Below are positions 1-32,786 of a stretch of DNA of 32,786 bases, piece by piece. The stretch is from a virus, in the IMG/VR virus record IMGVR_UViG_3300048587_001152, positions 1-32,786 of that record; one strand, written 5' to 3'. Under the pieces are notes generated by a model. That model saw only the letters and a program-made list of their open reading frames with translations, did not search any database and was not told the origin of the DNA. The translations under genes were made by a program, and so were the position numbers. The stretch's first letter is position 1. Every line of letters begins with the position of its first letter.

Positions 1-726
1 ATGGACATGGACACCAGCACCGATCTGAGCCCTGCAGCGTGGGTCACCGACGACCCGTGGACGGCCGCCATCTACGGCATGATCGCCTACCCGTCGCTGC
101 GCCCAGGGGTGACCGTCGCCGTCGACCTGGTCGCCGACCAGCCCGGCCCGTGGACCCTGTTCGATGTCGAACGAGCGGAGCTCGCCAACGACCTCGCCGC
201 CCGCCTCCGCACCGCCGGCTCCCTCACCCCATCGAAGTACTCCTCGACCCCCCTCGAGGTGTCGGTGGAAGCAGACCAGGACCCCGTCCAGGTGGTTCTG
301 GCCAACCTCCGGGCCTGCTGCCAGGAGATCCGGGGGTTGCTCGCTGATCCGTCGCTCTCGTCGCAGCCGCCGGCGGTGGCGCACGAGCTGCTCCAGCTCG
401 ACCAGCGCACCGAACGGTTCCTCGCCGTGATCGACCAGGCCGCCGCCACCGCCGTGGCCACGGCCACCGCAGAAGGCGACGTCGAAGTCGCCGAGACGTT
501 CGACTCGTGGCCAGCACGCCCTGCACTCGAGTGGCGGCGCGACGAGCTGCTCGCCTTCATCGTGGGCGCCGACCTCGACCCCGGCGCCGCCCTCAAGGCC
601 CTCCGAGACCACTGCACCGACCACGACAAGCCGCCGCCACGCACGTGGGCGGAGGTGGCCGGCAACCCGTTCCGCATCAAGTTCGTGCTCGGCTGGGTCG
701 CGGACACCGCCGGGGCCCGGCCATGA
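1..726 (+). CDS. Hypothetical early phage protein, 241 aa
   Basis: I do not recognise this protein. It opens at the first base of the window with ATG (a second ATG follows two codons later), so the true start could lie upstream. The sequence is acidic and alanine-rich, with a probable helical middle (about residues 95-160) and no obvious catalytic motif, signal peptide or membrane segment. Its TGA overlaps the ATG of the next gene (ATGA), so the two are translationally coupled. Position at the head of a chain of small overlapping genes marks it as part of the early or accessory operon. The coding call rests on uninterrupted length, GC-rich third positions and the coupling. Confidence 0.75.
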   Translation: MDMDTSTDLSPAAWVTDDPWTAAIYGMIAYPSLRPGVTVAVDLVADQPGPWTLFDVERAELANDLAARLRTAGSLTPSKYSSTPLEVSVEADQDPVQVVLANLRACCQEIRGLLADPSLSSQPPAVAHELLQLDQRTERFLAVIDQAAATAVATATAEGDVEVAETFDSWPARPALEWRRDELLAFIVGADLDPGAALKALRDHCTDHDKPPPRTWAEVAGNPFRIKFVLGWVADTAGARP

Positions 727-1175
727 CCGCCACCGTCCGGATCTCCCGGGCCACCGCCGAGCAAGCACACCAGATCCTCTCCGGGATCCGCATGTTCCAC
801 ACCAAGGAGCTCCAGGCGGCCGTCGACGATCTGACCAGAACCCTCTACAGCCACCCCGAGTCGGCGGCCTGGGCGCCGTTCGCACAGGTCGTGGTCGATC
901 TCCACGCCCAGGACCGCCAGCTGTCACCGGTGGCGTCGTCGAACCTCGACGAGCTCGCCGCCCACATCCGTGACGACTTCGACCACGCCGGCATCGACCT
1001 CACCGACCCGCTGGTGCAGCGCTCGGTCCTGCTCGCCCTGTCGTGCGCCACGAAGTACTCGTACCGCCTCCACGCCGCCGGCTCCCTGTCGCGCACCGAA
1101 GCCGATGCCATCCCGGCGACCAACGGCCCGATCGCTGTGGCGGTCGCCCGCATGATCCCCACCGAGGCCTTCTGA
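723..1175 (+). CDS. Hypothetical early phage protein, 150 aa
   Basis: Unknown function. The ATG at 723 overlaps the previous stop (ATGA), which decides the start although the frame stays open further upstream. The product is mostly helical in appearance, with an HTKELQAAVDDL stretch near residue 20 and no cysteines arranged as metal ligands. There is no membrane segment or signal peptide. Its stop shares one base with the next start (TGATG), so it is the second member of the same polycistron. It could be a small DNA-associated accessory protein, but nothing in the sequence proves this. Confidence 0.75.
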   Translation: MTATVRISRATAEQAHQILSGIRMFHTKELQAAVDDLTRTLYSHPESAAWAPFAQVVVDLHAQDRQLSPVASSNLDELAAHIRDDFDHAGIDLTDPLVQRSVLLALSCATKYSYRLHAAGSLSRTEADAIPATNGPIAVAVARMIPTEAF

Positions 1176-1687
1176 TGGGCCGCGTCGATGGCCGCCCGGC
1201 GCCGGTGCGCCCCGAGCCCCGCCGGTACGGGCGCCCGAACCACCGCCCGACCGCTGCTGCCCCGGCCCCGCAGCGCACCCGGGCCCGCACGGTCCCGGCG
1301 GTCACCGCCGACACCATCGCCGAGCACCTCTACGACCGCCACGGCGTCACCGACCAGGTCCTCGCCGGGGCCACCGTCACCGAGATGATCGGCTGGCATG
1401 CCGCCGAGCACCGCCACCGCCTCGACGAGCACCTCGGCCACACCCACACCGACACCGCCACCGCCGAGACCACGATCGACGACCCGATCCACGCCGCCAA
1501 CCTCAAGGCGCTGCGCGACGGCAAGCAGATCCCGAACCTCGAGGAGATCCTCGAGCGCGCCGCCTACGCCCAGGCCCGCCGCCTCGCCGGCCGGCCCCTG
1601 TCGATCTACGACCGCCAGTGCATCGAGCTCGAACGAGTCGTCGCCGAACGCGCCGCCCGTCGCGCCCGCCGAAGGGGTGCCGCATGA
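1175..1687 (+). CDS. Hypothetical basic phage protein, 170 aa
   Basis: Unknown function. The start is fixed by the TGATG overlap with the previous gene. The first 40 residues are arginine/proline-rich and probably disordered. A histidine-rich stretch (HRHRLDEHLGHTHTD, about residues 70-84) follows and could bind metal, and the C-terminus is a strongly basic helix (AERAARRARRRG). The acidic-to-basic distribution suggests nucleic-acid contact, which is an inference only. The stop overlaps the ATG of the DUF5131 gene, so it is translated with that module. Confidence 0.72.
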   Translation: MGRVDGRPAPVRPEPRRYGRPNHRPTAAAPAPQRTRARTVPAVTADTIAEHLYDRHGVTDQVLAGATVTEMIGWHAAEHRHRLDEHLGHTHTDTATAETTIDDPIHAANLKALRDGKQIPNLEEILERAAYAQARRLAGRPLSIYDRQCIELERVVAERAARRARRRGAA

Positions 1688-2709
1688 CGAAGATCGAGTG
1701 GGCCGACCGCACCTGGAACCCGATCGTCGGCTGCTCCCGAGTCACGGAGGGCTGCGACCACTGCTACGCCATCGGGGTCGTCCACCGGGGCATGTCGCCG
1801 CAGCACGTAGGCCTCACCGTGAAGCCCGAGGGCGAGCGCGTCGACTGGACCGGCAAGGTCCGGGTGGTCGATCGCCGCATGGACGAGCCGCTGCGCCGCA
1901 AGGTCCCGACCCGCTACTTCGTGAACAGCCTCTCGGACCTGTTCCACCGGGACCTCCCCGACGAGGCGATCGCCCGGGTGTTCGCCGTGATGGCCCTGGC
2001 CCAGCAGCACACGTTCCAGGTGCTCACCAAGCGGCCGCACCGGATGGCCCGCTTGCTGAACTCGAACGAGTTCGGGGCGATGGTCGGCAGCGAGATCCTG
2101 GCCGTTCCGAAGACCGGACCGGGCCAGCTCGCTCGGGCCTGGCACTGGCCGCTCCGGAACGTGTGGCTCGGCACGTCGATCGAGTCCGACCTGTACGACT
2201 TCCGGGCCGATCACCTGCGCCGCACCCCCGCCGCGGTCCGGTTCATCTCCGCCGAGCCGTTGCTGGGCCCGCTGCCGCAGCTCGACCTGACCGGGATCGA
2301 CTGGTTGATCGTCGGCGGCGAGTCCGGCCCCGGCGCCCGTCCGATGCACCCGCAGTGGGTGCGCGACCTGCGCGACCGATGCCGGCGGCCGTTCGTCCGC
2401 AACGGCGGCACGCTCGACCACTGCGAGGCGTGCGGCGAGGAGTACGACGACCCGTGCCCCGAGCATCGAGTGGCGTTCTTCTTCAAGCAGTGGGGCGACT
2501 GGGTCGGTCAGGCCGACCACCCTCGCGAGCTCACCGCCGAGGTGCTGCGCAGCTGCTCGACCATCCGGTTGGACGGCACCGTCGACACGCCCGGTGTCCT
2601 CGGCCACGCGGCCGTGTACCGGGTCGGCAAGAAGGCCGCTGGCCGCCGGCTCGATGGCCGCATCTGGAGCGAGATGCCCGAGGAGAGGTTGGTGCCCGAT
2701 GGGTTCTGA
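1684..2709 (+). CDS. DUF5131 / phage Gp37-Gp68 family three-cysteine protein
   Basis: A 341-residue protein of the phage Gp37/Gp68 (DUF5131) family. Seen directly: the N-terminal signature TKIEWADRTWNPIVGC followed by SRVTEGCDHCYA, giving C17-x6-C24-x2-C27, and family-typical blocks FVNSLSDLFH, VLTKRPHRM, VWLGTSIE, RFISAEPLLGPL and DWLIVGGESG. The three-cysteine arrangement resembles the iron-sulfur cluster motif of radical SAM enzymes, but the reaction is not established. Near residues 246-262 an extra cysteine/histidine cluster (HCEACGEEYDDPCPEH) looks like a small zinc-binding insert. The start is set by an ATGA overlap, and the next gene (ASCH-like) begins inside its 3' end, implying coordinated production. 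Confidence 0.9.
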   Translation: MTKIEWADRTWNPIVGCSRVTEGCDHCYAIGVVHRGMSPQHVGLTVKPEGERVDWTGKVRVVDRRMDEPLRRKVPTRYFVNSLSDLFHRDLPDEAIARVFAVMALAQQHTFQVLTKRPHRMARLLNSNEFGAMVGSEILAVPKTGPGQLARAWHWPLRNVWLGTSIESDLYDFRADHLRRTPAAVRFISAEPLLGPLPQLDLTGIDWLIVGGESGPGARPMHPQWVRDLRDRCRRPFVRNGGTLDHCEACGEEYDDPCPEHRVAFFFKQWGDWVGQADHPRELTAEVLRSCSTIRLDGTVDTPGVLGHAAVYRVGKKAAGRRLDGRIWSEMPEERLVPDGF

Positions 2710-3100
2710 GGTGTGGCGTGGCCGTCTGTTGTCGGTGTCGTTGACCGAGGCCGCTGTGCTGGCCCGCCGGAAGACGGTGACCCGCCGGCTGGGCTGGTGG
2801 AACGACCGCAACGGGCGTCCCCTGGTCATGCCGGGTGACCGGTTGCAGCTGTGCCGCAAGGTGATGGGCCGCCGCCCAGGCGAGCCGCTCGTGCGCCTCG
2901 CTCTGGTCGAGGTGACCGACGTGTCCCGCCAGCAGCTCTGGATCGCGAACACCCCCGACGAGGCCGCCCTCGAGGGGTTCCCCGACTGGTCCTGGGACCA
3001 GTTCGTGGGGTTCTTCTGCCGGGAGATGCGCTGCCACCCAACCACCCACGTGACCCGCATCGCGTGGACGTACCTCGACACCCCCAGGAGCATGCCGTGA
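2699..3100 (+). CDS. ASCH-like domain protein
   Basis: A 133-residue protein whose N-terminal block LARRKTVTRRLGWW (about residues 21-34), followed by PGDRLQLCRK and a beta-rich RLALVEVTDVSRQQLW segment, matches small phage and bacterial ASCH-domain proteins. That fold is associated with RNA or nucleoside binding and, in some members, amidohydrolase action on modified cytidines. The ATG at 2699 is preceded by AGGAGAGG at about 2680-2687 and overlaps the DUF5131 gene by 11 bases in another frame. Adjacency of ASCH-like and Gp37/Gp68 genes suggests a shared role in nucleic-acid modification or recognition (inference). The stop overlaps the following GTG start. Confidence 0.72.
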   Translation: MGSEVWRGRLLSVSLTEAAVLARRKTVTRRLGWWNDRNGRPLVMPGDRLQLCRKVMGRRPGEPLVRLALVEVTDVSRQQLWIANTPDEAALEGFPDWSWDQFVGFFCREMRCHPTTHVTRIAWTYLDTPRSMP

Positions 3101-3321
3101 CCACCAACCCTCGCACGATCCGCGGCCAGGACCACTGGCCGTACGTGGGCCGGCTGTCGTGGGACCCGAACACGGGCCGCCCGCTGATCGAGGTGATCCA
3201 GGACGACGACGAGGTCCTGGTGAAGGACGGCGACGAGTTCGTCACGTTCTGGGCTGCCCGCACCCTCCCGAACGTGATGCCGACGTTCCCCGACGACGAG
3301 GCTCCTGGAGCTCAGCCGTGA
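3097..3321 (+). CDS. Small hypothetical protein, 74 aa
   Basis: Unknown. The GTG at 3097 overlaps the previous stop (GTGA) and has AGGAG at 3086-3090, six bases upstream, which supports the start. The product is acidic (DDDEVLVKDGDEF) with a likely small beta-rich domain, and has no cysteines, membrane segment or signal peptide. It sits between the ASCH-like gene and the zinc-finger gene, coupled to both by GTGA overlaps, so it belongs to the same translation unit. Confidence 0.7.
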   Translation: MTTNPRTIRGQDHWPYVGRLSWDPNTGRPLIEVIQDDDEVLVKDGDEFVTFWAARTLPNVMPTFPDDEAPGAQP

Positions 3322-3755
3322 CGACACGCGACGAGGCCCGGATCGAGCGGGGCCGGCGGGTCCTGCGCATGCAGGGCCGGGCCGAGGCGGCGTTGATTCT
3401 GACGGCCCGCAAGGTCCTGCCGTCGATGCGGTTGAACGACTGGGCCAACCTGCTCGATGTCCCGATGTCGGTGGTCGAGGCGACCCGGCATCGGTGGCGC
3501 CACGGCGACCGCCCTGCAGGCGCACCGGCCCGTGCACCGAAGAAGCGCCGTCCGGAGACCCCGGGCGAGTTCCCCTGCCCGGTCGATGGCTGCGACCACG
3601 TGGCCCGCTACCGCAAGGGCCTGTTCCGACACCACCTCGCCGCTCACGCCGACCCCGTCCCTTGCCCGTTCTGCGACCGCCTGTGCAACCCGGCCGGCCT
3701 CGGCCCCCACAAGCGCCACTGCCCGCAGAACCCCGACCGGCCAACAGCGGCATGA
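3318..3755 (+). CDS. Helix-turn-helix-like plus C2H2/C2HC zinc-finger protein
   Basis: A 145-residue probable DNA-binding protein. Residues about 38-62 (MRLNDWANLLDVPMSVVEAT and flanks) can form a helix-turn-helix. A basic linker (APKKRRPE) follows. Then come two metal-ligand clusters: C87-x4-C92 with H105/H106 and H110, spaced like a C2H2 finger, and C116-x2-C119 with H131-x3-C135, spaced like a C2HC finger. I see the ligands directly; metal binding and DNA binding are inferred. The GTG start overlaps the previous stop. A possible role is transcription control or nuclease targeting in the early operon. The two-finger tail is unusual for a phage protein of this size. Confidence 0.72.
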   Translation: MTTRDEARIERGRRVLRMQGRAEAALILTARKVLPSMRLNDWANLLDVPMSVVEATRHRWRHGDRPAGAPARAPKKRRPETPGEFPCPVDGCDHVARYRKGLFRHHLAAHADPVPCPFCDRLCNPAGLGPHKRHCPQNPDRPTAA

Positions 3756-4066
3756 CCACCACCGCCGCGGTGCAGCCTCCCGGCCAGATGCACCTGGTGC
3801 CGCCGACCCCTGACCGGTCGGCGTCGTCGTACCGGGTGGTGTTCGTCCCCGATGCCGGCACCCCCCGGGAGACCGCTCCGGTCCGGGATCTGCCGGTCGC
3901 CGCTGGCCGCGCCCATCACGCCGCCAGCAGGTACGGGGAGGCGTGGATCGTCGCCGCTGACGGCTCCTCGGCGCACGTCGACGCCGCCGGCACCGTCACC
4001 CCTCTCTCCGGGTGGGCCACCAAGGCCGCCCGGGTCATCACCAACAGGAAGGCCCCCTCCCCATGA
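3752..4066 (+). CDS. Hypothetical protein, 104 aa
   Basis: Unknown function. It begins at an ATGA overlap and ends at an ATGA overlap with the ParB-like gene. The first 25 residues are proline-rich and probably disordered. The rest reads as a small alpha/beta domain (SYRVVFVPDAG, GEAWIVAADGSSAHVDAAG). No ligand cluster, membrane segment or signal peptide is visible. Coupling to the ParB-like gene makes co-function plausible but unproven. Confidence 0.65.
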   Translation: MTTTAAVQPPGQMHLVPPTPDRSASSYRVVFVPDAGTPRETAPVRDLPVAAGRAHHAASRYGEAWIVAADGSSAHVDAAGTVTPLSGWATKAARVITNRKAPSP

Positions 4067-5838
4067 CCACCACCGACCCCAGCCAGGCCGTCTCGATCGA
4101 GCTGGTCGAGATCCCGCTCGACCAGCTGGTCCCGCACCCCGACAACGTGCGCCGCCGCCTCGGCGACGTCTCCGAGCTCGCCAAGTCGATCGCCGGCTCC
4201 GGCGTCCTCGAACCGCTCCTCGTGCTCCCCGCCGGCGACAACGACCAGCACATGGTCGTCGCCGGCCACCGCCGCCTCTCCGGAGCGAAGAAGGCCAAGC
4301 TCGCCACCGTCCCGTGCGTGATCCGCGACCTCACCGAGGTCGAGGTCCTCGAGACGATGCTGACGGAGAACCTGCAGCGCGCCGAGATCACCCCGGTCGA
4401 AGAGGCCCGCGCCTACGCCCGCCTGATCGATCTCGGCTCGTCGATCGCCGAGATCGCCCGCAAGGTCGGCCGCCGCCCCGAGCTCATCAAGTCCCGGCTC
4501 GCGATCACCGTCCTGCCCGCCAAGGTCCTCAACGCCGTCGACGCCGGCGACCTCCGCCTCGGCGACGCCGAGGACGCCACCAAGTACGCCGACGACGACG
4601 ACGCCATGGACTACCTGGTCTCGATCCTCGGCCAGCACCACAACCCGGTGTACGCGACCGGCAACTACATCTCGAACCGCGACCACGACCGCGAGATCGC
4701 CTCGATCACCGAGAAGCTCACCGCCAAGGGCATCTCGATCTTCACCCCCACCGACAAGTACTGGCGGCCCCCCTACCACCTCAACCTGTCGAAGCCGACC
4801 ACCCTCAAGCTGCTCGGCCTCACCGCCACCCAGCACCGCGCCGAGCCCTGCCACGCCGTCTACATCGGCTCCGGCGGCTGGTCCTCGAAGGTCGAACAGG
4901 TCCAGATGTGCACCGCCCCCAAGCGGCACACCACCAAGGGCAAGCCCGCCGACCGCTCCGACCTCCAGATCGACCCGGCGAAGTACTCCTCCACGCCCGA
5001 CGCCACCCAGGCGAAGGCGCGCAGCGACAAGAAGCTCCGCACCCTCGCCGAGGCCCGCCACGTCGACGCCGCCGCCGAACGGTTCCTCCACAGCCCGCTC
5101 CGCACCTTCGGCGAGGACGTCCAGGCGATGACCCTCGCCGTCCTCAACGCCCACATCGACGCCCGCTACCAGGACCGCAACGCCATCCGGACGCTCGCCT
5201 GCAAGCTGGCCGCCGCCGACGTCATCCCCGACGGCCCCAACTCGACCACCCCCGACTGGGACACCACCTGGGACCTGTTCACCAGCGACCCCACCAACTA
5301 CCCGAAGGCCATCGCCGCCGCCTCGACCGCCATCTGCCTCCACCAGGCGGCCGGCACCGACCACTCCTGGAACCGCGGCGGCTACACCGCTCTGCTCACC
5401 TGGCTGATGCACACCGGCTACGACCCGGCCGACGACGAGCTCGACCTGATCGAAGCGACCTTCGCCCACCAGCTCGAGGACCACGACGAGCTGACCCGGT
5501 ACGTGACCGAGCTGCTCGCCAACCAGCCGCCCACCCCCACCACCACGACGACGACGGCATCGGCGGAACCGGCCACCTCCGAGCTCGACGACCTCACGGC
5601 CCGCGCCGCCACCCTCGAAGACGGCCCCGAGCTCGACCATGTGAACGCCCGCATCGCCGAGCTCCTCGACCTCACCTCCCGCCCCTACTTCCTGTGCGTC
5701 GAGTCCACCGGCGAACGCTGGGGCACCCACAGCTTCGCCACCTTCGACGAGGCCCTCGACGCCCAGGCCGCCGCCATGGAAGCCGAACCCAGCCTCATCC
5801 TCGCCGTCCACACCCACACCACCCCCGAGGCGAGCTGA
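4063..5838 (+). CDS. Large ParB/Spo0J-family DNA-binding protein
   Basis: A 591-residue ParB-family protein. The N-terminal domain has IPLDQLVPHPDNVRR (about 17-31), a GHRR box (68-71) in VVAGHRRLSGAKKA, and ENLQR (102-106), followed by a helix-turn-helix around 126-147 (SSIAEIARKVGRRPELIKSR). These are the nucleotide-binding and DNA-binding signatures of the family. The remaining 440 residues are not recognisable as standard ParB dimerisation sequence and include a threonine-rich linker near residue 490. No ParA partner is encoded nearby. It may act in partition of a plasmid-like state, in transcription, or in chromatin spreading on phage DNA. The start is set by the ATGA overlap, with AGGAAGG upstream at about 4046-4052. 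Confidence 0.85.
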   Translation: MTTTDPSQAVSIELVEIPLDQLVPHPDNVRRRLGDVSELAKSIAGSGVLEPLLVLPAGDNDQHMVVAGHRRLSGAKKAKLATVPCVIRDLTEVEVLETMLTENLQRAEITPVEEARAYARLIDLGSSIAEIARKVGRRPELIKSRLAITVLPAKVLNAVDAGDLRLGDAEDATKYADDDDAMDYLVSILGQHHNPVYATGNYISNRDHDREIASITEKLTAKGISIFTPTDKYWRPPYHLNLSKPTTLKLLGLTATQHRAEPCHAVYIGSGGWSSKVEQVQMCTAPKRHTTKGKPADRSDLQIDPAKYSSTPDATQAKARSDKKLRTLAEARHVDAAAERFLHSPLRTFGEDVQAMTLAVLNAHIDARYQDRNAIRTLACKLAAADVIPDGPNSTTPDWDTTWDLFTSDPTNYPKAIAAASTAICLHQAAGTDHSWNRGGYTALLTWLMHTGYDPADDELDLIEATFAHQLEDHDELTRYVTELLANQPPTPTTTTTTASAEPATSELDDLTARAATLEDGPELDHVNARIAELLDLTSRPYFLCVESTGERWGTHSFATFDEALDAQAAAMEAEPSLILAVHTHTTPEAS

Positions 5839-6344
5839 TGGGCGGGCGGTACGCCGAGGGCACCACGGTCACCGTCGAGCGGTCGAAGGCCGAGATCGAA
5901 GGCACCGTCCGCCGGTACGGGGCGACCAGCTTCATCTCCGGCTACGACGAGCACTCGGCGTTCGTGCTCTTCAAGGCCAACGGCCGCATGGTCCGCTTCC
6001 ACGTGCCGATCCCGGCTGCCGCCGACCCGATGTTCGCCCGCGACGGCCGCAAGAACACGCGCACGCCCGAGCAGCGCCAGCGGGCCGCCGCCGGCGAGGA
6101 GATGCGCCTGTGGCGCTGCCTGCTCCTGGCCATCAAGTCGAAGCTCGAGGTCGTCGAGTCCGGGATCTCCTCGTTCGAGCAGGAGTTCCTGGCCCACATC
6201 GTGCTGCCCGACTCCACCACGGTGGCCGACTGGATCGGCCCCCAGCTCGAGGACGCCTACGCCTCTGGCACCATGCCCGCAGCGCTCCCCGCCCTCGGCC
6301 CGACCACCGACCGCCTCGAGCTCGGCCCGGGGGACGGCCGATGA
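5838..6344 (+). CDS. Conserved phage protein of unknown function, 168 aa
   Basis: The N-terminus (RYAEGTTVTVERSKAEIEGT followed by VRRYGAT and FISGYDEHSAFVLFKANGRM) matches a small protein seen widely in phages of actinobacteria and other hosts. Its role has not been established. The mid-region contains a basic stretch (RDGRKNTRTPEQRQR) and a helical segment, then an acidic C-terminus. It starts at a TGATG overlap with the ParB-like gene and ends at an ATGA overlap with the sigma-like gene. Cytoplasmic; no membrane or signal sequence. Confidence 0.8.
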   Translation: MGGRYAEGTTVTVERSKAEIEGTVRRYGATSFISGYDEHSAFVLFKANGRMVRFHVPIPAAADPMFARDGRKNTRTPEQRQRAAAGEEMRLWRCLLLAIKSKLEVVESGISSFEQEFLAHIVLPDSTTVADWIGPQLEDAYASGTMPAALPALGPTTDRLELGPGDGR

Positions 6345-6952
6345 CCGGCATGCTGCTCCACGGCCTGTCGACCCTCGGCCCGCTCACCGATGTGCAGCGG
6401 TCGCTGATGGTCGAGCACGAGGCCCTGATCGGGTTCACGATCCGCACCCAGTGCGCCGGCTACTTCGGGCCCGGCTACGACGTCGACGACGCCTGGCAGG
6501 ACGGCTGGTTCGGTCTCGCTGCCGCAGCCACCAAGTTCCGGCCGGAGCTCGGCAAGTTCTCCCCGCTGGCGGTCCGGGAGATCACCAAGGCGATCCGCCG
6601 CGGCCAGGGCCTCGCCCACGGCCGGAACTGGCGCCGCAAGACGACCCAGCGCCGCACGATCGACCGCACCACGGTCGCCCCGCTCGACGACGTCGACCTC
6701 GAACGCCTCACCGCCACCACCCCTGACCCCGAAGCGGTCGCCGTAGCGAACGACCTCTACGACCGGGCCGTCGCCGCCGGCCGCCGAGCCTGCACCGACC
6801 ACATCGACCGGGCCGTGCTCGCCTGGATCCTCGACCCCAACGACACCCGCCCCTCCGACGACCTCGCCGCCCTCTACCGGCGGTCCGGGCAGGCGATCCG
6901 CAACCGCCGCCACCGCCTCACCGTCACCATGGCCCGCACCCTTCACCGATGA
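6341..6952 (+). CDS. Sigma-70-like / sigma-factor-related phage protein
   Basis: A 203-residue protein resembling a reduced sigma factor. Residues about 49-86 (DDAWQDGWFGLAAAATKFRP onward to SPLAVREITKAIRRG) look like region 2.1-2.3, in which sigma factors contact core RNA polymerase and the -10 element. The C-terminal 35 residues (DDLAALYRRSGQAIRNRRHR) can form the region-4-type helix-turn-helix. The intervening region is basic. If functional it would redirect host RNA polymerase to phage promoters, for example the late operon. It could instead be a sigma-like DNA-binding protein without promoter activity. The start is fixed by an ATGA overlap. Confidence 0.72.
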   Translation: MTGMLLHGLSTLGPLTDVQRSLMVEHEALIGFTIRTQCAGYFGPGYDVDDAWQDGWFGLAAAATKFRPELGKFSPLAVREITKAIRRGQGLAHGRNWRRKTTQRRTIDRTTVAPLDDVDLERLTATTPDPEAVAVANDLYDRAVAAGRRACTDHIDRAVLAWILDPNDTRPSDDLAALYRRSGQAIRNRRHRLTVTMARTLHR

Positions 6953-7314
6953 CCCGCCTGCTCTCCACCCTTCTGGCTGGCGCCCGCACCCGGGCGACCA
7001 GCCGACACCACGCTGCGCCGGCCGCACCGCCTTCGAACCTTCAGGCGCAAGCGAGCCAGCGACCCACCGGCGCCACAGCGCCCCGGGTCGTCAACGTCAC
7101 CCCCACCACCTGCCTGCTGGGGCCCGGTGGGGGAGCGATGGCATCGCCGCGGCCGGCGCAGCCCACCCCAGTGCTCGACACGTACCCGGACCCCGACGCC
7201 ACCGACCTGGCATGCCGCCTGTTCGGCCACGTGCGCACCCTCGCCGCCCCGTCCCGCTGCTACTGCGGCCACGACCTCGGCGACCCCACCACCCCCACCA
7301 CAGCGGAGGCCTGA
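6949..7314 (+). CDS. Small protein with C-terminal Cys/His cluster
   Basis: Unknown function. The C-terminal part (LACRLFGHVRTL ... SRCYCGHDLG) carries a C-x4-H and C-x-C-x-H arrangement like small zinc-binding phage proteins. The ATG at 6949 overlaps the sigma-like stop. The first 63 residues are low-complexity and basic, so an internal ATG at 7138, directly preceded by GGGGGAG, could be the real start and would give a 58-residue protein. I keep the longer form because of the coupling, with reduced certainty about the N-terminus. Confidence 0.55.
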   Translation: MTRLLSTLLAGARTRATSRHHAAPAAPPSNLQAQASQRPTGATAPRVVNVTPTTCLLGPGGGAMASPRPAQPTPVLDTYPDPDATDLACRLFGHVRTLAAPSRCYCGHDLGDPTTPTTAEA

Positions 7315-7317
7315 CCG

Positions 7318-7599
7318 ATGCCCACCCGTCCGACCACGCCACCGCCTGGCCCCGCACCGAATCACACCGCTGTGGTTCGCCGCCGCCGCTCCCTGGCCCG
7401 CCACACGGCCCTGGCGGCGTTCTGCTGGGCCTGGGGGGCCTGGGGCCTCTCCACGGCCCTCGCGACGGCCACGTGGGCCACCGTGGCCGCCCTGGCCGCC
7501 TCCGGGCTCTGGGCGCAACGCCACCGGTTCATCATCGACGAGTACTCCGGCATCGAGCACCGCCACCAGGTGACCCAGGCCCTCGGAGGTGAGCGGTGA
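7318..7599 (+). CDS. Small membrane protein, 93 aa
   Basis: A basic N-terminus (RRRRSLARH, about 21-29) is followed by a hydrophobic stretch at about residues 30-66, rich in Ala, Trp and Gly. It is long enough for a transmembrane hairpin, and a polar C-terminus follows. It is predicted to sit in the inner membrane; the function is unknown. The gene starts three bases after the previous stop and ends in a GTGA overlap with the next gene. An early-operon membrane protein could be a superinfection or host-takeover factor, but this is speculation. Confidence 0.6.
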   Translation: MPTRPTTPPPGPAPNHTAVVRRRRSLARHTALAAFCWAWGAWGLSTALATATWATVAALAASGLWAQRHRFIIDEYSGIEHRHQVTQALGGER

Positions 7600-8426
7600 C
7601 CCCGCCCGCTGAGCGTCGCTGGCGCCGCCGCCAGCCCATCACCGCCGGCCTCGCCCTCCTGGCCTTCCTGCGTGCCAACCGCCAGGGGCCTCCGAACGAT
7701 GGACATGTGTGCCGCCCGATGCTCGTCACCCCGCGGCCGAAGGCGAAGCCCACGGAGCTGTGGTTCGGCTCGAACGAGGAGTACGGCGACGTCGACCCGA
7801 TGGCTGCCTACGGGCGCCTGTCCTCCTGGATGGACGACGACGAGTTGGGCCCGTGGACCCTTGAGCGCTACGGCGTGCGGCCGACGGTCGACCACTTGCC
7901 GTCGGCCGAGCAGATCCTCGAATGGGTTGAGTCGATCGACGAGGCGGACGACTTCAGGTCGTCCACCACCGTTGTCATGGAGCAGATCGACCAGTGGTCG
8001 AGCGAACACGGCGAGATCGACGAGTGGTGGTGTGACCAGCTCATGGACGTCTCGCCGGAGGTGGCCGAGGACCTCGTCGCCAGTCCGACGCTCGAGACCG
8101 CCGAGGCGCTGCGTCAGGCCGTCGCCGACGAGATCACCTACGTCATGGCCGGCGAACACCTCAGCACCCACCAGCTGACCCGCACCACCGACGGCAGGGT
8201 CCTCCTCGACGGCGAAGTGATCGGGGAGTGGACGCCCATCCCGCCGCCGTGCTGCCGGGCCTGTGTCGGCACCCCGCTCACCGAGCTCGGCCAGCGCTCG
8301 GTTCACCCGCGATGCCCCACCTGCGGGGACGTCTTCTGCCCCCGTGCCACGTCACACCTGAACCGCTGCCCCTCGACCGATGGGCACGGCTGCGCCCCGG
8401 GCGGCTACAAGGTGGGCGAACGCTGA
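7596..8426 (+). CDS. Acidic protein with C-terminal zinc-ribbon-like cluster
   Basis: I do not recognise this 276-residue protein. The N-terminal 30 residues are basic with a short hydrophobic stretch. The centre is very acidic (many D/E, W-rich). The last 45 residues carry a dense cysteine cluster (CCRACVG ... RCPTCGDVFCPR ... HLNRCPS) consistent with one or two zinc sites. The GTG start overlaps the previous stop (GTGA, with GGAGG ten bases upstream). An ATG at 7721 is a possible alternative start. The stop overlaps the ATG of the HNH-fusion gene (TGATG), so both are probably made together. Confidence 0.65.
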   Translation: MTPPAERRWRRRQPITAGLALLAFLRANRQGPPNDGHVCRPMLVTPRPKAKPTELWFGSNEEYGDVDPMAAYGRLSSWMDDDELGPWTLERYGVRPTVDHLPSAEQILEWVESIDEADDFRSSTTVVMEQIDQWSSEHGEIDEWWCDQLMDVSPEVAEDLVASPTLETAEALRQAVADEITYVMAGEHLSTHQLTRTTDGRVLLDGEVIGEWTPIPPPCCRACVGTPLTELGQRSVHPRCPTCGDVFCPRATSHLNRCPSTDGHGCAPGGYKVGER

Positions 8427-9577
8427 TGGCGTGGTTCAAGGTGTCCGACGACTGGATCGATCACCCGAAGGTGCAGCGCGCTGGCCGCAACGGCCGCGCC
8501 TTGTGGATCGCTGCGGGGAACCGGTGCGCGAAGTACTCGTCGGACGGGCTGATCGAGAAGGACCTGCTCCGCACCTACGCCGCGCTCGCCGAGGTCCCGG
8601 CCCCGTCGACGGCGAACAAGCTGGTCGAGGTCGGGCTGTGGCACGACCACGAGTCGCTCAAGAAGTGCACGACGTGCAAGGCGTCGATCGAGGCGATCAA
8701 CCGGGAGCGAGCGTCAGTCGACGAGCCGCGCCTGGTCGTCGGGCCCGGCGACTACTACTTCCACGACTGGGCCGCCCACCAGCTCCCCAAGCACCGCACG
8801 CTGTCCCCGGAGGCCAAGGCCGCCGACGACCGGCTCCGGGCGCTCAAGAAGGACCGGGGGCTGTGCGAGGAGATCCAGAAGCGTGACCGGGCCCGCTGCC
8901 GCTACTGCGGCCGCCAGGTCAACTGGAAGGCCCGACGAGGTGACGCATACGCCACCTATGACCACGTCGACCCCTGGTGCTTCGCCCCGAACTCCGGCAA
9001 CTTCCTCGAGGGCGTCGTCACGGCGTGCGGCGACTGCAACGGCCGCAAGGGCCAGCGCACCGCCGCCGAGTGGGAAGCCGACGGCGGCCTGCCGCTCCGC
9101 ACCCCGGGGTGGCGCCAGGGCGACCCGTGGCCCCCCAGCGGAGCCGCTCCCGTCGCCTCGACGCCGGCTCTCCCGGCCGCCGATCAGCCCGAAATCGGGG
9201 AAAACCTGGAGCTCGAAAACGCTGCGAATCCCGACGAAATCACAAGCGTGCAAGCGCAGCGGAATCCGGTCGGATTCACGGCCAGTTCAACGACCCCGCA
9301 CCCCCTCCCACCTGGGCAGGGATCTAGCTCCGGACCTAGCCCGGATCTAGCCCGTTTTGATTTTCGATCTAGTCCCACACGTGCGCACGGGCGCGCCCGT
9401 GCGCGACTGGGGCCGGGCCGGGTCGGGCTAGATCCGGGACTAGGTCCGGGACCAGGTCCGGTTCGGTCCGGGCTGGGTCTGGTCGGGCTGGTCCGGGCTG
9501 GGTCGGGAGCGCCGCCAGGCGCCAGCCCTGTCGTGTCCGGTGAGACCTCGAGTGCTGTGGAGGAGTCCGATGGGTGA
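8426..9577 (+). CDS. Replication-initiator-like N-terminus fused to HNH endonuclease
   Basis: A 383-residue protein in three parts. Residues 1-125 (MAWFKVSDDWIDHPKVQRAG, RALWIAAGNRCAKY, GLIEKDLL) resemble the winged-helix domain found at the start of phage replication or replisome-organiser proteins. Residues 150-215 form an HNH nuclease: C158/C161, DH at 179-180, N192, and C201/C204 with N205 in ACGDCNGRKG. Residues from about 290 on are low-complexity Gly/Pro/Arg/Ser, encoded by DNA full of inverted and direct repeats, so selection there is probably on DNA rather than protein. The start is set by the TGATG overlap; the stop overlaps the next gene by eight bases. Naming as initiator is inference. 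Confidence 0.78.
   Translation: MAWFKVSDDWIDHPKVQRAGRNGRALWIAAGNRCAKYSSDGLIEKDLLRTYAALAEVPAPSTANKLVEVGLWHDHESLKKCTTCKASIEAINRERASVDEPRLVVGPGDYYFHDWAAHQLPKHRTLSPEAKAADDRLRALKKDRGLCEEIQKRDRARCRYCGRQVNWKARRGDAYATYDHVDPWCFAPNSGNFLEGVVTACGDCNGRKGQRTAAEWEADGGLPLRTPGWRQGDPWPPSGAAPVASTPALPAADQPEIGENLELENAANPDEITSVQAQRNPVGFTASSTTPHPLPPGQGSSSGPSPDLARFDFRSSPTRAHGRARARLGPGRVGLDPGLGPGPGPVRSGLGLVGLVRAGSGAPPGASPVVSGETSSAVEESDG
9262..9277 (+). repeat. Short inverted repeat in the HNH-fusion gene
   Basis: Two 7-base arms, GAATCCG and CGGATTC, are separated by GT. They lie in an unusually A-rich stretch (about 9195-9250) just before the larger repeat element. It may be part of the same regulatory or origin region; alone it could be chance. 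Confidence 0.45.
9321..9498 (+). repeat. Inverted/iteron-like repeat element with central palindrome
   Basis: Three GATCTAG copies lie at 9321, 9344 and 9366 (23 and 22 bp apart). The left arm 9330-9354 is complementary to 9424-9449 except for one inserted base. Near the centre sits a perfect 22-bp palindrome at 9383-9404 (GCGCACGGGCG and its complement). To the right, 10-12 bp units fade out: CTAGATCCGGGA (9428), CTAGGTCCGGGA (9440), CCAGGTCCGG (9452), TTCGGTCCGGG (9462), CTGGGTCTGGT (9473). A T-rich patch (CGTTTTGATTTTCG) lies at 9353-9366. The layout suits an origin with iterons, or a multi-site operator. Confidence 0.85.
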
Positions 9578-10310
9578 GCGCTGGGTGTCAGCAGATTCTC
9601 GTCGGCTGGTGTCGGCTTCGGAGCAGGACCAGGTGCAGCGGTTCACCGCGGTGGTGCACGAGCTGGAGTCGTTGTCGTTGCGGTTGGCGGCGGTGTTGCA
9701 CGTGATGCGGGAGTGCCAGGCCGGTCAGCCGCAGGCGGCCCGGTCGCATCGGGAGGGCGATGACGATGGCCGGTCGCCGTTGGGGCAGCTGTGGTGCTGG
9801 GAGCACGAGCAGTCGTTGGCGGTTTGCATCGATCGGGATGGCCTGTTGTGCACGGGGGAGCTGGGCCGCGACATCTCCGACCCGGTGGGCAACGCTGCGA
9901 TCCTCGTGGACCGGGCGACCCGGGACCGGGAGATGCTGCTGCGTCGACTCGAGGAGCTGACGTCGAAGGGGATGCAGGTGCTCGGGTTGGCGGCGAACTA
10001 TCCGACGTCGTCGGCCGAGCTCGACAACCCCGACCCCGACGACGAGGTGGGCACGACGTGGTGCCGGTCCTGCTGGAAGGACAACAAGACCTGCACCCCG
10101 ATCACGACGAGGCTCTCGACCGGGCAGCGGTACTACCGGGATCGGTGTCGCTGGTGTGGCGACATGACCAAGACCATCGGCGGTGAGCCGCCGACATGGC
10201 TGGTGGCGAAGCACCTCCGTGGCGAGCGGATCACCACCGGTCACGTGGACCAGGCGAAGAAGGCTGTCGCCCTGACCAAGAAGACGAAGAAGGCGAAGAA
10301 ACGCCGGTGA
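9570..10310 (+). CDS. Zinc-ribbon protein with lysine-rich tail, 246 aa
   Basis: Unknown function. The ATG at 9570 has GGAGGAG at about 9559-9565 and overlaps the previous gene by eight bases in another frame. The first 100 residues are helical, with QDQVQRFTAVVHELESLSLR suggesting a coiled coil. Residues about 170-205 hold a four-cysteine zinc ribbon (WCRSCWKDNKTC ... RCRWCGD). The last 20 residues are strongly basic (KKTKKAKKRR), typical of nucleic-acid contact. Third positions here are richer in G and T than in the preceding genes. The stop overlaps the endonuclease VII-like gene (GTGA), supporting a role in DNA processing. Confidence 0.68.
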   Translation: MGERWVSADSRRLVSASEQDQVQRFTAVVHELESLSLRLAAVLHVMRECQAGQPQAARSHREGDDDGRSPLGQLWCWEHEQSLAVCIDRDGLLCTGELGRDISDPVGNAAILVDRATRDREMLLRRLEELTSKGMQVLGLAANYPTSSAELDNPDPDDEVGTTWCRSCWKDNKTCTPITTRLSTGQRYYRDRCRWCGDMTKTIGGEPPTWLVAKHLRGERITTGHVDQAKKAVALTKKTKKAKKRR

Positions 10311-10840
10311 CCTCGTCGGCCGGCGGTGCTCGTGGTGTCGGCGATGATGTGCCGGTGTCTCAGCGAGCTGGTGATGGCGAGGCGATGGTGGCTTGCTACC
10401 GATGCGGCAAGCAGCGGCGGGCGATCACGGACTTCCAGGGCTACAAGATCTGCAAGACCTGCCGGACCCCGGTCGATGAGGTCGAGGCGGAGAACTCCCA
10501 GGGGTTCAACCGGGCGCGCTACGAGCGGTGGCAGGCGATGGTGCGGGCCCGGGAACGGCACCGTGCTCGTCGACGTGAGATGCACAAGGGCTACGAGATC
10601 TCGGAGCCTGAGTACGTCAGGCTCCTCGAGGCGCAGCAGTACCTCTGTGCGATCTGCGACGGGCCACCTCCTCCGGGCCGCCCGCTGTCGATCGACCACG
10701 ACCATGTGACCGGCGAGGTGCGCGGGCTGCTGTGTCCGAACTGCAACACCGGCTTGGGGTTCTTCGAGGACAGCCTGGAGCGTCTCGAACGGGCGGCCGA
10801 CTACCTGATCAACCCGCCTCGTGAGGACGTGCGCGACTGA
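10307..10840 (+). CDS. Endonuclease VII-like (HNH) recombination endonuclease
   Basis: A 177-residue protein of the phage endonuclease VII type, which cleaves branched DNA such as Holliday junctions before packaging. The catalytic block is clear: C114-x2-C117 in YLCAICDG, then LSIDHDHVTGEVRGLLC with D130, H131, D132 and H133, and C143-x2-C146-N147 in CPNCNTGLG, followed by a helix (DSLERLERAADYL). An extra N-terminal zinc ribbon is present (C30-x2-C33, C49-x2-C52). The GTG at 10307 is coupled by GTGA; an ATG at 10385 just before the ribbon is an alternative start. It probably resolves replication intermediates; the next block holds the packaging genes. Confidence 0.88.
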   Translation: MTSSAGGARGVGDDVPVSQRAGDGEAMVACYRCGKQRRAITDFQGYKICKTCRTPVDEVEAENSQGFNRARYERWQAMVRARERHRARRREMHKGYEISEPEYVRLLEAQQYLCAICDGPPPPGRPLSIDHDHVTGEVRGLLCPNCNTGLGFFEDSLERLERAADYLINPPREDVRD

Positions 10841-10887
10841 GGGTCCACCATCCGCGTCCCCGCACGTGTCACACTTTCGTTCTGATG

Positions 10888-10915
10888 GGCCTCGCTGGTG
10901 CTGACCGGCGGGGCC
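10888..10915 (+). terminator. Hairpin, probable terminator between early and late genes
   Basis: A 12-bp stem with a four-base GCTG loop (GGCCTCGCTGGT at 10888-10899 against ACCGGCGGGGCC at 10904-10915) contains two G-U pairs when written as RNA. It is followed by TTCGCC rather than a run of T. GC-rich hairpins without a U-tract are common terminators in actinobacterial phages. It lies in a 196-bp gap between the endonuclease VII-like gene and the packaging module, the largest break in the first 17 kb. I see no convincing promoter in the rest of the gap. Confidence 0.65.
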
Positions 10916-11036
10916 TTCGCCGTTCCCGGGCTGCTGTTGGTGGGATCCGCTGGTGGTTCGGGTTGTGTCGTCAGGGCGGGCGCGAGGGGGCCGCCCAGAC
11001 GACGACGGTCGTGCCTGTACCTCGAGGAGGTTGCCG

Positions 11037-11432
11037 ATGCCGACTCGCCCGCGTTCCCCTCGCCGGCGCCCTGGTGCTCAGGCCCGGGGCTATGACCGTG
11101 ACCATCAGCAGCGCACCGCCGAGGCGATCGCCGCTGAACCGTGGTGTCACACCCAGCCGCGCTGCCCGTATCCCGATGCCGGCACCCGGGCGAACCCGTT
11201 GACCGGTGACCACCCGCTGACGGTCGCCCAGTGCGGCGGCGACGTCGAGGCATGGAAGGCACAGAAGCGAGTGCCGCTGTGTCGTCGATGCAACTCGTCG
11301 AAGCAGTCCAGGGCCCGGGGGGAGGGTCCAAAGTTCGGGGTCGAACGACCCCCGCAGACCCTCATTAGCCTTCTTCTCTCGCTGTCAGAAGTCCGGCCCC
11401 CGCGTACCCTGACCTGGGGTTTCGGTGGGTAG
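11037..11432 (+). CDS. HNH endonuclease next to terminase
   Basis: A 131-residue HNH nuclease of the kind found beside phage terminases, where it assists DNA cleavage in packaging. Visible motifs: GYDRDHQQR (18-26), C37 and C43, TGDHP with D58-H59, and C82-x2-C85-N86 in PLCRRCNSSK. The ATG at 11037 is preceded by AGGAGG at 11025-11030 with a six-base spacer, the best ribosome site in the region, so I prefer it to the upstream in-frame ATG at 10953. The last eight bases overlap the small terminase start. This is the first gene of the late or packaging operon. Confidence 0.88.
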   Translation: MPTRPRSPRRRPGAQARGYDRDHQQRTAEAIAAEPWCHTQPRCPYPDAGTRANPLTGDHPLTVAQCGGDVEAWKAQKRVPLCRRCNSSKQSRARGEGPKFGVERPPQTLISLLLSLSEVRPPRTLTWGFGG

Positions 11433-11919
11433 GGGCGGTCAGGGCCGCCCGGCGAAGCCGACGTCGTTGAAGCTCGTCGCCGGCGAGCGGAAGGACCGGA
11501 TCAACGACCGGGAGCCGGTGCCGGCTGATGCTGCGATCGAGCCGCCGGCGTGGCTCGATCCTTCGGCGCTCGAGGTGTGGGCCCGGTACGCGCCGGACCT
11601 GGTGGCCACCGGGGTGCTGACGGCGTGGGATGTGCAGGCGTTCGCCGAGTGGTGCGATGCGGCGTCGACGGTGGCGTTCGCTGCTGAGCAGCTGGCGGCC
11701 GAGGGGCACATCGTCGAGCAGGACGTGTTCGACCGGAACGGCAAGCCGACCGGCAAGAGGCTGGTGACGAACCCGTGGTGGTACATCCAGCAGCGGGCGC
11801 TGGAGGTGACGCAGAAGCGGGCGGCGCGGTTCGGGCTGACGCCGGCGGAGCGGTCGGGGATCGCTGTGGACCGTGGAGGTGTCGGTGGCGGCGAAGACCC
11901 CGAGTCGTACCTCGGCTGA
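11425..11919 (+). CDS. terS: Phage terminase small subunit, P27 family
   Basis: A 164-residue small terminase. The N-terminus (GRPAKPTSLKLVAGERKDRI) is the hallmark of P27-type small subunits, followed by EPPAWLDPSALEVWARYAPD and a helical body ending in NPWWYIQQRALEVTQKRAAR. It recognises phage DNA and positions the large subunit for genome packaging. The GTG start at 11425 overlaps the HNH stop by eight bases, and the gene overlaps the start of terL by 35 bases. Length and neighbours are as expected for HK97-like phages. Confidence 0.92.
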   Translation: MGRGGQGRPAKPTSLKLVAGERKDRINDREPVPADAAIEPPAWLDPSALEVWARYAPDLVATGVLTAWDVQAFAEWCDAASTVAFAAEQLAAEGHIVEQDVFDRNGKPTGKRLVTNPWWYIQQRALEVTQKRAARFGLTPAERSGIAVDRGGVGGGEDPESYLG

Positions 11920-13759
11920 CAAGCGGTCGCCGTCGAAGCCTGGTGCGACCCGGCGGGCGGGTGCGTCGAAGGCCACGGCGGTGAAGAAGGCTCCGGCGAA
12001 GAAGGCGCCGGCCAGGAAGCGCACGACGTCGAGGAAGCGGCCACCGGATCCGGCGAAGCGGTGGCGGCCAGCCGACCGGTCCGGTCAGGTGTGCGGGTTC
12101 TCGTTCGGCGACAAGGTGTGCCGCAAGCGTGGCGCCCACTACTGCGAGCCCCGGGCCGACAAGGTCGTGGGGTTCTGCCGGGTGGTGCTGCGTCACACGA
12201 CGGGCCCGTTCGCTCGGCGGCCGTTCGTGCTCGAGCCGTGGCAGGAGTTCGAGATCATCCGGCCGTTGTTCGGCGAGGTGATCTGGTCGAAGGAGTGGGG
12301 CCGGTACGTCCGCCGCTACCGGGTGGCGTACATCGTCATGGCCCGCAAGAACGGCAAGTCGGCGCTGGCCGCGGCGATTGTGCTGTACCTGCTCGTCGGC
12401 GACGGCGAGGAAGCGGCCGAGGTGTACGGGGCGGCGAAGAACACCCGCCAGGCCGGGAAGGTGTACCAGCCGGTGAAGCGGATGGTGCAGCTGTCGCCGG
12501 CGCTGTCGAAGCGGTTGAAGGAGAACAAGGCGTCCCGCCGGATCTACGACGAGTCGAGGGGCTCGTTCTATGAGGTGATCCCGGCCGACGCGGTCGGCGA
12601 GCTCGGCCACAACCCGCATGGGTTCGTGCTCGATGAGGTGCTCTCCCAGCCGAACCGTGACCTGTGGGACACGATGCGCACGGCGCTCGGTGCCCGCGTG
12701 CAGGCCCTGGTGGTGGCCATCACCACCGAGACCAACGAGCCCGACAGCTTCGGCGCCGAGCTGATCGACGAGGCCGAGCGGATCCAGGAGGATCCGGCCC
12801 GTTCCCCGCACTCGTTCTCGTGGGTGCGCAAGACCCCGAAAGACGTCGACCCGTTCGTCCAGAAGAACTGGTACCACGCCAACCCGGCGCTCGGGCGATT
12901 CAAGTCGCTCGAGGAGATGAAGAAGATGGCCCTCGAGGCCCGCAACGATCCGGCGGCCAAGGCGGCGTTCCTGCAGCTGCAGCTGAACATGCGCCAATCG
13001 GTGGTGACCAGGTGGCTGAACATGCCGCTGTGGGACGCCGGTGCCACCGAGGTGGTCGAGGCGGACCTGGTCGGACGCACGTGCTTCGCCGGGCTGGACC
13101 TGGCGTCGACGACGGACCTCGCAGCGTGGGTGCTGCGGTTCCCCGCTGAGGATGGCCAGCCCGCCGCCGTGCTGTGGCGGTTCTGGACCCCGGAGGCGCA
13201 GCTGCGCAAGCTCGACCAGGCCACGGCCGGGCAGGCGTCGTTGTGGGTAGCCGCCGGGCTGATGGTCGCCACCGAGGGCGACTGGATCGACTACTCGGGC
13301 GACGACACCAACGAGGGCCGGTCAGGGTCGGGGCTGGCGATCCACCCGACCATCGCTGCTGACGCCGGCCAGTTCCGGATCGTGAAGGTCGGCTACGACC
13401 AGGCGCAGGCGACCGCGACGGCCCAGTTCATGCAGGGCCTGGGCCTCGACATCACGCCGGTGCCGCAGGGCTACGGGGTGTCGGCGGCGCTCCAGGAGAT
13501 CCACCGCCTGGTGAAGCACGACGCCGATGCGGCGAAGAAGGGCGAGCCGGTCCTGCTCGGCCATGGCGGCCATCCGGTGGCCCGCTGGAACGTGGACTCC
13601 GCCGAGGTGCGACGTGATGACGGCGAGCGGATCAAGTTGGTGAAGCCCGACCGGGACAAGTCCCGCAAGCGCATCGACGGCCTCGCAGGCCTGGCCAACG
13701 CAGTGAAGGTCGAGCTGGACTATCAGGCCGAGGGGCCGGGGGTGGTGAACCTGTGGTAA
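11885..13759 (+). CDS. terL: Phage terminase large subunit
   Basis: A 624-residue packaging motor and nuclease (Terminase_1-like). Walker A is ARKNGKS (153-159), Walker B FVLDE (247-251); the nuclease domain starts at GLDLASTTD (about 403-411, D405) and ends near IDGLAGLANAV. I choose GTG at 11885 because GGAGG lies at 11875-11879; GTG at 11873 is an alternative. Two N-terminal features stand out: a disordered basic tail (about 1-58) with KAPAKKAPARK repeats resembling histone H1-type tails, and a possible zinc site (C70, C79, H85, C87, C98) before the ATPase. These make it longer than typical large terminases. Confidence 0.95.
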   Translation: MAAKTPSRTSADKRSPSKPGATRRAGASKATAVKKAPAKKAPARKRTTSRKRPPDPAKRWRPADRSGQVCGFSFGDKVCRKRGAHYCEPRADKVVGFCRVVLRHTTGPFARRPFVLEPWQEFEIIRPLFGEVIWSKEWGRYVRRYRVAYIVMARKNGKSALAAAIVLYLLVGDGEEAAEVYGAAKNTRQAGKVYQPVKRMVQLSPALSKRLKENKASRRIYDESRGSFYEVIPADAVGELGHNPHGFVLDEVLSQPNRDLWDTMRTALGARVQALVVAITTETNEPDSFGAELIDEAERIQEDPARSPHSFSWVRKTPKDVDPFVQKNWYHANPALGRFKSLEEMKKMALEARNDPAAKAAFLQLQLNMRQSVVTRWLNMPLWDAGATEVVEADLVGRTCFAGLDLASTTDLAAWVLRFPAEDGQPAAVLWRFWTPEAQLRKLDQATAGQASLWVAAGLMVATEGDWIDYSGDDTNEGRSGSGLAIHPTIAADAGQFRIVKVGYDQAQATATAQFMQGLGLDITPVPQGYGVSAALQEIHRLVKHDADAAKKGEPVLLGHGGHPVARWNVDSAEVRRDDGERIKLVKPDRDKSRKRIDGLAGLANAVKVELDYQAEGPGVVNLW

Positions 13760-14010
13760 AGCTCCTGCACCGGGCCCGTGCCCGGGTCCTTCGCATCCTG
13801 GTCGTCGTCGCCGAGCTGGCCATGGTGCCGTTGGCGTTGCTGTGGTCGAAGCGGGCCACGTTGATCGAGACGACCGGGCTGGTGTGCCTGGTGGTGTTCG
13901 CCGGGTCGTTCGGTGCACGGTGGGCGTTCCTGGTCGCCGGGCTCTACCTGGTGGCCCGTGCGGGCGTGATCGAGGCCCGGTCGATGGTCGCTGCGAGGGC
14001 GAAGCCGTGA
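13753..14010 (+). CDS. Small membrane protein between terminase and portal
   Basis: An 85-residue hydrophobic protein with a basic N-terminus (KLLHRARARVLR) and two or three membrane segments (about 14-31 and 38-73). The GTG at 13753 overlaps the terL stop, and its own stop overlaps the portal start (GTGA), so it is fully embedded in the packaging operon. Its role is unknown. A membrane protein at this position could anchor procapsid assembly or packaging at the membrane, or be an early lysis or exclusion factor (inference). Confidence 0.75.
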   Translation: MVKLLHRARARVLRILVVVAELAMVPLALLWSKRATLIETTGLVCLVVFAGSFGARWAFLVAGLYLVARAGVIEARSMVAARAKP

Positions 14011-15245
14011 CGCTGCTGGGCGGCCTGTTCCGTCGTTCGTTCGAGGATCCGTCGATGCCGCTGTCGGATCACTCGCTGGCCGAGTGGCTGACCGGCGCCC
14101 GTTCGGATGCCGGGGTGGCAGTCACCGAGAAGCGGGTGCTCGGCCTGCCCGCCTACTACCGGGCGCTGGTCGTCACCGCCGGCACCGTCGCCGGGCTGCC
14201 GCTCCACCAGCACGAACGGGCCGGTGGCCGGGTGCAGACCCCGTGGGTGATGGACGCCCCGAACCCGCGCCAGACCCCGATCGAGTACAAGATGACCACC
14301 CTGCTGCACGGCCTGGCGTGGGGCAACGGGATCTCCCGCAAGGTGCGGGACGGGTCGGGCATGGTCCGCGAGGTGTGGCCGATCCACCCCTCGGCGGTGC
14401 AGATCCACCAGGAGGAACCGACCTCAGCGGACCCGGCCGGCAAGGTGTTCGAGATCCGGTTGCAGTCCGGCGAGCAGATCCGCCGGCGCAGCTGGGACAT
14501 CCTCCACACCCCGTTCGTGTCCTTCGATGGGGTCAGCGGTGTGCGGCCCCTGGAGCTGTTCCGCCAGTCGCTCGGCCTGGCGATCGCCGGCGACGACTCG
14601 ACCGCCAAGTTCATGGCCAACGGATCCCGCCTGTCGGGCATCCTGTCGTCGGACAAGAACCTCGAGAAGGAAGCCGCCGACCGGCTCAAGGCCCGGTGGA
14701 AGCAGCTCACCGGCGGCGTCGCGAACGCCGGCGAGATCGCCGTGCTCGACAACGGCGCCAAGTTCACCCCGGTGTCGATCCCGCCCGCCGACGCCCAGCT
14801 GTTGCAGTCCCGCCAGTGGATGGTCACCGAGATCGCCCGCATGGTCGGCACCCCTCCCCACCTGATCGGCGACGTGTCCGGCTCGACCAGCTGGGGGACC
14901 GGCATCGAGCAGCAGGTGCTCGGCTGGGTGAAGTTCACCCTGCAGATGTGGATCACGTCGATGGAGCAGCGGTGGGCCGCTGAGCTGCTCCCTCCGTCCC
15001 GGTACGTGAAGCACTCCCTCGAGGGTCTGCTGCGAGGCGACTCGACTGCTCGGGCCGCGTTCTACCACCAGGCCATCACCGACGGCTGGATGACCCGCAA
15101 CGAGGTCCGCCACCTCGAGGACCGCGACCCTGGCCCGGACTCGCTCGACGAGTACCTGGCCCCCTCGAACATGACCCTGATCTCCGTGGACGGGACCATC
15201 GTCCCGCTCTCCTCCGACGGCGTCGCCGCCGCCGGAGACGCCTGA
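14007..15245 (+). CDS. Phage portal protein, HK97 type
   Basis: A 412-residue portal, the dodecameric ring through which DNA enters and leaves the head. Family features are present: YYRALVVTAGTVAGLPLHQH near residues 49-68, a conserved LLHGLAWGNG, VWPIHPSAVQI, DILHTPFVSFDGVSGVRPLE, then TEIARMVGTPPHLIGD and the tail-proximal QWMVTEIARM helix. The GTG start overlaps the previous stop and is preceded by GCGAGGG. Length is typical. The following protease gene confirms the HK97-type head module. Confidence 0.95.
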   Translation: MTLLGGLFRRSFEDPSMPLSDHSLAEWLTGARSDAGVAVTEKRVLGLPAYYRALVVTAGTVAGLPLHQHERAGGRVQTPWVMDAPNPRQTPIEYKMTTLLHGLAWGNGISRKVRDGSGMVREVWPIHPSAVQIHQEEPTSADPAGKVFEIRLQSGEQIRRRSWDILHTPFVSFDGVSGVRPLELFRQSLGLAIAGDDSTAKFMANGSRLSGILSSDKNLEKEAADRLKARWKQLTGGVANAGEIAVLDNGAKFTPVSIPPADAQLLQSRQWMVTEIARMVGTPPHLIGDVSGSTSWGTGIEQQVLGWVKFTLQMWITSMEQRWAAELLPPSRYVKHSLEGLLRGDSTARAAFYHQAITDGWMTRNEVRHLEDRDPGPDSLDEYLAPSNMTLISVDGTIVPLSSDGVAAAGDA

Positions 15246-15273
15246 ACCGCCGCTCACCCTGGGGAGGCTCACC

Positions 15274-16125
15274 ATGCCCACCACCGCACAGCTCGAAGCC
15301 AAGCGCAGCGCGGTGTACCGCGCCACCGACCCGTCTGGTCGCCTGGTGCGGAGCGCCCGCCTGGACTCCGCCACGATCACCCGAGAGGCCAACGAGGACG
15401 GCTCGATCGGGTTCCGGGGCGAGGCGATCGTCTTCGACACCCCGACCTGGATCGGGTCGAAGCGCTGGGGGTTCTGGGAGGAGATCGCCCCGGAGGCGGT
15501 CACGAAGACCCTCCGAGAGGCGGACGTGCGCCTCCTCCAGAACCACGATCCGAACCTGCTGCTCGCCCGCACGTCGGCGGGGTCGCTGCGCTCGACCGCA
15601 ACCGCGACCGGCGTCGAGGTCGACGCCGACATGGCCCCGACCAGCTACGCCCTCGACGCCGCGATCCTCCTCGAGCGCCGCGACCTCCGGGAGATGTCGT
15701 TCGCATTCGAGCCGCTCGCCTGGGACTACGAGGAGCGCGACGGCGAGGACTTCTACCGGATCACCGAGCTCGCCCTCTACGACGAGGCGATCGTGACCTT
15801 CCCGGCGTACCAGACCACCTCGGCCGGGCTGCGCTCCGTGGCGTTCGACGCCATGTGCCGGGCGATCGGTCTCGATGCTGCCGGCGAGCGCCGGCTGCTC
15901 ACCGAGCTGACCGGCGCCCCCGACGAGGTCCTCGACGCGCTGCCCCTGCGGGCGCGTGACCTCATCCACCAGATCGCTGAGCAGTCGCCGGCCGACACCA
16001 CGGCTGCTCCCGAAGGCGGCGCAAGCCGCGACGACAGCCCGCCGGCCGACACCACGGGCGCACCCACCACCCTGCTGCAGGACCACCTGGCCCTGCGGAC
16101 CAAGCTCATCAAGGAGAAGATCTGA
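15274..16125 (+). CDS. HK97-type prohead maturation protease
   Basis: A 283-residue serine protease that cleaves the capsid protein N-terminal scaffold domain during head maturation. The catalytic His is H91 in RLLQNHDP, and the catalytic Ser is S142 in LREMSFAF. The usual acidic partner region follows (ITELALYDEAIVTFPAYQ). The C-terminal 60 residues are Ala/Pro/Asp-rich with a repeated PADTT motif and are probably disordered. The ATG at 15274 has GGGGAGG at 15261-15267. Its stop shares one base with the capsid start (TGATG). Confidence 0.95.
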   Translation: MPTTAQLEAKRSAVYRATDPSGRLVRSARLDSATITREANEDGSIGFRGEAIVFDTPTWIGSKRWGFWEEIAPEAVTKTLREADVRLLQNHDPNLLLARTSAGSLRSTATATGVEVDADMAPTSYALDAAILLERRDLREMSFAFEPLAWDYEERDGEDFYRITELALYDEAIVTFPAYQTTSAGLRSVAFDAMCRAIGLDAAGERRLLTELTGAPDEVLDALPLRARDLIHQIAEQSPADTTAAPEGGASRDDSPPADTTGAPTTLLQDHLALRTKLIKEKI

Positions 16126-17396
16126 TGCCCACCGCACTGCAGGACCTGGTCGACCGCCGCGCCGCGGCCTTCGCCCAGGCCGAAGAGTTCGCCACCCGCC
16201 GCCTCGCTGGCGAGGAGCTCGCCGCCGAGGACCAGGCCGCCTGGGAGCGGGCCCTCAACGACGTCGACGCCATGGGCGCCGAGGTCGAGAACCTCGAGCG
16301 CACCGCCCGCCTGTCGACCTCGTTCGCCGAGATCGACGAGCGCGCCCGCGCCGAGGGCGCCGGCGCGGCCGCCGGCACCCCCGCCGTCTCCGGCGACTAC
16401 GAGCGGGCCTTCGAGGCGTACGTGCGCCACGGCATGGCCCGCCTCTCGGGTGAGCAGCAGGAGCTGCTCCACCGCGGGTTCGCCGAGTTCGACGACCCGC
16501 AGGCCCGTGCCCTGTCGGCGTCGATCGGCACCGCCGGCGGCTACACCGTGCCCGAGGGGTTCTGGGCCAAGGTGACCGAGACCATGAAGGCCTACGGCGG
16601 CGCCTGGAACGGCGCCGAGCTCATCACCACCACCACGGGTGCGGCGCTGCCCTGGCCGACCAACGACGACACCGGCAACGAGGGCTACATCCTCGGCGAG
16701 AACGTCGAGGCCACCAACGAGGGCGACATGGAGTTCGGCAAGAAGACCCTCGAGGCCTTCACGTTCGTGTCGGGCCCGGCCAAGGTGTCGTTGATCCTGA
16801 TGCAGGACAGCGGCGTCGACATCGAGGGCCTCGTCGCCCGCAAGATGGGTGAGCGGATCGGCCGCCGCAAGAACCGGGCGTTCACCACCGGCACCGGCTC
16901 CAGCCAGCCCCAGGGCTACGTGACGGGCCTCACCGTCGGCAAGACCACCGCGTCGGCCACCGCGGTCACCTACAACGAGGTGATCGACCTGGAGCACTCG
17001 GTCGACGCCGCCTACCGGGCGTCGGGCCGCTGCCGGTACAAGTTCCACGACCTGGTGTTCGCCGAGCTGCGCAAGCTCCGTGACGACTCCGGCGGCGCCG
17101 GCGTCGGCCGCCCGCTGTGGCAGCCCACCGTGTCCGCCGGTGCACCCGACACCTTCAACAACCACCCCTACGACATCAACAACGACATGGACTCGACGGT
17201 GGCCGCCACCAAGAAGACCATGGCGTTCGGCGACTTCCAGTCCGCCTTCGTCGTGCGGGTCGTCGTCGGCGGGCAGCTGATGCGGCTGACCGAGCGGTAC
17301 GCCGAGAACCTCCAGGTCGGGTTCATCGCCTTCGAGCGGGCCGACTCGATCGTCCAGGACACCTCGGCCGCCAAGGTGCTGCAGCAGCACGCCTGA
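16125..17396 (+). CDS. Major capsid protein, HK97 fold
   Basis: A 423-residue capsid protein. Residues about 1-125 form a charged helical delta (scaffold) domain; the mature part starts near ALSASIGTAGGYTVPEGFW (129-147), the usual position after protease cleavage. Further signatures include EGYILGENVEATNEGDMEFG, VSLILMQDSGVDIEG, RKNRAFTTGTGSSQPQGYVT and QLMRLTERYAENLQVGFIAF. Codons end overwhelmingly in C, more than neighbouring tail genes, fitting very high expression. No separate scaffold gene is present, consistent with the built-in delta domain. Confidence 0.96.
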   Translation: MPTALQDLVDRRAAAFAQAEEFATRRLAGEELAAEDQAAWERALNDVDAMGAEVENLERTARLSTSFAEIDERARAEGAGAAAGTPAVSGDYERAFEAYVRHGMARLSGEQQELLHRGFAEFDDPQARALSASIGTAGGYTVPEGFWAKVTETMKAYGGAWNGAELITTTTGAALPWPTNDDTGNEGYILGENVEATNEGDMEFGKKTLEAFTFVSGPAKVSLILMQDSGVDIEGLVARKMGERIGRRKNRAFTTGTGSSQPQGYVTGLTVGKTTASATAVTYNEVIDLEHSVDAAYRASGRCRYKFHDLVFAELRKLRDDSGGAGVGRPLWQPTVSAGAPDTFNNHPYDINNDMDSTVAATKKTMAFGDFQSAFVVRVVVGGQLMRLTERYAENLQVGFIAFERADSIVQDTSAAKVLQQHA

Positions 17397-17412
17397 CCCA
17401 CCCGGGCCGTCT

Positions 17413-17451
17413 GGGCCGCCCGCCACGCTCGGCTGAGCGGGCGGGCGGCCC
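17413..17451 (+). terminator. Strong hairpin after the capsid gene
   Basis: A perfect 12-bp stem (GGGCCGCCCGCC at 17413-17424 with GGCGGGCGGCCC at 17440-17451) is capped by an inner 5-bp stem (CGCTC/GAGCG, loop GGCT). It has no T-run. It lies in the 85-bp gap after the most highly expressed gene, so it probably terminates or attenuates transcription, or protects the 3' end of capsid mRNA. Confidence 0.8.
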
Positions 17452-17481
17452 TGGTCCACGACGCCCACAGGAGGGCACCCC

Positions 17482-17871
17482 ATGACCAAGGACCTCAACC
17501 GCGACGTCGCCGTCGCCTCGACGCTGGCGCCCGCGCTGCGCACCACGACCGCCTCCGGGGCGACCGTGGACCTGCAGGGCTACGGCAAGGCGGCGTTCGT
17601 CGCCCACATCGGTGTCGTCACCGACGGCACCCACGCCTTCGACCCCGAGGAGTCCGATGACGGCTCCACCTGGGCGAACATCGCCTCGACCGATCTGTCC
17701 GGCACGTTCGTCTCGGCGACGAGCTCGGCGGACGAGACCGTCCAGGAGGTCGGCTACCTCGGCACGAAGCGCTACGTGCGCTGCAACGTGACCGTGACCG
17801 GCTCCCCGTCGACCGGCGGCCTCATCGCCGTGTCGGTCGTGCGCTCCGGCGCCCGGACCCTGCCGGTCTGA
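17482..17871 (+). CDS. Probable head decoration / minor head protein
   Basis: A 129-residue beta-rich protein. The pattern VDLQGYGKAAFVAHIGVVTD ... FDPEESDDGSTWANI ... LGTKRYVRCNVTVTGSPSTG ... VSVVRS resembles small structural proteins encoded directly after actinophage capsid genes, which bind the capsid surface or the head opening. AGGAGGG at 17469-17475 precedes the ATG. No catalytic motif is seen. The exact structural role is inferred from position and composition. Confidence 0.72.
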   Translation: MTKDLNRDVAVASTLAPALRTTTASGATVDLQGYGKAAFVAHIGVVTDGTHAFDPEESDDGSTWANIASTDLSGTFVSATSSADETVQEVGYLGTKRYVRCNVTVTGSPSTGGLIAVSVVRSGARTLPV

Positions 17872-17888
17872 TCGGCGACCTGGTGAGT

Positions 17889-17922
17889 GCCGCCCCGGTC
17901 CGCTGAACCGGGCCCGGGCGGC
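17889..17922 (+). terminator. Hairpin immediately before the poly-C tract
   Basis: Outer arms GCCGCC (17889-17894) and GGCGGC (17917-17922) enclose inner arms CCGGT (17895-17899) and ACCGG (17907-17911), with a bulge on the right side. It starts 17 bases after the stop at 17871 and runs into the C homopolymer. It is possibly an attenuator or terminator. Confidence 0.55.
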
Positions 17923-17948
17923 CCCCCCCCCCCCCCCCCCCCCCCCCC
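17922..17948 (+). repeat. 27-base C homopolymer
   Basis: Twenty-seven consecutive C residues lie between a hairpin and the ribosome site of the next gene, continuing as a C-rich run to 17961. Tracts of this length are hypermutable in replication and error-prone in sequencing, so the exact length is uncertain. Confidence 0.9.
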
Positions 17949-17977
17949 ACCCCTCACCCCCTTCTGGAGGCGCTGCG

Positions 17978-18418
17978 ATGCGCGTTCGCATGACCACCAA
18001 CATCGGCGGCTTCCGCAACAGCGAGCCGTGGCCCCGCAAGGGCGAGATCACCGACCTGCCCGCCCACGAGGCGGCCGACCTGATCGAGGTCGGCTACGCC
18101 GTGCCCGTCGAGGAGGATCCCCATGCCCCCGACCCCACCCCCGGGAACGGACCGGATGCGCCGGCCGCCGCACCCGTCGAGGCCGACGCCGGCCACAGCG
18201 ATGCGCCGCCCGCCGGTGACGCGCCCGGGCCCGACAGCGACACCCCCGAGCCCGACGTCGCCGACGCCATCACCGCCGACGACACGGTGAGCGCCGGGCT
18301 CGCCGGGCTCGACAAGCCCGCGCTGATCGCCCTGGCTGCGAAGCACGGCATCGACGTCTCCGGGCGTTGGGCGGCCAAGCGGCTCCGCCAGGAGATCGCT
18401 GCGGCGCTCGGCGGCTGA
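17978..18418 (+). CDS. Small head-tail module protein with SAP/HeH-like C-terminus
   Basis: A 146-residue protein. Residues 1-46 form a small beta domain (RVRMTTNIGGFRNSEPWPRK ... ITDLPAHEAADLIEVGYAVP) common in phage head-tail regions. Residues 47-105 are a disordered Pro/Asp/Ala linker. The C-terminal 40 residues (LDKPALIALAAKHGIDVSGR plus AAKRLRQEIAAAL) look like a SAP or HeH-type helix-extension-helix motif. TGGAGG at 17964-17969 precedes the ATG. A shorter relative with the same ending lies at 19462. It is likely a structural or assembly accessory. Confidence 0.7.
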   Translation: MRVRMTTNIGGFRNSEPWPRKGEITDLPAHEAADLIEVGYAVPVEEDPHAPDPTPGNGPDAPAAAPVEADAGHSDAPPAGDAPGPDSDTPEPDVADAITADDTVSAGLAGLDKPALIALAAKHGIDVSGRWAAKRLRQEIAAALGG

Positions 18419-18420
18419 CC

Positions 18421-19011
18421 GTGGCCTACCTGTCCGCCGACCAGATCCAGACCCTGGTGGCCCGCACGGCCACGATCAACCCGTTCGGCGAGTACTCCGA
18501 CGAGGACCTCGAGGACCTGGCCGACGAGTTCAAGGGCACCGTCGAGCGGTACCTGGCCTGCGCTCAGGAACCGACCACCACGACCGAGATCGTGGACCTG
18601 ACGGTCCGGGCGAAGGAGATCGTGCTGGCGTGGCCGAAGGTGCGGTCGATCACGTCGGTGACCGTCGCCGGGGTCACCCTGCTGTCCACTGCGTACCGGC
18701 CCCGGTTGGCGGCGGGGACGCTGGTGCGGGTCGGTGGCTGCTGGGATCCGGAGCACCCGCCGACGGTTGTGTACGTGCACGGAGCGGATGCGCCGAGCAA
18801 GGGGCTCAAGCGGGCGTGTGCCTTGTACGTGGCGTCGGTGGCGGTCGCTGAGCAGTCCGGCACGAGCCGCGACATCATCACCCAGGGCATCGATGGCGGC
18901 ACGACCCGGTACTCGACACCGAACTTCGACGAGGGCCGCCCGACGGGTTGGCTCGAGGTGGACCGGCTGATCAACGCCGAGGCCGGCTTCGACATCCCGG
19001 GGATCGGCTGA
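18421..19011 (+). CDS. Head-tail connector protein (gp6-like)
   Basis: A 196-residue protein with the arrangement of phage head-tail adaptor proteins: an N-terminal helical region (YLSADQIQTLVARTATINPF ... DEDLEDLADEFKGTVERYL), a beta-rich middle (RSITSVTVAGVTLLSTAYRP) and a C-terminal helical part. It probably binds beneath the portal and extends the neck. The GTG start lies two bases after the previous stop, and the stop overlaps the next ATG. No motif gives certainty; the call is from position, size and general pattern. Confidence 0.65.
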   Translation: MAYLSADQIQTLVARTATINPFGEYSDEDLEDLADEFKGTVERYLACAQEPTTTTEIVDLTVRAKEIVLAWPKVRSITSVTVAGVTLLSTAYRPRLAAGTLVRVGGCWDPEHPPTVVYVHGADAPSKGLKRACALYVASVAVAEQSGTSRDIITQGIDGGTTRYSTPNFDEGRPTGWLEVDRLINAEAGFDIPGIG

Positions 19012-19448
19012 TGCCGCAGACCTCGGTGCGCCGCCCTGCGATGACCGAGCTGCTCGCCAAGATCCGGGCCGCCGACGAGGGCCTGATCGTCACCTCCGGC
19101 TTCCCCGGCACGGAGAACCTGCGTAGCCGGAACCTGTGGGTCGACGACCTGTCCTCCACCGAGGAGTCCCCGTTGATCACCGGGGGCCGGGACTTCCGGG
19201 ACGACGTGTTCATCATCACGCTGCTCATCCGGGTCTCTGGCGTCACGTCGACCGACGCCGCCCACGACGCTCTCGATGCGATCGATTCGGTGGTTGACGA
19301 CGTCGTGGCAGACGACCCCGAGTTCGCCCAGGTGGACGGCGTGTTCTCCGTGGGCCTGTCCGAAGCGGACTTCACCGTCGGTGTCACCCCGTCGGGGGTC
19401 GTCGGCTGGGGTCGACGCGAAGTGCACTTCCACGCCCGCTACACCTGA
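19011..19448 (+). CDS. Head-tail joining / tail terminator-like protein
   Basis: A 145-residue protein with an alternating alpha/beta pattern: an N-terminal helix MTELLAKIRAADEGLIVTSG (from residue 10), beta strands FRDDVFIITLLIRVSG, a helix around DAAHDALDAIDSVVDDVVAD, then strands FSVGLSEADFTVGVTP and REVHFHARY. This matches tail-terminator or neck proteins that cap the tail tube. It overlaps the preceding connector gene by one base. Identification is by pattern and gene order. Confidence 0.65.
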   Translation: MPQTSVRRPAMTELLAKIRAADEGLIVTSGFPGTENLRSRNLWVDDLSSTEESPLITGGRDFRDDVFIITLLIRVSGVTSTDAAHDALDAIDSVVDDVVADDPEFAQVDGVFSVGLSEADFTVGVTPSGVVGWGRREVHFHARYT

Positions 19449-19461
19449 CGGAGGCATCCCG

Positions 19462-19770
19462 ATGCACATCACCTACCCCGGGCCCCACGAGGGGGTCAAC
19501 GTGTCCGCCACCGGCCAGAAGGCCCAGCGGGGCGTGCCCATCGATGTCCCCGACGACGTCGCCGTCCAGCTCATCCGCCAGGGCTGGCAGCCCGCCGTCC
19601 CGGCCTCGTCGCCGTTCGACGAGCTCGACAAGCCGGCGCTGCTCGAGCTGGCGGCCGCCCACGCCGTCGACGTGTCGCCGCGGTGGGGCGCTCCCCGCCT
19701 GCGCGCAGCGCTCGCCACCGCCCAGATCAACAACACGGCCGACGAGGCCGACATCCAGGAGGACATCTGA
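19462..19770 (+). CDS. Small head-tail module protein, paralogue-like of the gene at 17978
   Basis: A 102-residue protein: an N-terminal beta domain (MHITYPGPHEGVNVSATGQK ... DVPDDVAVQLIRQGWQPA), then directly a C-terminal helix-extension-helix motif (LDKPALLELAAAHAVDVSPR plus GAPRLRAALATAQ). The motif closely matches the end of the protein at 17978 (both LDKPAL, then D-V-S, R-W, and RLR). The disordered linker is absent. ACGGAGG at 19448-19454 precedes the ATG. Its stop overlaps the major tail protein start, linking it to tail tube production. Confidence 0.7.
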   Translation: MHITYPGPHEGVNVSATGQKAQRGVPIDVPDDVAVQLIRQGWQPAVPASSPFDELDKPALLELAAAHAVDVSPRWGAPRLRAALATAQINNTADEADIQEDI

Positions 19771-20930
19771 TGGGACTGAAGGCAGGCCTCGCCGGCCAGT
19801 TCGGGTTCGTGACGGAGGACACCCCGGGTGTGGCGAAGACGCCCACCCTGTTCTTGCCGTTCATCAGCGAGACGATCTCGCGCACCCGGTCTCCGATCGA
19901 GTCGGAGGCGATCTACGCCGGTCGTCGCACGATGGACTCCGAGCAGTGGGCGCTGGGCCCGAACGTGGTCGGTGGCGACATCGGCCTGGAGCTCTACAGC
20001 AAGGGCACCGGCACCCTCTTCCGTCACTGCTTCGGTGGCAAGGCGACCGAGTCGCTCGGTGGCGGCCTGTACCGCCACACCTTCACCCCGGGCGATCTCT
20101 CGGGGCTGACCGGCTGCGCCCAGATCGGTGTGCCGTCGACCGTGGCCGGCGTCTACCCGAAGACGGCGTCGGGCCTCAAGGTGTCGTCGTGGGAGATCGG
20201 GGTGGTGGCCGGCGAGTTCGCCACCTTCGGCATGTCGTTCGTCGGCATGAAGCTGCAGCTCGGCTCCCGTGTGGTGACCGACGCCGTGACGACCAACGGC
20301 GACAAGACCGTGGGGTCCTCGTCGGGTGCGCTCACCGATGCCGATGTGGGCAAGTCGGTGTCGGGCACCGGCATCCCCGCCGGCGCCTACATCGCATCGG
20401 TGAACTCGGCCACGTCCTTCGAGCTGTCGGCCAACGCGACGGCGACCGGCACCGGGGTGTCGGTCACGATCGGGCTCCCGTTGGCGTCGGTGACGCAGCC
20501 GGACCTGGTGCCGTTCACGTTCCGTCACGGGGCGATCCTGCTCGGCGGGTCGGCTGCCCGGGTGAAGTCGGCGACGCTGACCGGTGACAACGCCGTGTCC
20601 GCCGATGACCGGTTGTTCATCGGCGAGGACAACTACGACGAGGCGCTCGAGACCGACCGCCGGTCCTACGGTGGGCAGCTCGAGCTGGAGTTCGAGAGCT
20701 CGGCTCAGTACGACCGGTTCGTCCGCGGCGCCGAGGTGGCGTTGGTGCTGTCGTTCTCGCAGGGCGACGAGTCGCTGACGATCACGAAGAACGTCCGCTA
20801 CGACGACGCCGCCGTGAACGTCGGTAGCCGTGGGATCGTCGGGCAGAGCCTGCCGGTCACCGGTGTGGGCGGCACGGACGCTGCCACGATCACCGCGGTC
20901 CTGGAGAACACCGACTCCTCGGCCGACTGA
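19770..20930 (+). CDS. Major tail tube protein
   Basis: A 386-residue, beta-rich, glycine- and threonine-rich protein in the canonical position for the siphovirus tail tube. Features: GLKAGLAGQFGFVTEDTPGV at the N-terminus, DIGLELYSKGTGTLFRHCFG, TFTPGDLSGLTGCAQIGVPS, and a C-terminal part with YGGQLELEFESSAQYDRFVR. Residues about 175-230 (NGDKTVGSSSGALTDADVGK and onward) look like an inserted beta domain displayed on the tube surface. AGGAGG at 19757-19762 with a seven-base spacer supports the ATG. Confidence 0.85.
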   Translation: MGLKAGLAGQFGFVTEDTPGVAKTPTLFLPFISETISRTRSPIESEAIYAGRRTMDSEQWALGPNVVGGDIGLELYSKGTGTLFRHCFGGKATESLGGGLYRHTFTPGDLSGLTGCAQIGVPSTVAGVYPKTASGLKVSSWEIGVVAGEFATFGMSFVGMKLQLGSRVVTDAVTTNGDKTVGSSSGALTDADVGKSVSGTGIPAGAYIASVNSATSFELSANATATGTGVSVTIGLPLASVTQPDLVPFTFRHGAILLGGSAARVKSATLTGDNAVSADDRLFIGEDNYDEALETDRRSYGGQLELEFESSAQYDRFVRGAEVALVLSFSQGDESLTITKNVRYDDAAVNVGSRGIVGQSLPVTGVGGTDAATITAVLENTDSSAD

Positions 20931-21463
20931 TGGCGGCCCCGTCCCGTGCCCGGCGGGGCGCCGGTGCGCGGACGGGGTCATCGTCGGGGCCGGCGGTCCA
21001 GATCGTTGGGCTGCCGGAGTTCCGGGCGAAGCTGCGCCGGCTGGACAACCCTCGGGAGTGGTCGAAGAAGCTGGGCCGCGTCCAGCGTGAGATCGCCAAG
21101 CGGGTGGCCCAGTGGGCGCAGGCCGAAGCACGGGGCATGGGCGGGCCCCAGCGTCACTTCGCTGGTGCGATCCGTGGCCGTGGCGGAGTGGCTGGTGCTC
21201 GGATCCAGATCGGCAACGAGGACGCCAACGCTGCGTTCTGGGGTGCGAAGCAACGCTCCGGCTGGTTCGTGGCCAGCCGGTATGCCGCCTATTGGGGCAG
21301 CGATGGCCAGCACTCGCCGTGGGTGGGCAACTCGTGGGACGTGGGGGCCTTCGGCCAGGGCCCGTATGCGATCAACCCTGCGATCGCTGAGCACCGCGAC
21401 GACATCGTGAAGGCCTACCGGGAGGGCCTGATGGAGCTGGCCGCCGAAGCGTTCCCGGATTGA
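20930..21463 (+). CDS. Neck/tail completion protein, HK97 gp10-like
   Basis: A 177-residue protein. An arginine-rich N-terminus leads into LPEFRAKLRRLDNPREWSKK ... LGRVQREIAKRVAQWAQAEA, a helix typical of minor tail or neck proteins of the gp10 type, followed by FWGAKQRSGWFVASRYAAYW and a C-terminal helix (HRDDIVKAYREGLMELAAEA). It is slightly out of the usual order because it follows the tube gene. It starts at a TGATG overlap. Role inferred from pattern and neighbours. Confidence 0.65.
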   Translation: MAAPSRARRGAGARTGSSSGPAVQIVGLPEFRAKLRRLDNPREWSKKLGRVQREIAKRVAQWAQAEARGMGGPQRHFAGAIRGRGGVAGARIQIGNEDANAAFWGAKQRSGWFVASRYAAYWGSDGQHSPWVGNSWDVGAFGQGPYAINPAIAEHRDDIVKAYREGLMELAAEAFPD

Positions 21464-21499
21464 ACCAATCCCCCCCCTCTACCCCTCTGGAGGAACCCG

Positions 21500-21907
21500 A
21501 TGGCGTCAGCGCCGAAGGTGAAGAAGGGCGGCCACGAGGCCGCCAAGTCCCGCAAGGCCAAGGCCCGGGAGGTGTACCGGATCTCGGTGGCCGACACCGA
21601 TGTGTCGTTCACCCATGCACCGAACAACGTGCCGATCCGGGTTCGGAGCCTGGTGCGCGACCTGTTCGGCATGTCGCTCGATCAGTGGCTGTTCGGCCGT
21701 GGCGCGGTCGACGTGCAGACCTACGCCGACATCTGGTGGATCTCCCGGCTGTCCGCGGGCGAGAACGTGACCCGTGACGAGGTCCACGACGAGTGGGACG
21801 AGCGCTGCCCCGGCGTGACCAAGCACGACATCGATGACCATCAGATCGCTGGCGTCGACGAAGACGGGAACGTGTTCGACGAAGAGGCCGACGACCCAAA
21901 AGCCTGA
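21500..21907 (+). CDS. Tail assembly chaperone, short (G) form
   Basis: A 135-residue protein preceding the tape measure gene, as tail assembly chaperones do; it coats the tape measure protein while the tube polymerises. The N-terminus is basic (KVKKGGHEAAKSRKAKA) and the centre carries VRSLVRDLFGMSLDQWLFGR. CTGGAGG at 21487-21493 precedes the ATG. The last codons CCA AAA GCC TGA contain the slippery sequence that produces the longer form. The C-terminus is acidic (DEDGNVFDEEADDP). Confidence 0.88.
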   Translation: MASAPKVKKGGHEAAKSRKAKAREVYRISVADTDVSFTHAPNNVPIRVRSLVRDLFGMSLDQWLFGRGAVDVQTYADIWWISRLSAGENVTRDEVHDEWDERCPGVTKHDIDDHQIAGVDEDGNVFDEEADDPKA

Positions 21908-22014
21908 GGGCGTGCTGGCACCGCGACCTGCTGCTGGTCTACGGGATCCGGCCGTGGGAGCTCGAGCAGTTCACGCACGCCGAGCTCGAAGACCTGTCCG
22001 ACGGACTGCCGTGA
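21500..22014 (+). CDS. Tail assembly chaperone, long (GT) form by -1 frameshift
   Basis: Slipping back one base on C CCA AAA at 21895-21901 joins the first 134 residues to a 37-residue extension read from 21901: SLRACWHRDLLLVYGIRPWE followed by LEQFTHAELEDLSDGLP, ending at TGA 22012-22014. The total is 171 residues. The extension has no start codon of its own, yet carries the characteristic DLLLVYGIRPWELEQFT pattern of T-region extensions. The zero-frame stop comes only one codon after the slip site. The product is not one continuous reading frame. Confidence 0.9.
21895..21901 (+). promoter_or_regulatory. Programmed -1 ribosomal frameshift site (CCCAAAA)
   Basis: The heptamer fits X XXY YYZ in the zero frame (C CCA AAA) and is followed at once by G. 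It lies two codons before the zero-frame stop and exactly where the downstream frame becomes coding for the chaperone extension. Frameshift frequency cannot be judged from sequence. Confidence 0.88.
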
Positions 22015-22029
22015 CGAGGGGGTGATCTG

Positions 22030-24474
22030 GTGGCCAAGAAGCTGGAGCTGCTGATCACCGGCAACGCCAAGGGCGCGCAGAAGGCGCTCGGCGATCTCGA
22101 GAAGTCGGCGGGGAAGTCGGGGAAGAAGACCGAGTCTGCGCTGAGCGGTGTGGCCGGGGGCCTGGCCGACATCGGTGTGGCGGCGTTGGCGTGGTCGTCG
22201 TTCACGGCGTTCGACGAGTCGCAGCGCGTCGCGAAGCAGACCGAGGCCGTGATCGCTTCGACCGGTGGCGCTGCGAACGTGACCGCCCAGTCGGTGTCGG
22301 ACCTGGCCGGTGAGTTGTCGAAGAAGGCTGGCGTCGACGACGAGCTGATCCAGTCGGGGTCGAACCTGCTGATGACCTTCACGAAGGTCCGCAACGAGGT
22401 CGGCAAGGGCAACGACGTCTTCGACCAGGCGACCGGGCTGGCGCTCGACATGTCGGTGGCGATGGGCACCGACATGAAGTCGGCGTCGATGACCGTCGGC
22501 AAGGCCCTCAACGATCCGATCAAGGGCATCAGTGCGTTGACCCGGGCGGGTGTGCAGTTCACCGGTCAGCAGAAGGACCAGATCCGGGCGATGGTCGAGT
22601 CGGGCGACACGCTCGGCGCCCAGAAGGTGATCCTCAAGGAGCTGGAGACCCAGTTCGGTGGATCGGCTGAGGCGCAGGCGACGTCGTTGGGCAAGGCGCA
22701 GGTCGCCGTCGGGAACCTGGCCGAGTCTGTTGGCGGGGTGCTGGCGCCCGTCATGGAGAAGGGCGCCGATCTGGCATCGGCCGGGGCTGAGGCGTTCGGT
22801 GAGCTCGGGGCCGGCACCCAGCAGGCGGTGGTGGCCGGTGCCGGGCTGGCGTACGCAGCGGCCCGGTGGGGTCCGGCGTTGCTCGATGCTGCGAGCTCGG
22901 CCAAGCATGCGGGCGGCACGATCGTCGCGTTCGGGCAGCTGACCGCGGAGGCGATCCGTACCCGTCCTGAGGGTGTGTCTCGGCTGGCGGCGTCGTTCGA
23001 TGTGGTGTCGGCGGCGGCGCCGAACGCTACGGCGAAGGTGTCCAGCCTGGTGTCGGCGATGGGTGGTCTCGGGGTCGCTGTCCCGGTGGTGGGTGGCGCT
23101 CTAGCGGTTGGCGGGCTGATGCTCGCCAACTGGGCGCAGGAATCGGCGAACGCGAAGAAGAACGCCGACTCGTTGCGCAAGGCCATCGAGGCTGGCGCGA
23201 CCCCGACCGAGGCGCTGAACGAGAAGCTGGCTCGCACCCTGGCCGGGTTGGAGGATGGCTTCAGCGGCATCGACACCAGCACCTTCCAGGCTCAGATGAG
23301 GCAGTCCGGTGTGTCGGTGGAGGAGGTCTCCCGGCTGGTCACCCTGTCCAAGGACGAGTGGGAGGACGCCAGGCGGGAGATGCAGCGGGCCGGCGGGACG
23401 CACGTCCTGGTGGCCGAGAAGGTCGACAAGATGCGCGGCGCCATGAGCGATGCGGACTCGCAGACCAAGACCTACGAGGCGTCGGTCAAGGCGCTCGGGT
23501 TGGAGACCGAGGAGACCGGCGACGCTGCCGATGGCACGGCGGCCTCCGTTGATGTGCTGGCGTCACGGACGGAGGCGGCGAAGTCGGCCGCCGACCGGTA
23601 CGCGGCGGCGCAGCAGGCCGCGACGGACAGCCTCAAGAGGTTCTTCGACCAGTCCACCAGCCGCCTGTCCGCCACCGTTGCCGCCGAGGCTGCGCTGGAC
23701 GAGCTCACCGAGTCGGTGAAGGAGAACGGCACCTCGTTGGATGAGACCGATCCGAAGGGCCGGGCCAACATCGAGAACTTCATCGGCATGAAGGACGCTG
23801 CGGTTGCAGCAGCGGTGGCGGTGCGAGAGTCGGGCGGGTCGAACAAGGAGGCTGCGGACACCCTGACGGGCTTCACCATGAAGCTGGCTCAGTCTGCAGA
23901 AGCGGCTGGCTTCACGGAGGATGAAGTCAAGTGGATGATCGCCACGATGAAGCTCACCCCGAAGGACATCGAGTCCCGGTTCCACAACAACGCCCCTGAG
24001 CAGTCGGGCAAGGTCGCTGGCTACGTCGGGACGATCGGCCGGGTGGCCACCTACAAGAAGACCACGTTCGATGCCGACATCTCGCCTGCGCTCTACAAGC
24101 TCGGGCAGCTGCAGCAGGCGTCGAAGTTCTCGGGCTCCGGGTCGATGTGGGTGCTCAACAAGAAGCCGGATGGATCGGCTGCCACCGGTGGCCGGATGGC
24201 TGCCGGCGAGACCTTCCTGGTGGGCGAGGAAGGCCCTGAGCTGTTCACTGCGGACGAGCCCGGGATGGTCTGGAGCAACCAGCAGACCCGTGCGGTGCTC
24301 TCCGGTGGCGGCGGTAGCCGGTCTGGTGTGGGAATGGGCGGCGGCAACACCACCGTGATCCACATCCACGTGGCCGGCTCGGTGGTGGCGGAAGAGCAGC
24401 TCGAGCGGATCGTGCGCACGTACGCGATCGACCGGACCCGCCGCACCGGCAAGCCGTGGATCCCGGCAGCATGA
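22030..24474 (+). CDS. Tail tape measure protein
   Basis: An 814-residue protein that sets tail length and leaves the tail during DNA injection. It has Ala/Lys-rich helices with ALGDLEKSAGKSGKKTESAL at the start, long coiled-coil stretches, and a hydrophobic segment about 345-368 (GLGVAVPVVGGALAVGGLML) able to cross a membrane. A C-terminal RMAAGETFLVGEEGPELFTA block with GGGGSRSGVGMGGGN and a basic end is typical of the family. Start GTG at 22030 follows GAGGGGG at 22016-22022. At about 1.5 angstroms per residue the tail would be roughly 120 nm. It is rather short for an actinophage. Confidence 0.95.
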   Translation: MAKKLELLITGNAKGAQKALGDLEKSAGKSGKKTESALSGVAGGLADIGVAALAWSSFTAFDESQRVAKQTEAVIASTGGAANVTAQSVSDLAGELSKKAGVDDELIQSGSNLLMTFTKVRNEVGKGNDVFDQATGLALDMSVAMGTDMKSASMTVGKALNDPIKGISALTRAGVQFTGQQKDQIRAMVESGDTLGAQKVILKELETQFGGSAEAQATSLGKAQVAVGNLAESVGGVLAPVMEKGADLASAGAEAFGELGAGTQQAVVAGAGLAYAAARWGPALLDAASSAKHAGGTIVAFGQLTAEAIRTRPEGVSRLAASFDVVSAAAPNATAKVSSLVSAMGGLGVAVPVVGGALAVGGLMLANWAQESANAKKNADSLRKAIEAGATPTEALNEKLARTLAGLEDGFSGIDTSTFQAQMRQSGVSVEEVSRLVTLSKDEWEDARREMQRAGGTHVLVAEKVDKMRGAMSDADSQTKTYEASVKALGLETEETGDAADGTAASVDVLASRTEAAKSAADRYAAAQQAATDSLKRFFDQSTSRLSATVAAEAALDELTESVKENGTSLDETDPKGRANIENFIGMKDAAVAAAVAVRESGGSNKEAADTLTGFTMKLAQSAEAAGFTEDEVKWMIATMKLTPKDIESRFHNNAPEQSGKVAGYVGTIGRVATYKKTTFDADISPALYKLGQLQQASKFSGSGSMWVLNKKPDGSAATGGRMAAGETFLVGEEGPELFTADEPGMVWSNQQTRAVLSGGGGSRSGVGMGGGNTTVIHIHVAGSVVAEEQLERIVRTYAIDRTRRTGKPWIPAA

Positions 24475-26465
24475 CGATCAAGGCTCGCCCCCTGGTGCAG
24501 GTCGCTCTGTCGCTGGGGCCGAACGACACCCCGTCCGAGGACGACTGGACCGACCTGTCGGATCGGGTGCTCGAGTTCACGATGGACCGCGGCCGTGATG
24601 ATCGGACGCAGTCGTTCGACCCGGGCACGTGCACGGTGCTGCTCGACAACGACGACCGGGACCTGGACCCGCTGCGCACCGGGTCGCTGGTCGAGCTCGA
24701 GGCGGGCAAGGGGCTGCCGCTGTGTCCGATCCGGGTGATCGCCGAGTACGACGGCGCTCCCCGGATCTTCACCGGCTACATCGGCCCGGAGCCGTGGGTG
24801 CCGTTGTCGACGCCTGTCGGTGGCAAGCAGGCGGTCCGTTTGCAGGCCTATGACCGGCTGGCGGTGATGGCGTCGGCGGGGATGCCGTCGTCGCCGTTCG
24901 CGATGCAGCTGCGGCGCATGGACCCGGACTGGTGGATCCGTGGCATGTTGCCGACGCAGATCGTGGCCTCCGCTGCGACGGAGATCGCTGACTCGTCGGG
25001 CAACGGCTACGACGGCGTGGTCTCCGGTGGGTCGGGGGTCGTGTACAACGTGGAGTCGTTGGTCTCGGGCGATGACGACTCGGCGCTCGGGCACGAGGCG
25101 TCGGTGTCGATCTACACGGATGCTTCGGCGTTGACGGTGGCGAAGGCCGACGTGACGATGTGCTGCGTGTGGCGGGGGGTCCCGGCTGCTTCTGATCAGG
25201 AGATCATGCGGCAGCGCGACATGGGGTCGTCGACGGTGCGGTGGCGGGTCGAGTGCCAGACGACCGGGGACCTGGTGGCGATCATCTACGGGGCGGGCGG
25301 CACTCCCACGGACCTGATCGCAGCACCGGCCAATCCGAACGATTCGGGTGGCCGCTGGGATGACGATGAGCCGCACATCATCTTCTTGCAGATCGATGGC
25401 GGGACCCGGATGCGGATCCGGGTGGATTCCACGTCGGACTCGACCACGGTGGACATTCCGTCGACGGTGGCTGGCCGGGTGATCTTCGGTGGCGGGGTGC
25501 AGGGCGCGACGTTCGATGAGGTCGCCTACTGGAACCGGCTGTTGTCGAACACCGATGTCGATCGGGTGGCCTCGGCGTTCATGGGCACTGCTGCCCCGTT
25601 CGATGGTGACAGCCTTGAGGATCGCCTCGAGCGCTGGTGGGACACCACCAACCACCCGCGTGGGAGCTCGGACCTCGAGGTGCACCTCGGCACGGTGGAG
25701 GTGCCAGCGTTGCGTGGCATCGAGTCGGTACCGAGCGATCTGGCGGAGGCGTTGCGGGTCACGGTGGAGTCCCACAACGGTGTGCTGTGGGCGACCCGTG
25801 AGGGTGCGATCCGGGCCCGCACGTTGGGTGCCTTGTCGAACGCCACGTCTCACGACGCGGACTACATCGAGCCGGTGGCCCTGTTGACCGATGTGGCGGA
25901 TCCGGACACCGATCTGATCGTGGTGCGACGGTCGCAGCCGGAGTTCACCGGGCCACGCCTTGATCGGGTGATCAACGTGTTCCGGATCACGATCGGTGGC
26001 ACCACCTACGAGCAGCGCCATGACGAGTCGATCGCCCGCTACGGGGAACGGGTGCGGTCGTGGACGTCGGAGGCGTGGTCTGCTCCGTTCCTGCCACCCG
26101 TGCTTCCGGAGACGGAAGACCTCGCCGATGTCGCGGATCCGTCGTGGGATGTCGGGGTGTTGACGCTGTGGCCGTTGATCGATTCGGGTGCCGCCGAGTT
26201 CGTGTTCAACGAGTGCGAGCTCGAGCGGGCGGTCGATCTGCAGTGGACCGATGGCGGGATCGTGTTCACGACCCGGCTCCAGGTGCAGGGCGAGTCGTGG
26301 ACCTGGAAGGGCGGGGACCTGCAGGTGGATCTTCGGGTGGGGCGCAGTGTTGGTGCTCCGACGATCACCGAGGAGTTCGCTGTGGGTGCGGTGTTCTTGT
26401 TCGCAACGGAGGACCGTGACGAGATGACCGCTGAGACCGGTTCCGAGTTGACGGCGACGATCTGA
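24471..26465 (+). CDS. Minor tail / tail-tip protein with inserted LamG-like domain
   Basis: A 664-residue tail-tip protein. Residues about 1-160 and 375-664 resemble distal-tail or baseplate-type minor tail proteins (VLEFTMDRGRDDRTQSFDPG ... TVLLDNDDRDLDP; RIFTGYIG). Between them, about 165-372, lies a concanavalin/LamG-like beta-sandwich: it opens with IADSSGNGYDGVVSGG and closes with ATFDEVAYWNRLLSNTDVDR, the classic ends of that fold. LamG-like folds often bind carbohydrates. The insertion therefore suggests a host surface-binding module embedded in the tail tip (inference). It starts at an ATGA overlap. Confidence 0.82.
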   Translation: MTIKARPLVQVALSLGPNDTPSEDDWTDLSDRVLEFTMDRGRDDRTQSFDPGTCTVLLDNDDRDLDPLRTGSLVELEAGKGLPLCPIRVIAEYDGAPRIFTGYIGPEPWVPLSTPVGGKQAVRLQAYDRLAVMASAGMPSSPFAMQLRRMDPDWWIRGMLPTQIVASAATEIADSSGNGYDGVVSGGSGVVYNVESLVSGDDDSALGHEASVSIYTDASALTVAKADVTMCCVWRGVPAASDQEIMRQRDMGSSTVRWRVECQTTGDLVAIIYGAGGTPTDLIAAPANPNDSGGRWDDDEPHIIFLQIDGGTRMRIRVDSTSDSTTVDIPSTVAGRVIFGGGVQGATFDEVAYWNRLLSNTDVDRVASAFMGTAAPFDGDSLEDRLERWWDTTNHPRGSSDLEVHLGTVEVPALRGIESVPSDLAEALRVTVESHNGVLWATREGAIRARTLGALSNATSHDADYIEPVALLTDVADPDTDLIVVRRSQPEFTGPRLDRVINVFRITIGGTTYEQRHDESIARYGERVRSWTSEAWSAPFLPPVLPETEDLADVADPSWDVGVLTLWPLIDSGAAEFVFNECELERAVDLQWTDGGIVFTTRLQVQGESWTWKGGDLQVDLRVGRSVGAPTITEEFAVGAVFLFATEDRDEMTAETGSELTATI

Positions 26466-26478
26466 TGGAGACCTGCTG

Positions 26479-27231
26479 ATGGCCCGTATCCCTATCTCAG
26501 CGCTGCCGGCGGCTTCCGCTCTGGCCGAGGCGGATCTGTTCCCGATCGTGCAGTCGGGGGCGACCAGGCGCACGACGATCGCCGACGTCGTGACCGCGGT
26601 GTCGCCGTCGGAGGTGGGCACGTTGGCGGAGCTGCCCGACCCGGGCGATCGCCCGGTCGGGAAGCTGTTCACGACCGATGAGGAGGGCGGCACCCTCTAC
26701 GTCAACCTCGGCACCGAGTGGCTGATGATCGGCCGTGCGGCGACGGTCACCGCCGGGGAAGAGCTGGCGTCCGCTGCCCCGTCGTCGTCGCCCGCAGCGA
26801 TCGCGGTCAACGCAGCGAACACCCCGTTCCGGGTCCCTGAGCTGACGACCGCTTCGTTCACGATGCCTGACCGTCCGGTGCGGGTCATCACGTCCGTGCT
26901 GGTCTCCACTGCGAACCTGACCGCCTCCCCGTTCACCGGCATCGCCTCGGGCACGGGCCGCACCACCTACCAGATCCGCTACACGAAGGACGGGTGGACG
27001 AACTCGGCGTTGGCCGAGGGGCGCACTTCCACGTTCAGTCTGACCGGCTTCGAGTCCACGCAGGTGTTCTCCGCGATGCTGTCCCCTGCCGGCGGGTCGA
27101 TCTCGCTGGCTGCTGGTGACACGGTGCAGGTCGGGTTGTTCTTCCAACGCACCGACACCATCTACACCTGCGCTGCGGTGTACTCGGCTGCTGGCGGGCT
27201 GTTCCCCTGGCTGAAGGTCATCGCGGGCTGA
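26479..27231 (+). CDS. Minor tail protein / tail fibre-like
   Basis: A 250-residue protein. The N-terminus ISALPAASALAEADLFPIVQ with TTIADVVTAV is a motif common at the start of phage tail fibre and minor tail proteins, where it attaches to the tail. Residues about 47-80 (LAELPDPGDRPVGKLFTTDE ... GTLYVNLGTEW) fit a second repeat-type motif. The C-terminal half is beta-rich (TTYQIRYTKDGW, SISLAAGDTVQVGLFF) and is probably the receptor-facing tip. The stop overlaps the ATG of the hydrolase (TGATG). Confidence 0.8.
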   Translation: MARIPISALPAASALAEADLFPIVQSGATRRTTIADVVTAVSPSEVGTLAELPDPGDRPVGKLFTTDEEGGTLYVNLGTEWLMIGRAATVTAGEELASAAPSSSPAAIAVNAANTPFRVPELTTASFTMPDRPVRVITSVLVSTANLTASPFTGIASGTGRTTYQIRYTKDGWTNSALAEGRTSTFSLTGFESTQVFSAMLSPAGGSISLAAGDTVQVGLFFQRTDTIYTCAAVYSAAGGLFPWLKVIAG

Positions 27232-28070
27232 TGCCTTCCACCTACCGGGCGGTGTACAAGGACGCTTCGTGGATCACCCGTAGCGGCACCCGCATGCTCC
27301 GTCTCACCCCGGCCCGACGCGACCTCGCCCTACCCCCGGTGATCGTCCTGCATGGCTGGTCGTACACGCTCACCCCGGCGATCCTGCTGGACAACACCCT
27401 GAAGGGTCCGGTCGCTCCGTTCGACCAGGATGCCCGCGCCGTGGATGCGCTCATCAACACGGGTCGCACGGTGTATCGCCCCTTCACCGGGGCCAACTGG
27501 GGAACCACCGGCACCACTTCCCCGAGCGTCGGTGGCACCGGCACCGCAGCCATCGACGCATGCATCGCCCAAGCCGCCGACGATGGGATCACCGAGACCA
27601 CCGTCGACCTGTGGGGTGTCTCTGCTGGTGGTCTCAACGCGTTGAACTGGGGGTGGCGGAACGAGGCCGACGTCCACGGCATCTTCCTGTCGAACCCCGG
27701 GTTCGACCTCGGCTACATCTACGACCGCGACGCTGTGACGACCGGCTGGGGCATCGGTGCCGTGTCCACGTCGTTGCGTGCCGTCCACGGCGGCGCCGAC
27801 AAGACCGAATGGCTGCCGCTGTCCGAGGACTACGACCCGGCCCGGCAGCTCACCGAGATGGCGACGATCGCTGACCGTTGTGCGGTGTTCTCGTCGAGGG
27901 ACGACGAGGTGGTGCCGTGGGATGACCTGGTCACCTGGTGCGACGGTCTCGGCATCCCGTTGACGGCGTCGGCCCCGGACGGCGAGTCCGGTGGCGGGCA
28001 CCTGACCGCACCGTCGAAGGCCGGGTGGAACGACCTGCTGCCGCTGGCCTGGTTCCACAGCCTCACCTGA
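27231..28070 (+). CDS. Alpha/beta hydrolase (esterase-like) in the tail module
   Basis: A 279-residue alpha/beta hydrolase. The oxyanion-hole motif is VIVLHGWS (H41-G42), the nucleophile elbow WGVSAGG with S131, the likely acid D224 or D225 in SSRDDEVVPW, and the likely base H257 in GGGHLT. It is an esterase- or lipase-like enzyme rather than a known LysB signature. Position after minor tail genes and before the lysis cassette means it could be a virion enzyme acting on envelope lipids or esters, or a second lysin attacking the outer lipid layer. No signal peptide is visible. Confidence 0.8.
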   Translation: MPSTYRAVYKDASWITRSGTRMLRLTPARRDLALPPVIVLHGWSYTLTPAILLDNTLKGPVAPFDQDARAVDALINTGRTVYRPFTGANWGTTGTTSPSVGGTGTAAIDACIAQAADDGITETTVDLWGVSAGGLNALNWGWRNEADVHGIFLSNPGFDLGYIYDRDAVTTGWGIGAVSTSLRAVHGGADKTEWLPLSEDYDPARQLTEMATIADRCAVFSSRDDEVVPWDDLVTWCDGLGIPLTASAPDGESGGGHLTAPSKAGWNDLLPLAWFHSLT

Positions 28071-28078
28071 CCCGCCCT

Positions 28079-28097
28079 CGCCGGCGTCCTGCCGGCG
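28079..28097 (+). terminator. Short hairpin between tail and lysis modules
   Basis: Perfect 7-bp stem (CGCCGGC / GCCGGCG) with a five-base loop GTCCT, followed by CTTGCT. It is the only gap of more than 50 bp between the tail genes and the lysis genes, so it may be a weak terminator or attenuator. Confidence 0.5.
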
Positions 28098-28135
28098 CTT
28101 GCTGATCTCCACACCCCCCACCCAGAGGAGAGTTC

Positions 28136-28699
28136 ATGTCCACCCATGTCCAGCGCCCGCCGTCTCGGCGGGTGCTCCGAACCGCGCTCCAAGTCGTGGT
28201 CGCGGTTGCTGCGCTCACGCCGGCGTTCCTCGAGCTGCTCGCCACCTTCGACGTGACGGTCGATGGTGCGGCGGTCGTGGCGATCACCGGTGTCGCTGTG
28301 ATGGTCGCCACGACGGTGGTGAACACGGTCGAGCGTGCCGGCCGGGTGCCGGTGTGGCGCACCCTGGTCCAGGTCGTGGTGGCGGTCGCTGCGCTGGTGC
28401 CGGCGGTCGTCGCGGCGCTGGCTCAGGGCGGGATCCACGTGGACACTGCGGGGCTGACGGTCATCACCGGGTTCGCTGTGATGGTGGCGACCACGGTGCA
28501 GAACCTGCTCGAGCAGCGTGGCACGATCCCCGAGCTGCTCGTCTCGGAGGCGTCGCAGCTCACCCAGACCGACAACCGGCCGGGCTATCTCGATGGCCCG
28601 CAGCCCGGCGAGGAGGTCGACGTCGACGAGCTCGACCGTCTCGACGAGGCGGCGGCCGTCGCCGACACCATGTTCGCCGGCGACGGGGAGGTCGTGTGA
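28136..28699 (+). CDS. Holin-like membrane protein with internal duplication
   Basis: A 187-residue membrane protein built from two 60-residue repeats (about 15-72 and 75-132). Each has VVVAVAAL followed by a second hydrophobic segment ending TG-x-AVMVATTV; four membrane passes are likely. The two copies match at DNA level with a 180-base offset. The last 50 residues are acidic and soluble. GAGGAGAG at 28125-28132 precedes the ATG. Its place directly upstream of the endolysin makes it a holin candidate, but the acidic tail and length exceed simple holins. Confidence 0.72.
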   Translation: MSTHVQRPPSRRVLRTALQVVVAVAALTPAFLELLATFDVTVDGAAVVAITGVAVMVATTVVNTVERAGRVPVWRTLVQVVVAVAALVPAVVAALAQGGIHVDTAGLTVITGFAVMVATTVQNLLEQRGTIPELLVSEASQLTQTDNRPGYLDGPQPGEEVDVDELDRLDEAAAVADTMFAGDGEVV

Positions 28700-29511
28700 T
28701 GGCTGCTTCGCCGATCACCGCCAACGTCCAGCAGGTGCTGGCCACCGCTGCCGCCCAGAAGGGGATCTCGGAGTCGCCGCCGTTCTCGAACCGCACCAAG
28801 TTCTCGACCTGGTACGGGCTGATCGGGCCGTGGTGCGCGATGTTCGTGTCGTGGGTGTTCTGGCATGCCGGGTTCCGGCTGCCGGCGATCCGCACCGCGA
28901 AGGGCTTCGCCTACTGCCCCGACATCGTGAACTACGCCAAGCGCCACGGGATCTGGCACGGCACCAACGTGCGGCCCCGCCCGGGCTGGATCGTGCTGTT
29001 CGACTTCCCCGGTGACGGGGTGAACCGGCCGAGCCACGTCGGCATCCTCGAGCGGGTCCTTCCTGATGGCCGCCTGTCGGTGTGGGAGGGCAACACGTCG
29101 GGCGGCGGTGGCCGCGATGGCGGCTCCGTGGTGAACCACTTCCGCCGGATCTCTGGTGGGGTGATCGGCTACGTCCAGGTCGACGACGTGATCCCGGCCG
29201 GTCCGACCGGGGTGATCATGGGCCCGGGCTCGTCCGGCCCTGCGGTGCGGTTCTGGCAGGCGATCCTCAACGTGCTCGCCGGCTACCGGGTCAACGTCCA
29301 CGGGCGGCGGGGCGGGGCCCGCATCGCCGAGGACGGCGAGTTCGGTCCGCAGACCGTCGAGGCCACCCGGGAGCTGCAACGGTTCGCGAACCAGTTCGTC
29401 GCCTTCATCGGCAAGCCGCACCTGAAGGTGTCGGTCGACGGCAAGGTGACCAGGTCGCTCGCCGACTCGGCGGCCGACTGGGTGAAGGTCGCGCAGCGGA
29501 AGGGCCGGTGA
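28699..29511 (+). CDS. Endolysin, CHAP domain plus peptidoglycan-binding domain
   Basis: A 270-residue lysin. The N-terminal CHAP-type amidase or endopeptidase has C46 in PWCAMFVSW, H113 in RPSHVGILERV and a polar third residue near 130-132 (VWEGNTSGGGG). A linker (about 163-180) follows. The C-terminal region resembles a peptidoglycan-binding domain (VRFWQAILNVLAGYRVNV ... EDGEFGPQTVEATRELQRFA). It cleaves cell-wall peptide bonds to release phage. The ATG at 28699 overlaps the holin-like stop (TGATG), with GGGGAGG upstream. No secretion signal, so it relies on a holin. Confidence 0.92.
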   Translation: MAASPITANVQQVLATAAAQKGISESPPFSNRTKFSTWYGLIGPWCAMFVSWVFWHAGFRLPAIRTAKGFAYCPDIVNYAKRHGIWHGTNVRPRPGWIVLFDFPGDGVNRPSHVGILERVLPDGRLSVWEGNTSGGGGRDGGSVVNHFRRISGGVIGYVQVDDVIPAGPTGVIMGPGSSGPAVRFWQAILNVLAGYRVNVHGRRGGARIAEDGEFGPQTVEATRELQRFANQFVAFIGKPHLKVSVDGKVTRSLADSAADWVKVAQRKGR

Positions 29512-29843
29512 CCGTGTCCTGGTTCGACGTGGTGGTGTTCACGTTGTCGATGGTGTCGGCGGTGACCGCTCTCGCAGCGTTCGCGTGGGCGGCCCGGGCG
29601 GGGCACCCGGCGATGCGCCAGCTGTACACGGTGGCGGCCGCCCTGACCGCCGTGTACGCCGTCTCGTACGTGGTGGTGCTGTCGGGGATGCTGGTGCCTG
29701 CCGAGTGGTCGAAGTACCTGCGGCCGGTGTCGCTGCTGTTCTGGTGGGTCGCGGTGATCGCCCCGACCGCCGGCGCTGTCCTGGTGCACCGGGGCACCAG
29801 GGCTGGTCTCGCCGAGTTCGTGCGGGCGGTCCACGATGGCTGA
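29508..29843 (+). CDS. Three-helix membrane protein, second holin candidate
   Basis: A 111-residue hydrophobic protein with three predicted membrane passes (about 6-28, 38-60 and 73-93) and a charged C-terminus. Start GTG 29508 overlaps the endolysin stop (GTGA); GTG 29514 is possible. Location right after the lysin and the three-pass topology fit a class I holin better than the upstream duplicated protein, so one of the two may be a holin and the other an antiholin or accessory. Function not proven. Confidence 0.72.
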   Translation: MTVSWFDVVVFTLSMVSAVTALAAFAWAARAGHPAMRQLYTVAAALTAVYAVSYVVVLSGMLVPAEWSKYLRPVSLLFWWVAVIAPTAGAVLVHRGTRAGLAEFVRAVHDG

Positions 29844-30147
29844 TGTGCCGTGGGGGCCGACGTTGATCGGAGCGATCGCGGGTGCGGCCGCGCCGATCAC
29901 CGCCTACTGGTTCACCCGTGAGGGCGGCCAGCGGCCGAAGCTCGAGGCCGAGGCGCAACGGTTCGCGTTCGACGCCCTGCAGCAGGTGGCCACCACCCGC
30001 GGCGACGAGATCGACCGGCTCGTCGCCGTGGTCGACGATCTCCGTGCCGAGGTGAACTCGCTGCGCGGCGCGGTCGAAGCCTGCGAGGCCCGGCACGCCC
30101 GGGCCCAGGCCGCCATGGCCTCCGCCGGGATCGTCATCGACGACTGA
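29836..30147 (+). CDS. Membrane-anchored coiled-coil lysis accessory protein
   Basis: A 103-residue protein with one hydrophobic N-terminal segment (LIGAIAGAAAPITAYW, about 10-25) and a long charged helix behind it (about 35-95; KLEAEAQRFAFDALQQVATT, DRLVAVVDDLRAEVNSLRGA). This is the topology of a spanin-like or lysis-accessory protein, although actinobacteria lack a typical outer membrane. The ATG overlaps the previous gene by eight bases. It ends 14 bases before the tRNA gene. Confidence 0.7.
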   Translation: MADVPWGPTLIGAIAGAAAPITAYWFTREGGQRPKLEAEAQRFAFDALQQVATTRGDEIDRLVAVVDDLRAEVNSLRGAVEACEARHARAQAAMASAGIVIDD

Positions 30148-30161
30148 CCCCCAGCGGGCAC

Positions 30162-30238
30162 GCCTCCCTAGCTCAGCCTGGAAGAGCACCCGCCTCGTAA
30201 GCGGACGGTCCCGAGTTCGATCCTCGGGGGAGGCTCCA
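30162..30238 (+). tRNA. tRNA-Thr (anticodon CGT)
   Basis: Folds into a full cloverleaf: acceptor GCCTCCC/GGGAGGC with discriminator T and encoded CCA, D-arm GCTC..GAGC, anticodon loop CTCGTAA with CGT at 30196-30198 (reads ACG), and T-arm CCGAG-TTCGATC-CTCGG. The anticodon stem has one end mismatch (C27-A43). It may be phage-encoded to help read ACG codons, or be the phage copy of an attachment site. Confidence 0.92.
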
Positions 30239-30253
30239 CATCACAACCGGCAT

Positions 30254-30296
30254 GAAGCGCCCCGCCCCTCGGGTCATCCCGGGGGCGGGGCGCTTC
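30254..30296 (+). terminator. Strong hairpin terminator after the tRNA
   Basis: A perfect 15-bp stem (30254-30268 with 30282-30296; arms GAAGCGCCCCGCCCC and its complement) is capped by CGGG-TCAT-CCCG. It is followed by TTCGCG, so there is no long T-run. It probably ends the long rightward late transcript and separates the tRNA from the accessory genes. Confidence 0.88.
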
Positions 30297-30346
30297 TTCG
30301 CGTCGCCGGTGGGGTTCTGGTCCCCGCAGGGCGTGTGGGCGGCCGG

Positions 30347-30352
30347 TAGGTT
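30347..30352 (+). promoter_or_regulatory. Candidate -10 element of a leaderless gene
   Basis: TAGGTT fits the actinobacterial -10 pattern TAnnnT, and the ATG of the next gene starts eight bases after it. Such spacing would place the transcript start at or near the start codon. No clear -35 element is seen. The preceding strong terminator makes a local promoter likely. Confidence 0.5.
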
Positions 30353-30360
30353 CCGGTGCC

Positions 30361-30591
30361 ATGGCGGGCCGTCCACGACACCAGAAGAGCGACTTCGAGG
30401 CGCTCCTGAAGGCGGCAGAGGCGCGTGGGTGGGTGGTGACCAAGAACAAGGGGTACTTCAAGAGTGCGTGTCCGTGTGCCGATGGACACCGGGTCACGGT
30501 GGTCCTGACGCCGTCGAAGCAACGTACGCTGATCGAGACCCGGAAGCGGTTCGAGCGGGCGTCCTGCTGGGACTCGCCGCCGGAGACGTAG
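30361..30591 (+). CDS. HicA-like small protein, 76 aa
   Basis: A basic 76-residue protein. FEALLKAAEARGWVVTKNKG followed by YFKSACPCADGHRVTVVLTP and a conserved-looking RKRFERASCW end resembles actinobacterial small proteins with a HicA-type double-stranded-RNA-binding-like fold, where HicA cuts mRNA. The key residues here are C37, C39 and H43 in CPCADGH rather than the standard HicA histidine, so activity is uncertain. There is no ribosome site, consistent with a leaderless message. The following gene could encode its partner. The two lie after the terminator. Confidence 0.62.
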   Translation: MAGRPRHQKSDFEALLKAAEARGWVVTKNKGYFKSACPCADGHRVTVVLTPSKQRTLIETRKRFERASCWDSPPET

Positions 30592-30624
30592 TAGAACAAC
30601 CAGCAGATGGGAAGGAGTGCACGA

Positions 30625-31005
30625 ATGGACGAGTACGAGTTCACCTTCCAAGGGCAGCTGACCGTGACCCCCGACTTCGAGGGCGAGGAGTTCGACCGCG
30701 AGGCCGAGCTCGACAACGTGTTCGATCTGACCGCTGAGGAGCTGGCCAGGCTCGAGGACGTCATCGATCCCATCGTGTCGGGTGCACTGGCCGCCGGAAC
30801 GATCGAGATCTCGCTGACGGTCCAGGCCTCCACCTACCCGGAGGCGGCTGCGTGTGCCGACTCGGCGGTGCGGTCGTCGCTTCACACCGCCGGCGTCAAC
30901 ACCAAGGACTGGAACGTCCACGGCAGCCACTACTCGGTCGAGTTCGTCAGCGTCACCACCATCGACCCGGATCTCGCCGACAGCGACGGCCTCGTCGAGG
31001 CCTAG
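30625..31005 (+). CDS. Acidic protein, possible partner of the HicA-like protein
   Basis: A 126-residue acidic protein. The C-terminal part (TIEISLTVQASTYPEAAACA ... AVRSSLHTAGVNTKDWNVHG) has an alpha-beta pattern like small proteins encoded next to HicA-like genes in actinobacteria. AAGGAG at 30612-30617 with a seven-base spacer supports ATG 30625; an in-frame ATG at 30607 is less likely. It follows 33 bases after the HicA-like stop and has opposite charge, as in toxin-antitoxin pairs. Antitoxin function is inference. Confidence 0.62.
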   Translation: MDEYEFTFQGQLTVTPDFEGEEFDREAELDNVFDLTAEELARLEDVIDPIVSGALAAGTIEISLTVQASTYPEAAACADSAVRSSLHTAGVNTKDWNVHGSHYSVEFVSVTTIDPDLADSDGLVEA

Positions 31006-31047
31006 CCCCTTCGCTGGACTGGGGCACACGTGCAAGGGTGGGCCTCC

Positions 31048-31302
31048 ATGGTCCACCTCACCGGGAGTCAGCTGCAGCGAGACTCGCGCACCGTTCCCCT
31101 GCGGGCGGCCGATGACCCGTACGCCCCGCTGGGCACCCTTCACGCCGTGAAGCCCGGCACGTTCCGGGCCGTGTGCGGGACCGAGGTCAACTACGTGTGG
31201 AAGGACATCCCGTGGGCGACCCCCGCCCGGCTCGGCTGCGAGCGATGCACCGACTGCACCGCGGCAGCACCACCCGGCGCCGAACCGCCTGGCCAGGTGT
31301 AG
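31048..31302 (+). CDS. Small cysteine-containing hypothetical protein
   Basis: An 84-residue protein. The second half has C-x-n-C-x2-C spacing (VCGTEVNYVWKDIPW ... LGCERCTDC) that could bind one metal. No homologue is recognised. ATG 31048 is chosen over GTG 31030 because AAGGGTGGG lies just upstream. It ends 24 bases before the converging lipoprotein stop. It may be a lysogeny accessory gene. Confidence 0.58.
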   Translation: MVHLTGSQLQRDSRTVPLRAADDPYAPLGTLHAVKPGTFRAVCGTEVNYVWKDIPWATPARLGCERCTDCTAAAPPGAEPPGQV

Positions 31303-31325
31303 CGGGGTTACCAATCCGCCGTGGG

Positions 31326-31850
31326 CTACCGGTACGGCTGCCAGGCCTCGGCGACGCTTGCGACGTCTTTCGCTGCGTTGGTCACGTAGTCGAACAAGGG
31401 TGCGCAGTCGGCCGAGATCGGGTAGGTGCAGCTGCCGTCCTCCAGCGCTTGGGCGCCGTCAATCACCCCTTGCGAGGCCGTGTCGAGTTCGTCGACGAGC
31501 TCGGCGATCTCGGCGGGCGGCGGCCCATCTTCGGCCAGCACCTTCAAGGTGGTCTGGATGAGGTCGGCCTCGATGCTTGCGGTGAGGATGACGATCGGCA
31601 GGCTGCTCCCGCAGGTCGGGTCCAGTTCAAAGGGGACGCACGCAGCGATCTGTTCGCTGGTCTCGGTTAGGTCGTCGAGCGTCGGGCCCAACTCGCTGGA
31701 GTAGCGACGCATGGCGACCGCCGGGTCGGTGGTCGTCGTGGTCGGCTCCGTAGTTGTCGACTCAGATGGCCCTGCGTCGGCGTCGTCGCCCGTGCTTCCG
31801 CAGCCCACCAGCGCGACCGCCAGCAGCAGCCCGGCCATCATCCGTCGCAT
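31326..31850 (-). CDS. Lipoprotein, possible superinfection-exclusion factor
   Basis: A 174-residue lipoprotein on the minus strand. A positive N-terminus (MRRMM) and hydrophobic segment end in a lipobox (ALVGC, modified C17), followed by a Thr/Ser/Glu-rich linker (about 24-43) and a helical mature domain with four cysteines, probably two disulfides. GGGAGG lies upstream of the ATG on its own strand. It sits 48 bases downstream of the integrase gene, in the same direction, so the two are likely co-transcribed in the lysogen. Lipoproteins at such positions in other phages block DNA entry of related phages; here that is inference. Confidence 0.85.
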   Translation of the reverse strand: MRRMMAGLLLAVALVGCGSTGDDADAGPSESTTTEPTTTTTDPAVAMRRYSSELGPTLDDLTETSEQIAACVPFELDPTCGSSLPIVILTASIEADLIQTTLKVLAEDGPPPAEIAELVDELDTASQGVIDGAQALEDGSCTYPISADCAPLFDYVTNAAKDVASVAEAWQPYR

Positions 31851-31898
31851 CGTGGGTCCTCCCGTGGCGGTCCACCGTGGTCCGCCGACACCGGGAGC

Positions 31899-32786
31899 CT
31901 AGGCAGCCTGCTGGCGCAGCGCCATCGCAGCGCGAACCCGCTCGGTGCTGACTGGCCGCAGGTAGGAGCGGATCGTCGTGTCGGGTCGGACGTGCCCGGC
32001 GACCTCTTGGACGAGCTGCACGTCGCCGCAGGCCTCCATGAGCTCGGAGAGGCAGGTGCGGCGGAAGGCGTGCGCGGACCGGCCGTCCAGCGGGCGGCGC
32101 TTCACTCCGGCCTCGCTGACCCATCGGTTGACGTAGCGGCTGATGGTGGCGGGGGAGAGGCCGAGGTGTGGTTCGGTGCGCTGGCGGATGAGCGGCCCCG
32201 ACGAGTGGCCGGTCTCGGACAGGTAGGCCTCGATCAGGCGGGCGGTGGCCGGAGCGATCGGCGGCCGCCGCTCGTGGTTCTTCGCCCGAAGCAGCAGGGT
32301 GAGCCGCACCGGGTCGTAGTCCTCGACGCGCAGGAGGGCGACGTCGGCGCAGCGGGCAGCCACGTCGTCCATGATGCCGACGATGAGCCGAGCCCGTAGG
32401 TCGGGCAGCGCAGCCACCACGGCCAGGACCTCGGGCCGGGAGAACGTGACCGGCTCCCGGTGAGGGACCCGGATCGAGGGGATGTGGGCGGTTGGGTCCC
32501 GGCGGATCTTGCCCTGGGCCTGAAGCCACCGGCAGAAGGTGCGGACCCTCGACACCATGTTGCGCCGGGTGGAGGGCGCGAGGTGGGCGTGGGTCTCCAT
32601 CCACCGGTCGATGATCGCGGGCCCGAGCTGGCTGACCGGTCGTCGGCCGTGGACCTCGGCGAGCGTGGCCAGCGTGTAGGTGATGGCGTCACGTGCTGGT
32701 GCGCCGATCTCGCCTCGGCGGTAGCGGCCGGTGACGTACGTGTGTGCGGCTGCCACGAGTGGAGCCGCCTGCTCCATGTTGCTCAT
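31899..32786 (-). CDS. int: Tyrosine site-specific recombinase (integrase)
   Basis: A 295-residue tyrosine recombinase on the minus strand that would integrate and excise the phage DNA. The N-terminal half has a SAM-like core-binding domain (LAPSTRRNMVSRVRTFCRWL). Catalytic residues: R145 in AARCADVALLR, K169 in RAKNHERR, H239-x-x-R242 in HAFRRT, H265 in AGHVRP, and nucleophile Y275 in RSYLRP. The start codon lies at the extreme right edge, so an upstream start cannot be excluded. No attachment core is recognisable inside the window apart from the possible tRNA. Confidence 0.95.
   Translation of the reverse strand: MSNMEQAAPLVAAAHTYVTGRYRRGEIGAPARDAITYTLATLAEVHGRRPVSQLGPAIIDRWMETHAHLAPSTRRNMVSRVRTFCRWLQAQGKIRRDPTAHIPSIRVPHREPVTFSRPEVLAVVAALPDLRARLIVGIMDDVAARCADVALLRVEDYDPVRLTLLLRAKNHERRPPIAPATARLIEAYLSETGHSSGPLIRQRTEPHLGLSPATISRYVNRWVSEAGVKRRPLDGRSAHAFRRTCLSELMEACGDVQLVQEVAGHVRPDTTIRSYLRPVSTERVRAAMALRQQAA

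Follow-up and report, generated by a model that had tools for sequence, protein, structure and literature searches.

The initiator-like gene and its neighborhood

The window, that is, the whole stretch of DNA analyzed here, is a 32,786-base IMG/VR virus record whose class is given as linear. It holds ParB-like, initiator-like, endonuclease VII, terminase, capsid, tail, lysin and integrase genes (the capsid, tail and lysin assignments come from the reading of the ORFs), and by this gene content it reads as an actinophage or a prophage. The initiator-like gene lies at positions 8426-9577 on the plus strand and, by phrog and Pfam matches and synteny, encodes an N-terminal winged-helix domain, an HNH domain and a low-complexity linker. 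The linker coincides with a DNA repeat element in the 3' third of the gene, whose 3' end is overlapped by the next ORF. A ParB-like gene (4057-5838) precedes the initiator by a few kb, as it does in Hedwig, Nyceirae, Dogfish, Maja and Zaheer; as far as gene order can be read, ParB-like gene then initiator is a conserved early-gene order in the window and these named phages.

Residues 1-133 of the window protein resemble phrog_2447, annotated 'replication initiation protein' (E=1.3e-17), and residues 1-302 resemble phrog_15463 (E=1.6e-15), which agrees with an earlier sequence-only reading of this DNA, according to which the gene opens with a replication-initiator-like domain. The putative N-terminal DNA-binding (winged-helix-like) domain, encoded by 8426-8785 on the plus strand, was assigned from an AlphaFold2 model and structural matches; the pLDDT is 89 for the model of residues 1-225 and 94.5 for that of the N-domain of an HNH-less relative. 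Among the best structural matches of the latter are RepA_N plasmid initiators and ORC winged helices at Z 7.0-7.5, which is below the level of a clear match and is also reached by common arrangements. The HNH nuclease domain (8897-9058, plus strand), with CxxC, DH, N and CxxCN..K, matches PF01844 at 22.6 bits (cut-off 21.4), and HNH structures align with residues 138-225 at Z ~7. The viral structure matches of the window model include AGM13/AGM16 'HNH-endonuclease', phage VWB and several 'Replisome organizer' models. In a Foldseek search against the PDB, neither model had a match at E<=0.001; the N-domain family is missing from the first Foldseek list, which is uninformative because HNH domains fill that list.

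The window protein showed no match to Pfam RepA_N (PF06970) at E 0.1, the resemblance being one of fold only, and no Phage_rep_org_N (PF09681), to which one relative scores 15.8 bits, below the cut-off of 23.3. By Pfam, the window initiator is outside both families, and by its phrog matches it is a member of the HNH-type actinophage initiator group defined here (phrog_15463/26098). The C-termini of the HNH-less relatives match primosomal and replication-initiation families; the HNH-type C-terminus showed no domain that would contact helicase or primase.

CTAG repeats, inverted arms and palindrome

Six CTAG tetramers, at 9324, 9336, 9347, 9369, 9428 and 9440, fall within 120 bp (9324-9443) and account for six of the ten in the window, where 24.3 would be expected from dinucleotide shuffles. 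Taking the four CTAG in the other 32.7 kb as background, the Poisson P is ~1e-14; the rate derived from the shuffles gives 6e-10 for each 120-bp tile, uncorrected for ~273 tiles. In 500 synonymous resamplings of the linker, CTAG occurs 1.0 times on average and at most 5 times, against the six observed, so the cluster is not forced by the peptide. The successive spacings are 12, 11, 22, 59 and 12.

The left iteron block (9318-9354), with CTAG units of 11-12 bp, holds the 25-nt arm 9330-9354. The right block (9424-9450), with CTAG at 9428 and 9440, is its inverted copy; the 26-nt arm 9424-9449 differs from the left arm by one inserted T, and the two share a 15-bp exact core. A T-rich patch on the plus strand (9355-9372) ends in the fourth CTAG and may be an unwinding site; beyond these 18 bp, no A+T-rich region adjoining the repeats was found. 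The palindrome GCGCACGGGCGCGCCCGTGCGC (9383-9404) is perfect, is the sole 22-bp one in the window and lies near the center of the arms. Degenerating G-rich repeats (GGTCCGGG, GGGTC) follow at 9451-9509 on the plus strand, with a three-tract run at 9495-9507. In addition, the single strand of the element folds far more stably than shuffles (z = -6.98). The sequence-only reading had placed six CTAG within about 120 bp, with arms inverted apart from one base and a perfect 22-bp palindrome near their center beside the T-rich patch; the positions are confirmed, the cluster is far above chance, the odd base is the inserted T, and the palindrome is as described and occurs only once. The helical phasing that it had proposed holds within the blocks but not across the center, where the gap is 59 bp.

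Scanning IMG/VR directly with the window protein gave no matches, and the relatives were reached via the terminase and later alignments. The nearest relative with the gene (L015:6095-7183) has the same gene order and 49% identity over 232 aa. No CTAG is present in its linker, in which C-rich repeats and then G-rich repeats are retained. Loss of the repeats in close relatives that keep the gene had been named in the sequence-only reading among the findings that would refute its element; for the CTAG part such loss is seen here, in a relative that is only 49% identical. The contig with 98% identity in TerL (L011) begins at window base 10977 and so does not reach the gene. Seven other contigs contain the 15-bp CTAG unit; no initiator is present in the stretches of them that were examined, and the unit is absent from all other initiators found. 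Window-type CTAG iterons were accordingly rejected as a conserved signal. As judged from these comparisons, the CTAG unit is private to the window phage.

A short-loop G-tract array is conserved in initiator genes

The conserved feature, in the sequences compared, is not the CTAG iterons but a short-loop (GGGNN)n array. In the window it is GGGGCCGGGCCGGGTCGGG, a (GGGNN)4 array at 9409-9427 on the plus strand, which was absent from the sequence-only reading. No other short-loop four-tract G run occurs in the window, and the array fits, as a sequence motif only, the G-quadruplex pattern of four runs of three or more G separated by loops of 1-7. The array stands at 0.86 of the gene length, within the 10-90% range of the HNH-type relatives (0.85-0.90). 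The other short-loop four-tract runs of the window are two C-rich ones, at 17922-17961 and 18119-18142. The former is a near-pure C run of 40 bp within an ORF region, perhaps prone to slippage or else an artefact of assembly.

A scan of IMG/VR with 14- and 20-base repeats yielded 190 loci, 89 of them with the initiator N-domain; in 81 of these 89 the repeat is inside the initiator gene (75 in one orientation, 6 in the other). As the repeat itself had been the seed here, further sets were collected in which initiators were chosen by protein only and then scored for arrays. Sampling of prokaryote genomes for phrog_2447 gave too few loci (10/396). GACCC repeats were rejected as an initiator-only signal, many of the initiator-less matches being low- or mid-GC contigs with microsatellites, and for this reason too the later tests used the protein-selected sets. 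Tandem repeats of the GGGTC type are also present in initiator-less low-GC viral contigs, outside ORFs (L051, L057, L070, L082 and similar IMG/VR loci), where they are unrelated microsatellites or have another role.

Both sets include related phages, and only genes with the same start (identical over the first 330-400 nt) were collapsed as redundant; the following counts are therefore not independent events: among 51 non-redundant HNH-type genes from IMG/VR, (GGGNN)3 is on the coding strand in 51/51 and (GGGNN)4 in 49/51, and among 76 HNH-less genes, taken from the best 80 of 358 matches, (CCCNN)4 is present in 43. The flanks hold one (GGGNN)4 in 268 kb for the HNH-type set and one (CCCNN)4 in 387 kb for the HNH-less set from the best 80 of 358. 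After synonymous permutation, the array is kept by a mean of 1.7 HNH-type genes and 4.2 HNH-less genes (best 80 of 358). The share of 2-nt gaps among the short tract gaps is 0.74 and 0.62 in the two sets, compared to 0.17 and 0.16 in the flanks. The genomes of AGM1, Nyceirae and Zaheer contain no short-loop four-tract motif other than the array.

Both sets show an enrichment of repeats (P ~2e-8 and 1.5e-7) over the 130 bp immediately upstream of the array. These iteron-like repeats vary in sequence from phage to phage, and the CTAG units of the window are read as a phage-specific version of them. In Megiddo (L396), Crossroads (L399) and Spartoi (L397), which have the N-domain gene, no short-loop array of G or C tracts was seen, and other elements may serve in their origins.

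GC skew at the array

The sequence-only reading had proposed GC skew as a check on an origin here. The cumulative GC-skew minimum of the window is at 9380, inside the element and next to the palindrome, and it is at 9190 when +-200 bp around the array is masked. With masking, the window and six of seven complete genomes have their minimum at 0.2-3 kb from the array; the seventh genome, AGM1, is the exception, its circular minimum shifting 13 kb away once the array is masked (combined P=0.0016). Across 41 HNH-type loci, with +-500 bp left out, the skew rises from -0.034 to +0.023, and the flip is present in 36/41 (P=3e-7). The HNH-less set (from the best 80 of 358) shows no flip (P=0.63). The skew turn is also near the border of the early and packaging genes, and it is therefore taken as support rather than proof.

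A probable replication origin and its alternatives

Positions 9318-9509 are probably the replication origin of an uncultivated actinophage, placed in the linker of its own initiator gene. In two named phages, the gene stands beside a helicase-loader-like or DnaB-like gene, which adds support. The candidate origin that the sequence-only reading had seen in an initiator-like gene has thus gained from the initiator families, the skew, the DNA conservation and the arrays outside the reading frame described below, and it has lost the CTAG iterons as its diagnostic.

It is possible, though rather unlikely, that the element is an origin whose G/C-tract array, instead of forming a G-quadruplex, provides a series of sites for priming or ssDNA loading. 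GGGTC and GGGAC are the main G-strand units in both sets (the HNH-less one from the best 80 of 358), at a strict 5-nt spacing, and GGGTC and TGGTC presumably resemble T7 primase sites. However, other units (CCCAT, CCCTT and CCCAA), together with the 6-nt tract spacing in Hedwig and the (CCCGTA)n relatives, favor tracts over one sequence. Across the genes compared, the array is in strict register and appears conserved as tracts more than as a single sequence; it could be an opening or holding element via a G-quadruplex, or a row of priming sites.

Palindromes and phased repeats fit a dimeric regulator, and the window has both. The element might then be a multi-site operator, with the encoded protein or a repressor on the CTAG repeats controlling downstream genes. 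This is improbable, since the element is intragenic, no promoter-like site was found within 500 bp (by sigma-70 consensus only) and the next ORF overlaps the end of the gene; moreover, the conserved GGGNN array and its tie to initiator genes would be left unexplained.

Selection for a flexible G/P-rich peptide, or slippage repeats without a DNA function, would account for the low complexity of the encoded peptide and for the different linker repeats of several relatives, including the 198-bp tandem repeats of AGM1. This explanation is quite improbable, as one DNA unit, on either strand, gives unlike peptides. The linker RPDPTRP of the prophage and phage relatives is the translation of tandem CCCGA, and GSGRVG of the AGM1-like proteins is the translation of its complement; the array peptides differ (RPDPT or GSGRV) because the G-strand units are alike but the gene direction is opposite. 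Synonymous permutation, which leaves the peptide as it is, destroys the array. The third bases are also conserved: at four-fold sites with the same amino acid in 21 related initiator pairs, 15/175 differ in the arrays (8.6%), compared to 402/1503 in the rest of the linker (26.7%) and 476/1461 in the domains (32.6%), the arrays being lower at P=1e-8 against the linker and P=9e-13 against the domains. Furthermore, some HNH-less relatives have an ORF that stops early, at 111-125 codons, and in 8/8 of them the array is outside the reading frame, 32-106 nt past the stop. On this evidence, the array is conserved as DNA and not as peptide. The sequence-only reading had held it likely that the DNA itself is selected and had proposed, as a check, that DNA conservation should exceed protein conservation in relatives; this is borne out for the G-tract array (8.6% vs 32.6%) and not for the CTAG units.

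The ORF of the early-stop loci (L265, L268, L271, L298, L311, L312, L313, L328) stops after the N-domain, and the repeats and array lie beyond it; these are either split initiators with the origin between the parts or frameshifts.

A packaging or recombination signal (cos/pac, Chi-like) is very improbable: in AGM1 and its kin the gene is only a few kb away from the terminase genes and from the end of the genome, but the annotated cos of AGM1 (36024-36032) is 1.8 kb from the array, and the array stays with the initiator gene well inside the genome in phages such as prophiT36-2a and Cerasum.

Proposed mechanism and comparison with known systems

If 9318-9509 is the origin, the winged-helix N-domain would bind the phage-specific repeats, here the CTAG units, and the strands would next open at the T-rich patch or at the G-tract array. 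The G strand may then fold into a G-quadruplex, holding the duplex open, whereupon helicase and primase would load; the HNH domain could possibly nick the origin. By analogy with pSK41 rep and SPP1 oriL, the N-domain would attach to repeats within the gene that encodes it and open the adjacent DNA.

At the pSK41-type RepA_N plasmid origin, which serves theta replication, the winged-helix N-domain binds boxes central in the rep gene, and the ori-encoded linker can be dispensed with as protein (PMC5703833). The N-domain has some of its best structural matches, at Z ~7, among RepA_N structures. On the other hand, the pSK41 ori is A+T-rich, whereas a G-tract array and an HNH domain are found here, and the window protein has neither a Pfam RepA_N match nor a C-terminal primase-contacting domain that could be seen. 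SPP1 oriL has direct repeats that are bound by the initiator and lie inside the initiator gene 38 (PMC6316719), and the placement of the repeats within the initiator gene is similar in both cases. SPP1 differs in having an AT-rich unwinding region, and no G-tract array is mentioned in the passages of PMC6316719 consulted. The window element and the lambda ori are alike in having iterons inside an initiator gene. The lambda ori has four 18-bp iterons and an AT-rich region. No sequence relation between it and the window element was found; its location in gene O is cited in PMC7157519. For mycobacterial prophages, which have a different initiator family, that 2020 study saw no repeats and presumed a cis-acting ori within or beside repA (PMC7157519).

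AGM1 gp50 and the other HNH-type initiators (phrog_15463, phrog_26098) share with the window the N-domain, the HNH domain and a coding-strand (GGGNN)n near the gene end. AGM1, a Brevibacterium phage, differs in that its initiator stretch contains no CTAG and has 198-bp tandem repeats upstream of the array; these annotated repeats fall in the initiator gene gp50 (L003 1535-2326), which is annotated as an HNH endonuclease only. De Melo et al. in 2020 reportedly dealt with copy-number variation among AGM phages. Because the 198-bp repeats are in the initiator gene, such variation may alter the origin region.

The origin-in-initiator arrangement is already known; the G-tract array is the new part, as no description of it was found, nor the repeat printed in a phage context, in a literature coverage that is incomplete. 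Phage origins with a G-quadruplex were likewise not found in the literature searched, which is not proof of novelty. We tentatively suggest, as a possibility that is itself doubtful, an undescribed class of phage origin, in which a short-loop G-tract (G-quadruplex-type) core replaces the AT-rich unwinding region, which is carried in actinophage initiator genes of two architectures on opposite strands, and whose HNH type may nick its own origin.

Few actinophage replication origins have been mapped. The array pattern flags candidate origins in many sequenced actinophages and makes origins testable in laboratory phages such as AGM1, Nyceirae, Maja and Cerasum, the first three of which have as hosts Brevibacterium aurantiacum, Gordonia terrae 3612 and Arthrobacter globiformis, respectively. 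Genes now annotated as hypothetical or HNH endonuclease would gain a replication role, and actinobacterial vectors could draw on these origins. Should the array fold as a G-quadruplex, this would reveal how a high-GC virus can open its DNA without an AT-rich stretch.
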